Shown here piece by piece: positions 1-35,889 of a stretch of DNA of 35,889 nt. Made by a program: the position numbers and the translations under genes. Below the pieces are notes generated by a model that had not been told where the DNA came from, searched no databases, and saw only the letters and a program-made list of their open reading frames with translations. Each line of letters opens with the position of its first letter. The first letter of the stretch is position 1. This DNA is from a virus: positions 1 to 35,889 of the IMG/VR virus record IMGVR_UViG_3300042475_004263. The stretch is one strand, 5' to 3'.

Positions 1-2
1 CG

Positions 3-272
3 GGCGGCGGTGTGGGAACAACAACATTTAGCACCGCTGGGAAATCCGCGACGACCAATGCGGCAGGAACCAACGGCACCGCATCATTTCAAATCATCGG
101 CGTCGGCGCCAGCGGCGGCAGCCCCGGCGCATCCGGCCAAGGCAATATCGGCGGCGACGGCTTCCTTGGCAGCGGCGGCGGCGGCGGCAGCGCCTGTCTC
201 AACGACGCAGGTGGCACCAACACCGGCGGCGCCGGCGGCAACGGCCTCGTCATAGTGACAACCTATTTCTAA
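3..272 (+). CDS. Glycine-rich tail fibre/virion protein, C-terminal fragment
   Basis: The reading frame is open to the left window edge, so this is the last 89 residues of a longer protein. It is dominated by Gly/Ser/Ala/Thr with a run GSGGGGGSA and ends in GGNGLVIVTTYF. A Gly-rich body closing with a hydrophobic 'G-x-V-I-V-x-x-Y' strand is typical of the distal end of phage tail fibres or fibre-like glycine-rich virion proteins. It lies 2 nt upstream of the next gene, in the tail module. The family is inferred from composition and position only; the N-terminal domain that would settle it is outside the window. Confidence 0.6.
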   Translation, partial: GGGVGTTTFSTAGKSATTNAAGTNGTASFQIIGVGASGGSPGASGQGNIGGDGFLGSGGGGGSACLNDAGGTNTGGAGGNGLVIVTTYF

Positions 273-274
273 CC

Positions 275-691
275 ATGACCGAGCAATACGCCATCCTCGA
301 TCAAGCCAACGGGCACCTCGTGAACGTCGTCCTCTGGGACGGCGACACCGCCAAGTGGCAACCGCCCGCCGGAACATCCGCCGTCCGCTTGGCCGACATC
401 GACCTCGCCACACTTCCGCCCGCACCGGCACCGGAAGCCGAGCCGATCACCGCCGAAGAACACCTCAAATCCGTCGGCCTCGGCGGCGAACGCCAGCCCA
501 CGTTGCTTTATCTCCGCCAGTCCCTCGCCGCCGCCGGCCAGCAAAGCCCCGAGCTGGACGCCATCGAGCAATACTTGCAGCAGATCCTCGCCATCTTCGC
601 GTCCGATCCAAGCCCCCGCAACGACTGGCCCCAGCCTCCCGTGTCCTTCGAGACCGCCGTGCAATCGGCCATGAACACTCTGAATTCTTAA
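275..691 (+). CDS. Small virion-associated protein (fibre-linked), unknown
   Basis: 138 residues. The first 40 residues (YAILDQANGHLVNVVLWDGD) look like the small beta-rich head found on many phage tail accessory proteins, where a short self-description strand is followed by W-D-G-D. The middle is Pro/Ala-rich (residues about 48-58) and the rest is helical. The ATG follows the stop of the fibre gene by 2 nt, so the two are probably translated together. A fibre chaperone or assembly role is plausible from position but is an inference. A heptanucleotide repeat tract follows the stop codon. Confidence 0.55.
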   Translation: MTEQYAILDQANGHLVNVVLWDGDTAKWQPPAGTSAVRLADIDLATLPPAPAPEAEPITAEEHLKSVGLGGERQPTLLYLRQSLAAAGQQSPELDAIEQYLQQILAIFASDPSPRNDWPQPPVSFETAVQSAMNTLNS

Positions 692-728
692 CTCGTCACT
701 CGTCACAAGTCACTCGCCACTCATCGTC
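692..728 (+). repeat. Heptanucleotide tandem tract (GTCACTC type)
   Basis: The whole spacer between two genes is made of 7-nt units of the form GTCACTC / GTCACAA / GTCACTC, ending directly before the ATG at 729. No Shine-Dalgarno motif is seen in it. The same unit type recurs at about 26528 and 27855. Confidence 0.75.
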
Positions 729-1349
729 ATGCGCACCGTAACTCTCCAAAGCATCATCCTCCGGGCGTGGCAACGCGTCGGGAATGATGCCAGCACGATC
801 AGCAACGTCCCCTCCGGTGCGCAGACCATGCTCGTCGCCGCGGCGAACGACGCCATCGAGGCCTGCTGGACCTGGGCCGATTGGCCCGAATTGTGCCGCA
901 TCGAAGAGCGCACCATCCAGGGCAACGAAACGAACGGCTTCTACATCGACTACGACCAAGGCGGCGGCGAGACCCCGATGGGCGAAGTCTTTGCCATCAC
1001 TCGGGACAACCCGAACAAAACCGCCTCACCCCGCGAACTCCAATACAGCCTCCTCGGCGACAGCATCCGCTTCCCCGACGACGCCGACATCCCCACCACC
1101 GCCTGGGTGAGATACCGCCTCCGCCCCGACACCTACACCACATCAAATCTCTCGGCGACAGTCCCCGCCGTCCTAAGCAAAGCCGTCGGCTACTACCTCA
1201 CGGCGAGCCTCCTCGAAGAAGACGGACAGCTCACGAAATCAACCCTCATGGAAGAAAAAGCCATGAACGAACTAGTGACCGAGCGCGACAAATTCTACTT
1301 CCAACAAAACCAACCCCAAGCCTGGTCCGCCCGGATCGGACATTACTGA
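729..1349 (+). CDS. Tail tubular protein A-like / head-tail connector
   Basis: 206 residues. The sequence has the look of T7 gp11-type tail tube or adaptor proteins: an N-terminal helical stretch (ILRAWQRVGNDAS, then AANDAIEACWTWADWPELCRIEERT), a beta-rich middle with Y-R-L-R-P (about residues 131-136), and a C-terminal helix pair (SKAVGYYLTASLLEEDGQ ... MEEKAMNELVTERDKFYFQQ). In podoviruses this subunit forms the ring below the portal and precedes the nozzle protein, which here is the candidate at 4261. The lysis and tailspike genes are inserted between them. Family assignment is by pattern memory only. Confidence 0.55.
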   Translation: MRTVTLQSIILRAWQRVGNDASTISNVPSGAQTMLVAAANDAIEACWTWADWPELCRIEERTIQGNETNGFYIDYDQGGGETPMGEVFAITRDNPNKTASPRELQYSLLGDSIRFPDDADIPTTAWVRYRLRPDTYTTSNLSATVPAVLSKAVGYYLTASLLEEDGQLTKSTLMEEKAMNELVTERDKFYFQQNQPQAWSARIGHY

Positions 1350-1410
1350 CGACTGACTACTGCCAACCGCCAACTTTCACACCTTCCCACCTTCACACCT
1401 TCACACTCCT
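1350..1410 (+). repeat. Tandem repeat leader (ACTGCCA and CCTTCACA types)
   Basis: Starts immediately after the stop codon with CTGACTACTGCCAAC-type units and continues into CACCTTCCCACCTTCACACC-type units. It occupies nearly all of the spacer before the ATG at 1418. Similar composite tracts occur at 26180-26246 and 23650-23710. Confidence 0.7.
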
Positions 1411-1417
1411 AAAAATC

Positions 1418-1675
1418 ATGCACCCTAACGTAAGAACAACCAACCGCCAGAACGGCAGCGTCCTCATCGCCGACACCAACGCCGTCACCGGCGAATTCGT
1501 CAGCATCGACAGCCTGGACAACGCCACCAAATTCGAAGTCCTCACCGGCAACAGCACCGGCATCGCCAACCTCACCAGTGGCAGCGCCACCGCCATCCCA
1601 TCCGGCACCACGATCGACGGCATCTTCACCGCCATCAAACTCCACGCCGGGTCCGTCATCGCCTACCGCAAATAG
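1418..1675 (+). CDS. Small beta-rich virion protein, unknown (85 aa)
   Basis: The ATG at 1418 gives an 85-residue product rich in T/S/G/N with alternating hydrophobics (GSVLIADTNAVTGEFVSID), predicted to be beta-sheet. The short length and sheet-rich composition, and the position between tail genes and the holin-like gene, suggest a capsid decoration or stabilising protein. The open frame extends upstream to 881, but that stretch is out-of-frame sequence of the tail tube gene and the repeat leader, so the internal ATG is preferred. No family recognised. Confidence 0.6.
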   Translation: MHPNVRTTNRQNGSVLIADTNAVTGEFVSIDSLDNATKFEVLTGNSTGIANLTSGSATAIPSGTTIDGIFTAIKLHAGSVIAYRK

Positions 1676-1677
1676 CC

Positions 1678-1872
1678 ATGAGCGCCGAGCATTCCACACT
1701 TAGCACCTTGGAGAGGGGACTGCTCGGCACAGTCGCCACCACCGGCACCGTCGCCGTGTCCTTCATGCAGACCCTCGAAGTCTACCTGCGCGTCGCCGGC
1801 CTGGGCATCGGCCTGGCCATCGGCGTCGTCACCCTACTTTCAGTCATCCGGGACTACCGCCGGAAATCATAA
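1678..1872 (+). CDS. Holin-like small membrane protein
   Basis: 64 residues with two hydrophobic stretches, about residues 15-31 (LLGTVATTGTVAVSFM) and 39-56 (VAGLGIGLAIGVVTLLSV), and a basic tail RDYRRKS. Starts 2 nt after the previous stop. Size, two membrane spans, charged C-terminus and position upstream of another small membrane protein, a small lipoprotein and an amidase fit a holin. Holins are defined by function and diverse in sequence, so this is an inference from architecture and neighbourhood. Confidence 0.5.
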   Translation: MSAEHSTLSTLERGLLGTVATTGTVAVSFMQTLEVYLRVAGLGIGLAIGVVTLLSVIRDYRRKS

Positions 1873-1885
1873 GGAGAACAAAACC

Positions 1886-2059
1886 ATGCGTAACATCAAA
1901 ACGACCATCCTCGGAGTCATCACCATCCTCATCAGCGCCCTCACGGTCGCCAAGAGCGTCCTCGAAGGCACGCCCGTCGGCGACCTGGCAATGCACCTCG
2001 CCGCGATCACCGCCGGCTGGGGACTAATTGTTGCGAAGGATAATTCGGCCCGGCTCTAA
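1886..2059 (+). CDS. Small membrane protein, holin-like
   Basis: 57 residues starting at an ATG preceded by a good Shine-Dalgarno AAGGAG (1871-1876). Hydrophobic segments at about residues 8-22 (ILGVITILISALTVA) and 34-50 (LAMHLAAITAGWGLIVA) are followed by KDNSARL. The ending 'GWGLIVAKD' resembles the common short phage membrane proteins ending in 'G-L-x-x-A-K-D' found near lysis genes. It may be a second holin/antiholin. Function inferred from context. Confidence 0.5.
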   Translation: MRNIKTTILGVITILISALTVAKSVLEGTPVGDLAMHLAAITAGWGLIVAKDNSARL

Positions 2060-2067
2060 CACGAAGG

Positions 2068-2244
2068 ATGAAACCGCAAGCCGACCAGGTAGGGCGGGGC
2101 CTCCGGACCCGCCGCTGCCTCCAAGTCTCAGCCCTCGCGCTCATCGCCCTGTCGATGACCAGCTGCGTCACCGTCGGCTACGACTTCCTCAAGCAACAAG
2201 CCACGGTCACGGTCAATCCCCCGACCAAAGGCTACGCGAAATAA
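2068..2244 (+). CDS. Small lipoprotein with REP-encoded n-region (o-spanin candidate)
   Basis: 58 residues. A basic N-terminus (GRGLRTRR, residues 9-16) precedes a hydrophobic segment (LQVSALALIALSMTSC) with a lipobox-like M-T-S-C; Cys33 would be the lipidated residue, leaving a mature part of about 26 residues. The basic stretch is encoded by a GTAG-headed palindromic repeat (2089-2114), so the repeat supplies the positive charge of the signal peptide. A short lipoprotein just upstream of an amidase and downstream of holin-like genes fits an outer-membrane spanin subunit, although no matching inner-membrane spanin was identified. Ends 3 nt before the amidase start. Confidence 0.55.
   Translation: MKPQADQVGRGLRTRRCLQVSALALIALSMTSCVTVGYDFLKQQATVTVNPPTKGYAK
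2089..2114 (+). repeat. REP-like element type A, copy 1 (in CDS)
   Basis: GTAGGG head followed by a GC-rich imperfect palindrome (GCGGG ... CCCGC around CCTCCGGA). Lies in frame within the small lipoprotein gene at 2068 and encodes VGRGLRTRR. Confidence 0.8.
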
Positions 2245-2247
2245 CCC

Positions 2248-2841
2248 ATGTGGACCTGGATCAAGAGAATCTTTGGCAAGAAATCCGACGCTACCCCAGC
2301 GCCGGTCTCGCCGAGTTATGTCTCCGCATCCAGGCCGAGCTTCACCGTCGAGCCACCGCTGACGAGCTACGACGAACGCCGACTCAGCACGCCGAACAAA
2401 CAAGCCCACCGCATCAAGCCGCAAGCCGTTGTCCTGCATCATTCGGACGGCAGCTACCGGGGCAGCTGCGCTTGGATCACCAACCCCGCGAGTAAGGTGA
2501 GCTACCACGTCCTCATATCCCGCGACGGCCGCCGGACAGTCTTCGCCAACGACACCGACCGCTGCTGGCACGCCGGCCGCAGCTCGTGGCAAGGCCGCCC
2601 CGATCTCAACAGTTGGAGCCTCGGCGTGGCCTGGGACGGCAACACCTACGAGGACCCGCTCGGCGAGGCCGCCATGAACAGCGCCCTCGAATACCTGGTC
2701 CCCCGCATGAAGAAGTGGGGTATCCCGCTGAACATGGTGGTCACGCACCAACAAGTTTCCCCAACCCGCAAGACCGACATTTCCCCCGGTGATGCGGCAA
2801 GATTTAAGACCCGGCTGAAAGCCTCTCTGGCTGAACACTGA
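2248..2841 (+). CDS. N-acetylmuramoyl-L-alanine amidase (Amidase_2 endolysin)
   Basis: 197 residues. The catalytic domain covers about residues 55-190. Motifs seen are VVLHHSDG (H64/H65, first zinc ligand region), SYHVLISRDG (Y86, H87), CWHAGRSSW (W107, H108), and THQQVSPTRKTDISPG (H167, K175, D177), in the order and spacing of the type-2 amidase family (T7 lysozyme/PGRP fold). It cleaves the MurNAc-L-Ala bond of peptidoglycan and would act in lysis with the holin-like proteins upstream. The first 50 residues are basic then low complexity, without a clear signal peptide. The last codons and TGA fall within a heptad repeat tract. Starts 3 nt after the lipoprotein gene. Confidence 0.9.
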   Translation: MWTWIKRIFGKKSDATPAPVSPSYVSASRPSFTVEPPLTSYDERRLSTPNKQAHRIKPQAVVLHHSDGSYRGSCAWITNPASKVSYHVLISRDGRRTVFANDTDRCWHAGRSSWQGRPDLNSWSLGVAWDGNTYEDPLGEAAMNSALEYLVPRMKKWGIPLNMVVTHQQVSPTRKTDISPGDAARFKTRLKASLAEH

Positions 2842-2866
2842 AAACTGAACCACTGAACACTTAAAG
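2831..2866 (+). repeat. Heptad tract (GAACACT/GAAAACT type)
   Basis: Units GAACACT, GAAAACT, GAACCACT, GAACACT run through the amidase stop codon (2839-2841) and up to the ATG at 2869. The TGA stop is part of a repeat unit. Confidence 0.6.
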
Positions 2867-2868
2867 AT

Positions 2869-4083
2869 ATGGCCAAAACAATTCCCCAATTAACAGACGC
2901 CACAACCGTCAACGCCGCCGACGAACTAATCATCAGCCAGGGCGGGATTACCAAGCGAGCCACCGGCGCCGAGCTGGCCAAGGGGCTGAACACCATCAAC
3001 GGCACGGTCAACGTCAAAGACTTTGGCGCCGTGGGCGATGGCATCGCAGATGACTACCCGGCTTTTGTCGCCGCCATAAGCGCTCTCCCTTCTGCTGGTG
3101 GCAGGATAGTTGTTCCGTCAGGTGCGTATTTATTATCGGCAGAGCCAACGTGGGGAACCAAATCTATTTATTGGGACATTGATGTCGCGGCATCATTCTC
3201 TGGGAGTGGAACTGGGGCCGCTGGGAAATTTCCAAACATTGCTACAAACATTAGAAATGTTGCCGCCGGCCCTTGGATTCTAAGCAGGCCAACATCCGTT
3301 CCATCCTACTCCCAAGCCGCAGTAAATGGGGCTACGGTTGAAATGATTGCGCCTTCGGCAGCAGCTACAGGATACTATGTTTCGCTGTATGCTGGTGCTG
3401 CCGGAAATTCTCCGACTGTCGGCAGCGATGTGTGGGCACTCAATACGCTGGTTGAAGCCAATGCTGGCGCTGCTGGAGCATATTTTGGGCTGGAAGTCGA
3501 TGTCGTTAGCCATTCATTGAGCGCCATAACGCGGGGAATACTCATTAGCGGCCACGGCAGCGCGGATGCAGATGTTGCCTTGGAAATAGACAGAAATTTA
3601 GTGATCGGAACAGGCACATGGTTTTACGGCATCACAACTAAAGCTGTGCAAAATGCCATGCACATTTTTGTCGATGCAACACTCAATCGAGGAATTTCGT
3701 TTAGCAATTCTAGCGTTTTCCCAAACAGCCTTTTTAGCGGAAAGCAGCTTGTCAACAATTCCGCCGCAGTCGTAATTCAAAGAAACACGGATACATCGCC
3801 TACTGGTGACTTAATACGGTGCATCAACGCAGCCAACAACGACATATTGTTCAATGTCGATGCAAGCGGAAACATTGGCTGCGATGGGTTTGCCGCGACA
3901 GGCGGAGACGTAAGAACAAACGGCGGCGCTCTGATTGTTTCAAATGCAGCAGCATCTGTCACTTATTTCGACGTGAGATCAACAGGAGTCTTGGCGCCAA
4001 ACCTTCCCACATCAAGCGCGGGGCTGCCAAGCGGAGCACTGTGGGTTGATACCGGCGCAGGAAATGTTGTGAAACGAGTCTAA
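2869..4083 (+). CDS. Tailspike with pectate-lyase-type beta-helix start
   Basis: 404 residues. Residues 1-45 are a typical virion-attachment head (TIPQLTDATTVNAADELIIS, then GGITKRATGAEL). Residues about 48-85 carry the hallmark start of phage beta-helix depolymerases: V-K-D-F-G-A-V-G-D-G-x-A-D-D, then A-F-V-A-A-I and G-G-R-I-V-V-P-S-G-A-Y-L-L. The rest is repetitive beta-rich sequence, ending with LPTSSAGLPSGALWVD, a common C-terminal fibre motif. It probably binds and possibly cleaves a surface polysaccharide; catalytic residues cannot be assigned. From about 3100 on, the DNA is visibly richer in A/T than flanking genes, suggesting the receptor-binding part was acquired separately. Confidence 0.8.
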   Translation: MAKTIPQLTDATTVNAADELIISQGGITKRATGAELAKGLNTINGTVNVKDFGAVGDGIADDYPAFVAAISALPSAGGRIVVPSGAYLLSAEPTWGTKSIYWDIDVAASFSGSGTGAAGKFPNIATNIRNVAAGPWILSRPTSVPSYSQAAVNGATVEMIAPSAAATGYYVSLYAGAAGNSPTVGSDVWALNTLVEANAGAAGAYFGLEVDVVSHSLSAITRGILISGHGSADADVALEIDRNLVIGTGTWFYGITTKAVQNAMHIFVDATLNRGISFSNSSVFPNSLFSGKQLVNNSAAVVIQRNTDTSPTGDLIRCINAANNDILFNVDASGNIGCDGFAATGGDVRTNGGALIVSNAAASVTYFDVRSTGVLAPNLPTSSAGLPSGALWVDTGAGNVVKRV

Positions 4084-4087
4084 CAGT

Positions 4088-4261
4088 ATGAACAGACAAA
4101 TCGAAGAAATCGTCGCACTGCAAATTGGAAAACTGATCCTAAAAACCATTAGTGATGAAGTGGAGAAGCGGGATCTCCTCGCAAGGATTCAACAATCCAA
4201 ACAAGCGCAAGAGTTATACAGCAAAAACCTTGATGAAAACGGCGTAGAAATTCCGCAATAA
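4088..4261 (+). CDS. Small alpha-helical protein (57 aa), unknown
   Basis: A 57-residue product starting 4 nt after the tailspike stop. Highly charged and helical (IEEIVALQIGKLILKTISDE, then KRDLLARIQQSKQAQELYSK). Its stop overlaps the next start as TAATG, indicating translational coupling to the tail nozzle candidate. Like the tailspike 3' part, it is A/T-richer than its downstream neighbour, so it may have been acquired together with the spike. A spike-associated chaperone is possible, but no family was recognised. Confidence 0.6.
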   Translation: MNRQIEEIVALQIGKLILKTISDEVEKRDLLARIQQSKQAQELYSKNLDENGVEIPQ

Positions 4262-6285
4262 TGCCCCTCCAATCTCCAACCGCCCGCGACGGCGACGCAG
4301 GTTTCCTCGGCTTTGCCAGCCGGATGAACCCGGTGGCGTTGCCGGCGGGCGTGCTGCAGTTGAGCGAGAACATGCGGCTGGATCGCGGGACGGCCAAGAC
4401 GCGCAAGGGTGCGCGGCGGTTGGCGGATGACCTGCTGTCCGGCGACTTCCCGCTGACGCTGCCGTTCCGGTTTGATCCGGTTGAGACGACGGAGACGGTG
4501 CTGGATTTCACCTTGGGCATCGGGACCAACGGCGTGCAGTTGCTCACGACCTATCCCAACGGCGTCTTCGCCAGCGGCGCCTACCGCTCGCCGGGGCTGA
4601 ACAACAAGGAGTATATCCTGCTGGCCACGGCAACGGGGGCGTTTGTCTACGACGACACGAACAGCCTCGGAGATGTTGAGAGCATCATCACCGATCACAC
4701 CGGCGATCCGATCACGGATCAAATCGGCAACGAGTTGGTGGCGATCAATTACCTTCAGCCGCTGCCGTATCCGGCGGGCGAGATCATTGAGCCGACCGAC
4801 AAGGTCTCGATGGTGCAGGCGTTTGACCGGATGTATCTGCTGCGGGAGGCCGACCAGAATGTGGCCGGCTGGGGTCCGAAGGAGTTGACCGGCGGCGGCA
4901 TCGGCGTGTCAGGCACCACGGCCACGGTCTACTGCACGGCGCATGGCTACTCGGCCGGTCAGCGGGTGCGGATGGAGGGCGGCACCGTGGCGGCCTTTGC
5001 GGGCCACGAATATGACATCGTCAGCGTCAGCACGGACAGCTTCTCCATCACGGTGCCTAGTGGCACGGTGGGCATGACGGCCGGTGCGGGGCGGACGGTG
5101 CGCAGGGTCAAGCCGCCGATGTATTGGACCGGCGACATTACAACGCCTTTTGTCAAGGCGCCGGGTGGTGTTCCGGCTGAGGGCGCAACGTATCGCCGGA
5201 TGCGCTCGGTGCCGTGGGCCAGCTATATCGGCAACCGCCTTGTGCTGCCGGACGGCCGCGACCAAGTGATGCTTTCGGACGTGCTGGAGCCGGATGTCTA
5301 TGATCCGTTCTGGGCCAGCTTTCGCGCCAACAAAGGGAGCAACGACTACATCGTGGCGGTGCATCCATGGGTGGAGGGCAGCTTCCTTATCTTCATGCGC
5401 AATAGCATCTGGCTGGCTACCGTGAACCAGACTTACGACCCCTCAAGCGGCGACGGGTTGGTCTCGCGTTTGGATTTGCTGACGGATGAAATTGGTTGCA
5501 GCGCCCGCCGGTCCATCGCTACGGCCGGTCAGTATATTTATTTCCTTTCGGATGCCGGCGTCTACCGCCTCGATGCGCGGTTGGATCTTAAATTGCGGGG
5601 AGATACCAAGCCTCTTTCGGACGCCATCGCGGACCAGATCGCCCGCATTCCGAGCGATGGAGCTGAGAACGCCGTGGGCCTGTGGCACGACAACCGTTAC
5701 TGGCTGGCGGCGCCGGTGGATGGCGCGGACCTCAACAATGCGCTGTTCATTTACTCGGCGCTCAACGAGCAGTGGGAAAGCGTCGACAGCTATCCTTTTG
5801 GGATCAGCAATCTGATCGTGGCCCAACGCAATGCGACCAGCCGCCGCCTGTTTGCCGCCTCATTGACCGGCAAGCTGTTTCTGCTGGAAGACGTGGAGCG
5901 CGGAGATGATCCGCCGGATTCTACGCTGGGCATTGACTACTTCACGCCGGTTGGCGGGCGCCTCAAGACGCGGCGCTATGGATTCGGCACGATGGGCAGC
6001 AAGCGATTCGTGCGAGTGCTGTCCGACGTGGTGCTGCCGAATACCGGATCAATCAAGGTCAACGCCTTGATGGTCAACCCTGACAAGGAAATCGAACTGG
6101 TGCCGGGAATGACCAACACGTCCGGTCTGGCTGAGGATTACACCCTCAAACAGCCGATCCGCCAAAAGGCGCATTACTGCGAAATTGAATTTGAAACCAC
6201 TGCCGAGCGGCCGGAGATCCGCACGGTCGGCGTGGAGGCGGCCATGCCCAGCATGCCGCAAACCGAAACACGACATAGCGAATAA
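4261..6285 (+). CDS. Tail tubular protein B-like (tail nozzle), probable
   Basis: 674 residues. The N-terminus (GFASRMNPVALPAGVLQLSE ... MRLDRGTAKTRKGARRLADD) matches the usual opening of phage nozzle/stabilisation proteins, which describe a beta-propeller. Repeated blade-like segments follow: EYILLATATGAFVYDD, DRMYLLREADQN, NRLVLPDGRDQVMLSD, GQYIYFLSDAGVYRLDARLD, DNRYWLAAPVDGADLNNALF, NEQWESVDSYPFG and RRLFAASLTGKLFLLED. Such proteins form the tip of the podovirus tail tube (T7 gp12 role). The start overlaps the preceding stop by 1 nt. Codons here end predominantly in G, unlike the C-ending codons of genes before 3000. Confidence 0.65.
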   Translation: MPLQSPTARDGDAGFLGFASRMNPVALPAGVLQLSENMRLDRGTAKTRKGARRLADDLLSGDFPLTLPFRFDPVETTETVLDFTLGIGTNGVQLLTTYPNGVFASGAYRSPGLNNKEYILLATATGAFVYDDTNSLGDVESIITDHTGDPITDQIGNELVAINYLQPLPYPAGEIIEPTDKVSMVQAFDRMYLLREADQNVAGWGPKELTGGGIGVSGTTATVYCTAHGYSAGQRVRMEGGTVAAFAGHEYDIVSVSTDSFSITVPSGTVGMTAGAGRTVRRVKPPMYWTGDITTPFVKAPGGVPAEGATYRRMRSVPWASYIGNRLVLPDGRDQVMLSDVLEPDVYDPFWASFRANKGSNDYIVAVHPWVEGSFLIFMRNSIWLATVNQTYDPSSGDGLVSRLDLLTDEIGCSARRSIATAGQYIYFLSDAGVYRLDARLDLKLRGDTKPLSDAIADQIARIPSDGAENAVGLWHDNRYWLAAPVDGADLNNALFIYSALNEQWESVDSYPFGISNLIVAQRNATSRRLFAASLTGKLFLLEDVERGDDPPDSTLGIDYFTPVGGRLKTRRYGFGTMGSKRFVRVLSDVVLPNTGSIKVNALMVNPDKEIELVPGMTNTSGLAEDYTLKQPIRQKAHYCEIEFETTAERPEIRTVGVEAAMPSMPQTETRHSE

Positions 6286-6287
6286 TT

Positions 6288-7142
6288 ATGGCAACACTAA
6301 GCAAGGGACACGTTTTCAGTGGGGGCGAAACCGTCACGGCGGCCAAGCTCAATGCGCTGGTCGATAGCGCCACGATCAGCAATATCGTCAATGCCGAGAT
6401 CAACGCCTCGGCGGCCATCGCGCACACCAAGCTGGCCAGCATTACGGCCGGTCAGGTGCTTTTGGGCAATGCCAGCAATGTGCCAACGGCTACCGCGTTG
6501 ACAGGCGATGTGACGGTCAACAGCTCGGGCGTCACGGCGATTGGCCCTGGCGTAATCGTAGACGCCGACGTGTCGGCCTCGGCGGAAATCGCCGTGAGCA
6601 AGCTGGCCGATGGCGCGGCGCGGCAGCTTTTGCAGACGGACGCCGCCGGAACCGGAGTAGAATGGACGGACAATGTGGACCTCCCCGGCACGCTGGATGT
6701 GACAGGAGCAGCCGTGCTTGACAGCACCTTAACGGTGGCGGGCGCCGCCACATTCAACGGCAACGTGACCATGGGTGATGCCGACAACATCATCTTAAAC
6801 ACGACAACCGGCACCAAGATCGGCACGGCGGTGGGGCAAAAGATTGGCTTTTGGAACGTGACGCCGGTGGTGCAGCCGGCCGCCGCCGGACAAGCAGCAG
6901 CAGCGGCGCAGACTCAGGACTCGCTGACAGACAGCACCGGAGGGACGGCCTCGACCACGCTGGCGGCTATCACGGCGGGCGCTGCCTATGCCCAAGCCGA
7001 CCTAACCGCGATCAAAAATGCCATTGCCTCGCTGGCCGCTCAACTCGCCAAGATCCGCACGGACGTGGCCAATATTAAGACTTTGCAAGACGCCACGCGC
7101 ACGGCGCTGGTCAACACGGGAATCATGAAGGGAGCAGCATAA
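6288..7142 (+). CDS. Tail fibre protein (284 aa)
   Basis: The N-terminal about 45 residues (GHVFSGGETVTAAKLNALVD, then ISNIVNAEINASAAIAHTKL) are a virion-attachment head shared with the next gene. Residues about 55-170 are short repeated beta segments (LTGDVTVNSSGVTAIGPGVI; LDVTGAAVLDSTLTVAGAAT, then FNGNVTMGD) typical of trimeric fibre shafts. The C-terminus is a long helix (LTAIKNAIASLAAQLAKIRT, then DVANIKTLQD), probably a trimeric coiled coil. Located 2 nt after the nozzle candidate. It lacks an obvious enzymatic domain. Confidence 0.75.
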   Translation: MATLSKGHVFSGGETVTAAKLNALVDSATISNIVNAEINASAAIAHTKLASITAGQVLLGNASNVPTATALTGDVTVNSSGVTAIGPGVIVDADVSASAEIAVSKLADGAARQLLQTDAAGTGVEWTDNVDLPGTLDVTGAAVLDSTLTVAGAATFNGNVTMGDADNIILNTTTGTKIGTAVGQKIGFWNVTPVVQPAAAGQAAAAAQTQDSLTDSTGGTASTTLAAITAGAAYAQADLTAIKNAIASLAAQLAKIRTDVANIKTLQDATRTALVNTGIMKGAA

Positions 7143-7143
7143 T

Positions 7144-7527
7144 ATGGCAACAATCACCGCAGGATATAGCTGGGTGTCGGGCGAAGTCGTGACCCCGGCC
7201 AAGATGAACTCGGCCGCCGTGCCGACCATCACCAACATTGTCAACGCCGATGTGTCGGCTTCGGCCGCCATTGCGGGTAGCAAGGTGTCGCCGAATTTTG
7301 GGGCACAGAATGTCGTGACGACCGGTGCCGGGGGATTTGGCACGGCCACGCCGGACGCCAAAGCGGCCCTCGATGTGACCAGCACGACGCAGGGATTCCT
7401 GCCCCCGCGCATGACAACGGCGCAGCGTGATGCAATCACCAGCCCGACCGCTGGCCTGGTCCTTTACAATTCATCAACGAACAAACTCCAAGTCCGCACC
7501 AACACGGCATGGACCGATCTGCACTAA
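7144..7527 (+). CDS. Short tail fibre paralogue (127 aa)
   Basis: The N-terminus (MATITAGYSWVSGEVVTPAK, then MNSAAVPTITNIVNADVSAS) is clearly related to that of the preceding gene (M-A-T-x-x-x-G-x-x-x-S-G-E-x-V-T-x-A-K-x-N), so the two arose by duplication of the attachment head. The C-terminus ends with FLPPRMTTAQRDAITSPTAG, then LVLYNSSTNKLQ, a motif common at ends of fibre proteins. Starts 1 nt after the previous stop; its stop overlaps the next ATG (TAATG). Confidence 0.75.
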   Translation: MATITAGYSWVSGEVVTPAKMNSAAVPTITNIVNADVSASAAIAGSKVSPNFGAQNVVTTGAGGFGTATPDAKAALDVTSTTQGFLPPRMTTAQRDAITSPTAGLVLYNSSTNKLQVRTNTAWTDLH

Positions 7528-7874
7528 TGCTGCCATGGCAAAAGGCAAAACACTGGTGGGACAACCACTCAACCCAAGACTTCTGGGAAGCAGTCGGCGA
7601 GCATCTGTCGGCGGGCTTAGTCCACGCCACACCGGAAGTCTTTCTGCTGGCCAGCGAGTTGCGGTGGAACGCGGAGGAGGAACGCTTTGAAAGCGGCGAG
7701 CCAAATTGTTGGTTCGTCACTCTGGCTGCTGCTGTTGGCCGCGCAAACCCCGTGCGGGAGTTTATGCGTGTGGCGACTCGGCCGCAGCAATACGCGGCAT
7801 GGTGCCGACGTGGGAGCTTTGAACCTCGGGTATATTCCTGGGAAAAACTAATGAACAAAGTAGGAGGACAATAA
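7527..7874 (+). CDS. Virion-module protein, unknown (T7 gp13 position)
   Basis: 115 residues from the ATG at 7527, chosen because it overlaps the previous stop as TAATG; an in-frame ATG 18 nt earlier is possible. The N-terminus is Trp-rich (LPWQKAKHWWDNHSTQDFWE), the middle FLLASELRWNAEEERFESGE, then CWFVTLAAAVGRANPVREFM. No family recognised. It sits between the nozzle/fibre genes and the putative internal proteins, where T7 carries gp13, but no sequence similarity is claimed. Confidence 0.6.
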   Translation: MLPWQKAKHWWDNHSTQDFWEAVGEHLSAGLVHATPEVFLLASELRWNAEEERFESGEPNCWFVTLAAAVGRANPVREFMRVATRPQQYAAWCRRGSFEPRVYSWEKLMNKVGGQ

Positions 7875-7875
7875 T

Positions 7876-8964
7876 ATGGGAGGTGGAGGAGGACTTTTCG
7901 GCGGTGGCGGAGGAGGCACGACTTACAATGTCGCGCAGCCCCCGGCGCCGGCACCAATCGACTACGACAAGATGTATGCCGCGGCGACGCGGTCGGCCAT
8001 TCAACAGATGCAGGAGCAGGAGCGTTCGCTCGAGCGTCTGTATCCGAAGATGATCGGTCAGCAGCTCGGCACGGCGCGTCAGGTGGCCGGGGAGTTGGAT
8101 AATCAATACCTCGCCCGGACCCGTGGCGTGATGGACCAGGAGCTGCAAGCGGCCAGCGCCCCCAGCGCCATCGAGGCGGAGATCCAGCGGCAGGCTCAAG
8201 AGGAGCTGATGCTGGGACGTTCCCTCTCGCCGGAGCAGGAACGGGCGGCGCAACAATCCGCTCGCGGCGCCTTCGCCGCCCGCGGTCTCGGCACCAGCGC
8301 CGGATCGTCGGCCGCGGAGATCCTCAACCGGGATGCCATGTCGCAGCAGCGTCTCGACCAGCGCCGTCAATTCGCCCTCGGTGCCAACCAGCTCGACCTG
8401 GCCCGCCGCGGCCGCCGGATCACCCTGGCCGAAGGCTACGGCGCCCTCGATCCCTTCGCCCGCGGACTCAACCCGGCCTTCGGCCTGGGCCAAGCGACCA
8501 TGGGACAAGGCACGCAGCTGGTCGGCAACACGTTCAACAATGCAGTGAACCAGGCGGGCAATGTCGAATCTTTCAACCGGAATCTCCAGGGCTCGATGTA
8601 TAACTCCTGGCAGAACAACAACGCGGCGGTGCAAGGCGCGAACATGCAGGCGGGCGCCATGCGCCAGGCCGGGATGATGAACATGATCGGCAACATTGGT
8701 TCGTCGATCCTCTCGGACAAGCGGGAGAAGGAGGACATCAAGCCTCTCGGCTCGGCCGGCAAGGTGCTCGGGCTCACGGCCTACGAGTTCAAATACAAGG
8801 GCGACGACGAGAAGCGCGTCGGCTTTATGGCGCAGGATGTGCAGAAGGTTCTGCCGGAAGCGGTGGAAGAACGCACGGTCAAGGGCAAGAAACGCCTGGC
8901 GATCAAGCCGGCCGTGATCGGCGCGGCCTTGGCCCAAGAATTAACCCAAGCCAAAGCGGCTTAA
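7876..8964 (+). CDS. Virion protein with C-terminal S74 intramolecular chaperone
   Basis: 362 residues. A Gly-rich start (GGGGGLFGGGGGG) is followed by a helical, Gln/Ala-rich body (about 35-250) like T7-type internal core or neck proteins. The C-terminus (about 279-360) is an S74-type auto-cleaving chaperone: S280-D-K-R-E-K285-E-D-I, then LGLTAYEFKYKG, RVGFMAQDVQKVLPEAV, and AIKPAVIGAALAQEL. In the endosialidase family the Ser and a Lys five residues later form the cleavage dyad, as seen here. Cleavage before S280 would release the chaperone after trimer folding. S74 is usual on tailspikes; here it ends a Gln-rich core-like protein. Confidence 0.75.
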   Translation: MGGGGGLFGGGGGGTTYNVAQPPAPAPIDYDKMYAAATRSAIQQMQEQERSLERLYPKMIGQQLGTARQVAGELDNQYLARTRGVMDQELQAASAPSAIEAEIQRQAQEELMLGRSLSPEQERAAQQSARGAFAARGLGTSAGSSAAEILNRDAMSQQRLDQRRQFALGANQLDLARRGRRITLAEGYGALDPFARGLNPAFGLGQATMGQGTQLVGNTFNNAVNQAGNVESFNRNLQGSMYNSWQNNNAAVQGANMQAGAMRQAGMMNMIGNIGSSILSDKREKEDIKPLGSAGKVLGLTAYEFKYKGDDEKRVGFMAQDVQKVLPEAVEERTVKGKKRLAIKPAVIGAALAQELTQAKAA

Positions 8965-8980
8965 TCGAAGGAGAAAAACT

Positions 8981-9538
8981 ATGTTTGCCTATAACCCCGG
9001 AGTCTATGACACAAGCGGCGAGTATCTCGCCAAGGGCGCCCTCGGCGCGGCCCAAGCCAACCAACAAATGTATGAGCAGATCGGCGAGGACGTCGGCGGC
9101 ACGATCCGCAAGGCGGGCGAAGCGATCGCCGGTTTCGCCATGGGCGGACCGGCCGGCGCGGCCATGGCCATGCAAGGCGGCGGCGAACGCGGCGGCCGCG
9201 GTGGTGGCGGCGGCAGCTCGGCGGATAGCGTGCTGGGTAGCTTCGTCTCAGCCTTTGCAAACAACAAAGCCCTCGAGGCCAAAGGCTCGGCCTATGGCGA
9301 TTTCATGAAGCGGCACGGCGACCAGCTGGGATTTGACCCGGAATGGATCAAAGGCTTCCTCAGCGAATCCCCCCGCCAACAAGCCATGATCGGCGACAGC
9401 ATCATCGGCATGAACAACACCGGGCGCAACCTCATGAGCCAGCAGATCGTCGGGATGCAGATGGGTCCGCGGACCGCGGGACCGGCGACGGGGACGGGTG
9501 CGGGCGGCGCCGCGCCGCGGGAGAGTTTCACCTTTTAA
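8981..9538 (+). CDS. Putative internal virion protein (185 aa)
   Basis: The start is preceded by AAGGAG (8970s) with good spacing. Residues 15-70 are helical and Ala/Gly-rich (GALGAAQANQQMYEQIGEDV, then AGFAMGGPAGAAMAMQGGG). A poly-Gly linker (GGRGGGGGSS) separates a second helical part (VLGSFVSAFANNKALEAKGS ... FMKRHGDQLGFDPEWIKGFL). The C-terminus is Gly/Ala/Pro-rich. Its size, helical/Gly composition and position before the giant protein suggest an ejection or core protein, without family-level evidence. Confidence 0.6.
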   Translation: MFAYNPGVYDTSGEYLAKGALGAAQANQQMYEQIGEDVGGTIRKAGEAIAGFAMGGPAGAAMAMQGGGERGGRGGGGGSSADSVLGSFVSAFANNKALEAKGSAYGDFMKRHGDQLGFDPEWIKGFLSESPRQQAMIGDSIIGMNNTGRNLMSQQIVGMQMGPRTAGPATGTGAGGAAPRESFTF

Positions 9539-9550
9539 GGGACTAATACC

Positions 9551-10117
9551 ATGGCGGAACCACGGATCATGTCGCCCAAGGAATACGGGCTGTCGGTCGG
9601 CTATGCGCCGGGGCAGTCGATCGAGGGCGCGGAGTTGGCGAAGTTCAAGGCGGAATACGCGAAGTATCGCCAGGAGGCGATGACTTCTTGGCAGCTCCGG
9701 ACCGATGCCCAGGGACGGATGGTGCGAGCGAACCCGACGACGGGTCTCGTCATGACCATGACCAATGCCCAAGGACAACCGGTCATGGCGGGGACTTCGG
9801 GTAGCCAGGACCCTTATGCTGCGTATATGAATCCTACCGGCGTAAGCGGGGCCGATCCCGCGGCGGCAGATATGACAAACTCGGCGGCGTTTGCCGGGGT
9901 GCAGCCGACGGCGCCGCCGACGGCGAATGCGGTCGTGCCGGTGAATGTGAATCCGGCGATGCAGCGGACGGCTGGGCCAGCGGTCCCTACCGGGGTAACG
10001 GCGGCGGCGCCGGTGTTCCGGACGGAGGATGATGTGATCTCGGCGGCGCGGGCGGGGCAGCTGTCGAAGGAGCAGGCGCAGCAAATTTTGGTGAATCAAT
10101 TCGGACTCGATCCGTGA
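9551..10117 (+). CDS. Virion-module protein with REP-encoded insert (188 aa)
   Basis: Residues 1-60 are charged and helical (EGAELAKFKAEYAKYRQEAM), the middle is Ala/Pro/Thr-rich and the C-terminal 25 residues form a helix (DDVISAARAGQLSKEQAQQI). Residues about 138-147 (MQRTAGPAVPTG) are encoded by an inverted GTAG-headed palindromic repeat at 9964-9990; the same peptide occurs twice in the next protein. The stop overlaps the next GTG start (GTGA). No family recognised. Confidence 0.6.
   Translation: MAEPRIMSPKEYGLSVGYAPGQSIEGAELAKFKAEYAKYRQEAMTSWQLRTDAQGRMVRANPTTGLVMTMTNAQGQPVMAGTSGSQDPYAAYMNPTGVSGADPAAADMTNSAAFAGVQPTAPPTANAVVPVNVNPAMQRTAGPAVPTGVTAAAPVFRTEDDVISAARAGQLSKEQAQQILVNQFGLDP
9964..9990 (-). 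repeat. REP-like element type B, copy 1 (inverted, in CDS)
   Basis: GGACGGCTGGGCCAGC palindrome with CCCTAC at the right end, i.e. a GTAGGG head on the minus strand. It carries one mismatch in the stem (CGGTCC instead of CCGTCC). Encodes QRTAGPAVPT in frame. Confidence 0.75.
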
Positions 10118-13100
10118 GTAGCCGCTCCGCCAGCGCACTCCTCGATGCGGCTCTGGCCGTGCCGTTCGATCCGGAGGAAGAGGATCGGCGGCAGCTGGCG
10201 CTGGCGCGGCAGGCGACTTGGGACTCGGGGCCGGTGTCGCCTTCGGTGGTGGATATCGCGCCGGAACCGGCGTTCGTGCCGGACCCGCTGGTCGCCGATG
10301 CCGATGCGGCGATGGGGCTGCCGCCGGCGCCGGTGAGTGACGAGCTGGAGCCTGCTCTGCCGATGGAGGACGGCGGGTCCGGAGGCCCCGCCCTACCACA
10401 AGCCGATGAGGATTTGCCGCCTTTGGCGCCGGCGCCTTCGGCGGATCAAAGATCACAGATTTCAAATTTGAAACAGGGAGGCGGGCGGCGGTCGGCTTCG
10501 GCTTTGCTGGCGGAGGTTTTGCCGGAGGCGACGGCAGCTGAGCAGCGGACGGCTGGGCCAGCCGTCCCTACCGGGGGCACGCGGCGGCGGTCGGCGGCGG
10601 CGCTTTTGGCGGATGTGCCGGAGGATAGTGGGGTGCTGCGGCGGGCGGGGGATGTGCCGATCTTTATTGCCCAGGGAATCACGACGGGGCTGAAGGGGCT
10701 GACGGATGCTTTCGGCGCGGATAATGCGGCGTCGCAGGCGCTGGCGGCGAATCAAGATTTTTACCAGGCGCAGCTGTCGCCGGAGGCGCAGGCTTCGCAA
10801 CAGCGGGTGGCGCAGATCCAGGCGGCGGCGGCGGACCAGGGCGTGATGGCGCAGCTGGGTGCCGCGGGCCGGGCGTTTGCGGAGTCGCCGACGGCGTTCG
10901 TGGCGCAGGGCGTGGGGACGATGGCGCCGACGATCGCGCTGGGCGCGGCGGGCAAGGCGGTGGGCCTGGGCGCCCGCGGGGTGCAGGCGGTGCAGACGGC
11001 GACCGGGGCGACGATGGGCGGCGGGATCGTGAAGGGGGAAATTTATCAGGCGGTGGAGCAGGCGATGCTGCAAGCGGGACGTTCGCCGGAGGAGGCGGCG
11101 GAGGCGGCGTCGACGGCGCAGGCTTACGGCGGGGAGAATCTTGACCAGATCCTGGCGGGCTACGGGCTGGGGGCTTTGGCGACGGCGATCGGGGCGGAAC
11201 GCTTGGCGGGTCGGGCGATCGCGGGCGCGGCGGCGCCGACGGGTGGCGTGCTGCGGGTGGCGGGACGGACGGCTTTGCAGGAAGCGTTGCCGGAGGCGGC
11301 GCAGGGTGGACAAGAGCAGCTGGCGCGGAACTTAGCGCAGCAGCGTGAGGATTTCAATGTGCCGACGATGCGCGGCGTGGTGGGCGCCGGGGCGCTCGAG
11401 GGCCTAGCCGGTCTGGCGATCGGCGGTCCGGCGGGCGTGGCGGCGGGGGCGGGCGCCAGGATGGCGCCGCAGGGAGCAAGGAGCACGGAGCAGGGAGCCG
11501 GAGCAATGGCGGCCGCTGCCGCGGCGCCGGCGCCGGTGCGGCGGGTGGTGGTGGAGGCGGATGATGTTTTCGGTGAGGCGACGACGACGGCGGTGGATGA
11601 GCCTGGAGCGGGGAGCATGGAGCCGGGAGCAGGGGATGAGCGGTTTGCTCCGCCGCCAGCAGCTGAGCAACCTGCACCTGCCGCGGCCGAGGAGAATTTA
11701 TTCGGCGAGGTGGAGCAGCGGGGCGAGACGATCGTGACGCCGCCGCCGGCGGCGGCAGAGACGGTGGGACTGGAAGCAGCGGCCGTCGAGCGGTTCCAAT
11801 GGATGCGCAACAAGGAAGGCGGGCAAGCCTACGGCAACCAGCAAATCAGTGTCCCGCTGACTGAGGAAATTTTCGAGCAAGAGATCAAACCGCGTATTCG
11901 CCCAGGCTATGCCGACACGTTGGCGGCCTATCAAGCGAAGCATCCGGACGAAACGCATGCCAGCTACCTGCGCGTGGCAGGACAAGGCGAGTGGCAATAT
12001 AGCGGCGGCGGATCGCTTGAAACCGTGCGACCAAACCCGCCGAATCGGGGCTGGGCAATGCCGGTGGAATCGTTTGATTCACCAATGGCTACAGGGCAAG
12101 CGGCTACGGCTGACTCTGAGGCGTTTCCAACGCAGCAGCGGACGGCTGGGCCAGCCGTCCCTACCGAGACGCAAACGACCAGCGGCGGGGACGCCGCCGC
12201 TACAATGCTGTCGCGGCGGGCGGCGCGGTTTAGCGCCCGAGCCGATCAAACGGCAGGCGGGCAAGGCACGGCGGTCGGAAGCGTGGGGATCGACGAAAGG
12301 ATCATTGCCGACACGTTGCAAGGCATGAGCCAAGCAATAGCCGCCGGCACGCCGGTGGCCGAAGCCGCGGCGCAAGCGAAGACGACCGCCCGCGAATTGG
12401 TGGCAGCACATAATTCCCGGCGCCGCGGGGATGTGAACTGGCAACGCTCGGAAACGCTGGCCGACAAAGAGATCGACAACGCAGCCGCCGACGTGACGGA
12501 TTTACAAGCGGGAAGGATTACGTTCGACGAGCAGGGGTTTGCTCAAGCGGCGGAACCTACAGCGAAGAAGGCGAGCAAGGCCAAGGCTCGGATCAAGAAG
12601 AAGATGTCGACGCAGTCGGGGGCGATCGATGTGTCGATCCTCGAGGACATCGTGGAGTATGGGCGGACGGTCTATCGCGCCGGCATGGATCTGGCGACTT
12701 GGTCGGCGAAGATGGTGAAGGAGTTCGGGCAGGGCGTGGCACAATTTCTACGCCAGGCGTTTGATCGGATCGTGGCGGCCTATCGGGACTCGCGGTTTGC
12801 GGATACGACGGGTGCCGTCGGTGATGTGCGGCCGCGGCAGACGAAGCCTCGGCAGCTGGAGGAGAAGGCGATGCGGAATGAGTCGCTGGCCGCGGAGACG
12901 CGGGCGCGGTTGGGGTCGGAGTATCTTCCTATCTCGCTGAATGCGCAGGCGGAGGCGGCGAAGGAGTGGATCAATACGAATGGGCTGGATGCGGCGAAGT
13001 TGCGGATCGCGCAGCTGTCGGGGGAGGATTCGGTGCCGACGCCGCTGGATTTTGCTATTGGGATCGAGGCGGCCGGGCGTTTGTCGGCGGTGGGCGATCA

Positions 13101-15891
13101 CCAGGGGGCGGCGGATATTGTCTCGACGATGAGTCACCGGGCGACGGGGATGGGGCAGACGATTTCGACGCTCGCCATGATGGCGCGGTTGTCGCCGGAG
13201 GGGATTGTTTTCTACGGGGAGAATATCATTCGGCGTTACATCAATGCGTTGCCGCCGGAGGCGCAGGATCGTATCCGGGCGCTCCAAGCGGAGGTGGCTC
13301 GGCTGAAGGCGGAGCTGGCGAAGGCGAAGTTCGACCAGGGGAGTGAGGTGATCCGGTCGGGCAAGCTGGGGGATGAGAAGATCCAGGATCGGATCAAGCG
13401 GCGGCAGCGGGCGAAGGTGACGGCGGACCTGGGGCCGGCGGCCTCGGGGCCGGAGGTGACGGCGGAGACTCGGGCGCGGGTGATCTCGATGAATCGGGCG
13501 GTGCGTGATGTGCTGCTGGGCGACTCGACGAAGGCGATGGCGACGAAGGCGATCGAGGCGATCCTGCTCGAGCAGGGGAATCTCTCGGCGGCGGAGGCGG
13601 CGGCGATGGCGAAGTCGATCGCGGACGCTTTCTTCAAGCTGATGCGGGAGACGCGGACGCGGTTGACGAATGAGGCGCGGACGAAGGCGCTACCGACGAA
13701 GGCGCGGGGGTTTGAGAAGTTGCTGGAGCTACTGCGGTCGGGCAAGGATGTGTCGGACGCGGAGTTCACGGGGAATGTGGCGCAGCTGCTGGGCTTGCCT
13801 GGCATGACGCCGACGATGGCGCGGGAGCTGCGGGCGCTGGCCCAACGCTATGAGCGGGCGACGGACCCGGATGTGAAGATGGTGCTCGGGCAAATGATGT
13901 TTGAAAAAGCGCATGAGATCATTCCGGTGGAATTCTTCTCGAAGGTGCGGGCGTTTGCTTATCTGGCGATGCTGTTTTCGCCTAAGACGTGGATCAAGAA
14001 TTTCTTGGGCAACCAAATCCTATGGGTGGCGCACATCGGACGGGATGCATTTATCTCGGGGATCATGGACCCGGCGATGTCGTTGCTGACGGGCAAGCGG
14101 ACTTTGTCGGGAGTGCATTTTGCCAAGCGGGCGCGGGCGTTGCTGACGCCGATCGAGGACGTGCGCAAGGGTTACTTGTGGAACAAGCAGGAGAATCCGG
14201 AAGCCAATCAGTGGCAGAATTTCATGGCGGGGGTAAATCATTTGCGGGTGCTGTCGAAGCTGACGTCGCAGAACAAGTTCGAGATCGCGGATGTGAAGAA
14301 TGTGGGCGGGAGGATTTTCTCGTCGAAGTTCATGCGGTTCTTCGACACGGGGCTGTCGATCGCGTTGGGCGCTGGCGACCGGGCGTTCTGGATGGCGGAG
14401 TTCCGCGCCAAGCTGGCGCAGATGCAGGCGGCCGCGGAGAAGAATGGCGAGTGGTCGGGGCAGCCGACGCCGGAGATGATCGAGGCGGCGATGGCGGAGG
14501 CGGCTTATGCCATTTTCCAGAATCCGAATGTGCTGAGCCAAGGGCTGGGGGAGATGCGCAAGTGGACGAATTTCTTGTCAACGGGTGGCCGGTCGAAGGA
14601 ACTCGGACTGGGCACGAACCTTCTAACTTTCACGCAGGTGCCGGGGTCGATCACGTTGCGCGGGGTGATTGATTGGTCGCCGCTGGGATTTATCGGGGCG
14701 CTGTATCGCGGGATGCGGGGGATTCTTTATGCCTCGAGCACGGGGAGAATGGGGGCGAAGTTCGACCAGGCGGCGTTTAACAAGGAATTCACGCAGGCGC
14801 TGCTGGGCACGGGCACGCTGTATGTGGCGGGGTATTACTTGTATGCGCTGGGTATCGTGTCGGCGAGCCGGGAGGATGACGATGACCTGGAGGCGATGCG
14901 GCGGGCGTCGGGGCTGGGGCAATACCGGATCAATGTGACGGCGTTGCGGCGGGCGCTGCTGAGCGGGAACTGGTTTCAGCGGCAGGAAGGGCAGGATGGG
15001 GATTACATCGTGCCGTATGATTGGGCGCAGCCGCTGGCGATCACGTTTGCGGCCGGCGCGGAGCTGGCGGCGCAAGCGGAGCGGACAAGCCGTGAGCAGC
15101 TGAAGAAGGGCGGGGTCAAACCGCAGGGTATGGCGGCGACGATATTCAAGCTGTCGGGCACGAAGTCGCTCGAGGAGTTGCCGTTGCTGAGCGGATTGTC
15201 GTCGTTCATGAAGGCGTGGGGCTATGGCGGCCCGGTGGATGCCGTGGCCAATACAGTGGCCGGAATGCCGGCGATGTTTATGCCGCAGGTGGTGCGGCAG
15301 TGGATGCAGTTCCAAGACAACATGCAGCGGGAGACGCAAGCGGGCGATTCGGTGCAGAGGGAATTTATGAAGGTCTTGGCAACGGTGCCGTGGTATTCGA
15401 AGACGTTTCCGCTGAAGTTCGACACGATGGGGCAAGCCATCGAGCGGTATCAATACGGCGGGAACAATGTTTTCAATGTGCTGCTGAATCCGACGGTAGC
15501 GCGTGAGGTGAAAATGAATCCGGTGATGCAAGAGATCAGCCGCTTGGTCGATGCCACCGGAGAGACGGGCATGGCGCCGAAGAAGGTGGATCGCACAGCG
15601 ACGATCAATGGCCAAAAGGTCGAGCTGACGAACAACCAGATCGCCGCCTACCAATATTACCTGGGGAATTTCACGATGGCGCATTTCACCTGGCGCATGG
15701 CGGCGCCGGTCTATGCCAGGCTGCCGGATGAGCTGAAAGCGAAGATGCTGACCGACGACATCCAGGACATCGACGCCGCGGTGAAGTCCGCCGTGCTCGG
15801 CCACGACATGCGCCGGCTCACGCGCAAGCAACTTTTCTTGCGGAATGCGCTGGTCAATAGTCCGCTCGGGCGGAGTGTGCCGGCGCGGTGA
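10114..15891 (+). CDS. Giant putative ejection/internal virion protein (1925 aa)
   Basis: 1925 residues from a GTG overlapping the preceding stop. Residues 1-180 are Pro/Ala-rich low complexity with three copies of an R-S-A-S-A-L-L motif (about 4-9, 127-133, 157-163). Residues 200-450 are Ala/Gly helices with hydrophobic stretches; 450-720 contain repeat-encoded segments and a small domain near 565-650. Residues 890-1250 are charged helices with a coiled coil near 1052-1070. Near 1280-1305 is AYLAMLFSPKTWIKNFLGNQ, a motif typical of very large phage and mobile-element proteins. A hydrophobic segment lies near 1563-1584 (LLGTGTLYVAGYYLYALGIV). Position as the last virion gene matches T7 gp16. 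No lytic transglycosylase motif was recognised. Confidence 0.65.
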   Translation: MSSRSASALLDAALAVPFDPEEEDRRQLALARQATWDSGPVSPSVVDIAPEPAFVPDPLVADADAAMGLPPAPVSDELEPALPMEDGGSGGPALPQADEDLPPLAPAPSADQRSQISNLKQGGGRRSASALLAEVLPEATAAEQRTAGPAVPTGGTRRRSAAALLADVPEDSGVLRRAGDVPIFIAQGITTGLKGLTDAFGADNAASQALAANQDFYQAQLSPEAQASQQRVAQIQAAAADQGVMAQLGAAGRAFAESPTAFVAQGVGTMAPTIALGAAGKAVGLGARGVQAVQTATGATMGGGIVKGEIYQAVEQAMLQAGRSPEEAAEAASTAQAYGGENLDQILAGYGLGALATAIGAERLAGRAIAGAAAPTGGVLRVAGRTALQEALPEAAQGGQEQLARNLAQQREDFNVPTMRGVVGAGALEGLAGLAIGGPAGVAAGAGARMAPQGARSTEQGAGAMAAAAAAPAPVRRVVVEADDVFGEATTTAVDEPGAGSMEPGAGDERFAPPPAAEQPAPAAAEENLFGEVEQRGETIVTPPPAAAETVGLEAAAVERFQWMRNKEGGQAYGNQQISVPLTEEIFEQEIKPRIRPGYADTLAAYQAKHPDETHASYLRVAGQGEWQYSGGGSLETVRPNPPNRGWAMPVESFDSPMATGQAATADSEAFPTQQRTAGPAVPTETQTTSGGDAAATMLSRRAARFSARADQTAGGQGTAVGSVGIDERIIADTLQGMSQAIAAGTPVAEAAAQAKTTARELVAAHNSRRRGDVNWQRSETLADKEIDNAAADVTDLQAGRITFDEQGFAQAAEPTAKKASKAKARIKKKMSTQSGAIDVSILEDIVEYGRTVYRAGMDLATWSAKMVKEFGQGVAQFLRQAFDRIVAAYRDSRFADTTGAVGDVRPRQTKPRQLEEKAMRNESLAAETRARLGSEYLPISLNAQAEAAKEWINTNGLDAAKLRIAQLSGEDSVPTPLDFAIGIEAAGRLSAVGDHQGAADIVSTMSHRATGMGQTISTLAMMARLSPEGIVFYGENIIRRYINALPPEAQDRIRALQAEVARLKAELAKAKFDQGSEVIRSGKLGDEKIQDRIKRRQRAKVTADLGPAASGPEVTAETRARVISMNRAVRDVLLGDSTKAMATKAIEAILLEQGNLSAAEAAAMAKSIADAFFKLMRETRTRLTNEARTKALPTKARGFEKLLELLRSGKDVSDAEFTGNVAQLLGLPGMTPTMARELRALAQRYERATDPDVKMVLGQMMFEKAHEIIPVEFFSKVRAFAYLAMLFSPKTWIKNFLGNQILWVAHIGRDAFISGIMDPAMSLLTGKRTLSGVHFAKRARALLTPIEDVRKGYLWNKQENPEANQWQNFMAGVNHLRVLSKLTSQNKFEIADVKNVGGRIFSSKFMRFFDTGLSIALGAGDRAFWMAEFRAKLAQMQAAAEKNGEWSGQPTPEMIEAAMAEAAYAIFQNPNVLSQGLGEMRKWTNFLSTGGRSKELGLGTNLLTFTQVPGSITLRGVIDWSPLGFIGALYRGMRGILYASSTGRMGAKFDQAAFNKEFTQALLGTGTLYVAGYYLYALGIVSASREDDDDLEAMRRASGLGQYRINVTALRRALLSGNWFQRQEGQDGDYIVPYDWAQPLAITFAAGAELAAQAERTSREQLKKGGVKPQGMAATIFKLSGTKSLEELPLLSGLSSFMKAWGYGGPVDAVANTVAGMPAMFMPQVVRQWMQFQDNMQRETQAGDSVQREFMKVLATVPWYSKTFPLKFDTMGQAIERYQYGGNNVFNVLLNPTVAREVKMNPVMQEISRLVDATGETGMAPKKVDRTATINGQKVELTNNQIAAYQYYLGNFTMAHFTWRMAAPVYARLPDELKAKMLTDDIQDIDAAVKSAVLGHDMRRLTRKQLFLRNALVNSPLGRSVPAR
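10371..10396 (-). repeat. REP-like element type A, copy 2 (inverted, in CDS)
   Basis: Reads CGGCGGGTCCGGAGGCCC ... CCCTAC on the + strand, the exact complement of the type A element. Encodes GGSGGPALP at about residue 87 of the giant protein. Confidence 0.8.
10444..10475 (-). repeat. Inverted heptad tract (ATTTCAA type) in CDS
   Basis: GATCACAGATTTCAAATTTG with 7-nt periodicity is the complement of the ATCTCCA/ATTTCAA units seen at 23650 and 25804. It encodes QISNLKQ in the giant protein, where such Asn/Lys/Ile codons stand out from the Ala/Pro-rich surroundings. Confidence 0.55.
10545..10571 (-). repeat. REP-like element type B, copy 2 (inverted, in CDS)
   Basis: Perfect palindrome GGACGGCTGGGCCAGCCGTC-C followed by CTAC (GTAGGG head on the minus strand). 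Encodes QRTAGPAVPT at about residue 145 of the giant protein. Confidence 0.8.
11473..11506 (-). repeat. Heptad tract (GGAGCAN type) in CDS
   Basis: Consecutive 7-nt units GGAGCAA, GGAGCAC, GGAGCAG, GGAGCCG, then GAGCAAT. Encodes GARSTEQGAGAM in the giant protein. The orientation is assigned minus by analogy with the inverted repeats in this gene. Confidence 0.65.
11605..11639 (-). repeat. Heptad tract (GGAGCNN type) in CDS, second copy
   Basis: Units GGAGCGG, GGAGCAT, GGAGCCG, GGAGCAG follow one another exactly at 7-nt spacing, encoding GAGSMEPGAG. Same unit type as at 11473, about 100 nt apart. Confidence 0.65.
12138..12164 (-). repeat. REP-like element type B, copy 3 (inverted, in CDS)
   Basis: Identical palindrome to the copy at 10545, again encoding QRTAGPAVPT (about residue 676 of the giant protein) in the same reading phase. 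Confidence 0.8.
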
Positions 15892-16060
15892 TTCTGCGGA
15901 GGTGGCCCGATAAATGGCTCCTAAGGAAAATCAACAGAGATAGCCGCGCCTTCCGTAGTCAGATGCTCTATCCAATTGAGCTATGGCTGCTTTTACTCTT
16001 ATGAGAACTTGTGAGTGGGCCATGGGCCTCTGACAAGTCCTCTGATTCTGAGGAAAGTTT
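15892..16060. other. Intergenic region holding the attachment-site candidate
   Basis: 169 nt between the giant virion gene and the integrase. It contains the partial tRNA-Arg on the minus strand, an A/T-rich stretch next to it (TTTTACTCTTATGAGAACTT) and short direct repeats of CCTCTGA (near 16026 and 16039) that could be arm-type or accessory sites. No clear terminator for the virion operon is visible. Confidence 0.5.
15951..15990 (-). other. 5' half of tRNA-Arg(ACG); attP candidate
   Basis: On the minus strand, 40 nt read as a tRNA 5' half: acceptor GCAGCCA, TA, D-stem GCTC ... GAGC with loop AATTGGATA, A26, anticodon stem TCTGA and loop CTACGGA (anticodon ACG). The sequence then leaves the tRNA: no TCAGA to close the stem, no T-arm GGTTCGA and no TGGCTGC acceptor complement follow. 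A tRNA fragment immediately upstream of a tyrosine integrase gene is the normal signature of a phage attachment site, with the crossover probably near the anticodon arm. Confidence 0.7.
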
Positions 16061-17287
16061 TTGCTTGTTTTCCGTTCGCGGGTGTTCGACTATGCCCGCA
16101 TGAAAGTGGACCAAGTCGTGGCCCGTGTGGCCCAAGAGCAGAGCACAACCCAGCAGGGTAAGAAGCGTAAGGTGCGGCGTCATCATGAGGTGTCGGTGCG
16201 TAAGGAGCCTGGATCGGAGTTTTATATCTACCGGGTGAAGTTGCCGGGGATGAAGCAGAGGTTCAAGCGGTCGACGGGCGAAACTACGTTGGCGGCGGCG
16301 ATCGTGCAAGCGAAAGTGATCCGTCGGCAGTTGCTGGAGGATGGGCAGGCGCGGGATTCGATGAAGCGGCCGGGCTTTGCCTCGGTGGGCGATGTGCTGA
16401 AGGTGTGGATGGAGCGGTCGACGGCGGAGACTCGGGCCAATAATCGGTCCACTTTGAAGAAGTGGGTGCGGTCGTTTGCGGCGGGCGATGAGGAGGCGGT
16501 GTCTATGACACGGCTGACGGCGGAGGTGTTTGAGCGGTATTTGCAGAAGTGGCCGGGGTCGCCGCATGGTAGGGAATCTACTTGGCGGCAGATCCGGGCG
16601 GTGTTCGCTAAGGAGCCGATGCGTTGGTATAAGCAGGCGGGGTTGGTGTTGCCGGATATGGAGGAGTTCCGGGCGGTGAAGGGGAAGGTGAAGGCGCGGG
16701 AGAAGCTGTTTAAGGGGTTTGTGCCGTTGCGGGCGGAGGTGTTGGCGGAGATGGATGCGGCGGCGGAGAGGTTGCGCACGTCGGCGGATCTGGAGGAGCG
16801 GAAGGTGTGGGCGGTGTATGCTCTGATGCGGTGGTGTGGGTTGCGCAATTCGGAGACGACGGCGCTTCGCTGGGAGTGGTTGGTGCGGGGGCAGAAGGGG
16901 TATCTGTGGAAGTTTGAGGTGCATAGGGATGAGGAGGGAAATTGGCAGGAGCCGAAGGGGACGCCGGGGCAGGTGCCGGTGCGGACGCGGTTGCTGGGGC
17001 AGTTGCGTTGGGCGCTGAAGTCGCGGCGGTCGGGGTTTGTCATTCCGCGGGCGAATAAGACGGAGGCGGATGAGCTGGCGTCGCGGCGGATTAATGATTT
17101 CTTGCGGCCGTGGTTTCCGAATGCGGGGCCGAAGGACAAGAAGGCTTATGATTTGCGCAAGCAGTTTGGTTCGGAGATTGCTTTGCGGGATGGGATCGAG
17201 GTGGCGTGCCGGATTTTGCGTCACGCGGATATCAAGACGACATGGAATCATTATCACGCTTTGTTGAACGAGCCGGCACCGCTTTAG
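16061..17287 (+). CDS. int: Tyrosine recombinase (phage integrase)
   Basis: 408 residues from a TTG with AGGAAAG upstream; the ATG at 16100 (395 residues) is an alternative. Residues 40-95 are a basic arm-binding-like domain, 105-205 the core-binding domain, and 225-400 the catalytic domain. Visible residues are R262 (CGLRNSETTALRW), Y363-D-L-R366 (the first position is Tyr rather than the usual His), H388 (ILRHADIKTTW) and nucleophile Y398 (NHYHALL). It would integrate and, with an excisionase, excise the phage at the tRNA-Arg site 70 nt upstream. The 3' end overlaps the next gene by 46 nt. Confidence 0.9.
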   Translation: MLVFRSRVFDYARMKVDQVVARVAQEQSTTQQGKKRKVRRHHEVSVRKEPGSEFYIYRVKLPGMKQRFKRSTGETTLAAAIVQAKVIRRQLLEDGQARDSMKRPGFASVGDVLKVWMERSTAETRANNRSTLKKWVRSFAAGDEEAVSMTRLTAEVFERYLQKWPGSPHGRESTWRQIRAVFAKEPMRWYKQAGLVLPDMEEFRAVKGKVKAREKLFKGFVPLRAEVLAEMDAAAERLRTSADLEERKVWAVYALMRWCGLRNSETTALRWEWLVRGQKGYLWKFEVHRDEEGNWQEPKGTPGQVPVRTRLLGQLRWALKSRRSGFVIPRANKTEADELASRRINDFLRPWFPNAGPKDKKAYDLRKQFGSEIALRDGIEVACRILRHADIKTTWNHYHALLNEPAPL

Positions 17288-17619
17288 TCGCGGTGCTGTT
17301 GGTCGGGTGTGCGTCGGGGCCGCGGCCGCCGGCGGTGGTGGCTTCGTTGCCGGAGCCGATCGTGACGGGGGTGATGATTCAGTCGATCCCGCGGGGGGCT
17401 TGGATCGAGGTGGATGGGGGTTATGTGGGGACGTCGCCGGTGGTGGTGGCGGTGGAGGTGAATTCGCTGAACAAGCCGCGGCGGGTGGTGCGGATCAGGG
17501 CGACGGATGTGGGGTCGGGGGCGTTTGAGGAGAAGCGGTTCTATGGGGCGCCGATGCCGGATAAGGTGCTCTTTGATTTGCGGCCGTGGATCAGGCGGCC
17601 GGAGGTGTTGACGTTTTAA
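17242..17619 (+). CDS. PEGA-domain lipoprotein (cargo)
   Basis: 125 residues from the ATG at 17242, inside the 3' end of int in another frame. The signal peptide is GTALVAVLLVGC with Cys23 in a good lipobox (L-V-G-C). The mature part carries a PEGA-like beta domain: GVMIQSIPRGAWIEVDGGYV, then GTSPVVVAVEV, continuing as RVVRIRATDVGSG. PEGA domains occur on surface lipoproteins; the exact role is unknown. The 46-nt overlap with int suggests it is expressed from the integrase transcript, so it may be made during lysogeny. An upstream in-frame start at 17206 would place extra residues before the signal peptide and is less likely. Confidence 0.75.
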   Translation: MESLSRFVERAGTALVAVLLVGCASGPRPPAVVASLPEPIVTGVMIQSIPRGAWIEVDGGYVGTSPVVVAVEVNSLNKPRRVVRIRATDVGSGAFEEKRFYGAPMPDKVLFDLRPWIRRPEVLTF

Positions 17620-17643
17620 GCGGGCGGTCGGTAGGGTGGCGCT

Positions 17644-18606
17644 ATGAAAGTGCACTATCTTGTGTGGTTTTTGGTTGTTGGGTGGTGGGTATCGGTGTGG
17701 GGACAGGGGCAGGATGTGATGGTGGGGTTGGAGCGGGCGGATTCGTTGCATGGGCCGTGGGTGGCGGTGCCGATCGAGGCGGGGATGTTGCACGGGGGTC
17801 GGGTGAATGCGGGGCGGGTGACGAATGACCAGGGGTTTTATCGGTTGCGCGGGGAGTTGGTGGCGGCGCCGACACCGTCGCCGAGTCCGTCGCCTTCACC
17901 GACGCCGGCGCCGGTGTTGCCGGTGTTTGATGGGGTGACGGTGCCGGGTGGGGTACAGTCGGGGTGGTTCGGGTCGGGGTGGATGAATGGGTTTGTCATA
18001 ACGCGGCATGAGGTGTCGGGGGCGAAGTGGGCGCCGGTGCGGGCGTGGGCGGTGGCGAATGGTTATGACATTGGCGCGGGGTCGTTTGCGGGGGATGATT
18101 TTCCGGTGGGCGGGATTACTTGGCATGATGCGGTGAAGTGGTGCAATGCGCTCTCGGAGTGGTCGGGGCTGTCGCCGGCGTATCAGGTGGATGGGGCGGT
18201 GTATCGGTCGGGGGTGCGGGATGATGTGGCGATGGTGGGCGGGACGGGGTGGCGTTTGCCTTCGGAGCGGGAGTGGGAGTGGGCGGCGCGGGGTGCGACG
18301 CTGAGCGGGGGGTTTGTTTATGCGGGGTCGAATGACGCGGGCACGGTGGCTTGGTATGATCAGAATGCGGGGTCGGCGCAGCGGGTGGGGACGAAGGTGG
18401 CGAATGAGTTGGGGCTGCACGATATGAGCGGGAATGTGGCGGAGTGGTGTTTTGACCTGGCTACGGTGGGGATGACGCCGCGGAGGTTCCGGGGCGGGGC
18501 TTATGGGACGCTGGGGGAACTTTCGGTGCGGTCGACGCGTCGTGGGGAGCAGCCGGCCGCGGCGGTGAATGCGTGGATGGGGCTTCGCCTGGCGAAGTGG
18601 AATTAG
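17644..18606 (+). CDS. Secreted FGE/SUMF1-domain protein (cargo)
   Basis: 320 residues. Signal peptide at residues 1-21 (YLVWFLVVGWWVSVWGQG), a small module ending QGFYRLR (about 24-69), a Pro/Ser/Thr linker (75-90), then a formylglycine-generating-enzyme-like domain (about 117-318) with GGITWHDAVKWCNALS, GWRLPSEREWEWAARG, GLHDMSGNVAEWC, RGG and GLRLAK. Many such domains have lost enzymatic activity and serve as C-type-lectin-like binding folds; the paired active-site cysteines of true FGE are not seen. It lies 24 nt after the PEGA lipoprotein and is probably in the same transcript. Likely exported to the cell surface or periplasm of a lysogen. Confidence 0.8.
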   Translation: MKVHYLVWFLVVGWWVSVWGQGQDVMVGLERADSLHGPWVAVPIEAGMLHGGRVNAGRVTNDQGFYRLRGELVAAPTPSPSPSPSPTPAPVLPVFDGVTVPGGVQSGWFGSGWMNGFVITRHEVSGAKWAPVRAWAVANGYDIGAGSFAGDDFPVGGITWHDAVKWCNALSEWSGLSPAYQVDGAVYRSGVRDDVAMVGGTGWRLPSEREWEWAARGATLSGGFVYAGSNDAGTVAWYDQNAGSAQRVGTKVANELGLHDMSGNVAEWCFDLATVGMTPRRFRGGAYGTLGELSVRSTRRGEQPAAAVNAWMGLRLAKWN

Positions 18607-18610
18607 GGCG

Positions 18611-18862
18611 ATGAATTTCTGGGAGCAATACAGCTGGTGGGTGTTGGTGGCGTTGGCGGTGTTCCCTAGGCTGACGCTGTTTCTGCTGTTTCCATGGGGC
18701 GGGTGGCTGTGGTGGGTGGGTTGGTTCGTCACGCCGCATTTGTTGGTGGCGATCCTGGCTCTCGGTTATTGGCAGACCAATCCGGTGCTGGTGGTCATTA
18801 GCTGGCTGGTGGCCTTGGCCGGGACATTCGGCGAAGGAGCGGCGGCGCAGCGCCGGTTTTAA
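18611..18862 (+). CDS. Membrane protein, unknown (83 aa)
   Basis: The ATG at 18611 lies 4 nt after the FGE gene stop. Three hydrophobic stretches: about 9-28 (WVLVALAVFPRLTLFLLFPW), 30-48 and 53-72 (PVLVVISWLVALAG). Very Trp-rich. It completes the int-linked cargo cassette. Superinfection exclusion or host membrane modification are possible roles for lysogenic cargo, but nothing in the sequence decides this. Confidence 0.65.
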   Translation: MNFWEQYSWWVLVALAVFPRLTLFLLFPWGGWLWWVGWFVTPHLLVAILALGYWQTNPVLVVISWLVALAGTFGEGAAAQRRF

Positions 18863-18931
18863 CAGTCTAAAACCAGCTGCCGGGCCAAGGACCGCGCACG
18901 ATATTGTCTTCCGAGTAGTCGGGAGTTAATA

Positions 18932-19207
18932 TCACGCTCCCGCATCGTCGGCAGCGCGGGCGGTGGGGTTTTGCGGGTTGTCGAGTGGGTATTTGACAAC
19001 CTTGCGGTCTCGGATGGTGGTGCGGGTCACTTCTCGGATGTAGCCGGCTTTGACGGCTTGCTCGATGGCTTCCCTGGCGTAGCCGCCGCGGGTGAGTTCG
19101 CTGGCGGTGGCAAGTTTGCGCAGCTCGGCATCGACGGAGACGGGGATGCTGGTGCTGATGGACACGGATTCTTTGCCGACCCCATGCCCCTTTTTCGTGC
19201 GTTTCAT
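18932..19207 (-). CDS. Ribbon-helix-helix-type regulator, lysogeny repressor candidate
   Basis: The only convincing minus-strand gene, 91 residues. A basic start (MKRTKKGHG) precedes a beta strand and two helices: SVSISTSIPVSVDAELRKLA, then TASELTRGGYAREAIEQAVK. This is the shape of MetJ/Arc/CopG-type DNA-binding proteins. It is divergent from another small RHH protein at 19292, with inverted repeats between them, the layout of a genetic switch. A TTGTAC ... TAATTT promoter-like pair (16-nt spacing) reads leftward and would start the transcript almost at the ATG. Confidence 0.65.
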   Translation of the reverse strand: MKRTKKGHGVGKESVSISTSIPVSVDAELRKLATASELTRGGYAREAIEQAVKAGYIREVTRTTIRDRKVVKYPLDNPQNPTARAADDAGA

Positions 19208-19213
19208 GGGATG

Positions 19214-19241
19214 AAATTAGCATGGGCAAAGTTTTGTACAA
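19214..19241 (-). promoter_or_regulatory. Leftward promoter candidate
   Basis: On the minus strand, TTGTAC (19241-19236), 16 nt, then TAATTT (19219-19214). The start codon at 19207 lies about 6 nt beyond the -10 hexamer, which would make the transcript leaderless or nearly so. The -35 hexamer overlaps the inverted repeat at 19228-19245. Confidence 0.35.
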
Positions 19242-19275
19242 CTTTTTCTTGCGTTTCTCACGAGAAACGTGAGAA
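19228..19275. promoter_or_regulatory. Operator region with two inverted repeats
   Basis: IR1 is AAAGTT-TTGTAC-AACTTT (19228-19245). IR2 is TTCTCACG-AGAAA-CGTGAGAA (19255-19275), with 8-bp perfect arms. Both lie in the 84-nt gap between divergent RHH genes and are A/T-richer than the surroundings. They are natural candidates for repressor sites controlling both directions. Confidence 0.65.
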
Positions 19276-19291
19276 GTAAGTAGAACACCCT

Positions 19292-19468
19292 ATGGAAAAG
19301 CTGATCCCACTGACAGTGACGTTGCCGGCGGAGGTGTTCGAGGAAATCGAAGAACATGCGCGAAGCCTGTATTTAAGCCGCTCCGCGGTCGCCCGGCGTC
19401 TCATCATCGAACATCTCACGCGTCGCAAAGCCGAAGCGAACACATCGGGAAGCGAGGTGGCAGCATGA
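19292..19468 (+). CDS. Small ribbon-helix-helix protein
   Basis: 58 residues. A strand LIPLTVTLPAEVFEEIEEHA is followed by a helix with SRSAVARRLIIEHL, the RHH pattern (strand, helix, turn with S-R-S, helix). As first gene of the rightward early operon, opposite the minus-strand RHH gene, it occupies the position of a Cro-like early repressor. The stop overlaps the next start (ATGA). Confidence 0.65.
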   Translation: MEKLIPLTVTLPAEVFEEIEEHARSLYLSRSAVARRLIIEHLTRRKAEANTSGSEVAA

Positions 19469-19569
19469 GCGATTCCGCGGTGCTTTTGTTTTTGCTGTTT
19501 TGGTTTTTGGTCGGCGGCGCCGGCTTTGTCTACGAGCTCAACAAGCATTTTCGGAGGGGTCAGCGATGA
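19465..19569 (+). CDS. Very small membrane protein (34 aa)
   Basis: 34 residues, ATGA overlaps on both sides. One membrane span (AVLLFLLFWFLVGGAGFVY) followed by a basic tail NKHFRRGQR. The tight coupling argues that it is real. Function unknown. Confidence 0.55.
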   Translation: MSDSAVLLFLLFWFLVGGAGFVYELNKHFRRGQR

Positions 19570-19802
19570 GCCTGGCCGCGACGATGTCTCGCGTCGAGCG
19601 CGGCCGCTTTTCGGCTGAGATCCAACGGGCGCCGCGGGCGACCGTGGCCCCGATGTTGCGCCGGTGGATGGTGATGGCGTTCTGCCCGATCACCGGGCCC
19701 TGGCGCCAGCTGGTGCAGGCCGAGTCGGCCTCCGGCGCCATCGTGAAATACTGCGCGGAGCACGATCTGTCCCCAGATCAATGCCAGGCGGTGCCGGACT
19801 GA
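19566..19802 (+). CDS. Small early protein, unknown (78 aa)
   Basis: Starts inside the stop of the preceding gene (ATGA). Basic, with a Met/Trp-rich middle (MLRRWMVMAFCPITGPWRQL) and a C-terminal helix-rich part (GAIVKYCAEHDLSPDQ). The last part overlaps the left arm of a terminator-like hairpin. No family recognised. Confidence 0.5.
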   Translation: MSLAATMSRVERGRFSAEIQRAPRATVAPMLRRWMVMAFCPITGPWRQLVQAESASGAIVKYCAEHDLSPDQCQAVPD

Positions 19803-19825
19803 CGGCCCGCCTTTTTCTTTTTTTT
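19787..19825 (+). terminator. Intrinsic-terminator-like hairpin abutting a start codon
   Basis: GGCGG (19787-19791) and CCGCC (19807-19811) can pair; they are followed directly by TTTTTCTTTTTTTT (19812-19825). The next gene's ATG is only 2 nt beyond the T tract, so the terminator occupies the usual ribosome-binding region. Confidence 0.45.
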
Positions 19826-19827
19826 GT

Positions 19828-20061
19828 ATGTCAAATCCCAAGGAACAAACAAACAAGGCTCCGGAGTTGCCGGTGTGCTACAGCGTGGCTGAAGTGTGTC
19901 GCAGGACCGGATTGGGCCGCACGACGGTTAGCCAAGCATTGAGCCGCGGCGAATTGGAGCACTATCGGATTGGCTCGAGGGCACTCATCCCGGCCGGCGC
20001 CGTCGTGGCATGGCTGGAGAGTCATCGGGTTGCCCGCCGTCCTGCTTTGCGCGTGGCATGA
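19828..20061 (+). CDS. MerR/excisionase-type HTH protein
   Basis: 77 residues. YSVAEVCRRTGLGRTTVSQA, then LSRGELEHYRIGSRALIPAG and AVVAWLE is the classic helix-turn-helix_17 pattern: helix-turn-helix, wing with R-x-G-x-R, and the W-L at the end. In this position it could be an excisionase or an early regulator. It is preceded by a terminator-like T tract, so expression may depend on read-through. The stop overlaps the next ATG. Confidence 0.75.
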   Translation: MSNPKEQTNKAPELPVCYSVAEVCRRTGLGRTTVSQALSRGELEHYRIGSRALIPAGAVVAWLESHRVARRPALRVA

Positions 20062-20984
20062 GTGGCAAGGCTAACAGCCTGATCGTTGCTGCCGCCGAGG
20101 CCGAGGCTTCGGCCCCCGCTCTTTCTTTTTTTGAGGAAGTCGAAAGAGGTGAGATGGAGCTGGCTGCCGCAGGTGAGTTCACCGGCGAACGGTTGTTCCG
20201 TGACCGGCCAGAGATTTACCAGGCGATCGTCCGCATGACGGCCGAGGGGCTCAGCATCTCGGCTGCCGCTCGGGCGCTTCGCGTGTCTCGCAATACAGTG
20301 TGCGCAGTCAGGGAGAGGGAAGCTGTTCCTATAGAGCAGGAGAAAAAGGAAGTGTTGAACCTGTTGCGGAAGGGGATGCGACTCGGAGCCGAGCGCACCC
20401 TCGAGCTTTTGCCTGAGACCAAGTCAGCCAAGGATGCTGCATTGGTCACGGCCATCATGGCGGACAAGCACCAGCTGCTGTCCGGTGAGGCGACCAGCCG
20501 GATCGAGCGGGTCGAGGCAAGGCCAGACCAAGTGCGTCAATACCTAGACAGCCTGCCGGTCATCGAGGCCGAGATCGTCGAGGGTGAGATTTCAACCGGT
20601 ATTGCCGGCGAGATCCCTGGACAAAAGGGGACCGACGCACCGGCCGCCGCGCCTCTGCTGCTGGCGCCGTCTTCTGATATAGGATCAGATGATCTTTGCC
20701 CCTGTCACACTGTAGAGGCGCAGACGTGGGCCACACCAAGGGCCACGCATGATGACACCACCCCCCCACCCAGGGGGGGAGGGGGTCCGGATACTGACTA
20801 CCCCCAGCCCCAAGGTATTGATCCCGAAAAACAGAATTTTGGCCAAAGGGCCAATGTCCGCGGTTTCGGTCTTGGGGAACCGGCCGCGGACAAAACTCTA
20901 TGCAAACGCACACCACCGAAAAAGAAGGGCTCCTCGAAGAAGGCGCCGACTACAGCAAAAAAGAAGGGGGGCTCCGAGTGTTGA
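20058..20984 (+). CDS. HTH regulator with Lys-rich tail; 0-frame product of frameshift
   Basis: 308 residues from the ATG at 20058 (ATGA overlap). HTH at about residues 67-94 (MTAEGLSISAAARALRVSRN, then TVCAVRERE), resembling resolvase/transposase-type DNA-binding segments. A helical region follows (100-165), then an acidic/Pro-rich disordered part containing a C7/G7 hairpin at 20761-20779, and a Lys-rich tail (PPKKKGSSKKAPTTAKKKGG). The last codons contain the slippery heptamer A_AAA_AAG (20957-20963), and the stop TGA (20982-20984) sits in the loop of a downstream stem-loop; a -1 shift would extend the protein to 425 residues. Confidence 0.7.
   Translation: MSGKANSLIVAAAEAEASAPALSFFEEVERGEMELAAAGEFTGERLFRDRPEIYQAIVRMTAEGLSISAAARALRVSRNTVCAVREREAVPIEQEKKEVLNLLRKGMRLGAERTLELLPETKSAKDAALVTAIMADKHQLLSGEATSRIERVEARPDQVRQYLDSLPVIEAEIVEGEISTGIAGEIPGQKGTDAPAAAPLLLAPSSDIGSDDLCPCHTVEAQTWATPRATHDDTTPPPRGGGGPDTDYPQPQGIDPEKQNFGQRANVRGFGLGEPAADKTLCKRTPPKKKGSSKKAPTTAKKKGGSEC
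20761..20779 (+). other. C7/G7 homopolymer hairpin inside the HTH gene
   Basis: CCCCCCC-ACCCA-GGGGGGG can form a 7-bp G:C stem. It encodes PPPRGG in a disordered linker. Both homopolymer runs are prone to slippage. Confidence 0.6.
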
Positions 20985-21334
20985 CGCGCACTGGAGTGAA
21001 CAAGGTCGCTGAGATGCTGCGCCAACGCCGGCAGCAGGCCCAGCAGCCGCCACCCGAGCCCGAAAGTGTTCCGGTAGCGGAACCCGAAAAAAAAGAAGAG
21101 TGGCGCCCGGGCGAGGGGATCGGGACCGCACCGGCGCCCATCTTCGCCACGGCTCTGCGCTCCCGCAACCTGCCGAACCGCAAGCGTCTCAGCTGCACGA
21201 TCAACGGCCAAGAGCACGCCGTCCTAGTCCGCGACACCGGCTACTACCGGCAGGGCGAGTCCTTCGAAGTCCACCTCAACGACTACGGCCAATACGAAGC
21301 CACCGTGCACCGCAGTCAGCCCCGCTTCCGATGA
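20900..21334 (+). CDS. Overlapping -1 frame ORF; fusion partner (144 aa if separate)
   Basis: Overlaps the HTH gene by 85 nt in the -1 frame. If translated from its own ATG (no good Shine-Dalgarno seen) it gives 144 residues: charged N-terminus, helix (NKVAEMLRQRRQQAQQ), Pro/Glu linker, then a small beta domain RKRLSCTINGQEHAVLVRDT, then GYYRQGESFEVHLNDYGQYE. The beta domain would be appended to the HTH protein by -1 frameshifting at 20957-20963, producing EGGLRVLTR onward. The stop overlaps the next ATG. Confidence 0.65.
   Translation: MQTHTTEKEGLLEEGADYSKKEGGLRVLTRTGVNKVAEMLRQRRQQAQQPPPEPESVPVAEPEKKEEWRPGEGIGTAPAPIFATALRSRNLPNRKRLSCTINGQEHAVLVRDTGYYRQGESFEVHLNDYGQYEATVHRSQPRFR
20937..20996 (+). 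promoter_or_regulatory. Programmed -1 frameshift signal candidate
   Basis: AAGAAGG (20937-20943) is SD-like and 13 nt upstream of A_AAA_AAG (20957-20963), which is in the correct 0-frame phasing (gcA AAA AAG). After an 8-nt spacer, CTCC-g-AGTG (20972-20980) pairs with CACT-GGAG (20989-20996) around an 8-nt loop containing the 0-frame TGA. The heptamer is the one used by E. coli dnaX. Confidence 0.65.
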
Positions 21335-21522
21335 ACGACCTCGACCACCCCCAATGGTGCTGCCTGTGCCCGCGCCGCGCCGGCTTCCTCACCGACGTCG
21401 GCCACCTTTGCTCCGGCTGCTTCTACGAAACCCAAAAAATCATGATCTGGCTCCTGACCAATCTCGGCTGGCGCCCCATGGACAAACACGAACGCCACGC
21501 CCATGAACACAAAACAGCCTGA
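21331..21522 (+). CDS. Small zinc-ribbon protein (63 aa)
   Basis: Starts in the previous stop (ATGA). Contains C-x2-C (CCLC, about residues 10-13) and C-x2-C (CSGC, about 29-32), a likely zinc ribbon, followed by an amphipathic helix and a His-rich tail (HERHAHEHKTA). Probably nucleic-acid or protein binding. It overlaps the next gene. Confidence 0.6.
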   Translation: MNDLDHPQWCCLCPRRAGFLTDVGHLCSGCFYETQKIMIWLLTNLGWRPMDKHERHAHEHKTA

Positions 21523-21655
21523 CCCACTCCACCCCGCGCCCCACCGCGCCGCCAAACCCCCCGCCATCCTCCGCGAGACCGACGGCCGCGACCAGCTCGT
21601 CGGCTACCTCGGCTGGAGCACCATCCTCACCCGCCTCGCCAACCCCCGCCCGTGA
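21503..21655 (+). CDS. Small protein, unknown (50 aa)
   Basis: 50 residues with a Pro/His-rich start and a C-terminal ETDGRDQLVGYLGWSTILTR. Overlaps the preceding gene by 20 nt and the next by 4 nt (GTGA). The tight overlaps suggest a real gene. Confidence 0.5.
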   Translation: MNTKQPDPLHPAPHRAAKPPAILRETDGRDQLVGYLGWSTILTRLANPRP

Positions 21656-21843
21656 AAAAAATGAACGGCCGCACCATCGAAATCGAACCCGGCACCATCG
21701 GCTACGAGCAGCTCGACTGCGCCGCCTTCAACCGCGCCCTCAATGCCTGGGCCAAACGCCGCGGCATCACCTGGGATAGCCCCTTCCGCAAACCCCTCCA
21801 ATTCGGCCGCAAAAAGAAAGGAACCCCCTCCCATGGCCGGTGA
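21652..21843 (+). CDS. Small protein, unknown (63 aa)
   Basis: GTG start overlapping the previous stop. Sequence includes IEIEPGTIGYEQLDCAAFNR and AWAKRRGITWDS; basic C-terminus QFGRKKKG. Its 3' end overlaps the start of the initiator gene by 11 nt. No family recognised. Confidence 0.5.
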   Translation: MKKMNGRTIEIEPGTIGYEQLDCAAFNRALNAWAKRRGITWDSPFRKPLQFGRKKKGTPSHGR

Positions 21844-22759
21844 CTGGATCAAACTCCGCACGAACCTCCCCGGCGATCCCGCCGTCATCGCCATGGCCCG
21901 CGCCCTCCGCGAAGACGCCTTCACCATCGTCGGCCGCCTCCATGCCTTGTGGGCCTGGGCCGACCAGCACACCGACGACGGCGATCTGCCCTACACCGTC
22001 CTCGCCGACATCGACGACGTTGTGAAAAAACGCGGCTTCGCCCAGCAAATGCTCCGCGTCGGCTGGCTCGAGCACCGCGGCGAAGAGCCCGGCGTCATCA
22101 TCCCCATGTGGGACCGCCACAACGGCCGCAGCGCCAAGAAACGCTGCCTCGACAGTGAAGCCCAGCGCCGCAAACGCGAAACCCACACTGACATAAATCG
22201 AACCATGTCAGAATCCCATTCTGACAAAACGCGACCCGAGCCTGACCAGAGAAGAGAAGAGAATAGTAATACCCCTATAGTCCCCGCAAGCGGGGACGAA
22301 AAGCTCGAGGAAAAGCCAGCTCATCTCCTCCGCGCCATGGCCCTCTTCCGCATGCGCCCGACCACCCCGCTCGACCGATCATCCGCCCGCGCATGGAAAA
22401 CCGCCAAGGCCGCAGTCGCCGCCACGTCCGACGCCGAATGGTCCCGCCTCGAAGCCTACTACGCCGCCGAGCTCGCCGACAAAGACGACTACCGCCGCCA
22501 AGACCTCAGCACCCTGCTGAACCACTGGTCCGGCGAACTCACCAAAGCCACCCGCTATTGCGAACGCCAAGGCTTGCATCCCGAAAATTCGCAAAAAAAA
22601 GAAACGCCCCCCCCGCCCGACGACCTCTGGCGCGAAGTCCTCCACGCCCTCTATCCCGACAGCGACCCGTCCGTCTACAGCACCTGGTCCCAAGTCCCCG
22701 ACAGCCTCCGCACCGAGATCCTGTCCGCCATACAGCTCGCCGAAAAGGAGGCCGCATGA
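21833..22759 (+). CDS. Phage replication initiator / replisome organiser
   Basis: 308 residues from the ATG at 21833, with AAAGGA upstream. The N-terminal about 105 residues (WIKLRTNLPGDPAVIAMARA, GRLHALWAWADQH, GFAQQMLRVGWLE, then VIIPMWDRHNGRSAKKR) match the winged-helix initiator domain common in phages of GC-rich bacteria. A low-complexity linker (about 115-165) is followed by a C-terminal helical domain that could contact helicase. By analogy with lambda O, it would bind the origin and recruit the DnaB-like helicase encoded at 23721. The DNA encoding the linker carries inverted repeats (22188-22225) that may be the origin. Confidence 0.75.
   Translation: MAGDWIKLRTNLPGDPAVIAMARALREDAFTIVGRLHALWAWADQHTDDGDLPYTVLADIDDVVKKRGFAQQMLRVGWLEHRGEEPGVIIPMWDRHNGRSAKKRCLDSEAQRRKRETHTDINRTMSESHSDKTRPEPDQRREENSNTPIVPASGDEKLEEKPAHLLRAMALFRMRPTTPLDRSSARAWKTAKAAVAATSDAEWSRLEAYYAAELADKDDYRRQDLSTLLNHWSGELTKATRYCERQGLHPENSQKKETPPPPDDLWREVLHALYPDSDPSVYSTWSQVPDSLRTEILSAIQLAEKEAA
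22188..22225. other. Origin candidate: inverted repeats inside the initiator gene
   Basis: CTGACAT (22188) pairs with ATGTCAG (22205); GTCAGAAT-CCC-ATTCTGAC (22207-22225) forms an 8-bp-arm inverted repeat. The shared core is CTGACA/TGTCAG. An A/G-rich, lower-GC stretch (AGAGAAGAGAAGAGAATAGT) follows at about 22248. This resembles origins placed inside phage O-type genes. Confidence 0.4.
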
Positions 22760-22854
22760 TCGCCCCTGTCCTCGCCTACATCCTGCTCTTCGGCCTCCTC
22801 GCCATCATCCTCGCCACCATCTTCGACGACGACAACGGCCCCCGCCATCCATGA
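22756..22854 (+). CDS. Very small membrane protein (32 aa)
   Basis: ATGA overlaps on both sides. One membrane span (VLAYILLFGLLAIILATIF) then DDDNGPRHP. Function unknown; kept because of the exact coupling. Confidence 0.5.
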   Translation: MIAPVLAYILLFGLLAIILATIFDDDNGPRHP

Positions 22855-23159
22855 GCCGCGCCCTACAGACCGCCTTCCGCATGTGCAGCCGCAAAGTCCG
22901 CTACGCCCGCGCCGCCGACGCCCAGCGCGACCAGCCCGGTATGCGCCATTACCACTGCCCCATCTGCGCCGGCTGGCACGCCAGCAGCCCCGGTTGGCAC
23001 AAGCTCCGCGCCTACAAACGCCTCAAGCGCAAGATCCAGGAAGCCATCTGGTTCAACCCCATACCTTTGCCCCTGACCCATGGTGCGGCGGGAGATCCGC
23101 CGACCGGGCGCCACACAGTAGTGCACCGCATGAAACAGGCAGGAGCAACCCCCCTATGA
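22851..23159 (+). CDS. Small zinc-finger-like phage protein (102 aa)
   Basis: CSRKVRYARAADAQ at residues 12-25, then RHYHCPICAGWHASSPGWH, giving Cys12 plus C-x2-C and His residues, a common small phage zinc-binding pattern (Y-x-C-x2-C-x-G-W-H). A basic helix KLRAYKRLKRKIQEAIW follows. Possibly nucleic-acid binding. ATGA coupling to both neighbours. Confidence 0.6.
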   Translation: MSRALQTAFRMCSRKVRYARAADAQRDQPGMRHYHCPICAGWHASSPGWHKLRAYKRLKRKIQEAIWFNPIPLPLTHGAAGDPPTGRHTVVHRMKQAGATPL

Positions 23160-23254
23160 CAAACAAAACCCGCACCCAACTCCGCACCGGCCTCCTCCTG
23201 TTGGCCGCGCTTGCCATCTACACCGCCCTCGGCCTCGCCCTCATCTTCCCATGA
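23156..23254 (+). CDS. Very small membrane protein (32 aa)
   Basis: MTNKTRTQLRT followed by one span GLLLLAALAIYTALGLALIF. Coupled at both ends (ATGA). Function unknown. Confidence 0.5.
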   Translation: MTNKTRTQLRTGLLLLAALAIYTALGLALIFP

Positions 23255-23427
23255 ACAAATTCCCCAAAGACTTCCCCACGGCACCGACCAGCATCCAACT
23301 GGCCGAGTTGTATGACAAAGCCGCGCAGCGCATCGAGAAGCTCGAACGCGCCCTAAAACTCTGCGCCCCACTAACCCAAAGAGCCATCGACGCCCGCAGC
23401 GAAGCCCTCGACCCCGACTTGCAATGA
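23251..23427 (+). CDS. Small coiled-coil protein (58 aa)
   Basis: The central helix (IQLAELYDKAAQRIEKLERA) has a heptad pattern. Coupled by ATGA at both ends. No family recognised. Confidence 0.5.
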   Translation: MNKFPKDFPTAPTSIQLAELYDKAAQRIEKLERALKLCAPLTQRAIDARSEALDPDLQ

Positions 23428-23648
23428 ACCGCACCAGCTCACCCCTCCGGCACTACAAGCAGAAGATCGGTCTCACCACCACCACCTTCCGCAAATGGCG
23501 CCACACCACCATGCGCGGCCGCCGCACCACCCCCGGCACGCAAGACACCAACTTCCGCGGCCGCCAGCGCGTCAAACGCCTCCGCCTCCGCAAACTCCAA
23601 CGCCAAGCCCGCCAGGTAGGGCGGGGCCTCCGGACCCGCCGCCTCTGA
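23424..23648 (+). CDS. Highly basic small protein with REP-encoded C-terminus
   Basis: 74 residues, very Arg/Lys-rich (RGRQRVKRLRLRKLQRQAR), probably nucleic-acid binding. The last nine residues (VGRGLRTRRL) are encoded by a type A palindromic repeat (23616-23641), so the original stop was probably displaced by repeat insertion. Coupled to the preceding gene by ATGA. Confidence 0.55.
   Translation: MNRTSSPLRHYKQKIGLTTTTFRKWRHTTMRGRRTTPGTQDTNFRGRQRVKRLRLRKLQRQARQVGRGLRTRRL
23616..23641 (+). repeat. REP-like element type A, copy 3
   Basis: GTAGGGCGGGGCC head and palindrome as in the copy at 2089. Forms the 3' end of the small basic gene. Confidence 0.8.
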
Positions 23649-23649
23649 C

Positions 23650-23710
23650 CCTCTCCAATCTCAAATCTCCAATCCCTGCCAACTGCCAACTGCCAACTGC
23701 CAACTTTCCC
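23650..23710 (+). repeat. Heptad tract (ATCTCCA then CCAACTG types)
   Basis: About eight consecutive 7-nt units (CTCTCCA, ATCTCAA, ATCTCCA, ATCCCTG, then CCAACTG three times and CCAACTT) fill the spacer before the helicase ATG at 23721. No Shine-Dalgarno is seen. It directly follows a REP-like element. Confidence 0.75.
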
Positions 23711-23720
23711 TTCTTCCACC

Positions 23721-25118
23721 ATGACCCCTGACAACACCCAAATCCCCCTCTGGTCCCACGAAGCCGAAGCCAGCCTCATCAGCTCCGTCCTCAACGGCGG
23801 CCAGCCCACCCTCGACGCCGCCCTCGAGCTGGTCCAGGACGACTGGTTCTTCGCCCCGGTGAATAAAACCGCCTGGCTCCTCCTCAAAGACATCGCCCAC
23901 AAACGCCAACCCCTCGACCTCCTCACCTACACCGAAGCCTGGCGCCAATCCGGCGAGCTCGCCAAGATCGAGGGGGGCCCCGGCTACATCACCAGCGAAT
24001 ACACCCGCATCGCCGGGAATCTCACCCATTGGGCCGACCAGCTCCGCGACTACTGGCGCCGCCGCGAGATCCACCGCATCGGCCTCGAGCTCGTCCTCGA
24101 GAGCCGCAACTTCCAACGCCCCACCGACGACATCCTCGACGCCAGCGAAAAAATGCTCCTCGACCTCCGCCTCGAGACCAAGCAATCCGGCCTCGTCCAT
24201 TGTGCCGACGCCGTCGACGCCGCCGCCACCCGCATCGAACTCGCCCACAAAAAACGCGGCAAACCCATCGGCATCGCCACCGGCTTCAGCGACCTCGACC
24301 GCATGACCGGCGGCCTCAAGCCCGGCCAACTCATCATCATCGCCGCCCGCCCCAGCATGGGCAAATCCGCCTTCGCCACCAACATCGCCGAGCACGCCTG
24401 CCTCACCGACAAAGTCCCCACCGCCCTCTTCAGCCTAGAAATGACCGGCGAAGAATTAATGGAACGCGTCCTCTGCACCCAATCCGGCGTCAAACTCCAA
24501 CGCGTCCGCGACGGCTTTATGTCAAAAGACGAAATGGCCAAGCTCGGCCGCAAAGTAGGCGAGATCGTCGACGCCCCCCTCTACCTCGACGAGACCCCCG
24601 CGCTGTCCATCGCCGCCTTCCGCGCCCGAGCGAGACGCGCCGTAGCGAAACACGGCGTCAAACTCCTCATCATCGACTACCTCCAGTTGATGAAAGGCAG
24701 CACCAAACGCGCCGCCCAAGACCGCCGCCTAGAGATCGACGAAATCAGCTCCGGCCTCAAAGCCACGGCCAAAGAACTAGGCGTCCCCGTCATCGCCTTG
24801 AGCCAACTCAACCGCGACGCCGAAGAAAGAGCCGAGCCCAAGCTCAGCCACCTCCGCGAAAGCGGCAGCATCGAACAAGACGCCGACGTCGTAGCCCTCC
24901 TCCACCGCCCCGAACGAGTAAGTCATAAAGAAGAAGACAAGGGCAAAGCCGTCCTCATCCTGGCCAAACAACGCAACGGCCCCGTCGGCAGAATCGAAAT
25001 GCACTTCGACGCCGAAATCACCCAATTCCGCAGCTCAACCGAAAAGCTCTACAGCAACAACAAAGCCGAACGCCAAACCTACCAACCCAAAAACTTCAAC
25101 GACCCCGACGGGAACTAA
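23721..25118 (+). CDS. dnaB: DnaB-like replicative helicase
   Basis: 465 residues, the normal DnaB length. N-terminal domain (about 8-105) starts with PLWSHEAEASLISSVLNGG, then a linker helix, then the RecA-like domain. Walker A is A-R-P-S-M-G-K-S (209-216), Walker B LLIIDYLQL (315-323), motif SQLNR (361-365), RESGSIEQDADVVALLHRPE (379-398) and the KQRNGPVG arginine-finger loop (about 427-434). It unwinds DNA 5' to 3' at the fork; loading is probably by the initiator at 21833. No phage polymerase is seen, so it would work with the host replisome. Confidence 0.95.
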   Translation: MTPDNTQIPLWSHEAEASLISSVLNGGQPTLDAALELVQDDWFFAPVNKTAWLLLKDIAHKRQPLDLLTYTEAWRQSGELAKIEGGPGYITSEYTRIAGNLTHWADQLRDYWRRREIHRIGLELVLESRNFQRPTDDILDASEKMLLDLRLETKQSGLVHCADAVDAAATRIELAHKKRGKPIGIATGFSDLDRMTGGLKPGQLIIIAARPSMGKSAFATNIAEHACLTDKVPTALFSLEMTGEELMERVLCTQSGVKLQRVRDGFMSKDEMAKLGRKVGEIVDAPLYLDETPALSIAAFRARARRAVAKHGVKLLIIDYLQLMKGSTKRAAQDRRLEIDEISSGLKATAKELGVPVIALSQLNRDAEERAEPKLSHLRESGSIEQDADVVALLHRPERVSHKEEDKGKAVLILAKQRNGPVGRIEMHFDAEITQFRSSTEKLYSNNKAERQTYQPKNFNDPDGN

Positions 25119-25123
25119 TCACC

Positions 25124-25420
25124 ATGAAAACCGCCAAGAAGAAACCCAAAGTCAAACGCAAGGCCAAGCGTCCTGTTGATCCGGACAATCCAAAGCAAGT
25201 CAACGCCGCCCTCGACAAAGCCGACTACTGCATCGCCCAAATCGCCTGCGGCATGGCCACCGAAAAAGCCGTGCTCTTCACCCTTGAGCGCTTCATCCGC
25301 TGCCACCGCGTTCAGCTCGCCAAGTTCATCATCGAGAACTCCGACTGCGCCAACCCCGTGGAACTGGCCCGCCGCATTCTGGTCATCTGCAAATGGCTCG
25401 AACTTAAAACCCGCAACTAG
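25124..25420 (+). CDS. Small protein, unknown (98 aa)
   Basis: A very basic N-terminus (KTAKKKPKVKRKAKR) then a helical domain: ADYCIAQIACGMATEKAVLF, then FIRCHRVQLAKFIIENS and ELARRILVICKWLELK. 5 nt after the helicase gene. Possibly DNA associated; no family recognised. Confidence 0.6.
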   Translation: MKTAKKKPKVKRKAKRPVDPDNPKQVNAALDKADYCIAQIACGMATEKAVLFTLERFIRCHRVQLAKFIIENSDCANPVELARRILVICKWLELKTRN

Positions 25421-25422
25421 CC

Positions 25423-25743
25423 ATGAGCCACCAAGAAAAGATCGAAAGAATCAACGCCCAGCTCAACACCAGCGAGACCTGGGCCAGACGCTGGCAAGTC
25501 GAGCGCGAGCACAACGAACGCCTTTGCAAACAAGCCAGTCTCGCACGCGAAGGAATCCAACAACTCCGCGCCCGCGCCATCGAACGCTACAGTCACAACC
25601 AACGCTACGCCGCCGACCTCCGCACCGCGGACGACCCCAAGCGCGCCGACGTCTACGAGCGCATGTGCGTCGTCCAATCCGGCATGGTCCGCGCCCTGGA
25701 CGACGTCCTCCAACTCTTCGACCAAATCGAACACATCGACTAA
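25423..25743 (+). CDS. Coiled-coil protein, unknown (106 aa)
   Basis: Almost wholly helical and charged (KIERINAQLNTSETWARRWQ, later VVQSGMVRALDDVLQLFDQI). Starts 2 nt after the preceding stop. A REP-like element follows 5 nt after the stop. Confidence 0.6.
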   Translation: MSHQEKIERINAQLNTSETWARRWQVEREHNERLCKQASLAREGIQQLRARAIERYSHNQRYAADLRTADDPKRADVYERMCVVQSGMVRALDDVLQLFDQIEHID

Positions 25744-25748
25744 CCGGG

Positions 25749-25774
25749 GTAGGGCGGGGCCTCCGGACCCGCCG
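25749..25774 (+). repeat. REP-like element type A, copy 4
   Basis: Intergenic copy identical in pattern to that at 2089, followed at 25804-25830 by ATCTCCA/ATTTCAA heptads leading to the ATG at 25832. Confidence 0.85.
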
Positions 25775-25803
25775 CCCTCTCAGCCGAAGACAGCCCTTAG
25801 GCA

Positions 25804-25830
25804 AATCTCCAATTTCAAATCTCCAATCCC
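25804..25830 (+). repeat. Heptad tract (ATCTCCA/ATTTCAA type)
   Basis: Units ATCTCCA, ATTTCAA, ATCTCCA, ATCCC end 1 nt before the ATG at 25832, again taking the place of a ribosome-binding site. Confidence 0.65.
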
Positions 25831-25831
25831 T

Positions 25832-26143
25832 ATGACACCCACCAAAACCACCATCCTCCACGGCCTCCTCGACGAAGCCGGCCAAGTCGCCGAACGCTAC
25901 TACGCCGCCCTTGATGCCCTCGACATGCGCCAGCGCGAATTCTGCGAAGCCGTCGGCCCCGCCTTGAAAGCCGCGTCCCAGCTCACCGGCACGCACATCC
26001 GCGACCTATCCGCCGTCACCGACGTCCATCCGTCCATGTGGACCAAAATATTCAACGGCCGCAGCACCCTGCACCGCCGCGAATACATCAACGCCGTCCG
26101 CCTCCTCACCGGCGAGATCCAGCCCAACTCCACTGCCAACTGA
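25832..26143 (+). CDS. Small HTH-like regulator candidate (103 aa)
   Basis: An N-terminal helix pair, then IRDLSAVTDVHPSMWTKIFN, continuing GRSTLHRREYINAVRLLTGE, which follows the Cro/C1 pattern (recognition helix P-S-M-W-T-K-I, then N-G-R). The last residues (PNSTAN) and stop TGA are encoded by heptad repeat DNA (ACTGCCAACTGA). Confidence 0.55.
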   Translation: MTPTKTTILHGLLDEAGQVAERYYAALDALDMRQREFCEAVGPALKAASQLTGTHIRDLSAVTDVHPSMWTKIFNGRSTLHRREYINAVRLLTGEIQPNSTAN

Positions 26144-26146
26144 CAG

Positions 26147-26191
26147 CCGAGTCCGCGAGACAGGTTTGCAGAAGCAAACCAACCGATACTG
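26147..26191 (+). repeat. Hairpin repeat family C, copy 1
   Basis: AGCCGAGTCCGCGAGACA then GGTTTGC-AGAA-GCAAACC (26163-26180) and GATACTG. The second copy at 30329 has compensating changes in the stem. Heptads of the CTGCCAA type follow both copies. Confidence 0.7.
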
Positions 26192-26246
26192 ACTACTGCC
26201 AACTTTCCCACCTTCCCACCTTCCCACCTTCCCACCTTCCTACCTC
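26192..26246 (+). repeat. Tandem tract (8-nt CCCACCTT units)
   Basis: After ACTACTGCCAACTTT come five nearly perfect 8-nt units TTCCCACC, ending 3 nt before the ATG at 26250. Similar CACCTTC units occur at 1380-1410. Confidence 0.75.
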
Positions 26247-26249
26247 TTT

Positions 26250-26504
26250 ATGTCATACCAACCAAAACCCGACACCTGGACCCTATTCCCGAACAAATTC
26301 AAAAAAGACGGCAACCATCCCGACTTCAGCGGCACCGCGCTGCTCACGTTACCCGACGGCACCCAAGCCGAATACAAACTCACCGCCTGGAAGCGCGTCA
26401 CGAAAACCGACGTCAAATTCATCGGCGGCTTCATCAAAATCAAAGAACCCCAAAAAGAACTTCTCCCCGAAACCGAAGCCGGGGCAGGGGAGAACCCGTG
26501 GTAG
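26250..26504 (+). CDS. DUF736-like/ssDNA-binding-like small protein (84 aa)
   Basis: A small beta-rich protein: MSYQPKPDTWTLFPNKFKKD, HPDFSGTALLTLPDGTQ, AEYKLTAWKR, TDVKFIGGFIKIK. The layout (N-x-F/K-K-D then H-P-D-F-S-G-T, then W) resembles small phage OB-fold-like proteins often found near recombination and replication genes. Its TAG stop is the TAG of the GTAGGG head of a REP-like element, so the repeat abuts or has replaced the original end. Confidence 0.5.
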   Translation: MSYQPKPDTWTLFPNKFKKDGNHPDFSGTALLTLPDGTQAEYKLTAWKRVTKTDVKFIGGFIKIKEPQKELLPETEAGAGENPW

Positions 26505-26526
26505 GGCGGGGCCTCCGGACCCGCCG
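26501..26526 (+). repeat. REP-like element type A, copy 5
   Basis: The GTAGGG head supplies the stop codon (TAG, 26502-26504) of the preceding gene. Followed by GTCACAA-type heptads (26528-26553). Confidence 0.85.
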
Positions 26527-26527
26527 C

Positions 26528-26553
26528 ACTCGTCACAAGTCACACGTCACTCC
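26528..26553 (+). repeat. Heptad tract (GTCACNN type)
   Basis: ACTCGTCACAAGTCACACGT-type units between the REP-like element and the ATG at 26558; same type as at 692 and 27855. Confidence 0.7.
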
Positions 26554-26557
26554 TCCT

Positions 26558-26866
26558 ATGGCCGGCAAAGGCAGCAAACCAAGACCCGTGAACCCGCGCA
26601 CCTACGCCGCGAACTACGCCGCGATCCGCTGGTCCGATCCTCCGACTGTTTCCACCCCGGTAGGGTCCGCTGGCCCAGCGGACCGCCCATCATATCCCGA
26701 CTGGATATGCCACGAATGCGGCCGCAAGCACGGCCGCGGCTGGCCCGAAGGCCACGTCGCCACCTTCCACGCCGGCACCTGCGACATCTGCGGCCAATCC
26801 GCCAGCGTCACCGAACCCCGCGACTACGGCCACCTCCGAGCCTGGCCACTGTCAACTGCCAACTGA
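26558..26866 (+). CDS. Zinc-finger protein with REP-encoded linker (102 aa)
   Basis: Basic start (AGKGSKPRPVNPRTYAANYA), then a linker STPVGSAGPADRPSY encoded by a type B repeat (26660-26687), then a treble-clef-like pattern C-H-E-C-G-R-K-H ... C-D-I-C-G (about 64-93). Probably DNA binding. The C-terminus LSTAN and its TGA stop come from a heptad unit, as in the gene at 25832. An upstream in-frame ATG at 26498 would only translate repeat DNA. Confidence 0.6.
   Translation: MAGKGSKPRPVNPRTYAANYAAIRWSDPPTVSTPVGSAGPADRPSYPDWICHECGRKHGRGWPEGHVATFHAGTCDICGQSASVTEPRDYGHLRAWPLSTAN
26660..26687 (+). repeat. REP-like element type B, copy 4 (in CDS)
   Basis: GTAGGG then TCCGCTGGCCCAGCGGA palindrome. 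The stem differs from other type B copies on both arms in a compensating way. Encodes VGSAGPADR. Confidence 0.8.
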
Positions 26867-26880
26867 AAACTGCCAACTCT
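26847..26880 (+). repeat. Heptad tract (CAACTGC type)
   Basis: Units TCAACTG, CCAACTG, AAAACTG, CCAACTC run through the stop codon of the zinc-finger gene up to the ATG at 26887. Confidence 0.7.
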
Positions 26881-26886
26881 GCCCTT

Positions 26887-27507
26887 ATGTCCTACATCCA
26901 AAAACCCAACACCTGCCCGAAATGCGGTTCGCCGCAAGAATCACCAGAACTGGACGGAACCACAGCGCGTATTTGGTTTACCTGCGGGAGCTACGGCTAC
27001 GCAGACGAACCAGAACAACTCGTCTACAGGTCAGACAAATGCCTCGTCAGAGAGGAAATTAACACCCTGCAGCGCAAGGTCGAGGAACTGCAGATCGAGT
27101 TGGATTTCGCCAACGAAGCCATCGATCAGCGGGAGCGTTCTCGCAAAGAGACCGAAACACGACTTTGCGAGATCCAAGCTGCACAGGATTATTGGCATAG
27201 CAAATGGAAAGATGCGTGTGAAAACGCCAGAATTAAACACAAACAAGTTTGTGAACTAAAGCGGGAGCGAAACAGGCTTATCGACGACCTCCAAGCCTCC
27301 ACGATCCACAGTTGCGGGGACTCCTGCAGTCGCCCCATGTGTGTGTTGCGGAGGGAGAGGGATGCTTACAAGGAGGCGTTGCAGATGTGTGTTTTTTGGG
27401 CTGAATCCATCAGCCGTAGAGTCACCGAGGACAGAGACAGCATAAATTGGACGGGACTGCAGATAGCTCGCAAGGCTCTGGCAGACATCCAAAAGGAGGC
27501 GAAATGA
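26887..27507 (+). CDS. Zinc-ribbon plus coiled-coil protein (206 aa)
   Basis: The N-terminus has CPKCG (residues 10-14) with a partner Cys later (WFTCGSYGY), a partial zinc ribbon. Residues about 58-150 are a long coiled coil (INTLQRKVEELQIELDFANE ... NARIKHKQVCELKRERNRLI). The C-terminal part has CGDSCSRPMC and a helix. No family recognised. It and the next gene have lower GC than neighbours. An upstream in-frame extension is not supported because it crosses other genes. Coupled to the next gene (ATGA). Confidence 0.6.
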   Translation: MSYIQKPNTCPKCGSPQESPELDGTTARIWFTCGSYGYADEPEQLVYRSDKCLVREEINTLQRKVEELQIELDFANEAIDQRERSRKETETRLCEIQAAQDYWHSKWKDACENARIKHKQVCELKRERNRLIDDLQASTIHSCGDSCSRPMCVLRRERDAYKEALQMCVFWAESISRRVTEDRDSINWTGLQIARKALADIQKEAK

Positions 27508-27842
27508 CCAGCGCAGAAATCAACATCGCCATCGCGCAAGCGTGTGGGTGGACGGACACCGAAATCGTCAATGAGGGTGGAAAGCTAATGTATGGGCAGA
27601 CAGAAGTTCCAAACTATTGCAACGATCTCAACGCTATGCACAAAGCCGAGATGCGTATTCCAGAAGACAGGCAAGCCGTATACGACACGCACTTGGTCGC
27701 TATCGTTGGCAAGGAAACGGGCCTAATGCCCAGCTTGCAGTTTCGCTGCATTCACGCATCAGCAAAACAGCGAGCCAAGGCATTCCTGCGAACTGTCGGA
27801 AAATGGACGCCGCAGCAGTGGGGCGCAACAAAAACCAAGTGA
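27504..27842 (+). CDS. Phage ABA-sandwich-like protein (112 aa)
   Basis: INIAIAQACGWTDTEI near the start, then VPNYCNDLNAMHKAEMRI (about 51-68) and a C-terminal ASAKQRAKAFLRTVGKW. The 'P-x-Y-x-x-D-L-N-A-M-H-x-A-E' segment is common in small phage proteins of the ABA-sandwich type. Function unknown. Heptads separate it from the terminase gene. Confidence 0.6.
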   Translation: MTSAEINIAIAQACGWTDTEIVNEGGKLMYGQTEVPNYCNDLNAMHKAEMRIPEDRQAVYDTHLVAIVGKETGLMPSLQFRCIHASAKQRAKAFLRTVGKWTPQQWGATKTK

Positions 27843-27854
27843 CCTCAGCCATCT

Positions 27855-27885
27855 GAACACGTCACTCGTCACAAGTCACACGTCA
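27855..27885 (+). repeat. Heptad tract (GTCACTC type)
   Basis: ACACGTCACTCGTCACAAGT and similar units fill the spacer before the terminase start at 27894. Confidence 0.7.
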
Positions 27886-27893
27886 GGCGCCTT

Positions 27894-29591
27894 ATGATTT
27901 TCACCCAGCACCAAATTCATAAGGCGCCGTCCATCCTCGGCCGCGACCCCGCCGGCAACGTCCTCGTCCGCTTCGACGACGGCGTCCGCCGCATGACCCC
28001 GGATCAGCTCGTCGAATTCCACAAACTTTTCGAAGAGCGCATCCGTCTCGAGATCGAAGATCCTTACCGCTACGGCGCCGTCCTGCCCGTTTGGTCCACG
28101 GCCGACCGCCAATTCGCCGAACTCCGCGAGCAATTCCCCAAAGGCGTCACCGAGCTCCTCATCCTCGGCGGCAACCGCGCCAGCAAATCCCGCTACCTCG
28201 CCCGCCGCGCCGTGCAGATCCTGGTCAATACCCCCGGCGCCAAAGTCTGGTGCCTGCAATCCACCGAAGCCTCCAGCATCCAGAACCAGCAACCCTACAT
28301 CTGGGAATACCTGCCCGCCGAATGGAAACCCGCCGCCTCCGGCAAACTCCGCAAAGGCGTCGTCACGAACATCACCTACTCGCAGAAAGGCGGATTCACC
28401 GAAAACTCCTTCGTCCTCCCGAACGGCAGCCAGTGCTGGTTCAAATTTTACTCCATGGACGTCAAAGCCGTAGAAGGTGCCGAATTAACCTACTGCTGGG
28501 CCGACGAACTCGTCAGTCCCGAGTGGATCGAAGCCCTCCGCTTCCGCCTCATCACCCGCAACGGCGAGCTCGCCGTCGGCTTCACGCCCGTCCTCGGCTA
28601 CACCGACACCGTCGCCGAATACCTCGCCGGCGCCATCACCCTCGAAGATACCGAAGCCGAGCTCGTCCTCGACATCAAAGGCCGCCCCATCCGCGTCCCC
28701 CGCGTCCAGCAATGCGCCAAGCCCACCGCCCGCGTCGTCTACTTCCACACTGCCGACAACCCCTTCGGCAACTACGACGCGATGAAGACCGAACTCATCA
28801 AGTCCCCCAAAGACCGCATCCTCATGCGAGCCTACGGCGTCCCCACGAAAAAGGCCGCCAACATGTTCGTCAACTTCAATACGAACATCCACGTCATCCC
28901 CCCCGACCGCGTGCCGAAACGCGGCGTCAACTACCAGGTCGTCGATCCCTGCTCCGGCCGCAACTGGTTCATGATTTGGGCGCGATTCGACGCCGCCGGC
29001 CGCTGCTTCGTTTATGACGAATGGCCCAGCCAGGTCCGCGAAGTCCCCGGCGTCGGCCTCCCCGGGCCCTGGGCCGTCCCCGGCGGCAACAACCCCGACG
29101 GCATTGCCGGCGACGCCCAGCGCAGCTTCGGCTTCGGGTTAAGCCACTACAAACTCGAGATCGAAAACATCGAAACCCGCCACGCCCGCGACGCCGAAGA
29201 CTTCGTCGTCTTCGAGCGCATCATGGACAGCCGGTATGGCAACGCCGCCACCGTCGCCAGGGAAGGGGCGACAACCTTGATCGAAGAATGCGCCGAGATC
29301 GGCCTCCACTTCACCGCCGCCCCGGGGGACGGCATCGCCGAAGGCGTCACCATGATTATTAACTGGCTGTCTTACGACGACAGCAAACCCATCGACGCCC
29401 TCAACCAGCCGACCCTCTACGTCACGAGCAACTGCAAAAACCTCATCTTCGCCCTCAGCCAATACACGGGGACGGGCCCCAAAACCTCCGGAACAAAAGA
29501 TGCCATCGACGTCCTGAGATACCTCGTCTTAAGCGGCGCCAGCTACCACGACAACACCGACCTCAGCTTCCAACCCCTCGGCAGCTACTGA
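27894..29591 (+). CDS. terL: Terminase large subunit
   Basis: 565 residues. ATPase domain: adenine-binding region near VLPVWSTADRQFAELREQFP (64-83), Walker A variant G-G-N-R-A-S-K-S (92-99), Walker B ELTYCWADE with D204/E205 (197-205), coupling motif near LAVGFTP. The nuclease domain starts around QVVDPCSGRNWFMIWARFDA (first acidic residue D351 or so), with later acidic residues in GIAGDAQRSF and DAIDVLRYLV. It packages DNA into the procapsid through the portal. No small terminase subunit was recognised next to it. Confidence 0.9.
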   Translation: MIFTQHQIHKAPSILGRDPAGNVLVRFDDGVRRMTPDQLVEFHKLFEERIRLEIEDPYRYGAVLPVWSTADRQFAELREQFPKGVTELLILGGNRASKSRYLARRAVQILVNTPGAKVWCLQSTEASSIQNQQPYIWEYLPAEWKPAASGKLRKGVVTNITYSQKGGFTENSFVLPNGSQCWFKFYSMDVKAVEGAELTYCWADELVSPEWIEALRFRLITRNGELAVGFTPVLGYTDTVAEYLAGAITLEDTEAELVLDIKGRPIRVPRVQQCAKPTARVVYFHTADNPFGNYDAMKTELIKSPKDRILMRAYGVPTKKAANMFVNFNTNIHVIPPDRVPKRGVNYQVVDPCSGRNWFMIWARFDAAGRCFVYDEWPSQVREVPGVGLPGPWAVPGGNNPDGIAGDAQRSFGFGLSHYKLEIENIETRHARDAEDFVVFERIMDSRYGNAATVAREGATTLIEECAEIGLHFTAAPGDGIAEGVTMIINWLSYDDSKPIDALNQPTLYVTSNCKNLIFALSQYTGTGPKTSGTKDAIDVLRYLVLSGASYHDNTDLSFQPLGSY

Positions 29592-29592
29592 A

Positions 29593-30126
29593 ATGACCGC
29601 CACCGAAATTGAAATGCCGTTTGCCTCGATGGTCACGTTTGATCCCATCTCGTTACCGGAGGCCAATCGCCTGCTGACGCAATGGGAGCACAAGATGGGC
29701 CCGTGCGTTCGCGGCAACGGCCGCAACTGGTCGCATGCCCTCATTCACGAACGCATTCCGGTCGCCGTCACGATTACTTCCGCACTGATCCGCGAAACCG
29801 TAGGCGGCGCCAACTTTCTTAACCGCGAGAACTGCATCGAGCTCTCTCGCCTCTGCGCCGTGCGGCCGGGCCTCTGCCGCGTTGCCCTTCGCCTCTGGCG
29901 CGAATTCGTCTTCCCGCATCTCGGCTACGAATACGCCATCAGCTACCAAGACGCCGACATCCACAACGGCAACACCTACCGCTTCGACGGCTGGCAACGC
30001 ATCTCTCGGGCTCGATCCGGACCAGACACCCGCAGCAAACGACCCGGCCGCGACAAATATGTCTGGCTCTGGCCTCAACTTTCCCAACTGCCAACTGACA
30101 ACTGCCAACTGACAACTCCTGTATGA
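29593..30126 (+). CDS. Mom-like DNA modification protein (GNAT fold) candidate
   Basis: 177 residues. The core ELSRLCAVRPGLCRVALRLW (84-103) followed by REFVFPHLGYEYAISYQDAD, then HNGNTYRFDGWQRISRARSG, continuing PDTRSKRPGRDKYVW matches the pattern of phage Mom and Mom-like proteins, which modify adenine in DNA against restriction. Such genes commonly sit next to terminase. The last about 17 residues (QLPTDNCQLTTPV) are encoded by heptad repeat DNA and look like an added tail. Starts 1 nt after terL and is coupled to the next gene (ATGA). Alternative: another GNAT-type acetyltransferase. Confidence 0.6.
   Translation: MTATEIEMPFASMVTFDPISLPEANRLLTQWEHKMGPCVRGNGRNWSHALIHERIPVAVTITSALIRETVGGANFLNRENCIELSRLCAVRPGLCRVALRLWREFVFPHLGYEYAISYQDADIHNGNTYRFDGWQRISRARSGPDTRSKRPGRDKYVWLWPQLSQLPTDNCQLTTPV
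30075..30117 (+). repeat. Heptad tract (CCAACTG/ACAACTG type), within CDS end
   Basis: Units CCAACTG, CCAACTG, ACAACTG, CCAACTG, ACAACTC lie inside the 3' end of the Mom-like gene and encode its C-terminal tail. Confidence 0.7.
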
Positions 30127-30314
30127 AGAAACAAATCCTCAAACGCCGCGACGTCATGGATCTGCTCGGGCTCGATCCAGACGACGTCAACACCTACCGC
30201 AAATACCTCAAAACCGGACTGCTCAAACCCGTCCGGCTCAAAGGCATCAAATACCGCCGCTTTCGACGCATCGACGTCCTGCAAGCGTTCGGCCTCCCCG
30301 AACCCACGCTATGA
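30123..30314 (+). CDS. MerR/excisionase-type HTH protein (63 aa)
   Basis: KKQILKRRDVMDLLGLDPDD, then VNTYRKYLKTGLLKPVRLKG, continuing IKYRRFRRIDVLQAF: HTH, K-T-G-L-L-K-P loop and R-R-F-R-R-x-D wing typical of the excisionase/MerR-like superfamily. Second such protein in this phage, after the one at 19828. Position beside terminase suggests late-gene regulation or a packaging accessory. Confidence 0.65.
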   Translation: MKKQILKRRDVMDLLGLDPDDVNTYRKYLKTGLLKPVRLKGIKYRRFRRIDVLQAFGLPEPTL

Positions 30315-30328
30315 CCCTTCTTGCTGCC

Positions 30329-30375
30329 AGCCGAGTCTGCGAGACAGGCTTGCGGACGCAAGCCAACTGATACTG
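30329..30375 (+). repeat. Hairpin repeat family C, copy 2
   Basis: AGCCGAGTCTGCGAGACA then GGCTTGC-GGAC-GCAAGCC (30347-30364) and GATACTG. Compared with 26147, the T-A pair in the third stem position is C-G here, with both arms changed. Confidence 0.7.
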
Positions 30376-30397
30376 CTAACTGCCAACTGCCAACTCC
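30376..30397 (+). repeat. Heptad tract (CTAACTG/CCAACTG type)
   Basis: CTAACTG, CCAACTG, CCAACTC directly follow the hairpin repeat and lead to the ATG at 30407. Confidence 0.65.
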
Positions 30398-30406
30398 TAA
30401 AAACTT

Positions 30407-30649
30407 ATGATCGGAAAATCATCCATGAAATGCAACGCGCCCAAGCGCACGCCCGGCCACGCGACCAAGTCGCACGTGGTCAAAGCGTGCTCCGGCGGCG
30501 AAGAGCGCATCATCCGCTTCGGCCAACAAGGCGTGAAGGGATCACCGGCCGGGACCGCCCGGAACAAAGCCTTCAAAGCCCGCCACGCCAAGAACATCGC
30601 CAAAGGCAAGATGTCCGCCGCGTATTGGGCCGACAAAGTCAAATGGTAG
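30407..30649 (+). CDS. DUF5872-like basic phage protein (80 aa)
   Basis: K-R-T-P-G-H-A-T-K-S-H-V-V-K-A, then IIRFGQQGVKGSPAG, KAFKARHAKNIAKGKMSAAY, and W-A-D-K-V-K-W at the end. This pattern is highly conserved among small basic proteins in many tailed phages, usually near structural genes. It is probably a virion or DNA-associated protein. Function not established. Confidence 0.75.
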   Translation: MIGKSSMKCNAPKRTPGHATKSHVVKACSGGEERIIRFGQQGVKGSPAGTARNKAFKARHAKNIAKGKMSAAYWADKVKW

Positions 30650-30663
30650 AAAGGAGGAAACAC

Positions 30664-30798
30664 ATGAAAAAAGGACTCTATGCCAACATCAACCGCCGCA
30701 AGGCCGCCGGCACCAGCCGTCCGAAATCCAAGAGCACGATCGCCCCGAAGGTCTACTCTCAGATGAAAAACAAACGCGGAGGCTTCAAAGCCAAATGA
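30664..30798 (+). CDS. Small basic phage protein (44 aa)
   Basis: M-K-K-G-L-Y-A-N-I-N-x-R-K start, then Ser/Lys-rich (KSKSTIAPKVYSQMKNK). This short start is widespread among phage proteins that accompany DUF5872-like genes. AAAGGAGG (30650-30657) gives a strong ribosome-binding site. Coupled to the next gene by ATGA. Confidence 0.7.
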   Translation: MKKGLYANINRRKAAGTSRPKSKSTIAPKVYSQMKNKRGGFKAK

Positions 30799-31079
30799 AC
30801 TGGTTCACCCGACGCATCCAACTCAACGTCCCCACGTTGACCGACCAAGAGAAGCGCGGCGCCTTGGCCGTCCCGGAGAGCACGCCTCTCTGGGCGGCCA
30901 TCATGGCCGTGATCGACGAACACCTCACCGACGCGACGGCGATCGTGAGAGCCCCGCAAACCGCGCAACAGCCACCACTCCTGGCCCACACCGCCGGCGG
31001 CCTAGACGCGTTAGCCAGCCTAAAGGAAGACCTCGCCGCCCGAAGAATCGACGCCCTCGCCAGCCCCGAATCCCTCTAG
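30795..31079 (+). CDS. Small virion-region protein, unknown (94 aa)
   Basis: MNWFTRRIQLNVPTLTDQEK, then ALAVPESTPLWAAIMAVIDE (helical), then a Pro/Gln linker and a helix LASLKEDLAARRIDALA. Placed in the late region; the name of the family is not known to me. A type A repeat starts 1 nt after its stop. Confidence 0.55.
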   Translation: MNWFTRRIQLNVPTLTDQEKRGALAVPESTPLWAAIMAVIDEHLTDATAIVRAPQTAQQPPLLAHTAGGLDALASLKEDLAARRIDALASPESL

Positions 31080-31080
31080 G

Positions 31081-31106
31081 GTAGGGCGGGGCCTCCGGAC
31101 CCGCCG
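31081..31106 (+). repeat. REP-like element type A, copy 6
   Basis: Same head and palindrome as other type A copies, directly after the stop at 31079. Confidence 0.85.
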
Positions 31107-31211
31107 GCGATGTGGATAGAAAAGGCAACAGATAACAAAAAGTAATGCGTCTTTGTGATCGCCGCGGCGCCCGCCTGCCATTCGCCATTCCAGAATAGCG
31201 AACATCCGCTC

Positions 31212-31250
31212 TAATTGCGGTGCTTTGCAGTGCATTGCAGTGCTTTGCTG
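31212..31250 (+). repeat. 10-mer tandem repeat (TGCTTTGCAG type), copy 1
   Basis: TTGCGG then TGCTTTGCAG, TGCATTGCAG, TGCTTTGCTG: three 10-nt units with T/A alternation at the fourth position. A second cluster lies at 33084-33118. Confidence 0.75.
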
Positions 31251-31455
31251 TCGCAACGACTCGCAATTCATCAGCCGACCCCGCATTGCTCCCCCCGCAT
31301 GGAAAGGCAACGCGTCAAAAACAAGTCAAAGCATGGCGTCGCCACTGCTCTCCGGATTATTTCCACGGACGGCCCCGCTCCTTCATCTATGCACCGGGAA
31401 ATCGCGCAGGTAAGCGGTCACATTCAACCCACTGCGCCTTCCCCAAACTAACCGC

Positions 31456-32277
31456 ATGCCCAAGAAGAAAGCCGACAAAAAGCCGTCGATCCTCGTCGTC
31501 TGCTCCGATCTGCACTGCGGCAGCACCGTCGGCCTCATGCCGCCCGACAGCGAGAACCTCGCCGGCAACACCATCAATTTCGGCAAGAACCACCATCAGC
31601 GTTGGTTGTGGGAATGTTGGCAAAACGCCCTCAGCCAAGTCGCCACCATCGCCGGCCCCGACCCCTACGCCGTCCTGGTCAACGGCGACGCCACCGAAGG
31701 CATCCACCACCGGTCGCCCGAAGTCGTGGCCTCATTGATCGAAAACCACTGCGCCATGGCCGCCGAAGCCTTAAAGCCGCTCACCGCCAAAGCCGCCGCC
31801 ACCTTCATCGTCAAAGGCACCGAATGTCATACTCACGATGTCGAGAGCTACCTCGCCAGGCTCATCGGCGCCCGCGACGAAGTCGCCCGCGAGAAGTGGC
31901 TCATCAACATCCACGGCTGCGCCATCGACGCCACCCACCACATCGGCGCCACCTCCCGCGCCTACCTCGAAGCCTCCGCCCTTTCGATCACCCTCGGCAA
32001 CGCCCGCCTCAACTCCGTCCGCGCCGGCCACCCGGTTGCTCAGGTCTATCTCCGCGGACACCGCCATTGCGGCGGCGTCTACAGCGACGGCTCCGGCATG
32101 ATCGGCGTCACCGGCGGCTGGCAATTCTTAACCAGGCACGGCCACAAAGTCGTCCCCGACAGCATCCCGCGTCCCAGCCTCTTGATCTTGGACTGGCGCG
32201 GCAAACCCCAAGGCGCCCTCCCGACCCCGCATCATATCTTCTACAACCCTCCGGCGCCCAAAGTGACGCATCTATGA
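31456..32277 (+). CDS. Calcineurin-like metallophosphoesterase
   Basis: 273 residues. Metal-binding motifs in family order: D18-L-H20 (VVCSDLHCGS), N76-G-D78 (LVNGDATEG), G-T-E-C-H125 replacing the usual G-N-H-D/E, H161-H162, and G201-H-R-H204. It is probably a phosphatase or nuclease of the Mre11/calcineurin superfamily; the substrate is unknown. Placed between terminase and scaffold in the late region, it could process DNA during packaging, or be an accessory cargo. ATGA coupling to the next gene. Confidence 0.8.
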   Translation: MPKKKADKKPSILVVCSDLHCGSTVGLMPPDSENLAGNTINFGKNHHQRWLWECWQNALSQVATIAGPDPYAVLVNGDATEGIHHRSPEVVASLIENHCAMAAEALKPLTAKAAATFIVKGTECHTHDVESYLARLIGARDEVAREKWLINIHGCAIDATHHIGATSRAYLEASALSITLGNARLNSVRAGHPVAQVYLRGHRHCGGVYSDGSGMIGVTGGWQFLTRHGHKVVPDSIPRPSLLILDWRGKPQGALPTPHHIFYNPPAPKVTHL

Positions 32278-32549
32278 CCAGGAAATCGAAGATCACTGCC
32301 GAGCAAATCGAATCCTCGCTCGCCCAATTTTGCACCGAGCTCAAGAAAAGCTCCGTGAAGCTCGATCATGTCCCTGCCGGATGGTTCACCGTGGCACAGC
32401 TCGCCCAAGAACTCGGAAAATCCATCTGTATCACCAGTGAACGCGTCCGCAAAATGGTCAAAGACGGAGCAGCCGAAAGACAAGACTACGTCATCCAACT
32501 CGAACAACGCGCCCGCGCCGTCCCCCACTACCGCCTCACCCCCCGGTAG
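32274..32549 (+). CDS. Winged-HTH-like protein (91 aa)
   Basis: The second half (PAGWFTVAQLAQELGKSICI, then TSERVRKMVKDGAAERQDYV) follows a helix-turn-helix with a wing, ending with VPHYRLTPR. Starts inside the phosphoesterase stop. The stop TAG is part of the GTAGGG head of a type B repeat. DNA binding is likely; a terminase-small-subunit-like role cannot be excluded. Confidence 0.6.
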   Translation: MTRKSKITAEQIESSLAQFCTELKKSSVKLDHVPAGWFTVAQLAQELGKSICITSERVRKMVKDGAAERQDYVIQLEQRARAVPHYRLTPR

Positions 32550-32572
32550 GGACGGCTGGCCCAGCCGTCCGC
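32546..32572 (+). repeat. REP-like element type B, copy 5
   Basis: GTAGGGACGGCTGGCCCAGC-type palindrome. Its TAG (32547-32549) is the stop codon of the upstream gene, and the element ends 8 nt before the next ATG (32581). Confidence 0.85.
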
Positions 32573-32580
32573 ACGCCGCC

Positions 32581-32856
32581 ATGCAGCACCGCTTCCGCAT
32601 CGCCAGCCGGTCATGGCCCTGGAAATACGTCCGTTTGAAAGGCAAAGCCGACGGCTACGCCTTCACCCCTGAGCCCGGCGACAACAGCTCCGGCCACCGC
32701 ATCCTGATCGACCGCCGCCTAGTCGGCCGCAAACGCCTCAGAGTCGAACTCCACGAATTCCTCCACGCCGCCTTCCCCGACATGGCCGAAGAAGTCATCG
32801 ACCAAAGAAGCCGCGAACTCACCACGATCCTGACCACGCTTGGCTACCGGCTATGA
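32581..32856 (+). CDS. Small HExxH metallopeptidase-like protein (91 aa)
   Basis: RLRVELHEFLHAAFPDMAEE contains H58-E-F-L-H62, a zincin signature, with acidic residues (E70/E71, D74) downstream that could be a third ligand. The N-terminal 50 residues are basic and beta-rich (KYVRLKGKADGYAF ... HRILIDRRLVGRKR). At 91 residues it is shorter than typical zincins, closer to small phage 'peptidase-like' proteins. The function is not established. Coupled to the next gene (ATGA). Confidence 0.55.
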   Translation: MQHRFRIASRSWPWKYVRLKGKADGYAFTPEPGDNSSGHRILIDRRLVGRKRLRVELHEFLHAAFPDMAEEVIDQRSRELTTILTTLGYRL

Positions 32857-33008
32857 CATTCACCCCGCTCCTCATCTGCACCATCTGCTACGTCCTTACG
32901 GCGGTCGGCTTCTTCCGCGAAGGCCAAGTCGGCATGGGCATCGCCTTCACCGGCTACACTCTCGGCAACATCGGCTTCTTGTACATCACCATCTACGGCT
33001 CCCGGTAG
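32853..33008 (+). CDS. Small membrane protein (51 aa)
   Basis: Two hydrophobic segments (PLLICTICYVLTAVGFF and MGIAFTGYTLGNIGFLYITI) separated by REGQVG. Starts within the previous stop. The TAG stop (33006-33008) belongs to the GTAGGG head of a REP-like element. Function unknown. Confidence 0.6.
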   Translation: MTFTPLLICTICYVLTAVGFFREGQVGMGIAFTGYTLGNIGFLYITIYGSR

Positions 33009-33027
33009 GGTCGCCGCGGCGACCGCC
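33005..33027 (+). repeat. REP-like element type B variant, copy 6
   Basis: GTAGGG followed by the palindrome TCGCCGCGGCGA and CCGCC. Different stem sequence, same head and architecture; supplies the stop codon of the upstream gene. Confidence 0.7.
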
Positions 33028-33035
33028 CGCCTTTG

Positions 33036-33066
33036 CTGAAAACTGCCCACTGAAAACTGCTAACTG
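33036..33066 (+). repeat. Heptad tract (GAAAACTG/CTAACTG type)
   Basis: GAAAACT, GCCCACT, GAAAACT, GCTAACT units, following a REP-like element. Confidence 0.6.
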
Positions 33067-33082
33067 TGCCGCTTCGCGGCAC
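33066..33082. other. Perfect 7-bp hairpin
   Basis: GTGCCGC-TTC-GCGGCAC, followed by AATTTGC rather than a T tract, so not a standard terminator. Directly precedes the 10-mer repeats. Confidence 0.6.
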
Positions 33083-33083
33083 A

Positions 33084-33118
33084 ATTTGCAGTGCTTTGCA
33101 GTGCATTGCGGTGCTTTG
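33084..33118 (+). repeat. 10-mer tandem repeat (TGCTTTGCAG type), copy 2
   Basis: TTTGCAG, TGCTTTGCAG, TGCATTGCGG, TGCTTTG: same units and order as at 31212, including the TGCATTGC unit in the same relative place. Confidence 0.75.
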
Positions 33119-33256
33119 TGACCGCACCCCTTTGCGCTTTGCTCTCCGGCGCCGTAATTCCCCACGCATGCGAACGGCATTCTGCATTGGCCACGCAAGC
33201 GGCGCGTCATCTACGGCGCACGCAATCAATGCTGCCGGGACTTGGACCCACTAACC

Positions 33257-34306
33257 ATGGCAACAGACACCACAGACAAGGTGCAAACATCAGGTCCGGA
33301 CGTCACCGACATCGACTTCGCAGACATCGCCGAACATCTCGGCGTCCAGTTCGCCAAGCCGACCACCGCGACAACCGAGCCAGACGCAGAAACCAGCGGA
33401 ACCGAAGCAGCCGACGAAGAGCCAGACTCCGAGCCAGCCGCCGAAGAATCCGGGGACACCGAAGAAAAAACCGACGAGACCGACGCCGAGCCATCCGACG
33501 AGGAAGGCGAGGGGACCGACGAGGAAGCCAAGGCCGAAGAGCCCGAAGCTCCCACCAAAGTCCAGCAACGCATCGACAAGCTCACCGCCCAAAAGCGCGA
33601 AGCCCTCGAGCAGCTCGACGACCTCAAGGCCCAGCTCGAGGCCGCGAAAGCCGCCGCCGACGCCAAGCCACCGGTCATCATCCAGGACCCCGCCAATCCG
33701 CTCAGTTCTTTCACAGACGCAGCCGCCCTCGAGGCGGAGATTGCAAAGGCCCAAGCGGTCCTTGATTGGACCGACGACCACCGCGACGGCGGCACGGTAA
33801 CGGTTGCCGGCGAGGAGAAGTATTACGACTCCGAAGCCGTCAAACAAATCCGCGCCAACGCCCGAGCCCTGGTCAAAGCCGGCCCACGCCAGCAGGAATA
33901 CATCCGCGTCCGCGAGCAAACGCTCCCGGAAGCCAAAGCGTTCTATCCCGAATTCTTCCAGAACGGGACTAGCGCCCATCAATTCCTCCAGGCCACGCTC
34001 AAGCAATATCCGACCATCGTCAGCTTCCCAAATTGGGAGCTCATCGTAGGCGACGCGTTTGCGGGACAACAACTGCGCATGGCACGTGTCGAGCAGATGC
34101 AAAAGCGAGCATCCGCCGACAAGACCAAAAAAGCACCGGCCAAAGCGGAAGCGGCGACGGGGAAGATCCCCAAAACGCCGAGCCCTTCAGCCAGTCCCAA
34201 AGTATCTGCATCATCGAGCGCGGCCCTGCGGCAAAAGGCCGACACCGCGCTCAAGGCCCGAGGCGATCGCAACGCCCTCGAAGCATTCATGGAAAGCATC
34301 GTGTGA
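33257..34306 (+). CDS. Scaffolding protein
   Basis: 349 residues from the ATG at 33257. Residues about 30-105 are extremely acidic (Asp/Glu/Thr/Ala-rich), followed by a coiled coil (about 95-135: VQQRIDKLTAQKREALEQLD, then DLKAQLEAAKAAAD), a helical middle and a basic C-terminus (DKTKKAPAKAEAATGKIPKT). Acidic N-terminus, coiled coil and basic tail immediately before the major capsid gene is the standard layout of phage scaffolds, which template procapsid assembly and leave the mature head. The open frame begins slightly upstream with TTG at 33242, but the ATG is preferred. Confidence 0.8.
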   Translation: MATDTTDKVQTSGPDVTDIDFADIAEHLGVQFAKPTTATTEPDAETSGTEAADEEPDSEPAAEESGDTEEKTDETDAEPSDEEGEGTDEEAKAEEPEAPTKVQQRIDKLTAQKREALEQLDDLKAQLEAAKAAADAKPPVIIQDPANPLSSFTDAAALEAEIAKAQAVLDWTDDHRDGGTVTVAGEEKYYDSEAVKQIRANARALVKAGPRQQEYIRVREQTLPEAKAFYPEFFQNGTSAHQFLQATLKQYPTIVSFPNWELIVGDAFAGQQLRMARVEQMQKRASADKTKKAPAKAEAATGKIPKTPSPSASPKVSASSSAALRQKADTALKARGDRNALEAFMESIV

Positions 34307-34354
34307 TGCACTTCCAACCAAGATTCCAAACCAACATTTAGAAAACCAACTACA

Positions 34355-35368
34355 ATGGCTGAACTTCTCATTACCAACCAGGTGGGTGCACGCGAGGATC
34401 TCGCGGACCTCATCGCGGTTGCCGACCAGAAGAGCACTCCGCTGCTCTCGATGGCGAAAAAATCCAAAGATCCAACGAACCCACTTTTCTCGTGGCTCGT
34501 CGACGCAATGAACGAGCCCGTCCTCACCGGCGTGCTCTCCAACCAGGACGCTACCACGTTCTCCAACCAGGCTGCCAACCGCGCCCGCCTCTACGGCCGC
34601 ATCCAAAAGATGTGGCGTCTGCCCAAGGTCGACGACCTCGCCGAGTCCGTCTCGGATGTCGCCGGCATCGGCCGCAAACGGGAGATGGCAAGATCGGTGA
34701 CACGCTCCCTCCAGGAGCTCGCCAGGGATCTTGAGTCCGTGTTCTGCTCCGACCAAGACAGCACCGAACAATCCGGCACCACCCCCTTCAAAACTAGGGG
34801 CCTGGGTAGCTGGATCAGCAACAGTGCGCAGAGTGATTCGGCGACCGCCGTTCCCGCTGCCTACCGCACCCCCGCTGCCTCCATCACCACGACCGCGACC
34901 AACAGCATCACGGATGGCACCATCCAGGCGCTGCTCCAGTCGTTGTATGAACAGTGCGGCAAAAACAAGAGCTACACGCTCTTGTGCGGACCCACGCTGA
35001 AACGCCGCTTCACCGGCTTCCAACAGGTCCAGTTCGGCAGCACCAACACCGGTGCCACCGTCCGCCTCTTCAACCAAGACGCCGCCGATCTTTCCTACAC
35101 GGCAAAGATCGATCTGTTTTCTGGCGATTTTGGCGACTTGGCCCTCACACCGTCCCTATTTCTGGCTAAAGACCAAGTCACAGCTTCCCAGCTGCGTCGC
35201 GGTTACCTGCTCGACATGGACGGCGTCAGCATCCGCTACAACCGCCGTCCGCGCTACATGCCCTTGGACGACGCCGGTGGAGGCCCCCGTGGCATCGTGG
35301 ACACGATCGCTGCGCTCCAAGTCGATAACCCCTTGGTTCACGGCAAGATCGCCAGCACCGCGGATTAA
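34355..35368 (+). CDS. Major capsid protein (HK97-fold family, SU10-type)
   Basis: 337 residues. The N-terminus AELLITNQVGAREDLADLIA, then VADQKSTPLLSMAKKSKDPT, continuing NPLFSWLVD is typical of podovirus-like capsid proteins of the DUF5309/SU10 group. Other features are an early helix RIQKMWRLPKVDDLAESVSD, the AREELARDLE-like helix (QELARDLESVFCSDQDS), and a C-terminal block with DLFSGDFGDLALTPSLFLAK, then GYLLDMDGVSIRYNRRPRYM. Size and location after the scaffold are as expected. It forms the icosahedral shell. Confidence 0.85.
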   Translation: MAELLITNQVGAREDLADLIAVADQKSTPLLSMAKKSKDPTNPLFSWLVDAMNEPVLTGVLSNQDATTFSNQAANRARLYGRIQKMWRLPKVDDLAESVSDVAGIGRKREMARSVTRSLQELARDLESVFCSDQDSTEQSGTTPFKTRGLGSWISNSAQSDSATAVPAAYRTPAASITTTATNSITDGTIQALLQSLYEQCGKNKSYTLLCGPTLKRRFTGFQQVQFGSTNTGATVRLFNQDAADLSYTAKIDLFSGDFGDLALTPSLFLAKDQVTASQLRRGYLLDMDGVSIRYNRRPRYMPLDDAGGGPRGIVDTIAALQVDNPLVHGKIASTAD

Positions 35369-35386
35369 TCGGAGGAAATCACTATT

Positions 35387-35836
35387 ATGACAACCAACGC
35401 ATTCCGCTCACTCCACGAGAGTCCTCGTGGCTTCAACTACCGCTTCGTCATCGATCACACCGATCTGACGACCTCGGCTGACAACACCGCGCAGGACATC
35501 ACCTTGATTACCCTGCCGGCCAACAGCGTCGTGAAGTCCGCCGCCACCTACTTGAAGACCCCCTTCGAGCTGGTCGGCACCACGGCCTACAACAGCAACA
35601 CCGTCATCGTTGGCGACGCCACCGACGACGACCGCTTCATCACGTCGCAGCAGATCAACGTGAACGGCACCGAAGTGTTGGCCAAGGCCCACGCCTCGAC
35701 CACGCCTCACGCCTACGTTGCCGCGACCGCGGTGGTCGCCAAGTTCGCCTCCATGGCGAGCCACGACCTGCTCGAGCTCGACAAAGGGGAGATCCACATC
35801 TTCCTCGAAGTCGCCCAGCTCGACAGCCTCAGCTGA
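35387..35836 (+). CDS. Head decoration/cement protein candidate (149 aa)
   Basis: Good Shine-Dalgarno GGAGGA (35371-35376). Beta-rich sequence: FNYRFVIDHTDLTTS, DITLITLPANSVVKSAATYL, FELVGTTAYNSNTVIVGDAT, and a C-terminal LDKGEIHIFLEVAQLDSL. A beta-sandwich just after the capsid gene is the usual place for decoration proteins. No exact family recognised. Confidence 0.6.
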   Translation: MTTNAFRSLHESPRGFNYRFVIDHTDLTTSADNTAQDITLITLPANSVVKSAATYLKTPFELVGTTAYNSNTVIVGDATDDDRFITSQQINVNGTEVLAKAHASTTPHAYVAATAVVAKFASMASHDLLELDKGEIHIFLEVAQLDSLS

Positions 35837-35868
35837 TGAGGTAGCACGCACTTTGCTCCCCTGGGTTC

Positions 35869-35889
35869 ATGTCGCCAACTCGGCAGCAA
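35869..35889 (+). CDS. Possible start of the next gene (truncated by window end)
   Basis: ATG at 35869 opens MSPTRQQ to the window edge, 32 nt after the previous stop. It could be the start of another head-tail gene, but seven codons and no clear ribosome-binding site give little support. Confidence 0.25.

Follow-up and report, generated by a model that had tools for sequence, protein, structure and literature searches.

In-frame GTAG-type REP hairpins in linkers of phage genes, probably drawn from a Verrucomicrobiota pool

The window, i.e. the whole stretch of DNA analysed here, is an IMG/VR record of 35,889 bases, which was taken in full. Judged by its proteins, among them an SU10-type capsid protein, a Peptidase_S74 protein, an amidase and an integrase, it presumably represents the genome of a tailed phage or a fragment of it. 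Twelve repeat elements of one design are dispersed over the window: the heptamer GGTAGGG is followed by a hairpin, the arms of which mostly span 9 bp around a loop of 3 nt. The hairpins are of type A (GGCGGGGCC-TCC-GGACCCGCC), of type B (GGACGGCTG-GCC-CAGCCGTCC, plus variants) or of a third, shorter type with 7-bp arms and a 2-nt loop. When up to three mismatches are allowed, the type B pattern is found five times in the window, compared to 0.00 expected from 100 shuffles.

Seven of the 12 elements are located outside coding frames, all of them on the plus strand. Four type A copies (2088-2113, 23615-23640, 25748-25773 and 31080-31105) and the single copy of the third type (33004-33024) are intergenic, a further type A copy (26500-26525) directly precedes a small zinc-ribbon protein gene, and in a type B copy (32545-32570) the TAG serves as stop codon for the ORF upstream (...HYRLTPR*). 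The copy at 2088 belongs to the left-hand portion of the structural block, and the statement of the first-pass annotation that all elements of the virion block are minus-oriented is thus incorrect.

The other five elements are read in frame, in three genes. An ORF of 188 aa (9551-10117, plus strand) carries a type B element on its minus strand (site 1, 9966-9991), in which one stem pair is broken in the window and intact in relatives. The adjacent ORF of 1925 aa (10114-15891, plus strand), referred to as the giant gene in the following, harbors three minus-oriented elements: type A at 10372-10397 (site 2, read as DGGSGGPALP) and type B at 10547-10572 (site 3) and 12140-12165 (site 5). Site 3 is flanked by two copies of the motif RRSA(S/A)ALLA(E/D)V, and site 5 is situated at the right edge of a module that is common to the window and the locus L165 (L numbers denote the loci used for comparison). 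As had been noted from the window alone, the three minus type B copies are all read as QRTAGPAVPT in two adjacent proteins, their cores starting 2 nt downstream of the positions given originally, and the inverted type A copy does encode GGSGGPALP. The fifth element, a type B variant in sense orientation (26659-26684, plus strand), had been missed: it is read in frame as VGSAGPADR in the linker of the conserved zinc-ribbon gene (26558-26866, plus strand), which overturns the assumption that all plus-oriented copies are non-coding. Relatives of the zinc-ribbon protein (MAGKGSKPRPVN...) are present in 21 viral loci.

Neither Pfam nor PHROGs returned a significant family for the 188-aa or the 1925-aa protein, a tblastn search of the 1925-aa protein against public phage records yielded no match, and a family search for the phage host in 11 genomes was empty. 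Both proteins may be virion proteins given their neighbors, since a Peptidase_S74 protein is encoded just upstream and the SU10-type capsid protein elsewhere in the window. In the giant protein, the elements are positioned in the N-terminal part, which is predicted as coil, and in a middle part of mosaic composition. With a mean pLDDT of 45, the structure model of the N-terminus supports no more than a placement of the REP peptides in predicted coil.

Comparison with related phages revealed that the elements come and go among otherwise alignable proteins. Site 1 is filled in the window, L117, L083, L118 and L122, and is replaced by other linkers in six relatives (L119, L120, L126 and L123-L125). 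Site 3 is found in the window, L074, L075 and L115, and is absent from L083, which is 99% identical in the neighboring stretch, as well as from L076/L077. The linker of site 2 contains a type A element in the window and L083 and a type B element in L005/L074 and L115, and site 4 is filled only in L005/L074. In the zinc-ribbon linker, 13 relatives have type B and L214/L215 type A, and the linker is empty in L216-L219. Further in-frame copies reside on other phage contigs, namely in L008, in L156/L165 (parts of one contig) and in L146; the latter lacks exactly 18 nt in frame, corresponding to half a hairpin, at the site that is intact in L156. In the more distant giant homologues (37-54% identity), the compared part of the gene has no element of the consensus type, and three odd GTAGGG matches in them do not fit the arms-and-loop design. 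In the intergenic regions, conserved left flanks are followed by hairpins whose type varies from phage to phage and often by an exchanged right flank (e.g. 31080 and 33004 of the window compared to L026 and L011).

As the first-pass annotation had anticipated, the peptide thus occurs at variable positions in homologues. It is absent wherever the palindrome is absent, and a peptide conserved at the same place in a homologue devoid of the palindrome was looked for and not found. Together with linkers that are empty, of type A or of type B, this argues for insertion or exchange of a DNA element rather than for a conserved peptide. No clean empty site, with both flanks and only the element missing, was found among the homologues; the empty forms carry other linker sequence, and a single precise insertion step is hence a conjecture.

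By their architecture and occurrence, the elements are assigned to a family of GTAG-type REPs that extends across the Verrucomicrobiota. GTAG REPs are defined as palindromes preceded by GTAG and are mostly intergenic (PMC3733652, PMC8266576); the elements described here are hairpin-forming palindromes of 20-40 nt with a GTAG end, many dispersed bacterial copies and a mostly extragenic location. The exact type B core was detected in 32 contig stretches from MAGs, nearly all of which are labeled Verrucomicrobia, Chthoniobacterales, Limisphaerales, Akkermansiaceae, Kiritimatiellae, Pontiellaceae or Lentisphaerae, and exact type A in only 3 of 387 genomes of the phylum. Of 302 GTAGGG occurrences in the fetched loci, 170 precede a hairpin, as opposed to 5-10% for six scrambled anchors (GATGGG, GTGGAG, GGATGG, GAGTGG, GTGAGG and GGGATG), a ratio that describes the sample rather than random genomes because these loci were mostly chosen for holding a type B element. 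A seventh string, GGTAGG, overlaps the true anchor and does not serve as a control. The elements were gathered by their GTAGGG head; after scrambled heads, hairpins are much rarer. The full design of GGTAGGG, 9-bp arms and 3-nt loop is seen in 127 of the 170 elements. Changes in the stem are paired, with a covariation score of 0.174 compared to a mean of 0.046 after shuffling and a maximum of 0.017 when the partners are slid; variation is seen in two of the nine pairs.

Copy numbers in bacteria reach 25 for the type B pattern in one MAG of 2.2 Mb, and a single 8-kb locus (L052) contains 18 elements. The REP transposase family Y1_Tnp is encoded in 13 of 16 element-bearing MAGs, the remaining three being possibly incomplete. 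Elements adjoin Y1_Tnp genes in L134 and L135; of all Y1_Tnp genes examined, just a few have an element nearby. Neither of the two tested phage records encodes Y1_Tnp.

The sampled MAG elements are mostly extragenic, about 153 of 157 being located outside clear coding frames; five of these 157 distinct elements pass the coding test, of which about four are credible. The share of five out of 12 in the window differs from this intragenic share with a Fisher p = 8e-5, a rough contrast since the MAG loci were chosen for their elements and their genes called by a simple codon score, whereas the window sites were set by homology. The coding test omits some known sites, since a flank that matches one from a previous record enters the count only once and flanks of low complexity receive poor scores; the known sites were therefore listed by peptide and ORF instead. 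In one MAG gene with RHS-like repeats (L047, L060), a sense type B element is read as VGTAGPAVR.

These observations are probably best explained by GTAG-type REPs of the Verrucomicrobiota pool having entered the phage lineage, including the linkers of at least three of its genes. The element architecture, the in-frame reading and the presence, absence or type exchange in homologues, on which this explanation is built, can be read directly from the sequences, and the original proposal that host-type REP-like repeats are translated in frame is borne out to that extent. Such REPs would settle mostly between genes; some would land in linkers, where the hairpin of ~26 nt is read as about 9-11 residues. 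Host TnpA_REP/RAYT transposases, with folded single strands as their substrate, may provide the mobility, and survival may be due to the tolerance of linkers for extra Pro, Ala and Gly residues. The phase shared by the copies could result from purifying selection, from insertion at AG/CT acting together with codon bias, from the copying of elements from one linker to another or from several of these causes at once.

The minus type B sites in phage genes (sites 1, 2B, 3, 4 and 5 and those of L165/L146, of L156 and of L008) are all read in the RTAGPAVPT phase, and the sense type B elements of the zinc-ribbon site and of L047/L060 use the equivalent VG(T/S)AGPA phase. All three minus phases are open, and eight of eight sites in the same phase are expected by equal chance about 5 times in 10,000, a figure that assumes independent sites, which these may not be. 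Selection for a flexible linker, as proposed in the first-pass annotation, is a possible, if tentative, reason for the shared phase: in both orientations type B is read in the phase richest in Gly, Ala, Pro, Ser, Thr and Val, type A behaves likewise in the giant gene, and the peptides of sites 2 and 3 fall in predicted coil, at very low confidence. REP transposases, however, cut at CT (or CA) beside the hairpin (PMC8266576). By inspection, CT directly follows GTCCG (or GGCCG) on the other strand at seven of the eight minus type B sites in coding frames, and AG dinucleotides in the giant gene occupy codon positions 2-3 in 238 of 336 cases (71%). A CT insertion preference and this codon-position bias could generate the shared phase without selection, with p about 0.06 for the eight sites. 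Furthermore, type A encodes GGSGGPALP in the giant gene but the charged peptide VGRDLRARR in the zinc-ribbon linker of L215, where it is tolerated, so the flexible reading is not obligatory. Of the claim that only the orientation and phase of a flexible linker are tolerated, the single phase of the recognised type B sites is retained, whereas the strict form is weakened by the in-frame sense copies (26659 and L047/L060), the L215 reading and the insertion-bias alternative, other readings being open or tolerated; a preference is still possible.

The REP linkers could also be in-frame recombination joints, at or beside which protein modules are exchanged while the frame is kept; as the REP copies share one phase, an exchange at a REP would preserve it. 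At site 5, the left module of L165 matches the window (83% over 400 nt) with the match ending at the REP, and its right part matches L146 (92% over 5.4 kb) with the match starting at the REP; intergenic sites, too, recurrently retain the left flank while hairpin type and right flank are changed. However, site 5 is the single clear coding event, its crossover falls about 10-30 nt away from the hairpin, the REP of L165 is itself L146-like, and linkers form natural borders of modules in any case. Of the giant gene, about 4.5% is within 30 nt of a REP, which makes one joint event weak evidence. This explanation is accordingly rather unlikely, and a joint function is a lead rather than a result. 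Its extension, in which phase-uniform REP hairpins would act as portable in-frame joints, providing flexible linkers as well as shared DNA for module exchange, with selection keeping both phase and hairpin, appears improbable. To the right of the REP joint, the giant proteins of L165 and L146 contain a zincin-like HEAGH motif; the window differs to the right of its own REP at this position.

That the palindrome simply follows from the codons of an ancestral conserved peptide motif, as the same peptide at several sites might suggest, is very improbable considering that homologues without the palindrome are also without the peptide, that stem changes are paired and that the same hairpins occur between genes and in MAGs.

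Entry of REPs from the Verrucomicrobiota pool into phage genes, the preferred explanation, has its closest precedent in bacteria. Intragenic GTAG REPs, some of them translated, have been described there (Di Nocera et al. 2013, PMC3733652), with most intragenic copies in Opitutus terrae, a member of the Verrucomicrobia, and a location in flexible linkers was suggested by the authors (PMC3733652). The phage elements resemble these in being short, GTAG-ended hairpins that are mostly intergenic and in part translated. They differ in that three phage genes are involved here, whereas the earlier system concerns bacterial chromosomes (the word phage is absent from PMC3733652), and in the presence, absence and type exchange among close relatives that characterize the phage set. 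Rickettsia palindromic elements (RPE) are likewise palindromic repeats in frame in protein genes (PMC10969869, PMC3733652). In contrast to the phage elements, the first-reported RPE families measure about 150 bp and the short repeats of R. conorii end in CGTC; the phage elements, being ~26 nt long and GTAG-ended, were not classified as RPE. The GTAG guide and hairpin are shared with the REP/TnpA_REP (RAYT) systems of E. coli, Stenotrophomonas and Marinomonas (PMC8266576), and the CT beside the hairpin at seven of eight minus type B sites is reminiscent of the RAYT cutting context (PMC8266576); unlike these systems, the two phage records tested have no transposase gene. No earlier report of REPs translated in phage genes was found in the literature searched, which covered few of the subscription journals. 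What is new is the finding of REPs in phage genes, their high intragenic share, the variation of sites between closely related phages and a single mosaic joint next to a REP.

Intragenic REPs, previously recorded in a few bacteria, are thereby extended to phage proteins, and the close relatives constitute a natural presence/absence series. Whether a translated REP is tolerated as junk or serves as a useful linker can thus be tested directly. Host-type repeats are indicated as a source of novel sequence in phage proteins, and perhaps also of joints between modules.

These phages contain dispersed repeats other than REPs as well. Tandem repeats of 7, 8 and 10 nt (AACTGCC, GTCACTC, TTCCCACC, TTGCAGTGCT) are scattered over the window at 691-722, 1376-1406, 23676-23705, 26205-26245, 26848-26878, 27857-27885, 30084-30117 and 33085-33118; none of the AACTGCC, GTCACTC and TTCCCACC repeats was seen in the sampled MAG loci, and all three also occur in related phage loci. 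Inside the giant gene, too, the REPs are accompanied by another dispersed repeat, an array of GGAGCAT/GGAGCAG heptamers (11473-11500 and 11605-11632) that is also in frame (QGARSTEQGAG, EPGAGSMEPGAG). Short repeated motifs flank the REP linkers, RRSA(S/A)ALLA(E/D)V in the window (10450-10640) and EEVDAFLDA in L156/L146.
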